From Gemmatimonadaceae bacterium (GTDB taxonomy: Bacteria > Gemmatimonadota > Gemmatimonadetes > Gemmatimonadales > Gemmatimonadaceae): 57,413 bases of DNA. The notes under the pieces are model-generated. The model was not told the origin of the DNA and made no database searches. It saw only the letters and a list, made by a program, of their open reading frames with translations. Numbering within the stretch: position 1 is the stretch's first letter; the number at the start of each line of letters is the position of its first letter. The translations under genes and the position numbers were made by a program. Of this stretch, positions 1 to 57,413 are shown piece by piece. The stretch is taken from positions 1 through 57,413 of the forward strand of contig JANWIF010000089.1 in assembly GCA_025450035.1 (NCBI GenBank). The letters run 5' to 3'.

Positions 1-965
1 ACATCACCAAGCGATTCGGAGATTTCACCGCCGTCGACGCGATCTCGTTTGCCGTGAGCGACGGCGAGATTTTCGGCTTGCTGGGCCCGAACGGCGCCGG
101 CAAGTCCACGCTTATCCGGATGCTCACCACGCTGCTGCTCCCCACCAGCGGCACCGCCCTGGTGGCCGGCACGGACATCGTCCCCCAGGCGGACGACGTT
201 AGGCGGGCAATCGGCGTCATTCCCCAAGCTATGACGAGCGATCTGGAGCTGAGCGCCGAAGAAAACCTGTTGATCTTCGCCAAGCTGTACGGCGTACCGC
301 GCGAGCGGCGCAAGCCGCTCATCGCCGAGCTGCTGGCGGCGGTGGAGCTCACGCAGTGGGCCGACAAGCCGGTGAAGAACTTGTCTGGCGGCATGCGCCG
401 GCGCGTGGAGATCGCGCGCGGATTGGTGCACGAACCGAGCATCCTGTTTCTCGACGAGCCCACCACGGGCCTCGATCCGGTATCGCGCACGTCCGTGTGG
501 GAGATGCTGCGCGCGATCAAGGAGCAGCGCGAGCTCACGGTGTTGATCACCACGCACTACATGGACGAGGCCGACAAGCTCTGCGACCGCATCGCGATTG
601 TGGATCACGGCAAGCTGATGGCGCTCGACTCGCCCATGAAGCTCAAGGCCGCGATCCCCGGCGAGAATACGCTCGAGGTGAGCTTCTCCACAGTGCCGCC
701 CACGTGGCGTGCTCGACTCTCCTCGCTGCCTGGCGTGGTGCGCGTGGACGGCGAGGCGCCGGTATTTCGCATCGAGTCCACGAGCGGCCCCGACACGACC
801 TTGGCGTTGATGACCGCGGCCGCGGACGCCGGCGTGTCGGTGCGATCGTTGTCGGTGCAGAGCACGTCGCTCGACGACGTGTTTGTCCACTACACCGGCC
901 ACCAGCTGCGCGACGCGCTCCAGGATCCGGCGCCGAGCGATCGCCACATCATGCTTCGGCGCTGA
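1..965 (+). CDS. ABC transporter ATP-binding subunit (DrrA/YbhF type), 5' end missing
   Basis: ATPase of a drug- or lipid-type ABC-2 exporter, acting on the cytoplasmic face with the permease that follows. The reading frame is open from base 3, and the residues before the internal GTG at 54 (ITKRFGDFTAVDAISF) are normal ABC N-terminal sequence, so the true start lies before the window. Walker A GPNGAGKST lies near 87-113, the signature LSGGM at 381-395 and Walker B ILFLDEPTTGLDP near 439-477. The C-terminal extension after about base 660 is typical of DrrA-like subunits. The stop is 7 bases before the permease start. The substrate cannot be read from sequence. Confidence 0.93.
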   Translation, partial: ITKRFGDFTAVDAISFAVSDGEIFGLLGPNGAGKSTLIRMLTTLLLPTSGTALVAGTDIVPQADDVRRAIGVIPQAMTSDLELSAEENLLIFAKLYGVPRERRKPLIAELLAAVELTQWADKPVKNLSGGMRRRVEIARGLVHEPSILFLDEPTTGLDPVSRTSVWEMLRAIKEQRELTVLITTHYMDEADKLCDRIAIVDHGKLMALDSPMKLKAAIPGENTLEVSFSTVPPTWRARLSSLPGVVRVDGEAPVFRIESTSGPDTTLALMTAAADAGVSVRSLSVQSTSLDDVFVHYTGHQLRDALQDPAPSDRHIMLRR

Positions 966-972
966 CGGGCAC

Positions 973-2091
973 ATGCAACGCACCTGGGCCATCGTCGAGC
1001 GCGATCTGCGCCGCTTCCGCCGCAGCCCGGCGCTCATCATCATGTCGCTGTTCATGCCCGTGGTCCAACTGATCGTGTTGGGCTACGCCTTTGGCGGGAA
1101 CGTGAAGCATCTCAAGGTTGCGCTCGTGGATCAGGATGGCGGCGTGCCGGCCGTTCGGCTGCACGAGCTGGCCAACGCCGTTGCCCAGAATGCGCAGACC
1201 TTCGAAACCATCCCGTACAGCGACCGCGGGCAGGCACTGGCCGCGCTCCGCAACGGGAAAGTAAACGGCGTCCTCACCATCCCACCCGGATTTTCGCGGC
1301 GCGTGCTCTCGGACGACGATCCGCGGATCGCGTTCATCGAGGACAACACCGACAACTTCGTCACCGCGTCGCTCGCCGGCACCTTCACCAGTCTCTTGAG
1401 TGCCTACAACCGGCCGGCGCCGAGCACGCGCCGTCTGTCCGCCGAGCCGACGCTCGAGACGGTCGAGTTGTATCCGTACGTACCGTACATCCAGTATCTG
1501 CTTCCCGGCTCCATCGTGATGTCCATCTTCATGATGGTGATGATCGGCGGCGGGATCATCTACATCGATGACAAGGCACGGGGGCTTCACGAGGGCTATC
1601 TGGTCACGCCCATCACGCGCCTCGAGCTGATCTTCGGCTTTACCGCGGCGGGCGCGATCAAGGCGATTCTCTCGGGCGTGGTGCTGATGACCGTCGGCAC
1701 GATGATCGCCGGCATCCCCAATCCCTTCGAGCCGTTGCGGCTGGTGCGGTTGTTCATCGTGATCGCGGTGACGTCGGTGGCATTGGTGAGCATGATGTTC
1801 TTGATCATGGTGCGCATGGACGATCCGCTGCTGCCGCGCGCGCTGTTCGGCGTGTTGAACACGCTGCTCTGGTTCCCCAGCGGCGCGGTGTATCCGCAGC
1901 AGGCATTCCCGAAGTGGATGCGTATGCTGGCCATCGCCGATCCGTTCACATATGCCGTGCACGCGCTCAAGAGCCTGCTGCTCAAGAATACCGGGTTCGC
2001 GGCCATCTGGTTCGATCTGCTCTATCTCGCGGTGTTCTCGGTGCTCACGATGGTCGCCGCGACGTTCCTCTTCAAGCGGACGCTGTCGTGA
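973..2091 (+). CDS. ABC-2 type transporter permease (YbhR/YbhS-like)
   Basis: Membrane subunit of the exporter, 372 residues. The ATG at 973 gives the usual layout: a cytoplasmic N-terminus and first helix (ALIIMSLFMPVVQLIVLGYAF), a large extracytoplasmic domain of about 150 residues, then five or so helices beginning at YLLPGSIVMSIFMMVMIGGG. The conserved late segment FPSGAVYPQQAFPKWMR is typical of ABC2_membrane_3 proteins. The longer open frame back to 883 runs inside the ATPase gene and is not credible. One operon with the ATPase; its stop overlaps the TetR gene by four bases. Confidence 0.92.
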   Translation: MQRTWAIVERDLRRFRRSPALIIMSLFMPVVQLIVLGYAFGGNVKHLKVALVDQDGGVPAVRLHELANAVAQNAQTFETIPYSDRGQALAALRNGKVNGVLTIPPGFSRRVLSDDDPRIAFIEDNTDNFVTASLAGTFTSLLSAYNRPAPSTRRLSAEPTLETVELYPYVPYIQYLLPGSIVMSIFMMVMIGGGIIYIDDKARGLHEGYLVTPITRLELIFGFTAAGAIKAILSGVVLMTVGTMIAGIPNPFEPLRLVRLFIVIAVTSVALVSMMFLIMVRMDDPLLPRALFGVLNTLLWFPSGAVYPQQAFPKWMRMLAIADPFTYAVHALKSLLLKNTGFAAIWFDLLYLAVFSVLTMVAATFLFKRTLS

Positions 2092-2759
2092 CTCCGGCGC
2101 GGCGGGCTCCGGCGGCGCCAACGGTTAGGCGTGCGCGCGACCTGGCCACGCGCGACCGGCTGCTGCGCGCGGCCACGCGTCAGTTCGCCGAGCACGGGTT
2201 CCGGCACGTGACCGTGCGCGACATCTGCCGCGAGGCACCGGCGAACGTGGCGGCGGTGAACTATCATTTCACCGGCAAGCTGGGTCTCTATCGGGAGGTC
2301 GTGCGCGCGGCGATCGACGCCATCCGGGAGGCGGGCGACCTGTCCATGACGGCGAGCGGCGACCTGTCCGCCGCGGACCGCCTGCGCCACTATGTGCGGA
2401 CGTATCTGCCGCGTCTCGTGAGTCGCGACAGCCGGGTAGCATGGATCCACGATCTCATGCAGCACGAGATGTCGGACCCGACTCCGTTGGCGCCGTGGAT
2501 TGCCGAGCAGGGAATCATGCCGCGCATCCACTACCTGAGCGCGCTGGTCGCCGAGCTGCTGGGGTGCAAGTTAGGCGATCGGCGAGTGAAGTGGTGCGTG
2601 GCGAGCATCCAGGCGCAGTGTCTGTTCTACGCCCCGCACCGCTTTCGCGCCGCCGCGTTTCGCAACTGGTCAGTGAGTCCCGCGGAACTCACAGCGGTGG
2701 TGGACCATGTCGCGGAGTTCTCTCTCGCCGGGATCGAGCGGGTTGGCCGTGGGCGGTAG
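2088..2759 (+). CDS. TetR-family regulator, CecR-like
   Basis: Transcriptional repressor of 223 residues. It starts with GTG at 2088 inside the permease stop (GTGA overlap), so it is translationally coupled to the exporter. The N-terminal TetR helix-turn-helix spans about residues 20-65 (DRLLRAATRQFAEHGF, VTVRDICREA, NYHFTGKLGLYREVV). The C-terminal part resembles the CecR/DUF1956 ligand domain. CecR controls the YbhFSR exporter in enteric bacteria, so the likely role is autoregulation of this exporter; the operator would lie upstream of the window. A start further upstream (1914) lies inside the permease gene and was rejected. Confidence 0.88.
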   Translation: MTPARRAPAAPTVRRARDLATRDRLLRAATRQFAEHGFRHVTVRDICREAPANVAAVNYHFTGKLGLYREVVRAAIDAIREAGDLSMTASGDLSAADRLRHYVRTYLPRLVSRDSRVAWIHDLMQHEMSDPTPLAPWIAEQGIMPRIHYLSALVAELLGCKLGDRRVKWCVASIQAQCLFYAPHRFRAAAFRNWSVSPAELTAVVDHVAEFSLAGIERVGRGR

Positions 2760-2863
2760 GCGATGGCTACCACTCCTCATACCGATACACCAGCGCCGGC
2801 GCGCCAGGGCGCTTGCCGCAGCCGCCCCGCCCTGCCACAGCCGCCATCGCCCGCGGTTGCGCG

Positions 2864-2882
2864 CTACTATTCGTCGTAGTAG
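2864..2882. promoter_or_regulatory. Short inverted repeat upstream of msrB
   Basis: CTACTA and TAGTAG are separated by 7 bases in the 198-base gap between the TetR gene and msrB. It could be a small operator or a weak hairpin. An 8-base direct repeat GTTGCATG (2885 and 2908) lies just downstream. I see no clear -35/-10 pair and nothing else in this gap. Confidence 0.25.
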
Positions 2883-2957
2883 CCGTTGCATGACTCGTAG
2901 AGGTCGCAGTTGCATGCCGCCGCTTGCCAAGCGGACACACTTGCCGCACGAGGGACC

Positions 2958-3575
2958 ATGTCGACACGCATACTTCAGGTCGCCCACACGATACGTGCGA
3001 TCGCGCTCGGGACCATCATCGCCGTCCCCGCCGCCGCTCAGACGACACACGATGCCAGCACACCTGCGACCCGTGCGGTTGCACGCGGAGGACATCCTAT
3101 GACATATCAGAAGCCGACCGACGCCGAGCTCCACACCCGCCTAACGCCGCTCCAGTACGAGGTCACGCAAGACGCGGCCACCGAAACGCCGTTTCACAAC
3201 GAGTACTGGGACAATCACGCGGCGGGGATCTACGTCGACGTCGTCTCGGGCGAACCCCTGTTCAGTTCGCTCGACAAGTTCAACTCGGGGACCGGATGGC
3301 CCAGCTTCACCAAGCCGCTCGAGCCCGGAAACATCCAGACCAAGACCGATCGCTCTGACTTCATGGTCCGCACCGAGGTGCGCTCCATGCACGCCAACTC
3401 GCACCTGGGCCACCTGTTCGACGACGGCCCCCCGCCGACCGGACTCCGATATTGCATGAACTCGGCGTCCTTACGATTTATCCCGGTGGATTCACTCCAC
3501 GCCGAGGGGTACGGACAGTTCCTGCCGCTGTTCAAGAGGGAAGCATCGTCGGCCGCGAAGGCAGCCAAGCCCTGA
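2958..3575 (+). CDS. msrB: Exported peptide-methionine (R)-S-oxide reductase, one-cysteine type
   Basis: Reduces the R-epimer of methionine sulfoxide in proteins. The ATG at 2958 gives a signal peptide (ending IIAVPAAAQ), so the enzyme is probably periplasmic; an in-frame ATG at 2910 adds only residues ahead of it. The SelR fold is clear: [44 protein letters not shown]. The catalytic Cys of RYCMNS is present. The usual resolving Cys (SGCGWPSF) is Thr here, and the four zinc Cys are absent (VVSGEPLF and MHANSHLGH where CxxC pairs normally sit). It should therefore need an external thiol reductant. Monocistronic by spacing. Confidence 0.93.
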
Positions 3576-3614
3576 CGGCTGGCGGTTCACATCAGACCGC
3601 CGGAGTTCTCGCCC

Positions 3615-4169
3615 ATGCGCTACCGCGTTCTCACCGCGATGCTCGCCTTCGCCGCCGCCCTCCCGCTGCCCGCCGGCGCGCAGGTGATGGCCAGCGAACA
3701 CGGCGTGGTAGCGCAACGGGTCGACGGCACCACCATCACCATCGAGTATTATCGTCCGCAGCGCCGCGGCCGCGATCACGTGATCGGCAACGTGGTCAAG
3801 TGGGGGAGCATGTGGACGCCGGGCGCCAATTGGGCCACCACCATCGACGTCGATCATGACGTACGCGTGGACGGCCACGTGCTTGCCAAGGGGAAGTATT
3901 CCATCTGGATGATTCCCCAGCCTAACGAGTGGACCGTGATCCTGAGCAGCGCGTGGAAGCGCTTTCACGTCCAGGGGCCGGACTCCACCGCGCCCGAGGT
4001 CCGCTTCACCGTCAAGCCGGAGGCGGCGCCGATCGTCGATGTCCTGACGTTTACGTTCCCGTCGGTGGCGGCGGACTCCACGACGCTGCTGATGCAGTGG
4101 GGAACCGCAGCGGTGCCGCTGCACATCGAGGTCACTCCATCCAATAGCGTGGCACCCACCGGGGAGTAG
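3615..4169 (+). CDS. DUF2911 exported protein
   Basis: 184 residues with an N-terminal signal peptide ending near residue 22 (LPAGAQ). The DUF2911 core is easy to see: DGTTITIEYYRPQRRGR, VKWGSMWTPGANWATT, LAKGKYSIWMIPQ and EWTVILSS. The family is common in Bacteroidota, Acidobacteriota and Gemmatimonadota and has no settled function. It lies 39 bases after msrB and may be co-transcribed. Probably periplasmic. Confidence 0.88.
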   Translation: MRYRVLTAMLAFAAALPLPAGAQVMASEHGVVAQRVDGTTITIEYYRPQRRGRDHVIGNVVKWGSMWTPGANWATTIDVDHDVRVDGHVLAKGKYSIWMIPQPNEWTVILSSAWKRFHVQGPDSTAPEVRFTVKPEAAPIVDVLTFTFPSVAADSTTLLMQWGTAAVPLHIEVTPSNSVAPTGE

Positions 4170-4319
4170 CGCGAACCCCGTTGCCCTTGGAGCCCGCGAC
4201 CGCCAGCGCGGCGGCCGTTCCCTGGGCGCAGCGGCTGCCAGCTTCCTCCAGGCGTGGCGCCCTTACACAACTGGCCCGGCGCACTTGATATTCTGCTGCC
4301 ACCAACCGGAGCCGATTCG

Positions 4320-4555
4320 ATGAGCGCGACGCGACCCTCCTTGCCGTTGCCGCCACGATCCTCGCCCTCGCTGCATTCTGTCCATTCCCCAGCGACGGCC
4401 TCTCGCGGCCCGGGATCACTCAGTTAGCCACTAACATGCACCGGCCTGCGGCCGACGATGCCTGCGCGGTGAAGGTGGGCGGGAAAGACCTGACCATTGC
4501 ACAGAAAAAGACCATGGAGAAAACACTCGCGGGGTTCGTGGTGGCGAAGCTCTGA
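4320..4555 (+). pseudogene. Small exported-protein gene broken by a frameshift (tentative)
   Basis: The 393-base gap 4170-4562 holds one gene-like signal. ATG at 4320 follows a good ribosome site (GGAG at 4308-4311) but its frame stops after 35 codons. The neighbouring frame, which has no start, reads as a hydrophobic signal-like stretch (ATLLAVAATILALAAFC) and continues without a stop to TGA at 4553-4555, ending EKTLAGFVVAKL. One inserted or lost base near 4330 would join the two into a gene of about 78 codons. It could be a real frameshift, a sequencing error, or a chance reading. No family recognised. Confidence 0.35.
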
Positions 4556-4562
4556 CGCGTCA

Positions 4563-5768
4563 TCAGTGCTCCTCCGCGAGTTGGGCGCCCGTCACACGTC
4601 CAGCCAGCAGCGCAAACACGACCAGGGCGGCGGCGCCCGTCAGGGCCTCGGTGTACAACATGCCGCTGCTGCCCCAGCCGTCATGCGCCCAACCGGCCAC
4701 GCGCAGCATGCCGAAGCTGAACAGCGTGTTGAGCGCGAAGTACAGGTTGATCTTGGTCGCCGCCGCGGTGTGTCCGATGATCGCCAGCACCAGCGCCGTG
4801 AACGCGACAGTCGACATGCCTAACGCGAAGGTGTAGAACAGCGTCGCCAACGCGTAGCCCGCCGGCGTGCGCGGCGACACGGCCATGGTCAGGCACGCCA
4901 CGAGGCCGAGCCCGCAGGCCAGTGCGTAGGCCGTAGGCTTGCGCGCCCGGTCCGCCAGCATGCCGCCGGCAAAGCAGCCGGCGACAATCGCCGATCCTCC
5001 GCCCAGGCCGAGCACGAGCGAAACCGTGTCGGCCGAGACCCGCCACTCGGGCGCTAGTGAACCGAAGAGGAATTGCGCCGCCCCGGTGCCGATGGGGAGA
5101 ATGGCGAGGATGAGGCCGATGCGTCCCGGTCGAGAGCGCACGAGCGCCGCCAGGTGGCGCCACGCATCGAGTGCCCGGTCGCGCACCGATGCGCCGGGTG
5201 CGGCCCGCGGCGGCTCGTTTAGGCGGCGAAGGACGAGTGCGCAGGCGCACACGATGCACGCGAGCGCCACGCCCCCCATCCAGGGAGATGGCATGTGTCC
5301 CATGAGCCAGAGGCCGGCCCCGCCACCCGCCGTCTGGCCAAACTGATTGCCCGACTGAAACCACCCTGCCGCGCGCCCGCGCGATGCGGGCAGGGTGTTG
5401 TGCACCATCAGTCCCTCGGTGGCGAAGGCCAGAAAGGTGCCCGCGATGCTCGTCAGCAGCACGATGAGCGACACCAGGGGCACCGTGCGCACGGAGAACG
5501 GGACAACGGTGAGCAGAACCAGGCCCGCGGATGTCATCGCGGCCGCGAGCACGTACCATCGCTTTCTTGACAACGTGTAGTCGCCCACCGGCGCCCACAC
5601 GAATTTCCAACCCGCGGCGAGGAACGACATGCCCACGACGCCCGCGATCGCCGACACGGGTACGCCGGCTTTGCTTCCCAGATAGCCAAGCGCGACGGCG
5701 GGAAATCCGAAGGTGAGCCCGTACGGAAAGTACAGTACGGCCCATACCCACGGGTGTCGCTCGGGCAC
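4563..5768 (-). CDS. MFS transporter, AmpG/PAT-like
   Basis: Twelve-helix inner-membrane carrier of 401 residues. The opening (VWAVLYFPYGLTFGFPAVALGYLG) and the loop GWKFVWAPVGDYTLSRKRWYVL match the peptide/acetyl-CoA transporter group that includes the muropeptide permease AmpG. In E. coli AmpG imports anhydromuropeptides for cell-wall recycling; here the substrate is inferred only from family resemblance. There is no recycling enzyme next to it. Divergent from the multicopper oxidase, with a 280-base shared upstream region. Confidence 0.82.
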   Translation of the reverse strand: MPERHPWVWAVLYFPYGLTFGFPAVALGYLGSKAGVPVSAIAGVVGMSFLAAGWKFVWAPVGDYTLSRKRWYVLAAAMTSAGLVLLTVVPFSVRTVPLVSLIVLLTSIAGTFLAFATEGLMVHNTLPASRGRAAGWFQSGNQFGQTAGGGAGLWLMGHMPSPWMGGVALACIVCACALVLRRLNEPPRAAPGASVRDRALDAWRHLAALVRSRPGRIGLILAILPIGTGAAQFLFGSLAPEWRVSADTVSLVLGLGGGSAIVAGCFAGGMLADRARKPTAYALACGLGLVACLTMAVSPRTPAGYALATLFYTFALGMSTVAFTALVLAIIGHTAAATKINLYFALNTLFSFGMLRVAGWAHDGWGSSGMLYTEALTGAAALVVFALLAGRVTGAQLAEEH

Positions 5769-6048
5769 GGCAGGCGCGCTATGCGTGTGGAGTTCCGTGT
5801 TAGGCGAAGCCTGGCCATGCCGTCAGATGCCCAGGTGCGATGGTCGGCATGGACGCGCCCTTGAGGAGGCAGGTGGACAATCTGTGCGAACCATCAGCGC
5901 ACGTCCAGCACATCGATACGCGCGTCCGAGGCTGCCGGGTTGTCCCTTGCCCGCTCCTTGCCAGCTCTGCATTGACACGAACTGCCGAGGTCGCTACCAT
6001 CGAGGGCTCGGGTACGGTTACGTGGCGCGTCTCACTTGCGGGGTACAT
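5769..6048. other. Divergent intergenic region between the MFS gene and the multicopper oxidase
   Basis: 280 bases that must carry the promoters of both flanking genes. I see no convincing -35/-10 pair, hairpin or small gene. It contains one of only three copies of the GTTAGGC 7-mer outside coding DNA (5799-5805). Confidence 0.5.
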
Positions 6049-7203
6049 ATGCCGAACGTGCTCTCGGTCGTCGCGGCGTCGCTCGTGTACACGTCCCTGC
6101 TCTTCGTTACCGGCACTCCTCGCGACGCGGCAACGCACGTCTCCGGCAGAACCCGCAGCTACTTCATTGCCGCCGATGAAGTGATGTGGGACTATGCGCC
6201 GTCCGGCACCAATCAGATCACCGGCCAGCCGTTCGACGCGATCGACCAGACGTGGACCAAACGTGGGCCGCATCGCATCGGGACCGTCTATCAGAAGGCG
6301 CTTTACCGCGAGTATTCCGATAGCACCTTCCGCACCCTCAAGCCGCGACCCGCGGCTTGGGCGCATCTCGGTTCCCTCGGCCCGCTCATTCGCGCGGAAG
6401 TAGGCGACACGATTCGGATCGTGTTCAGAAACAACGGACACCATCCGTACAGCATGCATCCGCACGGCGTGTTTTACCGGAAGGATTCAGAAGGGGCCCT
6501 CTACAGCGATGGCACACCTGGCGCGCTCGCGCGGGGTGATGCCGTCGCGCCAGGTGGAACGCGCACGTACGTGTGGCTGGTGCCCGAGCGTGCGGGTCCG
6601 GGCGAGGGCGATGCGAGCTCGGTGCTGTGGATGTATCACTCGCACGTGAACGAGGGGCGCGACGTGAATGCCGGCCTCGTTGGCCCCATCATCGTGACGC
6701 GCCGCGGGATGGCGCGCGAGGATGGATCGCCCTCCGACGTGAATCGCGAGTTCGTGGTGGCGTTCGCGGAAACCAACGAGAACGTCAGTTGGTACATCGA
6801 CGACAACATCAGGAGCTTTGTCGGCGATCCGACGAGCGTTAGGCGGGTGATCGGATTCCCGTTTCTCGATCCGTTCGGGCTCAGCAACGTCAAGCAGTCG
6901 ATGAACGGCTTCATCTATGGCAATGGGCCGATGCCCACGATGCGCATCGGTGAGCACGTGCGCTGGTACCTCATGGCCACCACCAACGCGGAGTTGCACG
7001 CCCCGCACTGGCACGGCAACGTCGTGGTCTCCCAACACATGCGCACGGATGTCCTCACGCTGGCCACCATGGGTATGCTGGTCGCCGACATGGTCCCGGA
7101 CAATCCGGGCATCTGGCTCTTTCATTGTCACGTCGAGCCGCACCTGAGGGGCGGGATGCAGATGCGGTTTCAGGTGACGGATAGCGCGGCGGCCGTGCAG
7201 TAG
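6049..7203 (+). CDS. Ceruloplasmin-like two-domain multicopper oxidase
   Basis: Copper oxidase of 384 residues, probably exported (hydrophobic N-terminus VLSVVAASLVYTSLLFV). The ATG at 6049 was chosen because upstream in-frame sequence is not protein-like. Domain 1 starts with YFIAADEVMWDYAPSG, the characteristic opening of ceruloplasmin and hephaestin domains. Copper motifs are HPHG (137-140), HSH (197-199), HAPHWHG (317-323) and HCHVEPHLRGGM (359-370). Only the second domain carries a complete type-1 site (Cys360, Met370), so it fits a type-B two-domain oxidase that would work as a trimer. The substrate (metal ion or phenolic) cannot be told from sequence. Confidence 0.88.
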   Translation: MPNVLSVVAASLVYTSLLFVTGTPRDAATHVSGRTRSYFIAADEVMWDYAPSGTNQITGQPFDAIDQTWTKRGPHRIGTVYQKALYREYSDSTFRTLKPRPAAWAHLGSLGPLIRAEVGDTIRIVFRNNGHHPYSMHPHGVFYRKDSEGALYSDGTPGALARGDAVAPGGTRTYVWLVPERAGPGEGDASSVLWMYHSHVNEGRDVNAGLVGPIIVTRRGMAREDGSPSDVNREFVVAFAETNENVSWYIDDNIRSFVGDPTSVRRVIGFPFLDPFGLSNVKQSMNGFIYGNGPMPTMRIGEHVRWYLMATTNAELHAPHWHGNVVVSQHMRTDVLTLATMGMLVADMVPDNPGIWLFHCHVEPHLRGGMQMRFQVTDSAAAVQ

Positions 7204-7233
7204 CTGGGCGCGGCGGCGCGACAACTTTGAGCG

Positions 7234-8001
7234 TCAAGGGGAGCGGGAGGGAAAGGGGGAGGCAGGGTGGGATAGGCGCTGCGGCGCGAAGATCGTGACG
7301 GCTGATCCATTCGCGAGGAACGCGGAATCGGGACCGGAGGCCAGTGCAGCGGCCACGTCGGCACCGTACAGCGACGCGAGTTCGCCTTCGAGCCGCGCGC
7401 CCTGTGCCTGCCAGACGCGCCACGACGCGTGCCTAACCCGATACTCCACGGTCCCGCCGTCCCGCTGTCGCGTGTACCCCCAGTAGTGCTCCGTGATGAA
7501 CTCCTCCTGCGAGCCGGGGCGGGCCGGCGCGCCCGCGCCGCCGGGCGTGATGACCAATCGACTCCAACCGGCGTTCTGCCGCCATGCGTACTCGACGGTC
7601 GCGGGCGCGCCGCTTGCGTCGTCGACCGGGCCGATGGCGTGGCGCATTGTCCGCACCGTGTACGGTTCGTTGTACGCGAGCCGTGCGACCGCGGCGATGG
7701 CGCGCCGTGGCACCAGCTCGCGGAGGAACGTCACCGCTCGGCGCACTTCGCCGGCGACCTCGCGGCGCACGTAGCAGCGCAGGTTGACCTCCTCGAAGTG
7801 CCGGTGAAATGGTACCGGCACGCCGAGCACACGCGTATCCCGAAACAGCAGTCCGACCACGCTCAGGTACGCGTGACCCTGCCAGGTATCCAGCTCCGTT
7901 CCCGCCGGGACGTATTGCTGGAGCAACTCGGGCGCGACGCGGTAGTTCAGCATGGCGAGATGCAACCAGTTGGTCGTCAAGAAACTGCGCGGTGCCGTCA
8001 T
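7234..8001 (-). CDS. DUF2071 (YqjF-like) family protein
   Basis: 255 residues starting at the ATG at 8001 (MTAPRSFLTTNWLHLAMLNYRV). The family core is visible: LLQQYVPAGTELDTWQGHAYLSVVGLLF, FEEVNLRCYVRR and the late FITEHYWGYTRQRDGGTVEYRV. The open frame upstream to 8280 is basic, low-complexity sequence running into the promoter of the next gene. The function of the family is unknown; a fatty-acid-binding-like or acetoacetate-decarboxylase-like fold has been suggested for relatives. Converges on the oxidase gene with a 30-base gap. Confidence 0.85.
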   Translation of the reverse strand: MTAPRSFLTTNWLHLAMLNYRVAPELLQQYVPAGTELDTWQGHAYLSVVGLLFRDTRVLGVPVPFHRHFEEVNLRCYVRREVAGEVRRAVTFLRELVPRRAIAAVARLAYNEPYTVRTMRHAIGPVDDASGAPATVEYAWRQNAGWSRLVITPGGAGAPARPGSQEEFITEHYWGYTRQRDGGTVEYRVRHASWRVWQAQGARLEGELASLYGADVAAALASGPDSAFLANGSAVTIFAPQRLSHPASPFPSRSP

Positions 8002-8143
8002 CCTGTCGCGTCTCCCGTGTGCGAACGCATGCCATTCTCTCGCGCGAGGCTTGCGCGCGCGGCGGCGAGCGCCCAGTCTCTCCCCCAGTATCCGGCCTGT
8101 GAAGACCCATGACACCGTTCTCGACGCCTCGGAGACCTCTCGC

Positions 8144-10111
8144 ATGAAGAGCCTCGACCGTGTTCGCGCGCTGACGCTCCCCGCGTGCCTGCTCGCTGCC
8201 CCGTGGATTTTCGTCCAACACGCGGCCGCACAGACGCCGACCCTACCGAGCGAAACGCCGGCCAAGTTCGCTCCAGCCACGGCCAGCTTCGACTACGTTC
8301 GCCGCGACGTCATGATCCCCATGCGCGACGGCGTCAAGCTTCATACGGTGATCCTGGTGCCCATAGGCGCGCACCGCGCGCCCATCCTGCTCACACGCAC
8401 ACCATACGATGCCACCGCCACCACCTCATACGCACAGAGCGCACACCTCGCGCCAATGCTCAACGGCTACGACAACGCACTCGACGTGATCATTCCCGGC
8501 GGCTACATCCGCGTCGTGCAGGACATCCGCGGCAAGTACGGGTCGGAGGGGGATTATGTGATGAACCGTCCGCTGATCGGTCCGCTCAACCCGACGAAAG
8601 TCGATGAGTCCACCGACACGTATGATACTATCGACTGGCTGGTGAAACACATCCCCGAGACTAACGGAAGCGTCGGAGAACTCGGCATCTCCTACGACGG
8701 ATTCGAGCCGTTGATGGCGCTGGTCAACCCGCACCCGGCGCTCAAAGTCTCCGTCCCCATGAACCCGATGGTGGACGGCTGGATGGGCGATGACTGGTTC
8801 CACTACGGCGCCTTCCGCGAACAGAATATGCCCTACATTCTCGAGCAGGAAGCCACCCGCGACAACTCGGCCAAGTGGTGGACCGACCACTTCGACGACT
8901 ATGACGTCTATATGGAAGCGGGTTCAGCAGGCGAGCTCGGCAAACTGCACGGCCTCGAACAAGTCGGCTTCTGGAACAAACTCCTGGCGCACCCGAGTTA
9001 CGACTCCTGGTGGAGCCAGCAGGCCATGGACAAGGTGCTTGCCAATCAGCCGCTCAAAATCCCCGTGATGCTGGTCGCCAGCCTCTGGGACCAGGAAGAC
9101 ATCTACGGCGCCATCGCGGTCTACGCAGCCATCAAACCCAAGGACGTGGATCACGACAAGGTGTTCCTCGTCATCGGACCCTGGCATCATGGACAGGAAA
9201 TCGAAGATGGTAGTGCGTTAGGCGCGATTGACTTCAACAGCAACACTTCGCGCTACTTTCAACGGAATATTCTGGGACCCTTCCTCGCCCACTATCTGAA
9301 GGATGGCGCTCCAGCGGATGACGTGGCGCCCGTCAACGCGTTCGTCACCGGAGAGAATGCATGGGAGCGCCTGAGCACGTGGCCCTCCGGCTGCGCCAGC
9401 GGATGCCCCATTCACCCCACGCCCCTCTACCTGGAGCCCTCGCACACCCTCGGCCTAACTGCGCCGGTATCCGGACAGACGGCGTACGACGAGTATACGT
9501 CCGACCCATCCAAACCGGTGCCGTATCGCAGCCGCCCCAGCCAACCCGTTGGGTATGCCCCTCCCCTCACCTGGGTCCAATGGCTGGTGGACGATCAACG
9601 CGAAGCCTCTGGACGCACCGATGTGCTGGCCTACCAGTCACCCGTCCTCACCGAACCGGTGAAGATCAGCGGACAACCGGTCGCCAACCTCATTGCCTCC
9701 ACCAGCGGCACGGACGCCGACTGGGTGGTCAAACTGATCGACGTCTACCCCGACGAAGTGGGCGGCGCGCCGAACATGGGCGGCTACCAGCTCGCGGTCT
9801 CGATGGACATTTTCCGCGGACGGTATCGCGAGAGCTTCGCCGACCCAAAGGCCATCACGCCTAACGAGCCGCTGCTCTACCGCTTTGCCCTGCCCACGGC
9901 CAACCACGTGTTTCTGCCGGGCCACCGCATCATGGTGCAAATCCAGTCGAGCTGGTTCCCGCTCTACGATCGCAACCCGCAGACGTTCGTGCCCAACATC
10001 TTCTGGGCCAAGCCGGCCGACTACAAGAAGGCCGAGCAGCGGATTTTCCACGAGCCCAGCCACGCCAGCTTCGTCGAACTGCCGTTGGTCACGATGGAGC
10101 GACGGCAGTGA
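8144..10111 (+). CDS. Exported alpha-amino-acid ester hydrolase-like acylase (CocE/NonD, S15 family)
   Basis: Serine hydrolase of 655 residues with a signal peptide ending near HAAAQ (residue 30). GGAG at 8131-8134 supports the ATG at 8144. Order: alpha/beta-hydrolase (about 45-370) with helical cap, then a C-terminal jelly-roll (about 430-650). The nucleophile is Ser183 in GISYDGF. D316 of WDQED and H348 of GPWHHGQ complete the triad. E318 and D319 of the same WDQED motif match the carboxylate cluster that binds the amino group in alpha-amino-acid ester hydrolases, enzymes that make and split ampicillin- and cephalexin-type beta-lactams. The physiological substrate is likely an amino-acid ester or small peptide. 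Confidence 0.87.
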   Translation: MKSLDRVRALTLPACLLAAPWIFVQHAAAQTPTLPSETPAKFAPATASFDYVRRDVMIPMRDGVKLHTVILVPIGAHRAPILLTRTPYDATATTSYAQSAHLAPMLNGYDNALDVIIPGGYIRVVQDIRGKYGSEGDYVMNRPLIGPLNPTKVDESTDTYDTIDWLVKHIPETNGSVGELGISYDGFEPLMALVNPHPALKVSVPMNPMVDGWMGDDWFHYGAFREQNMPYILEQEATRDNSAKWWTDHFDDYDVYMEAGSAGELGKLHGLEQVGFWNKLLAHPSYDSWWSQQAMDKVLANQPLKIPVMLVASLWDQEDIYGAIAVYAAIKPKDVDHDKVFLVIGPWHHGQEIEDGSALGAIDFNSNTSRYFQRNILGPFLAHYLKDGAPADDVAPVNAFVTGENAWERLSTWPSGCASGCPIHPTPLYLEPSHTLGLTAPVSGQTAYDEYTSDPSKPVPYRSRPSQPVGYAPPLTWVQWLVDDQREASGRTDVLAYQSPVLTEPVKISGQPVANLIASTSGTDADWVVKLIDVYPDEVGGAPNMGGYQLAVSMDIFRGRYRESFADPKAITPNEPLLYRFALPTANHVFLPGHRIMVQIQSSWFPLYDRNPQTFVPNIFWAKPADYKKAEQRIFHEPSHASFVELPLVTMERRQ

Positions 10112-11021
10112 AAATCTCGCAGTCGGCGCCGTCGCCCACCGCTTGGCAGATCGTAAAGTAGATGGTGCCGTCGCGACTCCACTGCGGTGCCGTGCCGCGC
10201 CCCGTCGTGCGCGCCACCAGTCGGACATCCGTCCCGTCAGCACGCATGACGAAAATCTGATACGGACCGTTCCGGTTCGAGGCAAAGGCGAGTCGAGTGC
10301 CGTCGGGCGACCACGCGGGCCAGCCATCGAACGCCGGATGGTTCGTGAGGTTGCGCGCGTTACGCCCATCACTGTCCGCGACGAATACTTCGGAGTTCAT
10401 CCTTCCCAGCATCCGCCGAAACGCAATGAATCGCCCATCGGGCGAGAACACCGGATATGTGTTGATGCCGCCCGTGATCAGCACGCGACGCTCCCCCGTC
10501 GCCAAATCGATGATTTTGATGTCGGCATCGTTCTTCTTCGGCGGAGCAAGGTCGTCGTCCGTGCAGTAGGAAATGCGCCGGCTGTCAGCAGTCCAACTCG
10601 GATGGATCGCCCGCTCGCTGGCTGGCGTCAGAAGCTCCATCCCGCCGCCCGCTGCGGGCATTCGCGCAATGCGCTCGTCGCGGGATGTCAAATACACGAA
10701 CGCAATGGTCTGCCCATCGGGCGACCACGCGGGATCCTCATGGTCGACTGTATCGCGCGTCAACTGCTGAGCCACATGTCCGTCGATCGACCGGATAAAC
10801 AACTGTTCTCGGCCGGCGACAACACTGATGTACACCATAAGGCGGCCGTCGGGAGAAAGCGATGGATCGTAGTTCTGCGCGTGCGTGAACTCGCGCGCTT
10901 GGGCGAGCGGGGTGCCCTGACCATACACCGCGCCCGACACCACCAGGCAGAGCAGCGCCGTGGCGGCGCATCCGCGGGCGAACCAACGCAACTCGGAGCC
11001 TCGCGGCCGGCCATATCGCAT
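10089..11021 (-). CDS. Exported TolB-like WD40/PD40 beta-propeller protein
   Basis: 310 residues. The ATG at 11021 places a transmembrane or signal segment (ATALLCLVVSGAVYGQG) near the N-terminus. Repeating blades carry the PD40 signature: LSPDGRLMVYIS, WSPDGQTIAFVY, FSPDGRFIAFRR, WSPDGTRLAFASNRNG. The family resembles the TolB propeller but there is no TolB N-terminal domain or tol operon here, so it is probably a stand-alone periplasmic binding or sensor protein. Its last 23 bases overlap the 3' end of the convergent hydrolase gene. Confidence 0.85.
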   Translation of the reverse strand: MRYGRPRGSELRWFARGCAATALLCLVVSGAVYGQGTPLAQAREFTHAQNYDPSLSPDGRLMVYISVVAGREQLFIRSIDGHVAQQLTRDTVDHEDPAWSPDGQTIAFVYLTSRDERIARMPAAGGGMELLTPASERAIHPSWTADSRRISYCTDDDLAPPKKNDADIKIIDLATGERRVLITGGINTYPVFSPDGRFIAFRRMLGRMNSEVFVADSDGRNARNLTNHPAFDGWPAWSPDGTRLAFASNRNGPYQIFVMRADGTDVRLVARTTGRGTAPQWSRDGTIYFTICQAVGDGADCEIFTAVAPS

Positions 11022-11106
11022 AAAGGATACTGATTCCTCCCCCAGGCGAACGCAACGCTGTGCGCTGAAGGTTGAGGTCGTTTTTCGGCGCATCCAATAG
11101 ATCTTA

Positions 11107-11119
11107 CCTACCAGGTAGG
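11107..11119. promoter_or_regulatory. 13-base palindrome, probable repressor operator
   Basis: CCTACC-A-GGTAGG is a perfect inverted repeat, with further symmetrical T/A pairs just outside it. It lies 86 bases upstream of the beta-propeller gene (minus strand) and about 150 bases upstream of the ADOP relic (plus strand), the position expected for a TetR- or PadR-type operator. No regulator gene is adjacent. Confidence 0.45.
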
Positions 11120-11264
11120 CAACATCTATCGGATGCTCGTCCAGAGGGATGCCTGACCGCGCGCTCCGACTCGAGAGCGCCCAGATCGAAACGGCGGCGG
11201 CCACTGCCCCGTACTGACGCTGAGTCGCGCCTCGCTCCCCCGCCCCCAGCCCGAGGATGCTCGC

Positions 11265-11834
11265 GTGCAGACCCTCCTGCAGGACTTCCGGTACGCCTTC
11301 CGCACGCTCCGGAAGACGCCGGGCGTCACCTTCGCCGCCGCCCTCGCCCTGACGCTCGGCATTGGCCTAACGACTGCCGCGTTCAGCATCGTGTACGGCG
11401 TGCTGATGCGCGGGCTGCCGTACCCGGGCGCCGACCGCGTGGCGGTCGTCTTTGGCGTGATGTTCACCATCTTCGGCGCCGTCGCCCTCATTTTAGGCGC
11501 CGTAGGCTTGTACGCCGTCATGTCGTTCTCGGTGAGTCGCCGCACACGCGAGGTCGGCATCCGCATGGCCCTTGGCGCACGCGGCCGCACCGTCGCGGGC
11601 ATGATACTTGGCAAGGGCCTCGTCCAGCTCGCTATCGGCGTCAGCCTGGGTCTCCTGCTCGCAACGGGAATCTCGCACCTGCTCGGCGCCGTGCTGTTCG
11701 ACGTCAAGCCGCGCGATCCGTTCGTGTTCGGCGCGGTCGCGGCCGCGCTCGTGACCACGGGCATCCTCGCGTGCGTCGTTCCGGCGATGCGGGCGGTGCG
11801 CGTCGACCCGCTGGTGGCGTTGCGTAACGACTGA
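11265..11834 (+). pseudogene. Internally deleted ADOP/MacB-like ABC permease
   Basis: A 189-codon open frame (GTG start) made of the first 60 or so residues of an ADOP permease (DFRYAFRTLRKTPGVTFAAALALTLGIG, LMRGLPYPGADRVAVV) joined directly to the C-terminal FtsX domain (GLYAVMSFSVSRRTREVGIRMALGARGRTV, ending VRVDPLVALRND). Full-length relatives, including the neighbour at 11858-14395, have about 800-850 residues, so the periplasmic MacB_PCD domain and the middle helices are missing. The frame is intact, so the deletion was in frame or a short product is still made. Probably a decayed paralogue of its convergent neighbour. Confidence 0.75.
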
Positions 11835-11857
11835 GCCCGGGCGCTTCGGCGATCCGC

Positions 11858-14395
11858 TTATTCCGCCCTGATCGCGATCGTCGGATCCGTTCTCGCCGCG
11901 CGCCGAGCGGGCCCGTAAATCGCCGCGACCGCCACCGCGGCGAGGACGATCGTGACGATCGCGAACGTCGCCGGATCGGTGGCCGTGGTGTCGAACAGCA
12001 TCGCCCGAATCAACCGCGTCGACGCCACCGCCCCCGCCAGTCCGGCGGCCGCGCCTAAAACCACGAACGTCACGCCATCGCGCAATACCAGCGCCACCAC
12101 GCGTCGCTCCGACGCCCCCAGGGCGATGCGGACGCCGATCTCCCGCGTGCGCTGCGTCACGCTGTACGCCGAGATGCCGTACAAGCCGATGGCGGCGAGC
12201 AGGAGGGCACCGGCGGCGAAGCCGCTGAGTACCGCCGTCATCAGCCGTCGTTGGGCATCGATCGCCGCGGCGCCCGCGCGCATCACGCCGGGATCGCCTC
12301 GAAACTCGATCGCCGGATCGGTGCTCCGTACGGCGGCAGTCACAGCGCCCAACAGGCGCTCAGCGTTAGGCGCACGCACGACGAAATTCATCCACGGCCA
12401 GACCTCGAGCGTGTACGGGAGAAACACCTCTGCGCTGGCGTCCGCGGCGGCCCCGAACTGGCGGACATCGGCGGTCACACCCACCACGGGGAGCGTGATC
12501 GGCTGGCCGACGTCGGTGCGCGCTTGCGACTGGCGACGCACGGTAATGCGTTGGCCGATGGGACTCGACCCGGGCCACATCATCCGCGCCAGCTTCTCAT
12601 TGATCACGAATCCGCCGGCCATCGGCGTGCGCATGTCGTCATCGGTGAACCATCGGCCGGTCACCATCGAGATGCGCATGGTCCGAAGGTAATCCGTGGA
12701 CACGGGATGATACACTGCCTGCACGAGGGGTTGGCCCGTTGCGGGCTCATCGGCTCGCTCCACGCTTGTCGATAGCAGCGCGCCACCGGCCGCGGCGGCA
12801 AATTGGACGCTCGGCACCGCATGCACGGCGTCCAGTATCCGCGCGTACAGCGCAGCCGCAGCCGCCGGAGTATCGTACGCATGCGCAGGCGGGGCGACCG
12901 TGAACTGGATGACGTTGGTGGGGTCGTAGCCTAACGGTACAGACACCAATCGTCGAAAGCTCTGGATGAGCAGCCCCGCGCCGATCAGCAGCGTGAGCGC
13001 GAGAGCGAACTGTACCGACACGAGGAGGTTGCGCACCCGTCGTTCGCGCGTCCCGCCGACGGCGGCGGTGCTGCCGCTCCGAATGCGCCGCATCAGCGGT
13101 CCGCCGGTTGCCTGCAACGCCGGCGCGAGGCCTACCAACAGCGCGGTGACGCACGACGCGGCAAGCGCAAATATCGCCGTGCGCCCGTCCACCGACAGCT
13201 GCGCAGAGAACGGAAGTTGGGCGTCCATCGTATGCCGAACGAAGCCGACGAGCGCGAAGGCAAGCGCCACGCCGAGCGAGCCCGCGATTCCAGCGATCAG
13301 CAGCGCTTCCATGAGCAGCTGGCGCACGAGCCGCCACCGGCCGGCACCGAGTGCGGTGCGCACGGCCAGCTCCCTGCCGCGCGCGCTCCCGCGCACCAGA
13401 AAGAGATTGGCGACATTGGCGCAGGCGAGCAGCAGCACGAGCGCGATGGCTGCGGCGATGAGCAGCAGCGCGGACGCGAGGCCGCCGAACATCTCGCTGC
13501 TCACCGGTTGCAGCGCCACGGACGTCCAGTGCTGCTGGTCCGCCGGGAACGCCGCGGCGAGCCGCTGCTCGATGGTGCGCATGACCGCCGCCGCGTGCGT
13601 GGAATCGACGCCCCCCCCCCCCCCACCCCCCGCACGCACGCGAATCACCGTGCGGCTATCGACGTGCAGCTCGCGACGCGCGAGCACCCCGGGATGCGCG
13701 GCGTCAAAGGCGGTGATCGGCTCCCACAGACGCGTCGGGATCCAGGCGTCGCCGCCGAAATTCGGGTAGGCGAATGCCCGCGGCATGACGCCTACAATCG
13801 TCGTTGGCACACCGTCCATGTCCACGACTCTGCCGAGCGTGGCCCGATCGCCGCCAAACCGCTGCATGAACAGGTCGTACGAGATCACCGCCACGTTGGA
13901 CGCGCCCGACCGTTCCTCATCAGGCAGGAAGGTCCTGCCTAACAGAGGTGGCGTTCCCATGAGGTCGAAAAATCCGGGTGAGACGAACGCGCCGATCTGC
14001 CGAACCTCCTCGTGATGGCCGGGGAGATGCACCTGGTCGCCGCGCACGAACGCCATTCCCTCGATAACGGCCGGTATCGAAGCATTCTGCGCCTGCCAGT
14101 CGTTGAACGTAGGGTACGAGGGCGTGCGAAGACTGCCGTCATCGCTACGCTCGTAGATCGTCCACAACCGATTCGCATCGCGATACGGGAGTCCGCGCAG
14201 CATGATCGTATCCACGACGCTGAACGCCGCCGTGGTGCTCCCGACGCCGAGCGCTAGCGTGACCACCGCGATGATCGTGAATCCGGGCGAACGACGCAGC
14301 GTGCGCACCGCGTACTGCACATCGCGGGCGAGACCCTCGATCAACGCGTGCCGGCGGCCCCGTGGAGACGTCGCCTCCGGATCGTCTGTCGGCAA
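11858..14395 (-). CDS. ADOP-family duplicated FtsX/MacB-like ABC permease
   Basis: 845-residue inner-membrane permease with the duplicated arrangement: helix 1 (IIAVVTLALGVGSTTAAFSV), MacB periplasmic domain, three helices (about 310-440), a second periplasmic domain, then three C-terminal helices ending in the FtsX motif TQRTREIGVRIALGASERRV. The start is TTG at 14395, backed by GGGAG seven bases upstream. Such permeases usually occur without an ATPase and have no proven substrate. A poly-Gly stretch in the first periplasmic domain is encoded by a C14 tract on the plus strand (13611-13624). Confidence 0.9.
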   Translation of the reverse strand: MPTDDPEATSPRGRRHALIEGLARDVQYAVRTLRRSPGFTIIAVVTLALGVGSTTAAFSVVDTIMLRGLPYRDANRLWTIYERSDDGSLRTPSYPTFNDWQAQNASIPAVIEGMAFVRGDQVHLPGHHEEVRQIGAFVSPGFFDLMGTPPLLGRTFLPDEERSGASNVAVISYDLFMQRFGGDRATLGRVVDMDGVPTTIVGVMPRAFAYPNFGGDAWIPTRLWEPITAFDAAHPGVLARRELHVDSRTVIRVRAGGGGGGGVDSTHAAAVMRTIEQRLAAAFPADQQHWTSVALQPVSSEMFGGLASALLLIAAAIALVLLLACANVANLFLVRGSARGRELAVRTALGAGRWRLVRQLLMEALLIAGIAGSLGVALAFALVGFVRHTMDAQLPFSAQLSVDGRTAIFALAASCVTALLVGLAPALQATGGPLMRRIRSGSTAAVGGTRERRVRNLLVSVQFALALTLLIGAGLLIQSFRRLVSVPLGYDPTNVIQFTVAPPAHAYDTPAAAAALYARILDAVHAVPSVQFAAAAGGALLSTSVERADEPATGQPLVQAVYHPVSTDYLRTMRISMVTGRWFTDDDMRTPMAGGFVINEKLARMMWPGSSPIGQRITVRRQSQARTDVGQPITLPVVGVTADVRQFGAAADASAEVFLPYTLEVWPWMNFVVRAPNAERLLGAVTAAVRSTDPAIEFRGDPGVMRAGAAAIDAQRRLMTAVLSGFAAGALLLAAIGLYGISAYSVTQRTREIGVRIALGASERRVVALVLRDGVTFVVLGAAAGLAGAVASTRLIRAMLFDTTATDPATFAIVTIVLAAVAVAAIYGPARRAARTDPTIAIRAE
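13611..13631. repeat. Homopolymer C14-A-C6 inside the ADOP permease gene
   Basis: On the plus strand 14 C, one A and 6 C; read on the coding strand it gives seven Gly in the periplasmic domain. A run this long is prone to slipped-strand mispairing. The gene is in frame at length 14. Confidence 0.9.
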
Positions 14396-14495
14396 CGCAA
14401 ACTCCCGGATGGTGAGATACCGAAAATAACTCGGCGACGCGTGTCCAGGTCACACTCCCACCGCGGCGCCCGGGGCGGGGCGACTCCGTGCAGAG

Positions 14496-14993
14496 TCACG
14501 GCGGCGGCACGCGCAACCGAACGGCAGTGACGTCTCGTACCCACCGAGCCGGTCGCAAGTCGCCGTCGGCCACCACCCGCCACGGTCCAACCGGTGCCGT
14601 AATTGGTTGGCCATTCACACTGTGCGCTAGCACGGTGCGACGCGAAGTGAATTCCGGGCTCAGCTCGGCGATTGCATACACCACGCGATAGTGATCCCTG
14701 GCGTCGATGACCACGTACTGCGCGAGCGCCGCACCGCGCAGACCTTCGACCTTGGCCCCCGCGTGCGCGAGGATCGCGGCGAGCGTCGGACCGACAAATG
14801 TCTCCTCCGGTCCACCGTGCTCGCGGGCACGCACCGTATCTTGGGGCAGAGCGGCGAGATCCGCCGCTGAGACTGTGTGTTCGACTCCCCCCACCTCGAC
14901 GACGATCGAGTTCGCTGAATCTTGCGCCGCGAGCAGCGCCGGCCCAACGGCGACCGCGACAATCAAGAATACGATGTGAAACATTCGTTGCAT
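14496..14993 (-). CDS. Small exported protein with the sulfite-oxidase-type molybdopterin fold
   Basis: 165 residues: a signal peptide (HIVFLIVAVAVGPALLAAQ) then a single Oxidored_molyb-like domain. Recognisable parts are VSAADLAALPQDTVRAREHGG, TFVGPTLAAILAHAGA, YVVIDARDHYRVVYAIAEL and the closing GPWRVVADGDLRPARWVRDV. It is much shorter than catalytic family members (250 or more residues), and the Cys that binds molybdenum in sulfite oxidases is not evident, so it may bind no cofactor. Monocistronic; a GTTAGGC copy lies just upstream at 15009. Confidence 0.75.
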   Translation of the reverse strand: MQRMFHIVFLIVAVAVGPALLAAQDSANSIVVEVGGVEHTVSAADLAALPQDTVRAREHGGPEETFVGPTLAAILAHAGAKVEGLRGAALAQYVVIDARDHYRVVYAIAELSPEFTSRRTVLAHSVNGQPITAPVGPWRVVADGDLRPARWVRDVTAVRLRVPPP

Positions 14994-15028
14994 TGCGGAC
15001 CTCTCATCGTTAGGCGTCGACCCCTTCC

Positions 15029-15973
15029 CTACTCCTCCGGCGCTCCGCCGGTCCGCGCCACCTGGTCCGCGCGAATCTTCGCCGAGTCGAAGCGGCGAGC
15101 ACCGGCGAGCATCTTATCGATGGTTTCGTCGAAGTCGGCCGTGGGCTTCCGCTGAAAGCGGAGCGGGTTGATTCGCGCCACCACGAACGCGCGCAGATAC
15201 GGGCTCTGGAACCCGCGCGCCTTGAGCTCGGCCACAGCAGCGCTCACCGCATCGTTCAGCTCGAGGAGTTTCGCCGCTCGCTCGCGGCGCACCTCGAGCG
15301 CCCGCGGCAGCTTCATGGCCAGGAACTTGTCGCATCGCTTGAGTACCGGGTGATAGGCACCGCCGGCAAAGCGTCCGTTTTCCTGGTAGCACAGGCCGAG
15401 CGTGACCAGCGCGGCCTCCTCGAATTCCACGGCGAACTCGCGTTCCGGGCGGTCGTCCAACAGCGATAGCGCCTGGGCCAGCCGGGCCACCTCGAGCGCG
15501 CGCTCGCGCAGATTGTGCGCCTTCTCGGTGTTCAGCAATAGGATGCGGTGCGCGACCTCGGGCTCGGGCACAACGAGCGCGACGATCGACTTGGCGCCGA
15601 GCTGGCGCATCGCGCCTAACCGGTGATAGCCGTTCGGCGTCCAGTACATTCCATCGGCCGCGGGGACGGCGGTGACGGGGTCGACGAACCGGTCGAGTGT
15701 GTCGATGGCATCGGCGAGCCGGCCGACGTGCGCCTCCGACAGGTCGCGCTGAAATGGCGTGGGCTCCACGCGATCGAGCGGCAAGGCGGCCAGAATCTGC
15801 CAATGGCTGCCCAACGGGTCGCGATACACGCCGAGCACCGATCCGCCATCGATGGCGATCCGCTCCGCCAGCGCGTCGACCGAAGCCGGGTGGGCCGCGG
15901 TGCCCAGCCGCCGGGCATCGAGTCCGCGCGACTGCGCGGGAACCTCCGCGCGCTTGCGTTTGGCTCGCGGCAT
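15029..15973 (-). CDS. Orphan ParB-like nuclease/CTPase-domain protein
   Basis: 314 residues. The ParB N-terminal core is present: LDRVEPTPFQRDLSEAHVGRLADAI, GYHRLGAMRQLGAKSIVALVV (equivalent to the GERRxRA nucleotide-binding motif) and LLLNTEKAHNLRERALEVARLAQAL. There is no ParB helix-turn-helix or dimerisation tail that I can recognise, no parA partner, and no parS-like site nearby, so a role in chromosome segregation is unlikely. It follows the amidohydrolase gene by 10 bases on the same strand. The biochemical role is unknown. Confidence 0.72.
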   Translation of the reverse strand: MPRAKRKRAEVPAQSRGLDARRLGTAAHPASVDALAERIAIDGGSVLGVYRDPLGSHWQILAALPLDRVEPTPFQRDLSEAHVGRLADAIDTLDRFVDPVTAVPAADGMYWTPNGYHRLGAMRQLGAKSIVALVVPEPEVAHRILLLNTEKAHNLRERALEVARLAQALSLLDDRPEREFAVEFEEAALVTLGLCYQENGRFAGGAYHPVLKRCDKFLAMKLPRALEVRRERAAKLLELNDAVSAAVAELKARGFQSPYLRAFVVARINPLRFQRKPTADFDETIDKMLAGARRFDSAKIRADQVARTGGAPEE

Positions 15974-15983
15974 GGCGCCCTCC

Positions 15984-17321
15984 TTACCGCCGCTCGAGAT
16001 GATATGCCGTGATGGCGTTCTCGCGCATCACCATCCGGGCCAATTGTTCGGCGCGGGCCCGGTCGATCTCGCCGTCGCGCATCATCCCGGTGAGCGCGAT
16101 GGCGAGCGCGCGGCGCGCGGAAGTCGTGCCTAACCATGCGGCCTCCGCCCATCCCTGCTCCGGGCCGCCGTCGAACGCGTCGGTACCGAACATCACCTTC
16201 TCCGGCCACTCGCCCAACCACTGGCGCAATACGCGAGCGACCTCGGTGGGCTCGACAAACAGCGCCATCGCCGAGATGTCGGTATAGACGTTCGGCTTGG
16301 AGAGCAGCGACTGCGTCTCGCCCAGCAGCGGCCAACCGCCGTGGATGATGATGAAGGTCGTGCCGCGGAGCGTGGGGTCGTCGAACGCCGGCTCGAGCAG
16401 ATGCGGTGCACTGCCGTGGGTAGCGTAGAATCCGCCGAAGCCCTCGGTGGTGTGAATCTGTACGGCCATCCCGAGACGGCCCGCGCCGCGCGCGATCATC
16501 CGGAACAGATAATCCTCGAGCACCTTGTACTCAGCGTGTGTCGGCGTACCCCCCGCCGCGTACCGGGCGTAGACACGCTGGGCGGCGGCGGCGTCGGGAT
16601 CATCGAAATCAAGGGGCCGCAGATAGGCCGCTTCGAACTTCACCGAAACCGCGCCGCCGCGGCGCTCGCGCTCGAGCGTCGGCGTCACAACCGCGCGCAC
16701 GTACGCGTCCAGCGTGCGTGGCACGGTGGTCAGCCCCAGCTCGTGAACGTACCGGCGCAGCAGCGCCGCCTCCTTGGGATACAGGGCCCGCGTATCGGGC
16801 GTGCGGGCCGCTTCCGCGCGCGTGTCGAGAGGAAACATGAGCGCGTCCACGAACGCGACCCATCTGAAGCGGGGAGGGGCCAGGCCAGGACCCAGGGTGA
16901 TGCGATTGGCCAGCATCACCTCGGTGCCAATCTGATCGAGTACCCACTCGGGAAATCGAGGACCTTCTCGCTGCCGCACCGCCCGGACCGCGCCGCGCAG
17001 CGCATCGCGATACGCCGCACCGGTGTCCGTTAGGCGCACGCCGTACAGCGCGTGTTGCGCCGCCCGCCACTCGGGGTTCTCGGGACGCAGCCGATACGGC
17101 AGCGGAAACGCCGGGATCCCGTCCAACGGCAGGGCGTCGTAGTCCGTATCGGGCGGCGCACCGGCGGGGATCGGCAGCATGGGATGCGCATGGCTGTCGA
17201 TCGCCTTGATCCCCGCGATGTACCTCGCCAGGGCCGTGTCCACCGGCGCCTGGGCGCGGAGCGCGGGCGCGGGAAGCAGCGTCAGAAGCGATGTCCAGCA
17301 GATGAGTGCAGTGTGCGCCAT
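15984..17321 (-). CDS. Exported amidohydrolase-2 family metal-dependent hydrolase
   Basis: About 445 residues from ATG 17321, which places a signal peptide (ALICWTSLLTLLPAPALRAQ) at the N-terminus; the ATG at 17369 only adds a charged leader. TIM-barrel metal motifs are in order: DSHAHP, AVQIHTTEG, FIIIHGGWP and MFGTDAFDGGPEQ. The family hydrolyses or decarboxylates small organic acids and lactones with a divalent metal. Secretion is unusual for the family but frequent in this kind of genome. Probably co-transcribed with the ParB-like gene downstream. Confidence 0.82.
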   Translation of the reverse strand: MAHTALICWTSLLTLLPAPALRAQAPVDTALARYIAGIKAIDSHAHPMLPIPAGAPPDTDYDALPLDGIPAFPLPYRLRPENPEWRAAQHALYGVRLTDTGAAYRDALRGAVRAVRQREGPRFPEWVLDQIGTEVMLANRITLGPGLAPPRFRWVAFVDALMFPLDTRAEAARTPDTRALYPKEAALLRRYVHELGLTTVPRTLDAYVRAVVTPTLERERRGGAVSVKFEAAYLRPLDFDDPDAAAAQRVYARYAAGGTPTHAEYKVLEDYLFRMIARGAGRLGMAVQIHTTEGFGGFYATHGSAPHLLEPAFDDPTLRGTTFIIIHGGWPLLGETQSLLSKPNVYTDISAMALFVEPTEVARVLRQWLGEWPEKVMFGTDAFDGGPEQGWAEAAWLGTTSARRALAIALTGMMRDGEIDRARAEQLARMVMRENAITAYHLERR

Positions 17322-17383
17322 TCTTCCCGTACGTATACCTGGGTGAGGTTCGTGATGCGATCGCGCCATCGAACTCGGCTTGC

Positions 17384-17580
17384 CTAACGCAACGCGCCAA
17401 CCCCGACGGCGGCCCGCGCGGTCAGGTACCGGTAGAGGTGCTCAGGATCGCCCCTCGCATCGACGAACGCAAGGTAGCCATCCGGCCGAACGAGATAGAC
17501 CCGCCCCGCGCGTCAAGCCTGCCCGGCGCATCGCCCCCGTCCATGCGAAGACGCCCATCGGAACCGCGAGCTCTGTGCAC
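17384..17580 (-). pseudogene. C-terminal relic of an FAD-dependent aromatic monooxygenase
   Basis: In the 492-base gap 17322-17813 the minus strand encodes VYLVRPDGYLAFVDARGDPE then HLYRYLTARAA before a stop at 17384-17386. This is the thioredoxin-like tail of PheA/TfdB-type flavin monooxygenases (xVLVRPDGYVAxR). An in-frame TGA at 17513-17515 cuts it off after 42 codons. Upstream, another frame continues in acceptable coding sequence (GGDAPGRLDARG), so a one-base shift separates the parts. No start or upstream domains remain. The GTTAGGC 7-mer at 17382 forms the stop codon. Confidence 0.5.
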
Positions 17581-17624
17581 GCCCCCGTCATCCCGTCGCG
17601 GGGCATGATAGGTCGAGAATCAGC

Positions 17625-17810
17625 TGACGTGCTGGATGGTCATGGCGAGCAACGCGTGCCGGTCGGAGATGAACCCGGACTTCATGGCCAGTTGAACGTG
17701 TCGTGTGTTCGTGATGTCCGCCAGGGGATTGCCGCCGCGCGCCGAGACGATGTGACGAGACCACGCCAGCCCAGGTATCACGACATGGAACCACACCGTG
17801 ACGTGATGCC
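17625..17810. repeat. Degenerate intergenic repeat of the GGATTGC...CAATGACG kind (tentative)
   Basis: The sequence around 17718-17760 (GGGATTGCCGCC, then CGATGTGACGAG) and around 17640 (GTCATGGCGAGCAACG) resembles degenerate copies of the dispersed repeats found between genes in many bacteria, whose chance translation gives peptides like the FISDRHALLAMT seen here. I cannot see a second copy in this window. Nothing else is recognisable between the monooxygenase relic and the lipoprotein gene. Confidence 0.25.
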
Positions 17811-17813
17811 TGC

Positions 17814-19184
17814 ATGTCTCACTACTTTTCGTCCGCCGCGCGCCGAACCTGCGCGTTAGGCGTACTTGTTCTCGCGGGCTGCCAGCTCGACCACAGCATC
17901 GCCGCGCGCACCGCGAACACGGTGCAAATCGTGTCCGGCGATCGGCAGGTCGGGGCGCCGGCCGCCCCACTCGGCCTGCCCATCGCCGTGCGCGTCCTCG
18001 ATGCGGCGGGCGCGCCGATCGCCCGCGCTATCCTGCAGTGGTCGGCGAGTGACGGCGGCTCCGTGATGCCGGATGCGCGTGGCACAGACGTCAACGGCAT
18101 CGCGCGCGCCACGTGGACCCTCGGCGCCGCAACCGGCGTTCAACGGGCCAGCGCCACCATCGACGGATCATTGACCGCTGAGTTCACCGCCACCGCGAGC
18201 CCATCCCGCGGGCCAAGCGACGAGATCGTGCTCCTCGAACTCAGCACACCCGATGGCTCCGGCCAAACCGTGCATCCCGATTACGTCGCCATGCCCTCGT
18301 CGTGGCCGGGCGCCGCGCAGTATCTCGCCATCACGCCGTATCCCAACGGCAATGCCTCGTACGAGAATCCGTCCATCTTCGCCGGCAGCGATCCGATCGT
18401 GTGGAGTCCACCGGCCGGCGTACACAATCCCATCGTGGTCCCCACCCAGGGATATCTATCGGACCCCGATGCAGTGTACGTCCCGGAGTACAACCAACTC
18501 TGGATCTACTACCGCGCGGTGAACGCGCACAACGTCATCCAGGTCACGCGGTCTTCGGACGGCGTGCACTTCGGCCCCTCGACGATCGTCGCAGAAGGCC
18601 CAAACCACACTATCGTGTCGCCGACCGTGGTTCGCCGCAGCCCAATCGACTGGCGCATGTGGTCGGTGAACGCGAACGTGGGATGTTCCGCGAGCACGAC
18701 TTCGGTCGAGCTGCGCCGATCGTCGGATGGACTGGTGTGGTCTGCACCAGAAACCGTCAGGCTTTCGCAAGCCGGCGTGTCCGCGTGGCACATCGACGTC
18801 CAGTGGATTCCCACTCGTCACGAGTTCTGGGCGCTCTTCAACGCCAAGACGCCTGGCTCATGTACGACGCCCGCGCTCTACCTCGCCACCAGCCCCGATG
18901 GGCTCACCTGGCAGACCTATCCATCACCCGTGCTCGCACGCGGCGCGATTCCCGCCTTCGAGGATGTCGTCTACCGATCGACGTTCGCCTACGATCCGGA
19001 TCGGGACATCATCTCGTTCTGGTATTCGGGCGCCCGATATGAGTCGCCTAACTATGTCTGGCGCTCCGCGTTCCAACGCCGGTCGCGAGCGGACGTGTTC
19101 GCCGCGATCGCGCGCGCGCCGGATCGGGCGCTGGCACTCGCGGCGCCCCGCCGCAACGTACCGCCGCTGCTCGACGCGCCGTAG
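17814..19184 (+). CDS. Lipoprotein with Ig-like domain and glycosidase-type five-bladed propeller
   Basis: 456 residues. Lipobox LVLAGC at about residues 18-23 marks a lipid-anchored envelope protein. Residues about 35-130 form a Big_1/invasin-type Ig-like domain (VQIVSGDRQVGAPAAPLGLPIAV, DVNGIARATWTLG). The rest looks like a GH32/43/sialidase-type propeller: DPDAVYVPEYNQLWIYYRA, VTRSSDGVHFG, LRRSSDGLVWSAPE and LATSPDGLTWQTYPSP. Catalytic residues cannot be assigned with confidence, so it may bind rather than cut glycans. No polysaccharide-utilisation genes adjoin. Confidence 0.75.
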   Translation: MSHYFSSAARRTCALGVLVLAGCQLDHSIAARTANTVQIVSGDRQVGAPAAPLGLPIAVRVLDAAGAPIARAILQWSASDGGSVMPDARGTDVNGIARATWTLGAATGVQRASATIDGSLTAEFTATASPSRGPSDEIVLLELSTPDGSGQTVHPDYVAMPSSWPGAAQYLAITPYPNGNASYENPSIFAGSDPIVWSPPAGVHNPIVVPTQGYLSDPDAVYVPEYNQLWIYYRAVNAHNVIQVTRSSDGVHFGPSTIVAEGPNHTIVSPTVVRRSPIDWRMWSVNANVGCSASTTSVELRRSSDGLVWSAPETVRLSQAGVSAWHIDVQWIPTRHEFWALFNAKTPGSCTTPALYLATSPDGLTWQTYPSPVLARGAIPAFEDVVYRSTFAYDPDRDIISFWYSGARYESPNYVWRSAFQRRSRADVFAAIARAPDRALALAAPRRNVPPLLDAP

Positions 19185-19279
19185 CGTGGTCGAGCGGCGC
19201 GCAGGTCAACCAGTCCGTAGCCAAACGGGATGGCGAACAACGCGGCGAGCGCAACCACCATCCACGTCGGGATTCGCAT
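19052..19279 (-). CDS. Small single-helix membrane protein overlapping the lipoprotein gene
   Basis: 75 residues beginning MRIPTWMVVALAALFAIPFG, a typical inner-membrane anchor, followed by an Arg/Ala/Ser-rich tail. A strong ribosome site AAGGAG lies five bases before the ATG, better than most in the window. The last 133 bases run antisense to the 3' end of the lipoprotein gene, and that tail could be mere shadow sequence. It lies downstream of pilC on the same strand but beyond a hairpin. Function unknown. Confidence 0.45.
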   Translation of the reverse strand: MRIPTWMVVALAALFAIPFGYGLVDLRAARPRYGASSSGGTLRRGAASASARSGARAIAANTSARDRRWNAERQT

Positions 19280-19365
19280 GTCGTCTCCTTGCTGGCGTGC
19301 GGAGCCGACTGACCGGTGCGCCGGGGCTCGAGGGGAAGGGAGAGGAGAATGTCATCACACACAAG

Positions 19366-19389
19366 CCCCGCGCGAAATGCCGCGCGGGG
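19366..19389. terminator. Hairpin downstream of pilC
   Basis: Nine-base perfect stem CCCCGCGCG / CGCGCGGGG with loop AAATGC, 32 bases beyond the pilC stop. There is no T-run on either side, so it may work as a weak or Rho-assisted terminator or as an mRNA 3'-end stabiliser. Confidence 0.6.
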
Positions 19390-19420
19390 ATTGTGACTGC
19401 ACACTGCGACAATCGCCTAC

Positions 19421-20611
19421 CTACTGCACGGCATTGACCATGTCGAAGATCGGCAGGTACATCGCGACCACCATGCCGCCGACGACCACGCCGAGAAACA
19501 CGATCATGATCGGTTCCATCAGACTCAACAAACCACTGACCGCGGTGTCGACCTCGGTGTCGTAGAAGTCCGCGATCTTGGTGAGCATCTCGTCCAGGCC
19601 ACCGGTCTGCTCGCCAACGGCGATCATGGAGATCACCATGGGGGGGAAGACCTGGCTGCGCTGCAAGGGGGCACTGATGGTGTCGCCGCCGGCGATCGAC
19701 GACCGCGACTCCATGATCGCATTGTGGATCACCTGGTTGCCGGCGGTCTTGGCGGTGATCTCCAGGCCGTCGAGAATGCTGACGCCGGAACTGATCAGCG
19801 TGCCAAGGGTGCGCGTGAAGCGGGACACCGCCGATTTGCGCAGCAGGCCGCCTAACACAGGAAGGCGAAGCATCAGCGCGTCGATTTGCAGGCGGCCGGG
19901 AGCTGTCCTGTAGTACCGTCGCAGCATGAAGATGCCGCCCCATGTGCCGACGACGATGATCCACCAGTAGTGCTTGAGGAACGACGACAGTCCAATGACC
20001 ACGCGCGTGGGGAGCGGGAGCGCGAGGTTCACACTGGCGAACATGGTCTGGAAGACGGGGATCACGAAGATGAGCAGCACCATGATGGCTATGGCGGCCA
20101 CGCTCATGATGACGGCCGGATAGATCATCGCGCTCTTCACCTTGCCGACGAGGGCGTCGTTCTTCTCGAGGAAGGTGGCGAGTCGCAGCAGAATCGTATC
20201 GAGAATACCACCAGCCTCGCCGGCGGCGACCATGTTGACGTACAGGTCGGTGTACGCCTTGGGGTGTCGGCGAAGGGCATCCGCCACGGTGTGTCCGGAC
20301 TCGACGTCATACACGACCTGCCGAGTGACGTCCTGCAGCGCCTTGCTCTCACTCTGGCGGGACAGGATGTCGAGCGCCTGCACGAGCGGCAGGCCGGCGT
20401 TGATCATGGTCGCGAACTGCCTCGTGAAGATGACGATGTCGCGGGTCTTGATACGACCGAATCGCTTTTTCGCCTTCTCTTCGTCGATCTTGACGACAAT
20501 CAGCTTCTGGCGACGCAGTTGGGCGACGACCTCATCGCGCGAGGCAGCATCCATGGATGCGGTTTTGAGCTCGCCGCCGAGGGTGCGCGCGGTATAGGCG
20601 AAAGTGGGCAT
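19421..20611 (-). CDS. pilC: Type IV pilus inner-membrane platform protein PilC
   Basis: 396 residues. Two T2SSF domains (about 65-190 and 270-390) are separated by the conserved membrane segments (AIMVLLIFVIPVFQTMF; the last helix near FLGVVVGGMVVAMYLPIFDMVNAVQ). Motifs include FTRQFATMINAGLPLVQALDIL and TRTLGTLISSGVSILDGLEI. It links the pilus fibre to the PilB/PilT motors. Last gene of the run comEA-pilB-pilT-pilC; it follows pilT by 24 bases. Confidence 0.96.
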   Translation of the reverse strand: MPTFAYTARTLGGELKTASMDAASRDEVVAQLRRQKLIVVKIDEEKAKKRFGRIKTRDIVIFTRQFATMINAGLPLVQALDILSRQSESKALQDVTRQVVYDVESGHTVADALRRHPKAYTDLYVNMVAAGEAGGILDTILLRLATFLEKNDALVGKVKSAMIYPAVIMSVAAIAIMVLLIFVIPVFQTMFASVNLALPLPTRVVIGLSSFLKHYWWIIVVGTWGGIFMLRRYYRTAPGRLQIDALMLRLPVLGGLLRKSAVSRFTRTLGTLISSGVSILDGLEITAKTAGNQVIHNAIMESRSSIAGGDTISAPLQRSQVFPPMVISMIAVGEQTGGLDEMLTKIADFYDTEVDTAVSGLLSLMEPIMIVFLGVVVGGMVVAMYLPIFDMVNAVQ

Positions 20612-20635
20612 GGCTGATCTCTGTCGGGCGGGTGG

Positions 20636-21814
20636 CTAACGCTTGCCCACGATGGACGCGATTTTGTTCGCTTCCCTCACGCTTTTGCCGCTCTTCACCA
20701 AGTCGGCGGCATCGGCGGTGAGTGGGGGTTCGCCGATCATGCGCAAGAACTCGTTGGGGTCGGACGTGACGCGCAGGCACTCGTCCATATCCACCTCACG
20801 CGCGACATACAACTGGTACAGCGCGTCGTTGAGTGTCTGCATGCCGTACTTTTTCCCCCCCTGCATCAATCCATAAATCTGGTGAACCTTGGCATCGCGA
20901 ATGAGGGCGCGGATGGCCGGGGTGACGACGAGGATCTCAACGGCCATTGCTCTGCCGCGGCCTTTAGCGCGGGGGAGGAGGGACTGGGTGACGATTCCTT
21001 CGAGACTGAACGCCAGTTGCGCGCGCACCTGTTCCTGTTGGTGAGACGGGAATACGTCGATGACGCGGTTGATGGCTTCTGCGGCGGAATTGGTGTGCAG
21101 CGTCGCCAAACACAAGTGCCCGGTTTCGGCGATGGTCAACGCGGCCTGGATGGTTTCGAGGTCTCGCATTTCGCCGACGAGGATGGTGTCGGGGTCTTCG
21201 CGTAAGGCGTACTTGAGGGCGGTGGCGAAACTCTTGGTGTCGGTGCCGACCTCCCGCTGATTGACGATGCAGCTCTGGTGGCGGTGGATGAACTCGATCG
21301 GATCTTCCACCGTGATGATGTGTCCTTTGCGCTCGCGATTGATTTTGTCGATCATGGCCGCGAGGGTGGTGCTTTTCCCGGAGCCGGTGGGACCGGTGAC
21401 GAGCACGAGTCCGCGCGGTTTTTCGGCCATGCGGGCAACGGCGTTGGGAAGTCCGAGTTCCTCGAAGGTGCGGACGTTGAACGGAATTTGCCGGATCACG
21501 AGTGACACGCAGCCGCGCTGTTTGAAGCAGTTGCCGCAGAAGCGTGCCAGGTTCTGGATTCCGAACGAGAAGTCGAGTTCGTCTTCGGTCTCGAACCGCT
21601 TCTTCTGATTCTCGGTGAGAATCGAATACGCCAACTGCATGGTGTCTTTGGGCGACAGGACGATGTCCACGTTGGCGTTCTGGATGTCCCCGTCGATACG
21701 GAGCTTCGGCTTGTCTCCCGCTGTGATGTGCAGGTCCGACGCATCCCGCTCGATCATTTCCTCGAGGAGGGAGCGAAGGTTGATGGACGATGTGCCGGGA
21801 GCGGGAGAGGTCAT
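20636..21814 (-). CDS. pilT: Type IV pilus retraction ATPase PilT
   Basis: 392 residues. Powers pilus disassembly, twitching and, in competent species, DNA uptake. N-terminal PAS-like domain (DASDLHITAGDKPKLRIDG), Walker A GPTGSGKST, Asp box (ITVEDPIEF), Walker B (DTILVGEMRD), His box and the PilT-specific tail AIRALIRDAKVHQIYGLMQ. That tail, and the lack of zinc Cys, separate it from PilB. The C-terminus is slightly longer than in classic PilT. Confidence 0.97.
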   Translation of the reverse strand: MTSPAPGTSSINLRSLLEEMIERDASDLHITAGDKPKLRIDGDIQNANVDIVLSPKDTMQLAYSILTENQKKRFETEDELDFSFGIQNLARFCGNCFKQRGCVSLVIRQIPFNVRTFEELGLPNAVARMAEKPRGLVLVTGPTGSGKSTTLAAMIDKINRERKGHIITVEDPIEFIHRHQSCIVNQREVGTDTKSFATALKYALREDPDTILVGEMRDLETIQAALTIAETGHLCLATLHTNSAAEAINRVIDVFPSHQQEQVRAQLAFSLEGIVTQSLLPRAKGRGRAMAVEILVVTPAIRALIRDAKVHQIYGLMQGGKKYGMQTLNDALYQLYVAREVDMDECLRVTSDPNEFLRMIGEPPLTADAADLVKSGKSVREANKIASIVGKR

Positions 21815-21892
21815 GGGGTCAGCGGGGGGAGCGAGGATCGGGATAGTCCATAGACTCGTGAGGCACGCCGGGGGTAAAAGGTGGCGGCGGGC

Positions 21893-21928
21893 GCGGGGGC
21901 GCGGGGGCGCGGGGGCGCGGGGGCGCGG
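21893..21928. repeat. 8-base G-rich tandem repeat between pilB and pilT
   Basis: Four head-to-tail copies of GCGGGGGC (21893-21924) plus a partial fifth, ending exactly at the pilB stop (TAA at 21929-21931, minus strand). The plus strand carries five closely spaced G-runs and could fold as a G-quadruplex; the pil mRNA carries the C-rich complement. Confidence 0.9.
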
Positions 21929-23755
<1,827 letters not shown>

Positions 23756-23863
23756 ATTCGACCGGGAAGGGTTGATCGCGTGTTGGGTGTCGCGGGTACC
23801 CGGCCACGCCGGGGGGCGCTGGAACTCGCGGCTGAGCAGCCGAGCGGCCGGAACCAGTGGTGT

Positions 23864-24523
23864 CTATGGCGGATCGGACACCCGGGGACGGCTGCGGCGT
23901 GGTTTCCGGGTGGTCCCTCGCCCGCCCGGATCAGCCACACGGTGAGGACGCGGTTTGAGGGAAAACGTCACGTATGGCTTGAGGATACGTGCGAGTGCGG
24001 GTCCGACTCCGCGGACGCGTGTGAGTACGGCCAGCGCGCCGAATGGACCGAGTGCATCGCGGTCCGCGCTGATGCGGCGTGCGAGTGCGGGTCCGATGCG
24101 CGGGAGGCGTTCGATATCGCTAGCCGGCGCGACGTCGAGGTCGATATGGGGGGTGGGGGGGTAGGATGTTGCTGACGAGTCTGGGCGTTTGCGTTTGGAA
24201 CGGCGTGGGGCGCGCGGGAGTACAGGGAGTGCGGGGTTGTCTATTGGGCTCTGGCTGGCGCCATAGCCGGGCGGAATATTAGGCTCTGGGGATAGCGCGG
24301 AGTTTGACTGGCGGCGGTTGCGTTTGGCAGCGGACCGTTTGCCGGGCGGTTTTTTGCGGCGAGCGGAGTCGACGGCTCTGATTTGGGTATCGAGTGCGGC
24401 GCGTTCTTCGAGTGAGGGCGGCGGGTTGTTGCCGGTTCGGGAAGCGAAGACGCGGGCGGCTCCGCCGAGGGCGAGGAGGGCGGAGAGGAAGAAGAGGGCG
24501 CGGCGTTCGGCGGGTGTTGGCAT
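23864..24523 (-). CDS. comEA: ComEA-like membrane-anchored helix-hairpin-helix DNA-binding protein
   Basis: 219 residues. One N-terminal membrane helix (about 8-27), a long Arg/Lys/Pro-rich linker (40-125), a double helix-hairpin-helix at 127-187 (IDLDVAPASDIERLPRIGPA, VLTRVRGVGPALARILKPYV) and a basic tail. ComEA binds incoming double-stranded DNA in the periplasm during natural transformation. The linker is longer and more basic than usual. Position directly upstream of pilB suggests joint expression. A non-competence DNA-binding role cannot be excluded, because comEC is not in the window. Confidence 0.8.
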   Translation of the reverse strand: MPTPAERRALFFLSALLALGGAARVFASRTGNNPPPSLEERAALDTQIRAVDSARRKKPPGKRSAAKRNRRQSNSALSPEPNIPPGYGASQSPIDNPALPVLPRAPRRSKRKRPDSSATSYPPTPHIDLDVAPASDIERLPRIGPALARRISADRDALGPFGALAVLTRVRGVGPALARILKPYVTFSLKPRPHRVADPGGRGTTRKPRRSRPRVSDPP

Positions 24524-24603
24524 CGTGGGCGCACGATATCAAGTCCCGGTTGGGGGGTTGTCATCGAGATATTGCGTTGCGGATCAAAACGACGATGGCG
24601 CGG

Positions 24604-25542
24604 CTACTGTGCGGTGACGAGTTTGGTGGCGACATCGCCGACGATTTGGAGGCTTTGGGCGGAGATTTTGTCGAAGGTATCTTGGGGGGTATGGTGCCAG
24701 GGGTAATCGATGTCGATCACATCGATCACGCGGAGGCCGGCATCGAGGAGGGGGATGTGGTCGTCGGTGATTTGTTGGCCGAGGCTCGGAATGAAGTAGC
24801 GGGAGTATCCGAGGTCGGAGGCGGTGCGCCAGACGAGGGCGACGACTTCGGGTGCGCGTCGCAGGGAATTGGCTTCTTCGTAGATGTCGAGGTTGCGATC
24901 GCCGATCATGTCCCAGAGGACGCCGTAGAGGGGTTTGTAGTTAGGCGATGGCAGATGCTGGGCGAAGTACGTGGAGCCGAGGAGCACATCGGTTGCTTTG
25001 CGAGGATCGCCGTCGCCGAAATTCCCATAATCTTCGCCGTCGACAAACAGCAGGTCGACGCCCACCGTTGGCGGAGTTTTGCGGAGCGCGTCGCCTAACG
25101 CGATGAACAGCGCGACGCCGGACGCTCCGTCGTTGGCGCCGGGCATAGGGAGCAGTCGTTGGGCCGAGTCGCGCGCACCATCGGAAATCGGGCGCGTGTC
25201 CCAGTGGGTGACGTAGAGCACGCGTTGGGCGGCCGTTGGGCGGAAGCGGGCGAGAATGTTCCGGAGCGGAAGCGTGTCGCCGGTGACCGTGACGTGCGTC
25301 CAGCGTTGCTCGATGACCGTGTCCGCGCGCGCCTTCATCTGGGCGACGATCCAGTCGCCCGTTTTCTTGTGGGCAGGCGAGCCGGGAATGCGCGGGCCGA
25401 AGTCGAGCTGCGTCTTGACGAAGCCCAACGCCTCCTGTCCGTCAAACGACGTCTGCGGACCGTGCACTCGGCTACATCCGAACAGGGCCACGGTGAGGGA
25501 AAGGGAGAAGAAGAGGGAGAGCACGGCGGGACGGCGGCGCAC
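24604..25542 (-). CDS. M28-family lipoprotein peptidase, glutaminyl-cyclase-like
   Basis: 312 residues from a GTG at 25542, chosen because GGAG lies seven bases upstream and the lipobox VALFGC then sits about 20 residues in; the longer frame to 25680 is not protein-like. Zinc motifs: THWDTRP, MPGANDGASGVALFIAL, FVDGEDYG, MIGDRNL and PWHHTPQDTFDKIS. The pattern is close to secreted glutaminyl cyclases and M28 aminopeptidases, so it either trims N-terminal residues or cyclises N-terminal Gln. Divergent from lptF. Confidence 0.85.
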   Translation of the reverse strand: MRRRPAVLSLFFSLSLTVALFGCSRVHGPQTSFDGQEALGFVKTQLDFGPRIPGSPAHKKTGDWIVAQMKARADTVIEQRWTHVTVTGDTLPLRNILARFRPTAAQRVLYVTHWDTRPISDGARDSAQRLLPMPGANDGASGVALFIALGDALRKTPPTVGVDLLFVDGEDYGNFGDGDPRKATDVLLGSTYFAQHLPSPNYKPLYGVLWDMIGDRNLDIYEEANSLRRAPEVVALVWRTASDLGYSRYFIPSLGQQITDDHIPLLDAGLRVIDVIDIDYPWHHTPQDTFDKISAQSLQIVGDVATKLVTAQ

Positions 25543-25723
25543 GGACGAGCTCCGGGAGGAGATGAGGGAAAGGTAAGGGTAGGCGCGGAAACGGAACAGC
25601 AGAAATTCCGGAGGACGCTGGTCGCTGAGCACGGTCGAGCGTCTTAGATTTGAACGGGAGTCGAAGAGAACATATGGCAATCGTGCGCCCCTGCGAGCGA
25701 GCGGTTCAGCGAGTCATCCCCAG

Positions 25724-27556
25724 GTGAAGATTCTCACGCGGTACGTCGTCCGAGAGCACGTTGGTCCGCTGGTGTTCTCGTTGTCGGCGTTGACGACCCT
25801 CCTTCTGCTCAATCAGGTGGCCAAGCAATTTGGCGAGCTGGTTGGGAAGGGGTTGTCGTGGGGAGTGATCGGAGAGTTCTTTTACCTCTCGATCCCGTTC
25901 ATCGTGGCCATGTCGCTCCCGATGGCCGTCCTGGTCGCGGTGCTGTACTCGTTTAGCCGGCTGGCCGCCGAGAATGAAGTTACGGCGCTGCGGGCGTCAG
26001 GCGTGAGCGTGATCCGGATCGTGGGCCCCGTGATGGTGGGCGGCGCTGTATTGGCGTTGCTGATGCTGTTGTTCAACGACCAAGTGCTGCCACGCTCGAA
26101 TCACAAGCTGCGCACACTGCAGACGGACATCGCGCGCAAGAAGCCGACGTTCGCGCTGCGCGAGCAGGTGATCAACGAGGTGATTCCCGGGCGCATCTTT
26201 CTCAGGGCCGCACACATCGACGACGCCACGAACCGGATGCGCGAGGTTTTCATCTACAATTTCGAGGACCCCACGCACCGCAAGACAATCTATGCGGACA
26301 GCGGGTTGATGGGGTTGACACTGGACGAAAGCACGCTGCAGATGACGCTGCATCACGGGTACGTACTGCAGGTGCCTAACGACGATCCGGGTTCCCTGCA
26401 GCGGTTGTACTTCACCACCGACGTCGTTCGGGTGCGCGGGGTGGCGAACAAGTTCGAGAAGACGGCGAAGGACGACTACCGGTCGGAGCGCGAGATGACG
26501 GTGTGCCAGATGGACCACGAGTACCAGGGTGGCGCGTACTCGCTGGATGTCGCGCGGCACGATCTCGCGACCGCGCTCGGCAACGCGGCGCGTTTCGCGG
26601 CCACGGGCGACGTGGTGACGAGGAACGCGCAACTTGAACAGAAGACGGAGCGGACGTCAGGGCAGGTGTATTGCGGGTGGATCACTGGCGTGTTTGGGGC
26701 GATTGGGAGAATCGGACGGCACGGAGAGAAGCCAGGAAAAGGGGAACAACAGGGGAAGGAGGGAGGCATCGCGAGTAGCACACCCGTGAAAACCCAAGCG
26801 GAGAAACCAGCCGAGAAGCAAGCCGAGAAGCCAGCGGCGCCAACGGACGCGCCGGCCAAAGTGCCGATCGCGAGTAGGAAGGTGCCTGTCCTAGCACAGC
26901 ACACGGGCGCGACGGCGCCGTCGACGGCGAAAACACGAGCGCCGGCGGCGCCCAAGACACGGCCGCCGGTGACGCCTGATGCGGGACAGGCGGCGACGAA
27001 TATCGTCAGGACAACGTTGGGCGGACTGCATCCCGAGATCGATGGGCCGAGACGCGAGCAGGCGGCGCCGCAACGTAGACGCTACATGCCGGGATCGACG
27101 GTATCGCCGGGAGAGATCGACGTCATCCGATCGCGGATCACGGACGCGCAAATCACCATGAGCCGCTACCAGGTGGAAATCCAGAAAAAGTTCGCGCTCG
27201 CGGCTGCGTGCATCGTCTTCGTCCTGTTCGGCGCGCCACTCGCGTTGCGCTTCCCGCGCGGAGGCGTGGGACTGGTGATCGGCGTGAGCATCGTGGCGTT
27301 CGCGCTCTACTACATATGCTTGATTGGCGGCCAGGCGTTGGCGGAGAAGCTGATCCTGAGCCCGTTCTGGTCCATGTGGGCTGCCAATGTGATCTTCACC
27401 GTGGTGGGCGTGATCGCGCTCGTGCATTCGCAACGCGTGGGAGCGACCACGCAGGGCGGCGACATGGCGGAGATGTTGGAGAACGTACGCGGGTGGATGG
27501 CGCGGCAAGTGCGACGCATCGGGATTCCCGCCGACCGGCGACGGCGGACGGCCTGA
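25724..27556 (+). CDS. lptF: LPS export permease LptF with a long low-complexity insert
   Basis: Inner-membrane half of the LptB2FG transporter, 610 residues (about 360 in enterobacteria). GTG start at 25724. N-terminal helices (MKILTRYVVREHVGPLVFSL, then FYLSIPFIVAMSLPMAVLVAVLYSFSRL), the EVTALRASG motif, a periplasmic jelly-roll (about 130-260) and C-terminal helices from about 488. Between roughly 310 and 465 there is a Lys/Pro/Ala/Glu-rich insert (AEKPAEKQAEKPAAP) with purine-rich codons unlike the rest. The frame is continuous through it. Overlaps lptG by one base (TGATG). Confidence 0.92.
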   Translation: MKILTRYVVREHVGPLVFSLSALTTLLLLNQVAKQFGELVGKGLSWGVIGEFFYLSIPFIVAMSLPMAVLVAVLYSFSRLAAENEVTALRASGVSVIRIVGPVMVGGAVLALLMLLFNDQVLPRSNHKLRTLQTDIARKKPTFALREQVINEVIPGRIFLRAAHIDDATNRMREVFIYNFEDPTHRKTIYADSGLMGLTLDESTLQMTLHHGYVLQVPNDDPGSLQRLYFTTDVVRVRGVANKFEKTAKDDYRSEREMTVCQMDHEYQGGAYSLDVARHDLATALGNAARFAATGDVVTRNAQLEQKTERTSGQVYCGWITGVFGAIGRIGRHGEKPGKGEQQGKEGGIASSTPVKTQAEKPAEKQAEKPAAPTDAPAKVPIASRKVPVLAQHTGATAPSTAKTRAPAAPKTRPPVTPDAGQAATNIVRTTLGGLHPEIDGPRREQAAPQRRRYMPGSTVSPGEIDVIRSRITDAQITMSRYQVEIQKKFALAAACIVFVLFGAPLALRFPRGGVGLVIGVSIVAFALYYICLIGGQALAEKLILSPFWSMWAANVIFTVVGVIALVHSQRVGATTQGGDMAEMLENVRGWMARQVRRIGIPADRRRRTA

Positions 27557-28641
27557 TGCGCATACTGGGTCCGTTAGATCGCTACGTGTTGAAAGAGTTC
27601 ACCAAGATTCTGGTGACGGCCTCGCTCGGATTTCCGTTGCTGGTCATCGTCATCGATCTGACCGACCATCTGCAGAAATACCTGAGCCGGAATCTATCTT
27701 CGGGGCAGATTGCGCTGAGCTATCTGTACTGGATTCCCGACTCCATGTTCATGGTGCTGCCGGCGGCGGTGCTATTCGCCGTGGTGTTTTCCATTGGTGG
27801 ATTCACCCGTCACTCGGAGATCACCGCGGCGAAGGCGTCGGGGATCAGTTTCCATCGCTTCATCGCGCCGATACTTGGCGCGTCCGTGATCGTGGCGGTG
27901 TTCACGCTGTTCGTGGGCGAGCTGGTGCCGGTGACCGATCGCAAGCGCAACGATATTCTCGAGGAACGCCGGTTCACGGGCATGAGCGACCGCTTCAACT
28001 TCGCGTACGAGGCGCAGCGCGGGCGCGTCTATCAGATCGCGGCGCTGAATGTGGACCGGCGGATGATCGACCATCTCACGATCGAGCGAAAGGGAAAGGG
28101 CCCAGCGTATCCCACCTATCTTGTGGCGGCACAGGGTGCGAAATGGGACAGTACGCGCCACCGTTGGACGCTCCAGCGGGGAGAGCTCCACGTGATTCCT
28201 GACTCACTGCAGACGCTGTCGGTGCAGTTCGACTCGCTGCGGGACAACTCGTTCACCGAAGCGCCCACCGATCTCACCGCATCGCCACGAAGCCCGGACG
28301 AGATGCGGTATCGGGAGCTGCGGCGATTCATCATGGCACTCCAACGATCCGGCTCCGACGTGAACGAGCTCATGGTGGAGCTGGCGCTCAAGATCGCCAT
28401 TCCGGTCACGTGCATCATCATTGCCGTCTTCGGCGCGCCGTTGGCCACGAGTACGCAGCGCGGCGGGGCGGCGTACGGCATCGGGATCAGCCTGGCGATC
28501 ACCATGATCTTCCTGATGCTGATTCAACTGACCAAGGCCGTGGGCCAGGGGGGCGTGGTGCCACCGACGCTGGCCGCGTGGCTGCCGAATATCGTGTTCG
28601 GCGTGGCCGGCGCGATCTTGCTCGCGCGAGTGCGCACGTGA
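27556..28641 (+). CDS. lptG: LPS export permease LptG
   Basis: 361 residues; ATG at 27556 overlaps the lptF stop. Typical YjgQ features: MRILGPLDRYVLKEFTKILV, the EITAAKASGISFHRFIAP motif after the third helix, a periplasmic domain (about 120-270) and helices at IAIPVTCIIIAVFGAPLATS and GISLAITMIFLMLIQLTKAV. It partners LptF to lift LPS out of the inner membrane. lptB, lptA and lptC are not in the window. The earlier in-frame start at 27208 lies inside lptF and was rejected. Confidence 0.94.
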   Translation: MRILGPLDRYVLKEFTKILVTASLGFPLLVIVIDLTDHLQKYLSRNLSSGQIALSYLYWIPDSMFMVLPAAVLFAVVFSIGGFTRHSEITAAKASGISFHRFIAPILGASVIVAVFTLFVGELVPVTDRKRNDILEERRFTGMSDRFNFAYEAQRGRVYQIAALNVDRRMIDHLTIERKGKGPAYPTYLVAAQGAKWDSTRHRWTLQRGELHVIPDSLQTLSVQFDSLRDNSFTEAPTDLTASPRSPDEMRYRELRRFIMALQRSGSDVNELMVELALKIAIPVTCIIIAVFGAPLATSTQRGGAAYGIGISLAITMIFLMLIQLTKAVGQGGVVPPTLAAWLPNIVFGVAGAILLARVRT

Positions 28642-28663
28642 GCCGCCGCGTCGCGGCCTGGAA

Positions 28664-28673
28664 GGGGGGGGGG
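28664..28673 (+). repeat. G10 tract overlapping the mlaE ribosome-binding site
   Basis: GGAA followed by ten G, ending two bases before the mlaE ATG. The Shine-Dalgarno element is embedded in, and spaced by, the homopolymer, so a change in its length would alter translation start efficiency. Confidence 0.85.
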
Positions 28674-28675
28674 CG

Positions 28676-29545
28676 ATGAGCGCCACTGCGCTTCCCGGCC
28701 CCTCCCTCCCCCCGCACGGGCGCCGCCCAACGGATGACTTCGCCATCCCGCAACGTGCGGCCATTCTGTTCTTCCGGCGTGTGGCGCGCATCACGATCGG
28801 ATTCTTTCTCCAGATCGGACTCCGCGTCCAGTTCTTCACGGAAATCGTGCGTGCGTTTGGCGAGGTGCGGACGTGGATGCCGCTCACGGTGCGGCAGATG
28901 CGGAACATTGGCGTCGACTCGATTCCGTTGGCCGGGATCGTGGCCGCGTTCATTGGGGCGGTGACGGCGTACCAGACCGTCTATCAGCTATTCCCCGGCG
29001 TGCAGCTGTCGGCGGTTGGCTGGATCGTACGACAGAGCGTGGTGCTGGAGCTCGGCCCGCTGCTCACCGCGCTCGTGCTGGCCGGACGGGTGGGCGCGCG
29101 GATGGCCGCCGAGATCGGGACGATGCGCGTTACCGAGCAGATCGACGCGCTGGAGACGCTGGCGTACGACCCGATCGCGTATCTGGTGGTGCCGCGGACG
29201 ATCGCCGGCCTAACCATGGTACCGTTGCTCACGATTCTGGCGATCGCGATCGGGATCGTGTTCGGCGGCATCACGGTGGTGGCGGCCACGAAGGTGCGGC
29301 TCACCGACTACACCAGCGGTCTGCGTCTCACGTTCATCCCGTTTCAGGTGTATTACGCGCTCATCAAGGCGACGTTGTTCGGGACGTCGATCTCGCTCAT
29401 CTGCTCGTATGAGGGATACGTGACCGAGACCGGCGCCGAAGGTGTTGGGCGGTCGACCGCCCGCGCCGTGGTCATCTCCTCGGTGGTCATTCTCCTGCTC
29501 GACGCGCTCACAGCGCTTTACCTCGCCCCGGCTCTCGCCCCATGA
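28676..29545 (+). CDS. mlaE: MlaE-family lipid ABC permease
   Basis: 289 residues. The permease core is clear: IPLAGIVAAFIGAVTAYQTV, LELGPLLTALVLAGRVGARM, AEIGTMRVTEQIDALETLAY and the late CSYEGYVTETGAEGVGRST. It moves phospholipids between inner and outer membrane with an MlaF ATPase and MlaD. The N-terminal 30 residues are extra compared with E. coli MlaE. It overlaps mlaD by four bases (ATGA). No mlaF is present, so the ATPase must be encoded elsewhere. Confidence 0.93.
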   Translation: MSATALPGPSLPPHGRRPTDDFAIPQRAAILFFRRVARITIGFFLQIGLRVQFFTEIVRAFGEVRTWMPLTVRQMRNIGVDSIPLAGIVAAFIGAVTAYQTVYQLFPGVQLSAVGWIVRQSVVLELGPLLTALVLAGRVGARMAAEIGTMRVTEQIDALETLAYDPIAYLVVPRTIAGLTMVPLLTILAIAIGIVFGGITVVAATKVRLTDYTSGLRLTFIPFQVYYALIKATLFGTSISLICSYEGYVTETGAEGVGRSTARAVVISSVVILLLDALTALYLAPALAP

Positions 29546-30498
29546 AGCGACGTGACGAAGTGATTGTCGGTGTATTCGTGACCGTGGCCGTCGTGGTCGG
29601 GGTCGTCGGCACCCTGTGGCTCGCCCGCCGGGGATACAGCAAGTCGTATCCCATGTACGCGGTGTTCGATTGGGGGAACAACGTCAAGACAGGCCAACCC
29701 GTGCTACTCGCGGGCGTGCAAGTCGGGTACGTCGACCAGGTGCACCTCGACCCGGCGGGCGTGCTGGACGTGGCCCTCTCGATCGACAAGCAGTGGAAGA
29801 TTCCCGAGGGAACGACCGCGACGGTCCAGAACGAGGGATTCTTCGGCGACAAGTCGGTCGCGTTGCATCCGTGCTTGCGCGCGCAGGCCACGGTGGGCGT
29901 CGAGGGAGCCGCGGGCGCCGTGCCGCCGGCAACGAGCAGCACACCGACGTGCCGTGCCGGCGCCTTCTATCCGCCGGGTGATACCATCCCCACGGGCAAA
30001 CCCGCGCCGACCATCGATCAGATGCTGGCACGCGTGGACTCGATGAGCGGCTCGCTGTCCGATGTCGTGAAGGCGTTTCAGGTGGAGATGGTGCAGAAGA
30101 ACGGCGTCGAGGATTTGCACAAGACGATTCAATCGACTAACGCGCTGCTGCTCGAGCTCCACCGTGTGGCCGAGCAACAGTCGGCTGCGTTGACGCTCAC
30201 GTTGGCCACGATTCGCAAGAGCGCGAGCGCGCTGGACAGCGCCGCGTTAGACACGACGGTGCGGAACGTGGCGGCAACGACACAGAACCTCAAGCAGATG
30301 ACGTCCAAACTGCAGGAGACGTCCGCCCGGCTCGATTCGGTGATGGAGAGCGTCGCGCACGGGAACGGCACCGTGAGCAAACTGCTCAACGACCCCAGCG
30401 TCTACAACGATATCCACACGCTGCTCGCGCGGCTGGATTCGCTGACGGCAGACATCAAAGCGAATCCGAAGCGGTATATCAATGTGAGGGTATTCTAG
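29542..30498 (+). CDS. mlaD: MlaD-family MCE-domain lipid transfer protein
   Basis: 318 residues: an N-terminal membrane anchor (VIVGVFVTVAVVVGVVGTLWLA), an MCE domain (about 37-115; GNNVKTGQPVLLAGVQVGYVD, GFFGDKSVALHP), a Cys-containing loop, then a long helical region (about 150-318) rich in heptads (TLATIRKSASALDSAALDTT). The long tail suggests a tunnel-forming MCE of the PqiB/YebT or Mce1 kind rather than a short MlaD. Coupled to mlaE by ATGA. Confidence 0.9.
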   Translation: MKRRDEVIVGVFVTVAVVVGVVGTLWLARRGYSKSYPMYAVFDWGNNVKTGQPVLLAGVQVGYVDQVHLDPAGVLDVALSIDKQWKIPEGTTATVQNEGFFGDKSVALHPCLRAQATVGVEGAAGAVPPATSSTPTCRAGAFYPPGDTIPTGKPAPTIDQMLARVDSMSGSLSDVVKAFQVEMVQKNGVEDLHKTIQSTNALLLELHRVAEQQSAALTLTLATIRKSASALDSAALDTTVRNVAATTQNLKQMTSKLQETSARLDSVMESVAHGNGTVSKLLNDPSVYNDIHTLLARLDSLTADIKANPKRYINVRVF

Positions 30499-30628
30499 GA
30501 ACCGGGAAACGGGAGAAGAGGGTAAGCCGCCGGCTCACGACCCCGCGCGCCCAAGCGCGGCGCCCATGATCGCTGCCGGTTTGCCGCGGGAGCGCGGAGT
30601 CGGCCACGGGGCGAAACGGGCAGGATGC

Positions 30629-30659
30629 ACGTCGGCGCACGCGGAACGTGCGCCGACGT
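30629..30659. terminator. Strong hairpin between convergent mlaD and TonB receptor genes
   Basis: Perfect 13-base stem (ACGTCGGCGCACG / CGTGCGCCGACGT) with a CGGAA loop. It lies 44 bases past the receptor stop and 130 bases past mlaD, so it can serve both strands. Neither side has a T-run. The rest of the 204-base gap holds no gene. Confidence 0.7.
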
Positions 30660-30702
30660 CATGCCTGTGAAACGCGATCCCGCCAGTGGACCATCATCCC
30701 GG

Positions 30703-33700
30703 TTAGAAGCTCAGTCGCGCGGAGAGTTGCAGCTGGTAGTAGTTGGACGGATTGGCGGACACGAGGAACTTCTGGTACGTCGGACTGAACGTGAACATCG
30801 GCTGGCCGGTCGCGCCGTCAATGCCCGTCTGGGTAAGCAGACTGATGTCCTCGAACGAGCCGGCAGACTCCACTCGGCCCCAGCTCCGGTCGAGCAGGTT
30901 CAGGAAGTTGAACACGTCGAGGCGTACTGACAGCGTACGTCCCTGGATGCTCGGCAGCGACTGGTTGAGCGACACGTTCATGAAGTTCTGCCACGGGTTC
31001 CGGCACGTGTTGCGCTGAATGATCTCGCCCCGATGGTCGTTCAAGCACGGCGTGCTCTTGATGAAGCTCTCGAGCGCCACGGCCTGCGTCTGGGGCGTGA
31101 TCGGGGGGTTGCCGCCGCTCTGGTTCAGGGTGCTGAATTCAATCTCAGTCGGGTCGGTGGCGTTTGTGGGGACATAGACCAGATCGTTGCCGACGACACC
31201 GTCGGCATTCAAGTCGCCGCGACCGCCGCTGCCGGTGTACACATAGTCGTACGGTCCCCCCGACTGGCCGATGTACTGCAGCGACAGGTCGGTGCCCCAC
31301 GTCTTCCACGGCAGCGAGTAGATGAGCGTCGCCAGCACCTTGTTCGGCTGGTCAAAGCTGGACACCGTGGCCGTGCGATCGAACTGGTTGCCCGACACGT
31401 CGCGTGAGAACTTGAAGTTGGACGAGGCGATGCTCGAGGTCAGGCTCGTCACGTCGTACGAGTGCGAGAACGTATACGAGCCGATCGCCTCGAGGTTGTC
31501 GGAAAACCTCTTCTGGAGCTGCGCCGTGAGGTTGTACGCGTAGTCGCTCGATTGGTTGAGCGCGTCGATCGCGAACGAGTACTTCGTTGAGACGAGCGCG
31601 GGCGTCGACCGCCCCTGCGCATCGAAGGTGCCGTAGACCACGCGGCCGTGGGCGTCCGTGGACTGCGGTCCCACGAGATTTCGGTTGACGTAGAAGATGT
31701 TGTTGAGGCCGCGGGTATAGAGTCCCTCGAGCGTTCCCACGAACCCGCCCCCGAGCTGGCGGTCGTAGGACAGCGACGCGCGCAACACTTGCGGGTTCTT
31801 GAGGTTGGTATTGAGGAAGTCCACCTCGCCCACGCTGCCCGAGCCTAACTGACCCTGTCCGTTTCCGCAGGCGAGCGGCGGGTTGCTGGCACTGGGGTTG
31901 AATGCCGGCGCGGGTCCGGGGAACGAGGCCGTTGGGCCGCAATTGATGGTGCCCAGACCGCTGCCGGTGTTCTGGAAGGCATCGCCAATCCACACGTACG
32001 CCGGCCGGCCGACAAACAAGCCCACCCCGCCACGGAGCTGATTCTTCTGGTTGCCCGTGACATCCCAGTTGAACCCGATGCGCGGCGACCACTGCGCGTT
32101 GCCCGACGGCACGTCGCTGGTGTTGCGGCCGAAGTCGTTCAGCACCTGCTGAGAGAAGGCCGGCTTGTCGCTCAGATACGGGACGTCGATGCGCAGACCG
32201 TACGTGAGGTTGAACCGGTCGTTGATGCTCCAATTGTCTTCGGCGTACGCGCTGAGCGAATATCCCTTGAACTGGCTGATCACGGGACCGCCAAGACTGC
32301 CCGACACCGTATAGCGGTCAGCGATACCTTGCTCGAACGCCGCGAGGCTGTCGAAGGTCCAGACGCCGTATGAACTCTGGGTGAACACGTTTAGGAACTT
32401 GTACATCTCGTCGTGCGTGCCGATGGTGATACGATGCGCGGCGCCGAGCGGGAACGAGTAGTCGTCGGTGAGCTCGAAGAGATCCTGATTGAGCGAGTTA
32501 CCCTGCGAGAATTGTTCGCTGCCGCCCACGAGCGTGGCCGTGGGCGTCTCGGTACCGGGGACGGTGACCGAGACCTGCGGCGCGAACGTGTTGGGCACGC
32601 GGCCGTCGCGCACGCGAGTGTAGCCGAGCGTAAGTTCGTTGGCGCTGCCGTTGTCGAAGTTGCTGAACAGCTGGACCACCGGCGAGTTGGTGGAGTTCCG
32701 GAACGTATAGCCGTTGGACGACAGGTTGAACGTCGTCAGCGAGCGGCTAAAGATGTCCTCCACCGCGCGACCGTAGTTGTACCGCACGACGAGTCGGCTG
32801 TCGATGCTCGGCAACGCGACGTCGAGGCGCGCAAACAGGTTGGTGAGCGGGTTCGTGTTGTTCTGCAGGCCGGCGCTGCCCGGCGTGATGCCGTAGGTCT
32901 CCAGATCGTTGATGAACCGGTTGATGTTCGCCGGGTCGGTGGAGAGCGGCGTCGTAGCACTGGCGCTCTGGCCGAGATAGGGCCCGGACGCGGGCTGCGA
33001 CCGATCCTGCCATTCAGGCGCGATGAAGAAGTGGACCTTGTCCTTGACGATCGGCCCGCCTAACGACAGCCCATACTGCTTCACCGACAACTGCGACTGG
33101 CGGATGAAGGTGATATTCTGGGCCAGATTCTGATTGTAGAAGTAGTAGTACGCCGACCCATGGAAGTCGTTGGTCCCGCTCTTGGTGACGGCATTGATGA
33201 GCGCGCCGGTGAAGTTGCCCTGGCTCACGTCGTACGGAGACAGGATGACCTGGTATTCCTTCACCGCCTCGAGCGAGATGGACTTGGCGGCGGCCTGGCC
33301 GCCGGGTTGGCCGGTGGAGCCGAGTCCGAACAGGTCGTTCTCGTTCACACCGTCGATCTGAATGTTATTGAAGCGATTGTTGACGCCGCCCGCGGAGTTG
33401 CCGGAGCTGGACTGCGAAATCTGCGGTGTTGCGTTGACAAAATCCGTAAAGTTGCGGTTCAGCGTCGGGAGCCGACGCAGCGCACTGTCGGTGACGAGCG
33501 TCTCGACCCCTTTCTTAGCGGGGGAAAAGAACGACTCTTCGCTCTGCGCCGGGATGGTCACGACGGCCAGTTGGGCAGCTTGCTGCTTGAGTTTGAATAG
33601 GGCGCGGTAGTTTTGGCCGAGCGACAGCGTCAGGTCATTGATCGAGGCAGGCTCGTACCCGATGCGGCGGACGCTCACCGTATATGGTCCGCCCACGACC

Positions 33701-33936
33701 AAACCCTGGATGAAGAATCGGCCGCCTTCACGCGATAGGCCGCCAGTCGTGACCCCGGTGGACCGGTTGATGACGACCACCTGCGCGGACTCGATCCCTT
33801 GGCCGCTGGCTTCGTCGATAACGGTGCCGCTCACGGCGGCGGTGGTGACACCCTGAGCACCGAGTGGCGAAGCAGCCGCCACCGCGGCGGCGACACATCC
33901 GAGCAGGAAATTGCAAATTCGTCCTGACGTGGACAT
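30703..33936 (-). CDS. Oar-like TonB-dependent outer-membrane receptor
   Basis: 1077 residues from ATG 33936 (signal peptide ending SPLGAQG); the open frame to 34083 only adds a basic leader. Order: CarboxypepD_reg-like domain (about 30-110; VSGTVIDEASGQGIESAQVV, YTVSVRRIGYEP), plug (about 130-240; ETLVTDSALRRLPTLNRNFT, RFNNIQIDGVNENDL) and a long beta-barrel ending YQLQLSARLSF, with the usual terminal Phe. Oar-type receptors take up or export protease-derived peptides or other large substrates. It may work with the amino-acid permease and peptidases encoded nearby. Confidence 0.92.
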   Translation of the reverse strand: MSTSGRICNFLLGCVAAAVAAASPLGAQGVTTAAVSGTVIDEASGQGIESAQVVVINRSTGVTTGGLSREGGRFFIQGLVVGGPYTVSVRRIGYEPASINDLTLSLGQNYRALFKLKQQAAQLAVVTIPAQSEESFFSPAKKGVETLVTDSALRRLPTLNRNFTDFVNATPQISQSSSGNSAGGVNNRFNNIQIDGVNENDLFGLGSTGQPGGQAAAKSISLEAVKEYQVILSPYDVSQGNFTGALINAVTKSGTNDFHGSAYYYFYNQNLAQNITFIRQSQLSVKQYGLSLGGPIVKDKVHFFIAPEWQDRSQPASGPYLGQSASATTPLSTDPANINRFINDLETYGITPGSAGLQNNTNPLTNLFARLDVALPSIDSRLVVRYNYGRAVEDIFSRSLTTFNLSSNGYTFRNSTNSPVVQLFSNFDNGSANELTLGYTRVRDGRVPNTFAPQVSVTVPGTETPTATLVGGSEQFSQGNSLNQDLFELTDDYSFPLGAAHRITIGTHDEMYKFLNVFTQSSYGVWTFDSLAAFEQGIADRYTVSGSLGGPVISQFKGYSLSAYAEDNWSINDRFNLTYGLRIDVPYLSDKPAFSQQVLNDFGRNTSDVPSGNAQWSPRIGFNWDVTGNQKNQLRGGVGLFVGRPAYVWIGDAFQNTGSGLGTINCGPTASFPGPAPAFNPSASNPPLACGNGQGQLGSGSVGEVDFLNTNLKNPQVLRASLSYDRQLGGGFVGTLEGLYTRGLNNIFYVNRNLVGPQSTDAHGRVVYGTFDAQGRSTPALVSTKYSFAIDALNQSSDYAYNLTAQLQKRFSDNLEAIGSYTFSHSYDVTSLTSSIASSNFKFSRDVSGNQFDRTATVSSFDQPNKVLATLIYSLPWKTWGTDLSLQYIGQSGGPYDYVYTGSGGRGDLNADGVVGNDLVYVPTNATDPTEIEFSTLNQSGGNPPITPQTQAVALESFIKSTPCLNDHRGEIIQRNTCRNPWQNFMNVSLNQSLPSIQGRTLSVRLDVFNFLNLLDRSWGRVESAGSFEDISLLTQTGIDGATGQPMFTFSPTYQKFLVSANPSNYYQLQLSARLSF

Positions 33937-34081
33937 TGCGCTGCGATCTCCGAGTGAAAGTCCTGAACACGCCTCCTGAGGGCGGCGTGATGATCTGTGG
34001 CCCGTTGGGCAGACTGTCCGGGGCCCGAAGCAAGGGCGCGACCGTCGCAGCCGGGCACTCCCCGCGAGGGAGGCGAAGGTC

Positions 34082-34109
34082 AAGGTACCGCACCGCGCGG
34101 GGTCGTCAA
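34082..34109 (-). promoter_or_regulatory. Candidate sigma-70-like promoter of the TonB receptor gene
   Basis: On the minus strand TTGACG (34104-34109) and TACCTT (34082-34087) are 16 bases apart, about 145 bases before the receptor ATG. The -35 match is good and the -10 match is weak. Confidence 0.35.
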
Positions 34110-34141
34110 GATTTTACCACGTAGCGAACGCAGCAGGAGCG

Positions 34142-35497
34142 TCACGGTTTCGCGGACGCCGCATCTCCCGGCTCGCGGCCCACAGTGGCGTAGAACACCG
34201 GAATGCCAAGTAGGATACCGCCGAGCACGCCTACGGTGGCCCAACGACTACCCGGATCCGCGATCGCATTCACGAGCAGGAACACGGTGGCTAGAATGAA
34301 TAACGCCGGCGCAACGGTGCGGCCGGGCATGCGGAACGGTGGGTCGTAGTCAGACCGCTTGCGCAGCACGAACACACCCGCAACGCCCAACGCCAGGAAC
34401 GGCACGATGGCGATCACGAACGCGTCGGCGAGCTGCTGGAAGTCGCGCACGAGCACGAAGATTATTCCCAGCAACGCGCAGAGCACGATGGACACGTATG
34501 GCGTCTGGAACCGCGGGTGCACCCGTGCGACTGCACGGAAGAACAAGCCGTCGTCCGCCATGGCGAAGAAGATGCGCGGCGCGGTGAGAATAGACCCATT
34601 GAGCGTGCCGAACGCCGAAATCATGACGGTGAGCGCAACGAACACCACGCCCGGCGCACCCATGATCTTTTCCGCGACATCGGCAGCGACGAGCGGGGAG
34701 CGGCTGATCTGACCGACGGGAAGCACGGCCAGGTAGGCGATGTTGGCGAGCGCGTAAATTGCGATGACCGCAAGCGTCCCGATGATGATCCCCATGGGCA
34801 GGTTGCGCCGCGGGTTCGCCACTTCGCCGCCAACGAATGTCACATCCTCCCAGCCGTCGTATGCCCAGAGTACCGAGACGAGGGCCAGCCCGAACGCGGA
34901 CAGGGTGAAACTTCCCTGCGGGACAGCCGGCGTGAAGTAGCCGCCAGTGTGTGGAAGTCCGAGCGCGAGCGCGAGCAGGACGATGAACAGCAGGCCGCCA
35001 TATTTAGCGATGGTGGTCACGTTCTGGACCAACGAGCCCCAGCGCAAGCCGACGTAGTTGAACGTCGCGGTGAGCGCGATGGCCACGGCCGCGACGTAGT
35101 GGACGTACGCGTCGTACGGTGCAACAGTTGTGTTGTAGCCGAGCACGCGCAGAAAATACTCGGCGAAGGTTGTCGAGATGGCCCCGAGTGCCGCGGCGCG
35201 AATGATGAGGAGCTCCGCCCAACCGAAGAGGAACGCCGGAAGCCGCCCCCACGCTTCGCGGAGAAAGACGTACAGTCCGCCGGTGCGCGGAAACGCACCG
35301 GCGAGTTCGGCGAGCGTGAGGGCACCGCAGAGGGCGAAGACACCGCCAGTGACCCATGCCGCGAGCAGCGGGATCGGACCCGGTAGTCGCTGCGCGATCC
35401 CCGCCGGCGAGCGAAAGATTCCGGAGCCGATGGTGGAGCCGACCAGCACCGCGACGGTGCTGAACAGGCCCAGGCGACGGGGAAGTTGGGAGGACAT
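34142..35497 (-). CDS. APC-family amino-acid permease (LAT-like)
   Basis: 451 residues, about 12 helices. The APC signature opens the protein: LGLFSTVAVLVGSTIGSGIF, then AGAFPRTGGLYVFLREAWGRLPAFLFGW and later FVGGEVANPRRNLPMGIIIG. The pattern matches the L-amino-acid/antiporter branch rather than GABA permeases. Upstream of the TonB receptor on the same strand (205-base gap), so not clearly co-transcribed. The substrate is not assignable. Confidence 0.9.
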   Translation of the reverse strand: MSSQLPRRLGLFSTVAVLVGSTIGSGIFRSPAGIAQRLPGPIPLLAAWVTGGVFALCGALTLAELAGAFPRTGGLYVFLREAWGRLPAFLFGWAELLIIRAAALGAISTTFAEYFLRVLGYNTTVAPYDAYVHYVAAVAIALTATFNYVGLRWGSLVQNVTTIAKYGGLLFIVLLALALGLPHTGGYFTPAVPQGSFTLSAFGLALVSVLWAYDGWEDVTFVGGEVANPRRNLPMGIIIGTLAVIAIYALANIAYLAVLPVGQISRSPLVAADVAEKIMGAPGVVFVALTVMISAFGTLNGSILTAPRIFFAMADDGLFFRAVARVHPRFQTPYVSIVLCALLGIIFVLVRDFQQLADAFVIAIVPFLALGVAGVFVLRKRSDYDPPFRMPGRTVAPALFILATVFLLVNAIADPGSRWATVGVLGGILLGIPVFYATVGREPGDAASAKP

Positions 35498-35596
35498 GGG
35501 ACGGGTAATGTAGGAAGGGGCGAACAGATAGGTAACAGGGAAGTAGGAAGGGAGAGAGGAAGACGGCTCGTGGGGAAATCCCCGGGTTGATTCCGC

Positions 35597-35914
35597 TTGG
35601 TGGTTCGACGAAGTTACGAAGTCTCGACCCTCAATCCGTTGATCATCGCTCTCTTCTGGCTCGCTGTCGTCTGTTGCGTGGTAGCGCAGATCGAAATCGT
35701 ACGGTCGGCGCTCAAGGCGCCGGTGCCGCGGGACGACATAGGCCGTCGCGTGCCGACACCGCCGCGGTGGACGGAAATCATGTGGACCGTCCTTCCGGCC
35801 ATCGGGTTGATCATCGTGCTCGTGGCCACGTGGAATGCGATACAGACGCGCGAGGCGAACATTCGCGGGTCGAACGCCATCAGCACACCGACGGTCGTCG
35901 AGCGCCCATCGTGA
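35597..35914 (+). CDS. Two-helix membrane protein resembling the anchor of cytochrome oxidase subunit II
   Basis: About 105 residues, starting at TTG 35597 or GTG 35600; no ATG is available. Two helices: LNPLIIALFWLAVVCCVVAQ and the segment RWTEIMWTVLPAIGLIIVLVA. The second has the E-x-x-WTxxPA pattern of the second helix of CoxII, but the CuA cupredoxin domain is absent. The stop is 11 bases before ctaA, so a role in cytochrome oxidase assembly or quinol-oxidase structure is plausible. I do not recognise a named family. Confidence 0.7.
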   Translation: MVVRRSYEVSTLNPLIIALFWLAVVCCVVAQIEIVRSALKAPVPRDDIGRRVPTPPRWTEIMWTVLPAIGLIIVLVATWNAIQTREANIRGSNAISTPTVVERPS

Positions 35915-35924
35915 GGATCAGGCC

Positions 35925-36911
35925 GTGAGGGCGCTTACCCTGCGGCGGCTCTCGTACGCCGCACTCGTTGCCGCACTCGCGCAGATTGTGTTTGGCGCCA
36001 TCGTGCGGATCAGCGGGTCGGGTATGGGATGCGGTAACCACTGGCCCAAGTGCTATGGGCGCTGGTTCCCTCCATTCGACCAACCGACATTGGTCATCGA
36101 ATGGACGCACCGCCTCATCGCTGCGCTATTGCTCGTGGCGCTCGCGGCGCTGGCCGCGGCGGCGTTCGCGCAGCGAGGCACGCCTGGCGTGGGCGGACGA
36201 GGCGGCGTGCTGCGCGCCAGCCTCCTGGGTTTGGTAATGTGGCCCGCGCAGGCGCTGCTGGGCGCGATCACGGTCTGGCTGGGGAACGTGTGGTACGCCA
36301 CCGTCGGCCACTGGCTGCTCGCCGCCACGCTGCTCGCGGCGCTCGCGGCGGCGGTGATGCGCGCCGGTGGGTTAGGCGGAGGGTCGGCGGTGCGGGAGCG
36401 AGGATCCGAGCGTGCGGCGCGCGGCACCCTCGCGGGCGCGGCGATCGCGCTCATCACCATCCTATTCGGCGGACTGACGGCCACGTATCCCGGCGCCAAC
36501 ATGTCGTGCCTCGGATTTCCACTGTGCCGCGGCGGCCCGGGGCCCGGCCTGACCGGGCAGCACATCCAGATCACACACCGGGTGCTCGCGTTGCTGCTCG
36601 TGTTGCACGTGTTCGGGCTGCTCATTGGCGTGACGCGTCGGCGTGAGGCCTCCGTGGTGGTACGGGGCCTCTGGATCGCGGCCGGATTGCTGGTGGCCCA
36701 GGTCGTCGTCGCCGCCACGATGGTCGAGTTCCAATTGCCGCCCGCAGTGCGCTCATTGCATCAGGCCGTTGGTGTGCTGATCTGGCTGACCCTGTTCTCG
36801 GTTGCGTATCTGGCGCGCCTGGCATCGCGTGATCACGCGATGCTCGCCGCGGCGCCAGCAACAGATGGCGCGCATCGGCCGTTCGCTCCTTCGGTGGAGG
36901 TAGGACGATGA
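35925..36911 (+). CDS. ctaA: Heme A synthase CtaA/COX15
   Basis: 328 residues, eight helices. GTG at 35925 has AGGA seven bases upstream; the longer frame to 35835 overlaps the preceding gene. It oxidises the C8 methyl of heme O to formyl for aa3-type oxidases. Heme-ligand His: EWTHRL, VGHWLLAA, QITHRVLAL and SLHQAVGV, in pairs as expected. The extracytoplasmic Cys pairs CGNHWPKC and CLGFPLC are both present, as in Bacillus-type CtaA. Coupled to ctaB by an ATGA overlap. Confidence 0.92.
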   Translation: MRALTLRRLSYAALVAALAQIVFGAIVRISGSGMGCGNHWPKCYGRWFPPFDQPTLVIEWTHRLIAALLLVALAALAAAAFAQRGTPGVGGRGGVLRASLLGLVMWPAQALLGAITVWLGNVWYATVGHWLLAATLLAALAAAVMRAGGLGGGSAVRERGSERAARGTLAGAAIALITILFGGLTATYPGANMSCLGFPLCRGGPGPGLTGQHIQITHRVLALLLVLHVFGLLIGVTRRREASVVVRGLWIAAGLLVAQVVVAATMVEFQLPPAVRSLHQAVGVLIWLTLFSVAYLARLASRDHAMLAAAPATDGAHRPFAPSVEVGR

Positions 36912-37801
36912 CCGGCGCCGTGGTGACCGCGGAACGCTCGACGTCGCTCGCTCACGACCTGGTGATGCTGACCAAGCCGCGCATCATCTCGTTGTTGCTC
37001 GTGACGACGATTGCCCCGATGTTCGTGGCCGGTTCGCCCGGCTGGGGACTGGTGCTGCGGGTTGCGTTAGGCGGATATCTCATGGCCGGCGGCGCGAACG
37101 CGGTCAACATGTACATCGACCGCGACATCGACGATCGCATGGCGCGCACCCGCCTGCGTCCGCTGCCGAGCGGGCGCATGGACCCGCGGGCCGTGCTGGC
37201 GTACGGGTTGGCGCTGGCAACGGCGGCGACGGGAGTGTTCGCGTTCACGGTGAACGTGGTGAGCGCGGCGCTGGCGCTGGCGGGATTCTACTTTTACGTG
37301 TTCATCTACACGCGCTGGCTCAAGCGGCGCACGCCGCAGAACATCGTGATTGGCGGCGCGGCCGGGGCGTTCCCTCCGCTGGTCGGTTGGGCGGCGGTCA
37401 CGGGGCGCATCGACCTCGCGGCGATCTACCTGTTTCTCATCGTGTTCTACTGGACGCCACCGCACTTCTGGGCGCTCGCACTCCTCAAACAGGCTGATTA
37501 CGGACGCGCCGGCGTGCCGATGGCACCCCTCATCTGGGGCGAGCGCGAAACCATGCGGCAGATGCTGTGGTACACGGTGATCCTCATCCCGATCACGCTG
37601 CTCCCCGCCGCGTTCGGGGCGTTCGGGATGACGTACGTGATCTCGGCGACGGTGTTGGGCGCATTGCTGCTCGCCGGCATCTGGCGCGTGATGCGCGCTC
37701 GGCCGTGGACCGGCGCCGCGTGGCGCGTCTATAAGTTCTCGCTGCTCTACCTCGCGCTGTTGTTCGTCGCCATGGCGGTGGACCGCGCCGTTGCGCGGTG
37801 A
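36908..37801 (+). CDS. ctaB: Protoheme IX farnesyltransferase (heme O synthase)
   Basis: 297 residues, UbiA-type prenyltransferase. It adds a farnesyl group to protoheme to give heme O, the substrate of CtaA. Motifs: MLTKPRIISLLLVTT, the first Asp motif NMYIDRDIDDRMARTRLRPL, FIYTRWLKRRTPQNIVIGGA and YWTPPHFWALAL. Starts within the ctaA stop and its own stop overlaps the next gene (GTGA). The oxidase subunits are not in the window. Confidence 0.96.
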   Translation: MTGAVVTAERSTSLAHDLVMLTKPRIISLLLVTTIAPMFVAGSPGWGLVLRVALGGYLMAGGANAVNMYIDRDIDDRMARTRLRPLPSGRMDPRAVLAYGLALATAATGVFAFTVNVVSAALALAGFYFYVFIYTRWLKRRTPQNIVIGGAAGAFPPLVGWAAVTGRIDLAAIYLFLIVFYWTPPHFWALALLKQADYGRAGVPMAPLIWGERETMRQMLWYTVILIPITLLPAAFGAFGMTYVISATVLGALLLAGIWRVMRARPWTGAAWRVYKFSLLYLALLFVAMAVDRAVAR

Positions 37802-38085
37802 GCGCCGACATGAGCGACCCACGTGCCGCAGGCGCCGACGAACTGGGAGTGTTGATCGCGGCCGGAGGTCACGAGCCCGAACGACTGTTGATGATCGGAC
37901 GGCCGGCGCACGCTCGCGTGCACGTGCGCGAATGGTCCACGCACAACTGGGCGGGGCCACCCGACGAGCGCGACGATTCTATCGAGGCGGTCTACGCGCT
38001 GTGTGAGCGCGCGTCCAACGAGCGGCGCCGTATGACCGCCGCCTTGCCGCGGATCCGCGCATGGCTCGACGGTCGCGGCCGCTGA
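37798..38085 (+). CDS. Small hypothetical protein in the cta operon
   Basis: About 95 residues from GTG 37798 (or 91 from ATG 37810). No domain recognised; the sequence is soluble, with segments VLIAAGGHEPERLLMIGRP and RASNERRRMTAALPRIRAWL. It overlaps ctaB by four bases and the ABC exporter by 25, so it is wedged into the operon, which argues that it is real. Codon use matches the neighbours. Confidence 0.6.
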   Translation: MSADMSDPRAAGADELGVLIAAGGHEPERLLMIGRPAHARVHVREWSTHNWAGPPDERDDSIEAVYALCERASNERRRMTAALPRIRAWLDGRGR

Positions 38086-39884
38086 CCGCAGCAGCCAGCG
38101 CCGACGAAGGTCGCGCGCGCGGGATCCCATCCCCACGAGCGCTGCGTCCGTTAGTCACGCGTATGCGGCCCTACCGCGCTCAGATGGTGGTAGCCGCGAT
38201 AGCCTTGGTGGTGAGCGCGGCAATCACACTCGCGTTCCCACTCGTCGTCCGCTATCTGCTCGACGCCGCGTTCGTCCGGGCAAACGCGGGCACGCTGAAT
38301 CGCATTGCGATCATCCTGGTCGGGCTGTTTGCCGTGCAAGCGGTGCTTAACTTCGGGCAAGTGTGGCTGCTCACGGCCGTCGCCGAGCGCATCATTGCCA
38401 AGTTGCGCGACGACTTGTTCGCACACCTGGTCCGATTGTCCCCCGGATTTTTTGCCGAGCGACGCTCGGGTGAGCTCACCAGCCGGCTAGCCACCGATGT
38501 CACCCTGCTGCAGTCAGTGATGACGTATCAGGCCACTGAACTGTCGCGGCAGGTGCTGTTTCTGTTCGGTGGCGTGGTGATGTTGACGCTCACGCATCCG
38601 CAGCTGATGGTGACGACGTTGGCGGTGGTGCCGATCATCGTCGGGTTGGCATGGGTGTTTGGGCGAGCGCTCAAGCGCGCAAGTACGGGAGTCCAGGATC
38701 GGGTAGCCGACGCGATGGGAAGCGCCGACGAGGCGTTCTCGCAGATCCGCACGGTGCAGAGCTTCACGCGCGAGGATGAAGAGGCGCGGCGATTCAGCGC
38801 CCAGTTGCGCGATGTGGTAGCCGCGGCGATCCGGAGGGCCAAGCTGCGTGGCGCGTTCTTCGGCGTCATCACGTTCTCCGCGTTCGGCGGCGTGGTGGTG
38901 GTGCTCTGGCAGGGCGGCCGGTTGGTGCTAACGGGACAGTTGACGCCCGGCGCGCTGGTGGAGTTCCTGTTCTACGCGTTCTTCGTCGCGGCGGCCGTCG
39001 GGTCGCTCGCCTCACTCTTCGGCAACTATCAGGAGGCGGTGGGTGCGGCGCGGCGCGTGTTCGAGCTGCTCGACACGCGCCCAACGGTGGTGGATCCCGA
39101 GGCGCCCGTTACGTTGCCGCGTCCCGTGCACGGCGACGTGTGGTTCGAGCACGTGACGTTCGCGTACGGACCCGACTTGCCCACGGTGCTGCATGACGTG
39201 ACGTTCCACATCGCGACGGGCGAAGTGGTGGCGCTCGTTGGGCCATCGGGCGCGGGGAAAACGACGATCGCTTCGCTCCTGACTCGATTCTGGGATGTAC
39301 CGGACGGGCAGGGAAACATCAGGCTGGACGGCATCGACATTCGGCACCTGTCGCTGCTCGATCTGCGCGGCGCGATCGGACTCGTGCCACAGGAGCCGGC
39401 GCTATTCAGCGGTACGGTACGCGACAACATCTCGTTCGCGCGGCCCGACGCGAGCAATGTCGACGTGGAAGCCGCGGCGCGGGCGGCACACGCGTGGGAA
39501 TTTATCGAGCGCCTGCCGCAAGGGCTCGAGACCCGCGTGGGCGAGCGCGGCGTGAAGCTATCGGGCGGGCAGCGCCAGCGAATCGCGATCGCGCGCGTGT
39601 TTCTCAAGAATCCCGCCGTGGTGCTGCTGGACGAGGCGACGTCGAGCCTGGACAGCGAGAGCGAGCGTCTGGTGAACAGCGCGATGGAAGTGCTCCTCAC
39701 GGGGCGTTCGACGTTGATCATCGCGCACCGGCTCAGCACCGTGCGACGCGCGGACCGGCTGCTGGTGCTGGATCACGGGCGGCTGGTGGAGCAGGGATCA
39801 CACGCGGAGCTGCTGGCCGGCCGCGGGGTGTACGCTCGACTCTACCGCGTTCAGTATCCGGACGAGGAGCCGGTCCAGGCCTAG
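38061..39884 (+). CDS. ABC exporter with fused membrane and ATPase domains (MsbA/MDR type)
   Basis: 607 residues. The six-helix exporter domain (about 30-330; GFFAERRSGELTSRLATDVT coupling region) precedes the ATPase: Walker A GPSGAGKTT, Q-loop near GLVPQEPALFSGTVRDNI, signature LSGGQRQRIAIARVF, Walker B VVLLDEATSSLDSES and H-loop IAHRLSTV. It works as a homodimer on lipid, drug or peptide substrates. Starts inside the previous gene, so it belongs to the ctaA-ctaB transcript. The link to heme genes hints at, but does not prove, a porphyrin or lipid substrate. Confidence 0.92.
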   Translation: MARRSRPLTAAASADEGRARGIPSPRALRPLVTRMRPYRAQMVVAAIALVVSAAITLAFPLVVRYLLDAAFVRANAGTLNRIAIILVGLFAVQAVLNFGQVWLLTAVAERIIAKLRDDLFAHLVRLSPGFFAERRSGELTSRLATDVTLLQSVMTYQATELSRQVLFLFGGVVMLTLTHPQLMVTTLAVVPIIVGLAWVFGRALKRASTGVQDRVADAMGSADEAFSQIRTVQSFTREDEEARRFSAQLRDVVAAAIRRAKLRGAFFGVITFSAFGGVVVVLWQGGRLVLTGQLTPGALVEFLFYAFFVAAAVGSLASLFGNYQEAVGAARRVFELLDTRPTVVDPEAPVTLPRPVHGDVWFEHVTFAYGPDLPTVLHDVTFHIATGEVVALVGPSGAGKTTIASLLTRFWDVPDGQGNIRLDGIDIRHLSLLDLRGAIGLVPQEPALFSGTVRDNISFARPDASNVDVEAAARAAHAWEFIERLPQGLETRVGERGVKLSGGQRQRIAIARVFLKNPAVVLLDEATSSLDSESERLVNSAMEVLLTGRSTLIIAHRLSTVRRADRLLVLDHGRLVEQGSHAELLAGRGVYARLYRVQYPDEEPVQA

Positions 39885-39911
39885 CGTCGGGGAGGCGGGC
39901 CTGACGGGCCG

Positions 39912-40724
39912 TCAGCGCGGCGCCGGCATCGCCACGTTCACGGTCGCCGCCTCTCCCTTCTTCACCTGGACCGTGGTCTCGCGCATGCCTAACGCTGGCT
40001 GCCACACGGCCACGTGGTACGTGCCCGGTGGAATCGAATCGATGTGGAAGCTTCCGTCGCGGGCGGTGACGGTAAAGTACGGCTGATCGAAGACGCGGAT
40101 CCAGCCGTGGGTGGCCGCGTGCAGGTCGCACCGCACCTCGACCAGCCCCGCGTGCGCCAGGACGGCGGCGGTCGGCACGACCTGGCCGGCATCGTTCTCG
40201 TCGACGACGTCGAGGGTGGCCGCGCCTAACAGGAAGCGGGTGCGGTGCGCGATCGGGTCGCGGCTGCGCACGTCGAGCATGCCGCCGGCCACGGCGGCCT
40301 GTACCGCGGGTCGCGCGGCGCAGCGCGCGGTGGTAAGATCGTACCGGCGCATCATCGGGAGGGGTTTGCCGGCCCGCAGGTCGTCGATCCACACCACGGC
40401 GCCGGCTACGCGGTCCCCCGCTCCCTCCACAAGTGACACTCGCGGCGTCGCGCCGCACCAGCGCGCGTCGGCGCTCGAAAACACGACGGTGTCGCGCCGG
40501 ACGTGGCCGGTGACGGTGACGCGTCCGGTAATGCGCCCGGCGCCGTTCACGGAAATGACCTGGTACGCCGGCGCAGCACCCCGGCCCGATGTGTCGGCCG
40601 CCGCCGCGGGCACGGCCGCCGCGGGCGCAGCCGTGCGCTGGCCGGCGGCGTCGCACGAGACGCCGGCGAACGACGCGCACAACACGAGCGCGAGGGCGCT
40701 GCCGCGCCGCGGAAGGTGCCTCAC
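39912..40724 (-). CDS. Lipoprotein with carboxypeptidase-regulatory-like domain
   Basis: 270 residues; GTG at 40724 overlaps the permease stop (GTGA). The lipobox FAGVSC at about residues 19-24 predicts a lipid anchor. After an Ala-rich linker come GRITGRVTVTGHVRRDTVVF and, near the end, VEVRCDLHAATHGWIRVFDQ, then DGSFHIDSIPPGTYHVAVWQ. This is a copper-protein-like/CarboxypepD_reg pattern seen in Acidobacteriota and Gemmatimonadota exported proteins. The C-H pair in RCDLHAATH could bind a metal. Function unknown. Confidence 0.72.
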   Translation of the reverse strand: MRHLPRRGSALALVLCASFAGVSCDAAGQRTAAPAAAVPAAAADTSGRGAAPAYQVISVNGAGRITGRVTVTGHVRRDTVVFSSADARWCGATPRVSLVEGAGDRVAGAVVWIDDLRAGKPLPMMRRYDLTTARCAARPAVQAAVAGGMLDVRSRDPIAHRTRFLLGAATLDVVDENDAGQVVPTAAVLAHAGLVEVRCDLHAATHGWIRVFDQPYFTVTARDGSFHIDSIPPGTYHVAVWQPALGMRETTVQVKKGEAATVNVAMPAPR

Positions 40725-42058
40725 CGCGCCCTCCGTCGCACGAGGACGAACACCACCACGCCGGCGGCGAGAATCACGGTCCCCAGCAGCGACATGCGCA
40801 GCGACTTGTAGAACGAGCTGACGATGCCGGCGACGGCCGCGATCACGAAGAATCCCGGCACCACCGGATAGCCGAACGTGCGATACGGGCGCTCTGCGTT
40901 AGGCATCGAGCGGCGCAGGGCGAACACGCTGGCCGCGCCGAGGCCGAAGAAGATCCAGTCCGCGAACACGACGCCGCTGAGCAGCGTGCCCAGGTTCCCG
41001 GCGGTGAGGAGGAGCAGCGCGATGGACCACACGGCCATGACGACGATGGCGACATGGGGGGAGCCGAAGCGCGGATGCACGCGCGCCGCGGCATCGAGGA
41101 ACAGGCCGTCGCGCGCCATGGCGTACACGATGCGTGAATTGGCGAGGATGGTCACGTTCACGAATCCGAAAATGGAGATCATCGCGGCGAGCGCGATGAA
41201 CGTCGCGCCGCCCGGACCGAACATCTGCGTCGCTGTGTCGGCGGCCACGGCCGTCGATGCGGCAAGTCCGTCGCGGCCCAACGCGCGCAGGTACGCCGTG
41301 TTGGCGCCCAGATAACAGACGACCACGATGGCAATGCCGATAGCCAGGGCGCGCGGGATGTTGCGACCGGGGTCGCGGATCTCGCCGGCCACCATGTTCA
41401 TCTGCTGCCACCCCCCGATCGTGAACAGCACCGGCACGAACGCGGCGCCGAGTCCAGCCCGCAGGCTGGTTCGCGGCGGCGGTGCATTCGGCACGAGCGG
41501 CGGCACCGCGAGCCTGTTCCAGAGCACCGCCGCGCCGACGATGACGACGCCCAACGCGGCGACCTTGGCGACGGTCATCACGTTCTGCACCAGGGCGCCG
41601 GGTTTGACGCCCAGGTAGTTCACCAGGGCCAGGACGGCGATGGTGATGCCGGCTACGCCTAACCGACCACCAATGGCGCCGAGCGGCACGAAGTGCTCCA
41701 CGTAGCCGGCGAAGCCGACGGCCACCGCCGCGATGGCGCCCGATGCGATCAGGAGAAGCGACATCCAGCCGTAGAGAAACGCGGGGAGCGCGCCGAACGC
41801 CTCGCGGATGTACACGTACGCACCGCCGGCGTCGGGCATGAGTGCGCCCAACTCGGCGTACGTGAGCGCACCAGCGAACGCCACGACGCCGCCAACCGCC
41901 CAAACGAACAACACCCACCCCGCGGTCGGAAGCTCCTTGGCGGTTTCGGCCGGCGTGAAGAAGATGCCGCTGCCGATGATGCCACCAACGACGAGCATTG
42001 CCGCCGAGAAGATGCCGAGCTCGCGGCGCAGTTCGACCGGCGACTCCGCGGCGCGCAA
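40721..42058 (-). CDS. APC-family amino-acid permease
   Basis: 445 residues. Signature LGIFSAAMLVVGGIIGSGIF, followed by ALMPDAGGAYVYIREAFGALPAFLYGW and VAGEIRDPGRNIPRALAIGI. Paralogous in layout to the permease at 34142-35497. The start appears to be TTG at 42058, 14 bases after the peptidase stop; no ATG is available near the signature. One transcription unit with the M24 peptidase upstream and the lipoprotein downstream, suggesting uptake of amino acids released from proline-containing peptides. Confidence 0.88.
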   Translation of the reverse strand: MRAAESPVELRRELGIFSAAMLVVGGIIGSGIFFTPAETAKELPTAGWVLFVWAVGGVVAFAGALTYAELGALMPDAGGAYVYIREAFGALPAFLYGWMSLLLIASGAIAAVAVGFAGYVEHFVPLGAIGGRLGVAGITIAVLALVNYLGVKPGALVQNVMTVAKVAALGVVIVGAAVLWNRLAVPPLVPNAPPPRTSLRAGLGAAFVPVLFTIGGWQQMNMVAGEIRDPGRNIPRALAIGIAIVVVCYLGANTAYLRALGRDGLAASTAVAADTATQMFGPGGATFIALAAMISIFGFVNVTILANSRIVYAMARDGLFLDAAARVHPRFGSPHVAIVVMAVWSIALLLLTAGNLGTLLSGVVFADWIFFGLGAASVFALRRSMPNAERPYRTFGYPVVPGFFVIAAVAGIVSSFYKSLRMSLLGTVILAAGVVVFVLVRRRAR

Positions 42059-42072
42059 CGAGCGGCGGCCGC

Positions 42073-43251
42073 TCAGACGACGAGCAGGTCGCGCTGGTAT
42101 TCGCGCGGCGTGATGGTGACCCGGTTGTCGCCTAAATGCGCATTCACTTCGCTGCGTACGCCGATGTCGCCCGGAATGTAGATCCCCGGCTCGATGGAGA
42201 ACGCGACGCCGGGAATGAGCCGGCGCTCCTCGCGCGTCTCGAAGTTGTCGATGTGCGGGCCTGAACCATGCAGCTGGATGGAATCGATCGAGTGCCCCGT
42301 GCGGTGCGTGAAATACTCGCCGAAGCCACGCTGCGCGATAACCGCGCGAGCCGCGTCATCCACATCCGCGCCACGCATGGGAACCGGACCCACACCCTTC
42401 TCGCGTACCGCGGAAATGGCCGCGTTACGCGCGTCGCGCACGGCTTCCCACACCGTGACGGCGCGCGTGTTGGGCGCGCCGAGTGAGCCCATCCAGGTCT
42501 GGTCCGCGTAGACCCCGCCACGTTCTCTGCCCCAGAGGTCGATGAGCAACAACTCGCCCGCGACTACGCTGCGTGGGCGGCTGGACGACGGCGAATAGTG
42601 AGGATCGGCGGCGTTCGCACCAGCGGCGACTATCGGGGGATGGTCGAACTCGAGCGACGCGCGCTCGAATCGCTCGATGATCCAATGCTGCAGCGCGTCC
42701 TCGGTGAGGGCTTCGTTGGCCGCGACACGCGCGCCGGCCAAGGCCATCGCGTCCCTGGCCACGCCAGCCACCACCTCGGCGGCACGCAGGTGAGACGCGA
42801 GCTGGTCCGGCGTCCAGAGCGCGTAGAACCGCGTGACCAGGTCAGCCGACGGCACGACCTCCGCACCCGAGCCGCGAACCAGATCGAGCACCCCGGCCGG
42901 CACACGGTCGACGTACGGGACGGCATCCCCGGGCGAGTACTCCATGGCGACGCGCTTTCCGCGCACCAGCGATGCGATCGTCTCCTCGAGCGTTTGCCAT
43001 GTGCTGTATCGCTCGCGCCGCCATTCCTTGGGCCACTCACGCCACGGCCCCTGCTCGATGTTGTGGGTCACGGCTACCGGCACTCCCTCCTGCGGAATGA
43101 ACGCGAAGATGCGCCGTGTGACCATTCCTTTGAGCCCCAGTACGCCGCCGGCAATAGGGTTGCACCCCTGAAAATCGAATAGGAGCCAGGCATCGATTCC
43201 GGCCTCAGATAAAGAACGCTGTACGGAAGGCAACGTACCAGGTGTAATCAT
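42073..43251 (-). CDS. M24 metallopeptidase, Xaa-Pro aminopeptidase-like
   Basis: 392 residues: an N-terminal creatinase-like domain (about 1-150; AGIDAWLLFDFQGCNPI) and a C-terminal pita-bread domain. All five metal ligands are recognisable: Asp in LLIDLWG, Asp in VYADQTW, His in THRTGHSID, Glu in AFSIEPGIY and Glu in VRSEVNAHL. It removes N-terminal residues next to proline, in the cytoplasm (no signal peptide). First gene of the peptidase-permease-lipoprotein unit. Confidence 0.92.
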   Translation of the reverse strand: MITPGTLPSVQRSLSEAGIDAWLLFDFQGCNPIAGGVLGLKGMVTRRIFAFIPQEGVPVAVTHNIEQGPWREWPKEWRRERYSTWQTLEETIASLVRGKRVAMEYSPGDAVPYVDRVPAGVLDLVRGSGAEVVPSADLVTRFYALWTPDQLASHLRAAEVVAGVARDAMALAGARVAANEALTEDALQHWIIERFERASLEFDHPPIVAAGANAADPHYSPSSSRPRSVVAGELLLIDLWGRERGGVYADQTWMGSLGAPNTRAVTVWEAVRDARNAAISAVREKGVGPVPMRGADVDDAARAVIAQRGFGEYFTHRTGHSIDSIQLHGSGPHIDNFETREERRLIPGVAFSIEPGIYIPGDIGVRSEVNAHLGDNRVTITPREYQRDLLVV

Positions 43252-43312
43252 TTCTCATGCGTCCTTCGCTCAGAAGGGAGTTGCTTGGAGCGCGGTCCCA
43301 CGATTGACTACG

Positions 43313-43960
43313 CTACGCCGCGCCGACCGTTGCGACAGTGGAGCGCTGAATGGAGCGCCATTCGGCTCTCCATTCGCAGGTAATCTCCTGTCGCGCCGCA
43401 CACCGTACGTGGTCAACGGCTCCGCCGCTGGCGCCGAGAAGGCGGAGGAGCTCGCGGAAGAACGACTCGTAGTAGGAGCAGCCCACGCCCTGCGGCGCGC
43501 TGTCCACGGTCGTCGACTGCGGAACTTCGAGCATCAGAAACGATCCGTGGCGACGGACCGTCCCATTGATGTAGCGAACGGCGATACGCTGCGTCTGGCG
43601 AAGCGCAATGGGACGGGCGAGCAGCGACGGCAGAGACGCAATCAAGCCACGGGAGGCAGCCGGAATCGAGAGATACGTCTGGGCGGCGAGGAGGCGTCCC
43701 GCCACGCGAAACACCGCCTCGGCATCCGGACGGCGGCCGATGAGTTTGGCGATGGCGACCGCTTCCTCCTGCTCCACTCGCTGGTGCTTCTTGGCGGCAT
43801 CGGCGTAGCGCTGGATCTGCGCATAGACCGTGTCGCTGAGCCCCAGTCGCTTGTTGCGCAACTCGGGGACGAACTCGGCGTCGAGGTCGTCGGGGCTGTC
43901 CACGCTGCGAACCGCTTCGAGAAAGCTCAGCGGGAGGAGCGCGTCGACCGTGTTTGTCAT
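43313..43960 (-). CDS. Hypothetical protein, possibly V4R/heme-NO-binding-like
   Basis: 215 residues from ATG 43960; a GTG at 43990 is possible. An alpha-helical first half (QIQRYADAAKKHQRVEQEEA) is followed by a mixed domain with RYINGTVRRHGSFLMLEVPQ and the closing VRCAARQEITCEWRAEW. A tail with Cys and a final C-x-x-x-W resembles V4R or heme-NO-associated domains, but the match is weak. Divergent from the anti-sigma-like gene. Confidence 0.55.
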   Translation of the reverse strand: MTNTVDALLPLSFLEAVRSVDSPDDLDAEFVPELRNKRLGLSDTVYAQIQRYADAAKKHQRVEQEEAVAIAKLIGRRPDAEAVFRVAGRLLAAQTYLSIPAASRGLIASLPSLLARPIALRQTQRIAVRYINGTVRRHGSFLMLEVPQSTTVDSAPQGVGCSYYESFFRELLRLLGASGGAVDHVRCAARQEITCEWRAEWRSIQRSTVATVGAA

Positions 43961-44101
43961 CGAAGGGGTAGGAACGCTGAGAGGCAGCACCCAAGGTAAC
44001 GGGCGGCGGGGGGGTGTTCAAGATTTCGGGAACCGATAGGCGCGCCCGTGGCTTGAACGAGTGGACAACTCCCCGGACTCACCAAATCTCCCGTGGTGTC
44101 A

Positions 44102-44107
44102 TATACT
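44102..44107 (+). promoter_or_regulatory. Candidate -10 element for a leaderless transcript
   Basis: TATACT ends nine bases before the ATG at 44117, and there is no Shine-Dalgarno sequence in between or before. A start of transcription at or next to the ATG would give a leaderless mRNA. The matching -35 position reads TCACCA, a poor match. Confidence 0.4.
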
Positions 44108-44116
44108 CGAACTGTC

Positions 44117-44398
44117 ATGAGTACTAATCCCACCAACGGCGACCTGTCGTCCATGCCTTGCGACCAGGTACTCGAGCGAATTTACGAGTTCCTCGATGGC
44201 GAGTTGACGGACGATGTGGAGGCGCGTATTCGCGAGCACCTCGCGGTGTGCGGAAAGTGTTATCCGCATTTTCGGCACGAGGAAGTATTTCTGCGTTTCA
44301 TCGAGCGGCGGTCCACATTGCTCAAAGCGCCCCCTTCGCTGCGCCGGCGGATCATGCAGATGCTCGTTGACGAGGAAGCGTCGCGGCCATTGGAGTGA
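44117..44398 (+). CDS. Anti-sigma factor-like zinc-finger protein (zf-HC2)
   Basis: 93 residues. The pattern C-x2-VLERIYEFLDGELTDDVEARI, then REHLAVCGKCYPHFRHE, is the zf-HC2 H-x3-C-x2-C module of ZAS/RsrA-type anti-sigma factors, which release an ECF sigma factor on thiol oxidation. There is no ECF sigma gene next to it, so its partner must be elsewhere. The stop overlaps the DUF92 gene (GTGA), which makes it the head of the long plus-strand run. Confidence 0.82.
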   Translation: MSTNPTNGDLSSMPCDQVLERIYEFLDGELTDDVEARIREHLAVCGKCYPHFRHEEVFLRFIERRSTLLKAPPSLRRRIMQMLVDEEASRPLE

Positions 44399-45177
44399 TT
44401 GCCAGGGCATTGGCTGGGGTGGTCATCTCGTGTGCGATCGCGATCGCTGCGTGGCGTGCGGGCGCGCTGTCGCGGTCCGGTGCTGCAGCTGCGGTGGCGG
44501 TAGGTACGGCCGCGCTCGCTGCCGGGTGGTCGTGGGGCGCGCTTCTTTTCGTTTTCTTTGTATCGTCGACCTCACTCTCGCGCGCCCAACGCGAACTCAA
44601 GTTGCGTCGCACCGAATCCGTCGTCGCCAAGGGCGGAGCACGCGATGCGATGCAAGTGCTGGCCAACGGGGGGCTATTCGCTCTCGCGGCACTCACATCG
44701 CTCGTTGCTCCGGCCATTCCCTGCATGACGATTGGGATCGGGGCACTCGCAGCCGCTACCGCGGATACATGGGGGACGGAGGTAGGTACCCTTTCGTCCC
44801 GGGCCCCGCGCCTGATCACGACATGGCGACCCGTCGCTGCCGGCACGTCCGGTGGCGTCACGGTTGCCGGGCTTCTCGCCAGCGCCGCCGGCGGGACCGT
44901 CGTTGGGGTGGTGGCGTGGCTCGTGCACTGGCCACCGAACGTCGCGGTCGCAGCGGCCGTTGGCGGATTCAGTGGGGCGCTCGCCGACTCGTTGGTGGGC
45001 GCGCTCTGGCAAACGAAACGTCGATGTGCGCTCTGCGAGTCGCTCACCGAACGTGTAGTGCACTCCTGCGGCGTGGTCACGCAACGCATTGGAGGCATTT
45101 CATGGTTGGACAACGACAGTGTGAACGTCCTGAGCGGGCTGGTGGGCGCGGTCGTCGCGCTCGCGGTCGTCCGATGA
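44395..45177 (+). CDS. DUF92 family membrane protein (TMEM19/VTE6-like)
   Basis: 260 residues, about six helices, GTG start at 44395. The family motifs SRAQRELKLRRTESVVAKGGARDAMQVLANG and TADTWGTEVGTLS are plain. Plant VTE6, the one characterised relative, phosphorylates phytyl phosphate to the diphosphate, so an isoprenyl- or alkyl-phosphate kinase role is reasonable but inferred. It sits upstream of a geranylgeranyl-reductase-type enzyme, which fits isoprenoid lipid chemistry. Overlaps both neighbours by four bases. Confidence 0.82.
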   Translation: MIARALAGVVISCAIAIAAWRAGALSRSGAAAAVAVGTAALAAGWSWGALLFVFFVSSTSLSRAQRELKLRRTESVVAKGGARDAMQVLANGGLFALAALTSLVAPAIPCMTIGIGALAAATADTWGTEVGTLSSRAPRLITTWRPVAAGTSGGVTVAGLLASAAGGTVVGVVAWLVHWPPNVAVAAAVGGFSGALADSLVGALWQTKRRCALCESLTERVVHSCGVVTQRIGGISWLDNDSVNVLSGLVGAVVALAVVR

Positions 45178-45626
45178 CGGGAGCGCTCGCGCGTGCCGCG
45201 TTTGTGCTGTTCGCTGTGCTCGCGGTCGCGTGCATCGACACGACGAGTCCTTCGTACGTGAACCAGGGACAGTCGAGCGGGATTGGTGGTGGGACTGGGG
45301 GCGGAGGCGGGGGCGGAAACATCGATTCCGCACTCGTGGGGACGTGGGTTGGGCCGACGACCGTCGACACGGTCGGTGGGCATGCGCAGACGGTGAACAC
45401 AATGTGGGGGTTCACGGCGGATGGGTCGGTGTTGCGCCAGGTGGTGACCTTGGACCTCGTCACCGGCGTGTCGTCCCCGGTGATCTCCAGCGGCACCTGG
45501 ACGGCCAGCGGGTCGTCGCTCACGGTGAGCTTCACATCGCCGACCGCGCAGAATCTCACGTTTTCCTATACCGTTAGCGGAAGTCTTCTCACGCTCGACC
45601 AGGTGCAATTCGTGAAAACGGGATAA
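45174..45626 (+). CDS. Small lipoprotein with Gly-rich linker and lipocalin-like domain
   Basis: 150 residues; ATG at 45174 overlaps the DUF92 stop. Lipobox LAVAC at about residues 16-20, then a Gly-rich linker (GIGGGTGGGGGGG) and a small beta-rich domain starting DSALVGTWVGPT, where GTW is typical of lipocalin-like folds. It probably sits in the periplasm or on the outer membrane and may hold a small hydrophobic molecule, possibly the operon's product. A long in-frame extension to 44214 overlaps DUF92 and was rejected. Confidence 0.7.
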   Translation: MTGALARAAFVLFAVLAVACIDTTSPSYVNQGQSSGIGGGTGGGGGGGNIDSALVGTWVGPTTVDTVGGHAQTVNTMWGFTADGSVLRQVVTLDLVTGVSSPVISSGTWTASGSSLTVSFTSPTAQNLTFSYTVSGSLLTLDQVQFVKTG

Positions 45627-45627
45627 C

Positions 45628-47118
45628 GTGGAGCGTCCGTCGTACCCATCGCCGTTCCCCGGCCAGCGTTCGTCGCGCCCGCGCGTGCTGCTCGTCAGCA
45701 CGAATCGTGAGCGTCAACCGATGCCCGTCGTGCCTAACGGAGTGGCGTGCGTGGCATCGGCGCTGGATGCGGCCGGGTACGACGTGCGGGTCGCGGATCT
45801 GTGTTTTGCGCGCGACCCCCACGCGGCGGTGCGCGCCGCGGCGGCCGCCTTCCACCCCGATGTCGTAGGTGTTTCGGTTCGCAACATCGACAACAGCGAC
45901 CTCGTGGCATTGCAACACTACACGCCCGAGGCGGCCGGCATGCTGCGCACGTTGCGTGACGCGGCGCCGCATGCACGGGTGATCGCCGGCGGCGCGGCAT
46001 TTGGCGTGGCGCCGGCGTCGCTGTTCGATGAACTGGGTGTGGACTTCGCCGTGGCCGGCGATGGCGAGCGGGCTACGACCGCGCTGATCGACGCGCTGGC
46101 CGCGGACCGCTCGCCGTGCGACATTCCCGGCCTGGTTCACCGCGACGGTACCACCACGATCGTGACGCCTCCCAGCGGCGACGCCAACGTCGATGCGTTC
46201 CCGTCGGCACGCCTGAACCGCTGGCTCGACCTCCCGGCGTACGAGCGTCATGGTGGCACGGTGCCCGTGCAGACGAAGCGTGGATGCGTGTTCAAGTGCA
46301 TCTACTGCACGTACCTCAACGTCGAGGGCTGGGGCTATCGGCTGCGCGATCCGGAGCACGTCGTCGACGAGATGGCGGAGCTCAGGCGCGATGCGAACGT
46401 GCGGCGTTTCGAGTTCGTGGACTCGACCTTCAATGCCCCGCCACGCCATGCGGCGGCGATCTGCGAAGCAATCACCCGCCGAAACCTGCGCGTCCACCTG
46501 GACACCACGAACTTCACGCCAGCCAGCGTCCCGCCTTATCTGCTGGGCGCGATGCGGGCGGCAGGATTCCGTTGGCTCGGCATCACGGCAGAGAGCGCGA
46601 GCGACCCCGTGCTACAGCGACTGGACAAAGGGTTCGACGCCGCGAGTGTGCGCGATGTGGCGGAGCAGGTCGAACGCGCGGGAATCGGCGTGTTGTGGAT
46701 TTTTCTCGTCGGCGGCCCGGGCGAAACGATGAAGACGCTGAACGAAACACTGCGCTTTGCCGAGTGGCGCCTGGGACGCGGCGACGCTGTCTACCTCACG
46801 GTGGGACTGCGCGTCTATCCGGGGACGACGTTGCACCGCGTCGCGCTCGACGAGGGCGTTGTCGCGCACGGTGATCCACTGCTCGTGCCGCGATTCTACT
46901 TTTCGAGCGCCCTCCCGTTCGAAGCCGCGGTGGCGCGGCTCCGCGCCTTCGCCGCCCATCATCCGCGCTTCATGTTCTCTGCCGACTCGCGCTCGGCGCT
47001 GCTCCCGTACCTCACGCGCCTTGCGTCGGCCTTACGATTGCCGCGCCCTCACTGGCGCTACATGGGACTCTTCCAGCGCGTCGCGCGACTGGGAGACCGG
47101 CCTCGCGTCCGCGCGTGA
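45628..47118 (+). CDS. B12-binding-domain radical SAM enzyme
   Basis: 496 residues, GTG start one base after the lipoprotein stop. The N-terminal cobalamin-type Rossmann domain (about 18-160; VLLVSTNRER, GVACVASALDAAGYDVRVADL, VIAGGAAFGVAP) lacks the base-off DxHxxG motif. The radical SAM domain carries Cys220, Cys224 and Cys227 (GCVFKCIYC) and the family segments FEFVDSTFNAPP and FLVGGPGETMKTL. Relatives methylate or rearrange unactivated carbons, mostly in natural-product and lipid pathways. The next gene overlaps by four bases. Confidence 0.9.
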   Translation: MERPSYPSPFPGQRSSRPRVLLVSTNRERQPMPVVPNGVACVASALDAAGYDVRVADLCFARDPHAAVRAAAAAFHPDVVGVSVRNIDNSDLVALQHYTPEAAGMLRTLRDAAPHARVIAGGAAFGVAPASLFDELGVDFAVAGDGERATTALIDALAADRSPCDIPGLVHRDGTTTIVTPPSGDANVDAFPSARLNRWLDLPAYERHGGTVPVQTKRGCVFKCIYCTYLNVEGWGYRLRDPEHVVDEMAELRRDANVRRFEFVDSTFNAPPRHAAAICEAITRRNLRVHLDTTNFTPASVPPYLLGAMRAAGFRWLGITAESASDPVLQRLDKGFDAASVRDVAEQVERAGIGVLWIFLVGGPGETMKTLNETLRFAEWRLGRGDAVYLTVGLRVYPGTTLHRVALDEGVVAHGDPLLVPRFYFSSALPFEAAVARLRAFAAHHPRFMFSADSRSALLPYLTRLASALRLPRPHWRYMGLFQRVARLGDRPRVRA

Positions 47119-48344
47119 GCGACGCGCAGGTCATCGTCGTGGGCGCCGGCCCTGCAGGTAGTTCGACCGCATGGCACCTGGCGCGTCTGGGGGTAGACGT
47201 CCTTGTGCTCGACCGCGCGCATTTCCCCCGCGACAAGCCGTGCGCCGAGTACTTGAGCCCCGAAGCGTCACGGGTGCTCGCGTCCATGGATGCGCTCGCG
47301 GACTGCGAGGCGGCCGGCGCCGCCCAACTGGCCGGGATGACTGTCCGTTCGCCTAACGGCTCACTCATTCGGGGGGACTTCGCCGCCGCCCACGGCTTCC
47401 GCGGGTTTCGCGACCGCGGACTCGCGCTCCCGCGGCGCGTCCTGGACGCGATCCTGCTCGACCGTGCACGGGCAGCGGGGGCACGGGTGGCGGAGGGTGT
47501 GCGTGTGACCGATGTCCTGCTCGGCGCGCACGGGGCGGCCGTCGGTGTGCGCACGCTGGACGACGAGGGAGGGACGCACGAACGACGCGCACCGCTGGTG
47601 GTGGGCGCGGACGGCCTGCGCTCGGTGATTGCGCGACGCTTGGGACTCGTGCGACGCCAGCGCCTCCCACGTCGCATGGCCATGGTGGCGCATTATCGGG
47701 GCGTCGCCGATGTGGGCGCGTACGGCGAGATGCACGTGGAGCGCGACGGCTACGCCGGTCTGGCCGACGTGGGCGGTGGCATGACGAACATTGCCGTCGT
47801 TGCACCGGCGGCGCGCCTTCGTCGCGCGGGGAAAACGCCGGAGGCATTCTTCGAGTCTTGGCTGAGCGCGCGAGCGCATCTGGGCGCGCGCCTGGTACAC
47901 GCCGAGCGGGTGGGCGCAGTTCGCGCGACCGGACCATTTGCGCATCGTACGCGACGCGGCTGGGCGAGTGGTGCGGCGTTGGTGGGTGACGCCGCGGATT
48001 TCTTCGATCCGTTCACTGGCGAGGGGATTTACGCCGCGCTGCGCGGAGGCGAGCTTCTGGCATCGTACGCCGCGGCGGCCGTCGGCGCGAGCGGACGTGC
48101 TCAGGCCGATGCGGCGCTGACTGCATACGATGGCGAACGGCGGCGTATCTTTGGCGGAAAGTGGCGCGTGGAACGGCTCGTGGGCTTCGCCGTCGCGATG
48201 CCATGGCTGATGAACCGCGCCGCCGCAGCGCTCGGGCGGCGCAAGGACCTGGCCGATCTGTTCGTGGGCGTGGCCGGCGACTTCGTTCCGCCGCGCGAGG
48301 TGTTGTCCCTGCGATATCTGCTCCGGTTGGTCGCCACCATCTGA
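47115..48344 (+). CDS. FAD-dependent oxidoreductase, geranylgeranyl-reductase family
   Basis: 409 residues. FAD Rossmann motif VIVVGAGPAGSSTAWHLARL at the N-terminus, the substrate-loop signature FPRDKPCAEYLSPEA (FPRxKxCG in the family), VVGADGLRSVIARRLGL and the second FAD motif ALVGDAADFFDPFTGEGIYA. Family members reduce isoprenoid double bonds or hydroxylate aromatic and polyketide substrates. The adjacent flavin reductase could supply reduced flavin. GTGA overlap with the radical SAM gene. Confidence 0.9.
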   Translation: MSDAQVIVVGAGPAGSSTAWHLARLGVDVLVLDRAHFPRDKPCAEYLSPEASRVLASMDALADCEAAGAAQLAGMTVRSPNGSLIRGDFAAAHGFRGFRDRGLALPRRVLDAILLDRARAAGARVAEGVRVTDVLLGAHGAAVGVRTLDDEGGTHERRAPLVVGADGLRSVIARRLGLVRRQRLPRRMAMVAHYRGVADVGAYGEMHVERDGYAGLADVGGGMTNIAVVAPAARLRRAGKTPEAFFESWLSARAHLGARLVHAERVGAVRATGPFAHRTRRGWASGAALVGDAADFFDPFTGEGIYAALRGGELLASYAAAAVGASGRAQADAALTAYDGERRRIFGGKWRVERLVGFAVAMPWLMNRAAAALGRRKDLADLFVGVAGDFVPPREVLSLRYLLRLVATI

Positions 48345-48363
48345 ACCACTTGTCTCACGCACC

Positions 48364-48837
48364 ATGATCGACCCACCGATTTATCGTAGTATTCTGGGAC
48401 GCTTCGCCACGGGCGTGACGGTGCTCACCGCGCGCGATTCGTCCGGACGTGACCATGGGATGACGGTCAGCGCCTTCTGCTCGGTGAGCCTCGAGCCCAC
48501 GCGCGTGCTGTGCTGTGTAGAGCGCATTGCCGTCATGCACGACGTGATCGCCGTCGCACCGCAGTTCGTGGTCAACATTCTGTCGTCGGACCAGGAGTCG
48601 ATCTCGCGTCGGTTTGCCGAGGATGCCGATGATCGGTTCGATGGGCTCGGCTACACGCGCGGCATTACCGGTACCGCGATACTCGATGGCATTCTAGCGT
48701 ACGTGGAGTGTGACGTCGTGGATCGGTTCAATGGCGGCGATCATACCATCGTGTTAGGCGAAGTCATCGCGGGAGGAGCCCACGACGGGCGGCCGCTGCT
48801 CTATTACCGCGGCGGCTACGCGCAGTTGGAACGGTGA
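48364..48837 (+). CDS. Flavin reductase-like FMN-binding protein
   Basis: 157 residues, a single flavin-reductase domain: RFATGVTVLTARDSSGRDHG, MTVSAFCSVSLEPTRVLCCV, FVVNILSSDQESISRRFAE and a closing DGRPLLYYRGGY. Such proteins are the NAD(P)H:flavin partners of two-component monooxygenases. Lies 19 bases after the flavoenzyme gene and overlaps the methyltransferase (GTGA), so the pairing looks functional. Confidence 0.9.
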   Translation: MIDPPIYRSILGRFATGVTVLTARDSSGRDHGMTVSAFCSVSLEPTRVLCCVERIAVMHDVIAVAPQFVVNILSSDQESISRRFAEDADDRFDGLGYTRGITGTAILDGILAYVECDVVDRFNGGDHTIVLGEVIAGGAHDGRPLLYYRGGYAQLER

Positions 48838-49553
48838 ACCTCGTCCTACCGGTCACGCCCCGCCGGCGACGCGGGCGGGAGTTTCTCGATGATGCCACGC
48901 AGCTCGAGGCGGGGGTCGTGGAGCGGTCGTTGGGCGACGTGGCGCGCGCGAACACGCTCTTCGGTGGCACGCGTGCGGTCGTGTCCGAAGTGCGCCGCGC
49001 GGTGCGCGACGCGCCGGCGCGCACGATCACCCTCCTGGACGTGGGCACGGGCCTGGGCGACATCCCGGCCAGCGCCCTGGTGTGGTGCCGGCGACACGGA
49101 ATCCACGTGGAGGCATATGGCGTGGAGCCCGCGGCCGTGTTGGCCAGCGCCGCCCGCAAGGCTGGCCTCACCGTGGTGCGCGCCGACGCGCGGGGCCTGC
49201 CGTTCGCCGATCGGAGCGTGGACATCGTGATGTGCTCGCAGGTACTTCACCACTTTGACCGCCCGAGCAGCATCGCGCTCATCCGCGAATTGGATCGCGT
49301 GGCGCAGCACCGAGTGATCGTGAGCGACCTGCGCCGGAATTGGCTCGCCGTCGCCGGCATCTGGCTGGCGTCGTTCCCGCTGCGCTTCCATCCGGTGAGC
49401 CGGCACGACGGCGTGATGTCGGTGCTGCGCGGCTTCACCCGCCGCGAGCTGCGCGAGCTAGTGCGCACCGCCGTGGGACGCGCGCCCGAGACGCGGAATC
49501 AGTTAGGCTTTCGCACCACGGCGTCGTGGACACCCGGAGCACCTCCGTCGTGA
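48834..49553 (+). CDS. SAM-dependent methyltransferase (class I)
   Basis: 239 residues, GTG start inside the previous stop. Motif I LLDVGTGLGDIPASAL, motif II ADARGLPFADRSVDIVMCSQ and post-motif LHHFDRPSSIALIRELDRV mark a Methyltransf_11/UbiE-like enzyme. The N-terminus REFLDDATQLEAGVVERSLGD resembles methyltransferases found next to alkylresorcinol/alkylpyrone synthases. The substrate is probably an O- or C-nucleophile on the pathway's intermediate (inference). Confidence 0.9.
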   Translation: MNLVLPVTPRRRRGREFLDDATQLEAGVVERSLGDVARANTLFGGTRAVVSEVRRAVRDAPARTITLLDVGTGLGDIPASALVWCRRHGIHVEAYGVEPAAVLASAARKAGLTVVRADARGLPFADRSVDIVMCSQVLHHFDRPSSIALIRELDRVAQHRVIVSDLRRNWLAVAGIWLASFPLRFHPVSRHDGVMSVLRGFTRRELRELVRTAVGRAPETRNQLGFRTTASWTPGAPPS

Positions 49554-50077
49554 GCGGGCCCATCGGCGGGATGCCGCCGGTCCGCCTTCCCCCTCCCCCC
49601 ATGCCGCTGGGTTGGGCGATGAACGTGGTGGACGAACTGCTCGTACGGGCGCCGCCGCGCACGATGTTTGCCTTGGCGCGAGATGTGGAACACTGGCCCG
49701 GCTATCTGCCGCATTACCGCTGGGTGCGCATGCTGCAGCGCGATACCAATCACGGCGGACTGGTGGAAATGGCGGCCTGGCGGCCTTTTGGCTTCCTGGG
49801 CTGGCCCACATGGTGGATGTCGGAAATGGCCGTAGACAACGCGGCACCGGCGATTCGGTTTCGGCACGTACGCGGCATTACGCGAGGAATGGAAGTGGAA
49901 TGGTCGTTCACTCCGCACGAAGAGGGCGTGCTCGTGCGAATCGTGCATTCGTGGAACGGACCGCGTTGGCCGGTGATTGGTGTATCAGTTGCGACCTGGA
50001 TCATCGGTCCCGTTTTCATTCATGGCATCGCCTGCCGAACTCTGGCCGGATTGGGCGCGGTTGCAGAGCGGTCGTGA
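49550..50077 (+). CDS. SRPBCC (polyketide cyclase/START-like) protein
   Basis: 175 residues from GTG 49550 (GTGA overlap with the methyltransferase); a shorter start at ATG 49619 is possible. The START/cyclase fold is seen in VDELLVRAPPRTMFALARDV then EHWPGYLPHYRWVRML, EVEWSFTPHEEGVLVRIVHSW and the final amphipathic helix. Members bind hydrophobic ligands and include polyketide aromatases/cyclases. In this setting a ring-folding or carrier role is plausible. Confidence 0.82.
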   Translation: MSGPIGGMPPVRLPPPPMPLGWAMNVVDELLVRAPPRTMFALARDVEHWPGYLPHYRWVRMLQRDTNHGGLVEMAAWRPFGFLGWPTWWMSEMAVDNAAPAIRFRHVRGITRGMEVEWSFTPHEEGVLVRIVHSWNGPRWPVIGVSVATWIIGPVFIHGIACRTLAGLGAVAERS

Positions 50078-50119
50078 TGTCGTCCCCATTCTCGATTCTC
50101 CGACTTGTGGCGCGCAGAC

Positions 50120-51358
50120 ATGTCTCGACGCGTGGTGATTACCGGCATCGGCTGCATTACCCCCATCGGCGTTACGGTGGATGGACTCTGGCAGGGCCTC
50201 CGCTGTCAACGGTCGGCGGTGTCAGCGGTGTCACGGTTCGATCCCTCGCTGTTCCGAAGCCGACTGGCGGCTGAAGTCCGCGGTTTCGTCCCAGAAGACT
50301 TTCTGGAACGCAAACGCGCGAAGCGGCTGGACCGATTCGGCCAGTTCTCCGTGGTTGCGGCCCGGATGGCGATCGAGGACGCGGAGCTCGACCTGGCGGT
50401 CGAGGACCGCGAGCGCGTGGGCGCCATGATGGGAACGGCGCTGGGAGGCGTAGGCTACGCGGAGGAGCAGTGCGGCGTGTTCTACCGCGGCGGCGTTCGC
50501 GACGTGGATCCGGCGTTGGCGCTCACCGTATTTGGCGGTGCGTCGAGCTGCAACATCGCGATCGAGTTCGGTGTGATGGGGCCCAACAGTACCAACGCGA
50601 TGAGCTGCGCGTCCGGCACGATCGCCATCGGGGATGGGTTTCGGCAGATCCGTGACTCCTACGCAGACGTGATGATCTGCGGCGGCGCCGAGGCGCCGCT
50701 GTGGCCCCTGTGCTTTGGCGCGTTTGCGATCATTCGCGCCATGTCGACGCGCAACGATGATCCGGGCAGCGCAAGCCGTCCGTTCGATCGCGATCGCGAC
50801 GGCTTTGTGATGGCCGAAGCGGCATCGGTGCTCGTGCTCGAGGAGCGCGATCGCGCGCTGGCGCGCGGCGCGCAGGTGTACGCCGAAGTGCTCGGCTTCG
50901 GCATGTCCAACGACGCGTATCACATGACGGCACCCCGACCCGACGGGTCGCAGGCGGCGCGGTCGATGCAGCGCGCGATGGCCGACGCGCACGTGCAGCC
51001 CGGCGAGATCGACTACGTGAATGCACACGGCAGCTCGACCCCGCTTAACGATGCCATAGAGACGCTGGCGATCAAGAAAGTGTTCGGCGAGCGCGCGTAT
51101 CGACTGCCGGTGAGCGGCACGAAGGGATATTACGGTCACGCGCTAGGCGCGAGCGGCGCGATCGAGGCCGCGATCTGCGCGTTGGCCATGACGCGTGATT
51201 GGCTTCCGCCAACGGTGAACCTGGGGACGCCCGACGACGCGTGCGACCTGGACTACATTCCGCGCGTCGGGCGCACGGCGCAGCCGGATCTGATACTGTC
51301 CAACTCGTTCGGCTTTGGCGGCATCAACGCCGCGCTGGTGCTCAAGAAGGCGAGCTGA
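50120..51358 (+). CDS. Beta-ketoacyl-ACP synthase II-like ketosynthase
   Basis: 412 residues from ATG 50120. The Claisen-condensing triad is complete and at E. coli FabF numbering: Cys163 (NAMSCASGT), His303 (NAHGSSTPLND) and His340 (GTKGYYGHALGASG). The last motif reads GYYGH instead of the usual SMTGH, which points to a specialised branch rather than the housekeeping enzyme. There is no acyl carrier protein or malonyl transferase nearby. Its 3' end overlaps the convergent DHH gene by 17 bases. Confidence 0.93.
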   Translation: MSRRVVITGIGCITPIGVTVDGLWQGLRCQRSAVSAVSRFDPSLFRSRLAAEVRGFVPEDFLERKRAKRLDRFGQFSVVAARMAIEDAELDLAVEDRERVGAMMGTALGGVGYAEEQCGVFYRGGVRDVDPALALTVFGGASSCNIAIEFGVMGPNSTNAMSCASGTIAIGDGFRQIRDSYADVMICGGAEAPLWPLCFGAFAIIRAMSTRNDDPGSASRPFDRDRDGFVMAEAASVLVLEERDRALARGAQVYAEVLGFGMSNDAYHMTAPRPDGSQAARSMQRAMADAHVQPGEIDYVNAHGSSTPLNDAIETLAIKKVFGERAYRLPVSGTKGYYGHALGASGAIEAAICALAMTRDWLPPTVNLGTPDDACDLDYIPRVGRTAQPDLILSNSFGFGGINAALVLKKAS

Positions 51359-52772
51359 CCGCGGTGCGCGCCGGCGGCTGTGCCGCGAGCGCGCGGCGCA
51401 GTGCGCGAAGGACGCCGCGCTCGAGCGACCGGTCATCGCCGAACGGGTGGATGCGCCGCCATGCCTCCAGATCCATCACGGCTTTGGCCATTACCGGATG
51501 GCCGCCGGCGCTCCCGTAGCGCATGAACGCCGCCCGCAATCGTTCGCCTAACCGTGTATCGGGGGCCAGCGCGCGCGTGCTCATCACGATGTTCGTGCCG
51601 AAGATCCCCGACACCGCCGAGACGGACGCGCCGGCCATCCCCAGGCAGAACTCCGCCAGTTGGGCGACGATGTGCTCCTGGTCCTCTGGCAGCCTGCCCA
51701 GATGGATGTACGCCAACCCGTCCCGGACCCGCCCGCGCTGCAGCGCCTGGCCGAAGCGCTTGAGGGCTAACGGCCCGTACGATGGATGTTGAATGCGCCG
51801 CAGCATAGCCTGGTCGGCGCGCGGAAAGAGATACGCGAACATCTGCAGGTCATCGTCGCTCGCCGAGCGCGACAACGACTTCGTGTCGGTGATGATCCCG
51901 TACAACAGCGCGGTGGCGAGTGGCGTGGTGAGCGCCGCTTCGTTGTCAGCCAGGAGGTACTCGGCCGACATCGTGGCGCTCGCCCCGAAGAAGGTGCGCA
52001 CATCGCGGAATCCGGCGCGATAGATGCCGGTGGTGGGATGATGATCCACGACGGCCGCGACTTCGGGCAGCTTCATGGTGAAATACGGCGGCTGGACGTC
52101 GACGAGTACCAGGGGCCCCGAGGCTGCAAGTTGGCGCCGCGTGACGTGGCGGACGACTACGCCTAACTCTTCGATCAGGCGGCGATTCTCGGGCCGCGTG
52201 ACCTGGCCGAGGGTGATGATCGGGGACCGCTCGGGGCGCAGCCCAAGCGCGCGGCGCAGCGCCAGCGCCGACGCGATCGCGTCTGGGTCGGGGTCGTTCT
52301 GGACCAGAAACGCGGCACGGCCCTGCCCACGCAATGCGCGCCGCAGGCCGCGCAAGCGCCGGTGCGCAGAGACGCGCCGCAGCACGAGCTCGATCGCGTC
52401 CGCAAGCAGCTCGCCCTCATTCAACCAGGTCAGGCCATCGCGAGCCGGTCCGTGTCGCGCGCGGCGCCGGTGATCGATGACCAATACCGAGGCCGGTGGA
52501 AACGCTTCCCGCACCGCCCGCGCCACGCGGCGGGCACGCGCCTCGCTCGACAGGTCGATGACCACGATGGCGTCGCGCCCCGCGAGCGGCGCGTACGTGG
52601 ATGGCTTCGCGGGGTCCCCGCGGAGCGCCACAGACCATGCCGGCACGCGCTTGCGATCGCCGGTCCACAGAAATACCTCGCGCCCCGACAACGTGCTCTG
52701 CCGGAGCGCCCGCAACCGATCCGGTTGGTCGGAGACGAACAGCACGCTGACTTTGGATGTTGCTGGGGGCAT
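51342..52772 (-). CDS. DHH/DHHA1 phosphoesterase with N-terminal Rossmann-like domain
   Basis: 476 residues. N-terminal nucleotide-binding-like domain (about 5-140; KVSVLFVSDQPDRLRALRQS), DHH domain with NDPDPDAIAS (159-168) and VVDHHPTTG (241-249), then DHHA1 with the GSAGGHPVMAKA motif. Relatives degrade short oligoribonucleotides (NrnA) or cyclic dinucleotides. The extra N-terminal domain resembles that of archaeal RecJ-like/TrkA_N-DHH proteins. Last gene of the minus-strand run that begins with the heme genes, 26 bases beyond ppa. Confidence 0.88.
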   Translation of the reverse strand: MPPATSKVSVLFVSDQPDRLRALRQSTLSGREVFLWTGDRKRVPAWSVALRGDPAKPSTYAPLAGRDAIVVIDLSSEARARRVARAVREAFPPASVLVIDHRRRARHGPARDGLTWLNEGELLADAIELVLRRVSAHRRLRGLRRALRGQGRAAFLVQNDPDPDAIASALALRRALGLRPERSPIITLGQVTRPENRRLIEELGVVVRHVTRRQLAASGPLVLVDVQPPYFTMKLPEVAAVVDHHPTTGIYRAGFRDVRTFFGASATMSAEYLLADNEAALTTPLATALLYGIITDTKSLSRSASDDDLQMFAYLFPRADQAMLRRIQHPSYGPLALKRFGQALQRGRVRDGLAYIHLGRLPEDQEHIVAQLAEFCLGMAGASVSAVSGIFGTNIVMSTRALAPDTRLGERLRAAFMRYGSAGGHPVMAKAVMDLEAWRRIHPFGDDRSLERGVLRALRRALAAQPPARTAVSSPS

Positions 52773-52798
52773 GCGACGCGCGACCGGAGACGGGGGAG

Positions 52799-53344
52799 TC
52801 AGGGACCGGAGCCGATGACGTACCGTTCCTCGTACCGTCGGAGCGATTCGTCGATGATGCGCATCGCGACGTCGCTCTTCTCCCAGCCGACCGTCTGGAC
52901 GCGCTTTCCTTCCAAGTCCTTGTAGATGTGGAAGAAGTGCTCAACCTCCTTCAGGTAGTGCTGGGGAATGTCGGCGATGTCAAAGTATTCCTCGTAGAAC
53001 GGATCGTGACTCGGAACGGCGAGGATCTTGTAGTCCAGCTCTCCGCGATCGAGCATGCGCAGCACGCCGAGCGGACGCGAGTCGATCTGGCAGCCGGGAA
53101 ACGTGGGCTCGTTGAGAAACACGAGCACGTCGCATGGGTCGTTGTCCTCGGCCAGCGTGCGCGGAATGAAGCCATAGTCGCCGGGATAGTGCACGGCGGA
53201 GTACAGCACGCGGTCCAACCGGAACAACCCCGACGTCTTGTCCAGCTCGTACTTGTTCTTGCTCCCGCTCGGAATCTCGACCACCGTGGTCACCTCGTCC
53301 GGCGGGTGCCGGCCGGCTGGCAGGTCGTGCCACGGGTGAATCAC
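52799..53344 (-). CDS. ppa: Soluble inorganic pyrophosphatase, family I
   Basis: 181 residues from GTG 53344, which overlaps the aldo/keto reductase stop (GTGA); the longer open frame to 53656 is the shadow of that gene. Hydrolyses pyrophosphate with magnesium. Family I motifs: VVEIPSGSKNKYELDKTSGL, HYPGDYGFIPRTL, the signature EDNDPCDVLVF and the KDLEGK segment. Cytoplasmic. Pulls forward biosynthetic reactions that release pyrophosphate; no special link to its neighbours. Confidence 0.95.
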   Translation of the reverse strand: MIHPWHDLPAGRHPPDEVTTVVEIPSGSKNKYELDKTSGLFRLDRVLYSAVHYPGDYGFIPRTLAEDNDPCDVLVFLNEPTFPGCQIDSRPLGVLRMLDRGELDYKILAVPSHDPFYEEYFDIADIPQHYLKEVEHFFHIYKDLEGKRVQTVGWEKSDVAMRIIDESLRRYEERYVIGSGP

Positions 53345-54405
53345 GATGCGGCGCGTTGGGCGGGAGGGCTGGGCGCGGCCTCGCGCTGCATGGTGCCCTT
53401 GTATGCCATTGCCTCGTCGCCAACGCCGAAGTTTCCCGCCGCAAGTTCGGCAATGCGGTGCATCTGCTCGGGGCGCAACCGTGGCAGGTCGCTGGCGGCG
53501 GCGAATTCGGCCAACTGGTCGCGGTCGTAGATGTTCGGCAGCGTGGTGACGACGCGCGGCTCCGCGAGCAGCCACTGCAGTGCCGCCTGGCCTAACGTGG
53601 CGCGCGTGGCCAGGAAGTCGAGGGTGCGCACCTTGCGCACGCCGTTCACCAACCACGACCGGGGGCGATGCCGGCGATGATCGTGTTCGGGGAACACCGT
53701 GTCCTCGGTGTACTTTCCCTCCAGCATTCCCGATGCATGCGTCACGCGGATGTTGAAGCAGCAGTTGGGGGCATGCGCCTTGGCCGCATCAATCATGGAC
53801 GTGCCTGGATGCTGCTCGAGGATGTTCCAGATCATCTGAATGGTGTTGATGTCCGGCTCCCGCTCGACGAGCTCCACAACCTCGTACAGCCAGCCGATGG
53901 CCGGTCCGAACGCGGCGCCCCAGGCGCGAATCTTCCCCTCGCGTTGAAGCTCGCGCATCGTGTCCCACAGCAACGGATCGCGCACGTGCGCCATCTTCAC
54001 GTTGTGGAGTTGGAGCACGTCGATGTAGTCGGTGTCGAGGCGCCGCAGACATTGTTCGACGGCGTGTCGCATGAACACGGGCTCGAAGCGCTGCGGCAAC
54101 TCGCTCTGTCCGCGCCGGGCCGCGGCCGCCGCGGGGTCGTAGATGTCGTACCCGATCTTGGTGGCGTACACCACGCGGTCTCGCATCGCGCCAAACGCGG
54201 TGGCCAGCTGGCGCTCGCTGCGTCCGTTGGCGTAGGCGTCGGCGGCATCGAAGAATGTGATCCCGTGCCTGTCGTACGCTTCGCGAAGCAAGGTGATGGC
54301 TTCGGCGTCGGTCTTCTCACCCCACCATCCGGTAGAGATGGTCCAGAGACCAAAGCCCACTTCGCTCACCGAGATGTCGGTGCCGGGGAACTGTCGATGG
54401 CGCAT
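53341..54405 (-). CDS. Aldo/keto reductase
   Basis: 354 residues, TIM-barrel NADPH oxidoreductase. Catalytic tetrad: Asp and Tyr in FFDAADAYANGRSE, Lys in VVYATKIGYD and His in DVLQLHNVK. NADP-binding tail near TLPNIYDRDQLAEFAAA. ATG 54405 with GGGAG nine bases upstream. Substrates of the family are sugar aldehydes, ketosteroids and toxic carbonyls; none can be assigned. Lies between hemB and ppa, 46 bases after hemB. Confidence 0.92.
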   Translation of the reverse strand: MRHRQFPGTDISVSEVGFGLWTISTGWWGEKTDAEAITLLREAYDRHGITFFDAADAYANGRSERQLATAFGAMRDRVVYATKIGYDIYDPAAAAARRGQSELPQRFEPVFMRHAVEQCLRRLDTDYIDVLQLHNVKMAHVRDPLLWDTMRELQREGKIRAWGAAFGPAIGWLYEVVELVEREPDINTIQMIWNILEQHPGTSMIDAAKAHAPNCCFNIRVTHASGMLEGKYTEDTVFPEHDHRRHRPRSWLVNGVRKVRTLDFLATRATLGQAALQWLLAEPRVVTTLPNIYDRDQLAEFAAASDLPRLRPEQMHRIAELAAGNFGVGDEAMAYKGTMQREAAPSPPAQRAAS

Positions 54406-54451
54406 CTGCTCTCACTCCCTCACGCGCGCGCGAGCGAGCGACTCTGGCTGG

Positions 54452-55429
54452 TTACCGGCCGAGTCGATCCGCCGCGTCAATCGCGAAATACGTGATGATG
54501 ATGTCCGCTCCGGCGCGGCGAATGGCGAGGAGCGACTCCATCATGGCCCGTTCGCCGTCGAGCCAGCCGCGCTCGGCAACCGCCTTAATCATAGCGAACT
54601 CGCCGCTCACCTGATAGGCGGCGAGTGGACACGTGACTTCTCGTTTCACGCGCGCGATGATGTCGAGATATGGTCCCGCGGGCTTCACCATCACGGCATC
54701 AGCGCCTTCGTCCAAGTCGAGTCGCACCTCGCGCAGCGCCTCATCGGCATTGGCCGGATCCATCTGGTAGCCGCGCCGGTCGCCAACCCGGGGCGTGGAT
54801 TCCGCGGCCTCACGGAACGGCCCGTAGAACACCGACGCGTATTTGGCCGCGTACGACAGGATCGGCACGTGCGTGAGGCGGTCCTCATCGAGCGCGCGGC
54901 GAATCGCGGCCACGCGCCCGTCCATCATGTCGCTCGGCGCGATGATGTCCGCGCCCGCGCGGGCATGGGACAACGCTTCACGAGCCAGGAGCTCGAGGGT
55001 GGCGTCGTTGTCCACGTCGCCGTCCACCAACACACCGCAGTGGCCGTGGTCGGTGTACTCGCACAAGCACACGTCCGTGATCACCACGAGATCGGGAACG
55101 TCGCGTTTGAGCGCGCGCACCGCCTGCTGCACGGGGCCCGCATCGTCCCACGCGCTGGAGCCGGTTTCATCTTTATGGTCGGGGATCCCGAACAGCAGGA
55201 CTCCGCCCACGCCGGCGCGCGCCGCGCGCTCGGCATCGCGGAGGAGCTCATCGACCGACGTCTGATCGACGCCGGGCATGGCGTCCACCGGCTGGCGCAC
55301 GCCGGTGCCAGCACGAACGAACAGCGGCAGGACGAGCTGGCCGGGCACGAGGTGCGTTTCGCGTACCAGGCGGCGCAACGCCTCGGTGCGCCGCAGCCGG
55401 CGGGGGCGGGTGATCGGGAACGAAGGCAT
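54452..55429 (-). CDS. hemB: Porphobilinogen synthase (delta-aminolevulinate dehydratase)
   Basis: 325 residues. Condenses two 5-aminolevulinate molecules to porphobilinogen. The Schiff-base lysines are in [14 protein letters not shown] and [13 protein letters not shown]. The metal site [14 protein letters not shown] has all three Cys, so it is the zinc-dependent type. The start follows hemC by 63 bases on the same strand. Precursor synthesis genes (hemA, hemL) are not in the window. Confidence 0.97.
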
Positions 55430-55492
55430 TGTCCTAACCGAAGGATGGCGGACGATGATGGAGCGACGCGGCGCGGCGCACGGCGGGCGCGC

Positions 55493-56449
55493 TCACTCGG
55501 GCTGCGGCGCCGGCACGGTCGCCAGCCCGCGCAGGCGTGCGAGAATTTCGCCCGCCCCTTGTTGCATCAGGTGCGCCGCCAGCCGCGCGCCCGCATCCTC
55601 GGGCGCCGCTCCATTCACCGGCTCGCTGCCGCGCAGCACCCGCGTGCCATCGACATCGGCGATGAGCCCGTGCAGCGTTAGTCCGTTAGGCGTTGACATG
55701 GCCAGCGCCCCGATCGGCACCTGGCATCCGCCCTCGAGCGCCGCCAGGAAGGCGCGCTCGGCGCGCACGGCCACGCCCGTGTCGTGATGGTGCAGCGACC
55801 GCATCAGCGCGGCGACGCGCGCATCGCCCGTACGCACCTGCACGGCAATGGCGCCCTGGCCCGGCGCGGGGAGCCACGCGGGCGCATCCAGCCAGGCCTC
55901 GACCCGCAGCTGCACCTCGAGGCGGCGCAAGCCTGCGCCGGCAAGGATCGCCGCGTGCACCTGCCCCTCTTCCACCTTGCGCAGCCGCGTCGGGACGTTG
56001 CCGCGCAGATCCACAACGTCGAGGTCGGGACGCGCGTGACGCAGTTGCGCGCGCCGGCGCAGGCTCGATGTCCCGACGCGGCTCCCGCGCGGAAGATCCG
56101 CGAGGCCCGCGGCCGCGATGGCGTCGTTCACGACCAGCACGTCGCGCGGATCCTCACGCTCCAGCACCGCGCCAATCGTTAGGCCGGCGGGCGATTCCGT
56201 GGGCAGATCCTTGAGCGAATGAACACAGCAGTCCACCGTCTCGGCCGCCAGTGCCGCCTCCAACTCGCGGGTGAACAACCCCTTGGCGCCGATCTCGCTC
56301 AGCGGTTCGTCGAGCCGCTTGTCACCCGTGGTCTTGAACGTCACCAGCTCGGCACGCACGCCATGCGCCTCGAGCATCGTCGCGACCTGACGCGCTTGGC
56401 GTATGGCGAGCTCGGACGAGCGCGTGGCGACCCTCAGCGCGGAAGACAT
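55493..56449 (-). CDS. hemC: Hydroxymethylbilane synthase (porphobilinogen deaminase)
   Basis: 318 residues. Joins four porphobilinogens into the linear tetrapyrrole. Motifs: RVATRSSELAIRQARQVATM, HSLKDLPTESPAGL, RGSRVGTSSLRRRAQLRHAR and the dipyrromethane-cofactor Cys in LEGGCQVPIGA. Sits between the cobA-hemD fusion and hemB in pathway-related order. Confidence 0.97.
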   Translation of the reverse strand: MSSALRVATRSSELAIRQARQVATMLEAHGVRAELVTFKTTGDKRLDEPLSEIGAKGLFTRELEAALAAETVDCCVHSLKDLPTESPAGLTIGAVLEREDPRDVLVVNDAIAAAGLADLPRGSRVGTSSLRRRAQLRHARPDLDVVDLRGNVPTRLRKVEEGQVHAAILAGAGLRRLEVQLRVEAWLDAPAWLPAPGQGAIAVQVRTGDARVAALMRSLHHHDTGVAVRAERAFLAALEGGCQVPIGALAMSTPNGLTLHGLIADVDGTRVLRGSEPVNGAAPEDAGARLAAHLMQQGAGEILARLRGLATVPAPQPE

Positions 56450-56521
56450 GATGGGAATCTAAAGCACAGGAAAGGACGAAAGGGGATGGGGCGACTGGCG
56501 AGTTGGGCGGCTGCCCGGACG

Positions 56522-57413
56522 CTAGCGGCGCAATGCGGTCACAATCGTTTGCACGAACGAATCGAGAGTGGGAGTCGGCGCTTCGACATCCACGGTCATG
56601 CCCAGGGATCGCGCGGTCTGGCTCGTGATCGGACCCATCGCGGCAATGCGGGCACGGGCTGCCAATGCAGGGCCCACAGCGTCCACGAAAAAGCGAACGG
56701 TGGAGCCCGAAGTGAACGTCACAAGGTCCACGTCGCCGCGATCGAGAGCGGCGCGCGCCAGCGCGGCGCCGGCCGGGTCGGGCCTCGATCGATAGATGGC
56801 GATCTCGTCCACGTGGGCGCCGGCGTCCCGAAGTGCAACAGGTAGCACATCGCGCGCCCCCTCGGCTTTGGCAAACAGTACCCGGGCACCGCGCACGTCG
56901 CCGCGCCCCAGCAGCGCCTCGACAATTCCTTCGGCCACGAAACGCTCCGGGAGCACGTCCACGGCAAGACCGTGCGCGAGGAGCGACTCGGCGGTGGACG
57001 GACCCACCGCAGCCAACCCCACGCGCGCGAACGCGCGCGCGTCGCGCCCGGAGGCGCGCAGCGCGTCCCAGACGATCTGCACGGCGTTCTGGCTGGTGAA
57101 GATGGCCCACCGGTACTCGGGGAGCCGGTCGAGCGCCGCGCGTAATGGACCGAGGTCTAACGGCTCGATGAGAATGGACGGCGCTTCGATCACCTCGGCG
57201 CCGAGCGCGCGCAGTTGCGCAACCAACTCGGATGCTTGCGCGCGTGCGCGCGTCACGATGATGCGTCGCCCGTGCAGCGCTTTCTTGTCGAACCACGCGA
57301 TCTCATCTCGAAGTTGGGCGACCTCGCCGATGACGGTGATCGATGGCGCGGTGAGGCCGCCCTCGCGCGCGCGCGCGACGATCGTGTCGAGCGTGGCCCG
57401 CACGGTACGCTGG
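56522..57413 (-). CDS. hemD: Uroporphyrinogen-III methyltransferase/synthase fusion (CobA-HemD), N-terminal part missing
   Basis: The frame is open past the window end (QRTVRATLDTIVAR). Residues before about base 57270 (TLDTIVARAREGGLTAPSIT, VIGEVAQLRDEIAWFD) are the C-terminus of a uroporphyrinogen-III C-methyltransferase. GRRIIVTRARAQASELVAQL then begins the HemD domain, which continues with YRWAIFTSQNAVQIVWDAL and DVDLVTFTSGSTVRFF. The protein both closes hydroxymethylbilane to uroporphyrinogen III and methylates it towards siroheme and cobalamin. First visible gene of the minus-strand heme run. Confidence 0.93.
   Translation of the reverse strand, partial: QRTVRATLDTIVARAREGGLTAPSITVIGEVAQLRDEIAWFDKKALHGRRIIVTRARAQASELVAQLRALGAEVIEAPSILIEPLDLGPLRAALDRLPEYRWAIFTSQNAVQIVWDALRASGRDARAFARVGLAAVGPSTAESLLAHGLAVDVLPERFVAEGIVEALLGRGDVRGARVLFAKAEGARDVLPVALRDAGAHVDEIAIYRSRPDPAGAALARAALDRGDVDLVTFTSGSTVRFFVDAVGPALAARARIAAMGPITSQTARSLGMTVDVEAPTPTLDSFVQTIVTALRR

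Follow-up and report, generated by a model that had tools for sequence, protein, structure and literature searches.

The permease locus and its poly-C tract

The window analysed here is the whole 57,413-nucleotide contig C89 of a Gemmatimonadaceae MAG (assembly G000; 3.5 Mb in 171 contigs, 81% complete). We identified the following features within it:

11265..11834, plus strand: 189-aa remnant of another ADOP, internally deleted in frame (TIGR03434, two stretches)
11858..14395, minus strand: 845-aa ADOP-family (MacB/FtsX-like) permease carrying the tract (TIGR03434, MacB_PCD, FtsX)
13611..13624, minus strand: C14 run, G14 on the coding strand (sequence)
13611..13631, minus strand: C14-A-C6, codons Gly256-Gly262, 18 nt gained in frame compared with orthologues (alignments)
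28664..28673, plus strand: G10, the second long run of the window (sequence)

The minus-strand ORF at 11858-14395 is complete, begins at a TTG start codon and encodes 845 aa, of which residues 22-845 match profile positions 1-803 of NCBIfam TIGR03434 (ADOP family duplicated permease) with 763.4 bits against a cut-off of 622.3. MacB_PCD and FtsX domains are both present, and the protein thus resembles other ADOP and MacB-like permeases as a full-length member, in agreement with the family and length assigned to it in the original prediction. The neighbouring gene had been described as a deleted ADOP copy, and the ORF at 11265-11834 does consist of an N-terminal stretch of about 64 aa joined to the last approximately 125 residues of the family (profile positions 679-803, best stretch).

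Within the permease ORF the C14 run at 13611-13624 is followed by A at 13625 and C6 at 13626-13631, exactly as predicted; the coding strand reads GCG GGG GGT GGG GGG GGG GGG GGC GTC, so that 21 nt specify seven Gly at residues 256-262. The assembled allele is ON. In silico, loss of one base from C14 reduces the product to 297 aa while gain of one base yields 549 aa, a product of this length only because the wrong frame has no early stop, so that about 290 of its residues are out of frame; the truncation originally expected from a one-base change is roughly right.

Other G/C runs in the window reach at most 7, with the exception of the G10 at 28664-28673. In G004, a congener whose G+C is nearly the same, runs become about 7-8-fold rarer with each extra base and none exceeds 8 in 322 kb; the length of C14 is far beyond chance. 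Base composition was rejected as a cause, the G+C of this congener being 65.4% against 66.4%. The G10 run and the ATG of a 289-aa ORF (28676-29545, an MlaE-like permease by eye) are 2 nt apart, which puts the run in a ribosome-binding-site position where a change of length could tune translation of that ORF.

Comparison of the insertion site with relatives

None of the seven orthologues or nearest homologues aligned (49-63% identical, from congeners and other family members) contains the tract. Where the host permease has seven Gly these relatives have one residue, usually G and in the most distant R, within a stretch resembling RLRS-G-VDS. The insertion is likewise absent from the wider ADOP alignment, which includes those seven, and from three public MAG loci named Gemmatimonadetes or Gemmatimonadaceae, and a seven-Gly loop is private to the Gemmatimonadaceae C14 permease among the ADOP permeases aligned. 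In the alignment with E. coli MacB a gap of 6 residues coincides exactly with the insertion (VRVKEG------FDSAEAE). On our reading of this alignment the insertion should follow a strand (VRVKEG) and precede a helix (FDSAEAEQQL) in the periplasmic domain, and the placement in the first periplasmic domain made originally agrees with it. Because the relatives and MacB all lack the six extra residues, the tract is a private 18-nt in-frame gain, most likely in a loop of that domain.

A second ADOP of the host genome (contig C105, L206; tract at 29853) also contains a private poly-Gly insertion, GGGGGEGGGGGGGS, which is in frame. This insertion falls in the second periplasmic domain, compared with the first in the C14 permease. 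The suggestion that variation is tolerated in this permease family is well supported by the loop insertion and this second case. We rejected the idea that ADOP genes are special targets, as two carry tracts but one of them prompted the search, and no enrichment can be claimed.

Long G/C runs across the genome and the class

The host assembly contains 131 runs (71 + 60) of at least 10 C or G, and C14 is one of approximately 131 similar runs and not a special locus. Congeners G001, G003, G004 and G005 have 7, 1, 1 and 8 such runs respectively, and G002 has 72. For comparison across the class we utilized 296 other genomes of at least 90% completeness, 291 of them with MutL; these 291 have a median of 4 tracts and a 95th percentile of 49. 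Counts in the class's 14 single-contig genomes range from 0 to 17. Tract-rich genomes stand alone in poor genera. These include G118 with 103 tracts against 0-6 in five congeners, G102 with 88 against 2-13 and G105 with 47 against 3-5, and G076 has 301. Because rich genomes occur singly in this way, and given the count in G076, the tract-rich state seems to arise repeatedly within the class.

Relative to G004, G/C runs in the host are 1.3 times as frequent at length 4, 2.2 times at length 5 and 3.1 times at length 6, and runs of length 7 occur at 57 per Mb against 0, the host sample having been partly picked around tracts, which inflates the counts at 10 and above and does not directly affect those below 10. 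From length 5 upwards G/C runs are thus over-represented, by a factor that increases with length, whereas A/T runs show no excess.

Placement, reading frame and contig ends

Coding flanks and frame were called with a codon-usage model trained on the host genome. Coding sequence lies on both sides of 13 of the 73 runs of at least 10 (18%), compared with 1400 of 3000 random 10-bp sites (47%, p=6e-7). Random length errors would keep the frame one time in three. Although the loci are few and junctions were judged by eye, 9 of the 13 intragenic runs keep the frame across the tract (p=0.009 vs 1/3), and of the 4 that are shifted three look like gene junctions and one is a true frameshift, giving a ratio of 9:1. 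In G076 the frame is kept at 16 runs and shifted at 4; each of the 4 is a junction by eye, and some of the 16 may be junctions too. The true frameshift in the host is a G13 run (C22:1179-1191, L157) in what appears by eye to be an MFS-type transporter, the best candidate for an OFF allele in the assembly.

Among tracts with a gene on one side only, 25 lie upstream of genes and 10 downstream. Enrichment of poly-G as Shine-Dalgarno sequence was rejected, the upstream tracts comprising 13 G and 12 C with no sense-strand preference.

Contig ends of the host assembly hold a marked excess of runs, 20 of 96 runs of at least 8 lying within 150 bp of an end where 1.2 are expected, and 14 of the 20 are C at left ends or G at right ends. 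True poly-G tracts also cluster at contig ends in Illumina assemblies (22 of 31 tracts; PMC4235727). Real tracts in short-read assemblies typically cluster in this way, and so do poly-G read tails; part of the contig-end tails in the host may be artefacts. A G62 run terminates the right end of contig C51 (L178) and is possibly a poly-G read tail.

Origin of the tract

The original prediction raised possible phase variation at C14. Two properties of a contingency locus are present, namely a long simple repeat inside a reading frame and, in silico, loss of the product upon a single-unit change; conservation of the tract in orthologues, which is supporting evidence and not strictly required, is not seen among the relatives compared. 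Selected phase variation would mean that the population benefits from turning the permease ON and OFF by reversible frameshifts and that the tract is kept for this reason. With 14 bases the run belongs among the poly-G/C tracts by which genes are switched in Neisseria (PMC4235727) and Campylobacter (PMC4965091), C14 lies in mid-gene, the adjoining ADOP copy is already inactivated, and the upstream bias of long tracts elsewhere in the genome is as in Gardnerella (PMC11287997). Against this, the tract is missing from every relative examined, it is one of about 131 tracts that are under-represented in genes, nearly all of those inside genes are in the ON state, and the genes that the tracts touch are functionally unrelated. 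We consider selection for switching quite unlikely, and the idea that the tract had been selected was not supported. What stands of the earlier suggestion is a coding tract that is real in the assembly and hypermutable in kind, at which one base more or less would destroy the permease; phase variation of the permease is a possibility, as C14 would be expected to slip, and C14 resembles a contingency locus solely in that frameshifts, given its length and position, would be frequent and destructive. The tract is without sign of having been kept for switching and we have not filed it as a phase-variable locus. Only three papers mention both Gemmatimonadota and phase variation, and to judge by title and abstract none deals with phase variation in this phylum.

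It might instead be supposed that errors of two-colour chemistry at poly-G, or mistakes of the assembler, lengthened the G/C runs in this MAG. In favour of such errors, the excess is limited to some MAGs, single-contig genomes of the class have few tracts, and C accumulates at left and G at right contig ends, with the G62 run among them. Random errors are however not expected to preserve frame at 9:1 (or as in G076, where no clear frameshift accompanies the 16), nor to avoid gene interiors; the permease has gained 18 nt without loss of frame, the G/C excess rises smoothly from length 5, and clustering at contig ends is known for real tracts. We consider an artefact improbable.

We favour a slippage expansion, in which C14 would be one product of a genome-wide process, kept as an in-frame gain to a Gly loop, and not a locus-specific switch; this is probably correct, because the private insertions, the avoidance of gene interiors, the frame bias and the restriction of the excess to G/C argue for a real, slippage-driven expansion kept where tolerated. 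Replication slippage would have lengthened a short G/C run to C14, and the gain would have been retained since it is in frame and merely lengthens the Gly loop of the first periplasmic domain, which we infer to be tolerant of it. Selection on frame and place would then filter the expanded tracts, and as a by-product C14 would be expected to shift between ON and OFF frames at a rate that is low but real. The exact length of fourteen is the assembled one and stands as a candidate value.

Mismatch repair

Loss of MutL might drive the genome-wide expansion, and would then be a cause beneath slippage expansion and not an alternative to it. No match to MutL was found in the host assembly (81% complete). 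The five genomes lacking MutL among the 296 of at least 90% completeness have 15, 36, 1, 102 and 50 tracts, against the median of 4 in those with MutL (Mann-Whitney p=0.02; Fisher p=0.005 at a cut of 15). However the place of mutL in the host coincides with a gap between contigs, C5 beginning inside batD and C119 ending inside miaA beside bshA, so that its loss is at most putative, and the MutS of the host is uninterrupted with its FYEMF and DEIGRGT motifs present. G076 has its 301 tracts despite possessing both MutL and MutS, 52 of the 291 MutL-bearing genomes reach at least 15 tracts, and A/T runs in the host are not expanded. Absence of MutL is weakly associated with tract count, an association confounded by assembly quality. 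With contigs stopping on either side of mutL and many MutL-bearing genomes rich in tracts, we rejected MutL loss as a clean explanation and regard it as an unlikely driver.

Contigs also break near mutL in G001, G003 and G030. Of the batD-mutL-miaA region, G002 yielded no more than the far flank, and G005 and G059 yielded nothing. The region is thus repeatedly broken at contig ends in the family, and absence of MutL in such MAGs is unreliable. A second copy of bshA on the short contig C139 of the host (L106) is 69% identical to the congener query, compared with 87% for the other copy, and is probably contaminant sequence from another species.

Relation to known tract-rich bacteria

Most known examples of long poly-G/C contingency tracts come from host-associated bacteria. 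Campylobacter jejuni, which is without mismatch repair (PMC4235727), has 29 poly-G/C loci of length at least 7 in strain NCTC11168 (PMC4965091). Many long G/C homopolymers, some of them inside ORFs, are common to C. jejuni and the Gemmatimonadaceae MAG; the latter, in contrast, is GC-rich and its 131 runs of at least 10 lie mostly outside gene interiors, those within genes being nearly all in frame. In Gardnerella long homopolymer tracts are likewise abundant and about 70% of G/C tracts lie upstream of ORFs (PMC11287997), comparable with the upstream excess among the one-sided cases here. Phase variation has been experimentally shown in Gardnerella (PMC11287997) whereas the tracts described here are known from assembled sequence.

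We tentatively raise the possibility, itself doubtful, that an extreme richness in poly-G/C evolved independently in some uncultured lineages of Gemmatimonadetes (131 in the host and 301 in G076 against the median of 4), which retained MutS and, in the case of G076 at least, MutL as well. G/C runs would then be lengthened specifically by some mechanism distinct from classical loss of mismatch repair, and this would give GC-rich environmental bacteria, across their genomes, a set of genes prone to slippage and of equally prone 5′ regions, the C14 permease included. Recurrent, sporadic enrichment in these GC-rich environmental Gemmatimonadetes would show that tracts arise, and are filtered by frame, without obvious loss of mismatch repair. 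It would also be a warning that MAG contigs break at poly-C tracts and that the absence of a gene from such MAGs, mutL being an example, needs careful reading.

In G076 a C61 run (C12:13517, L237) lies directly before a prepilin-like GFTLVEM motif.
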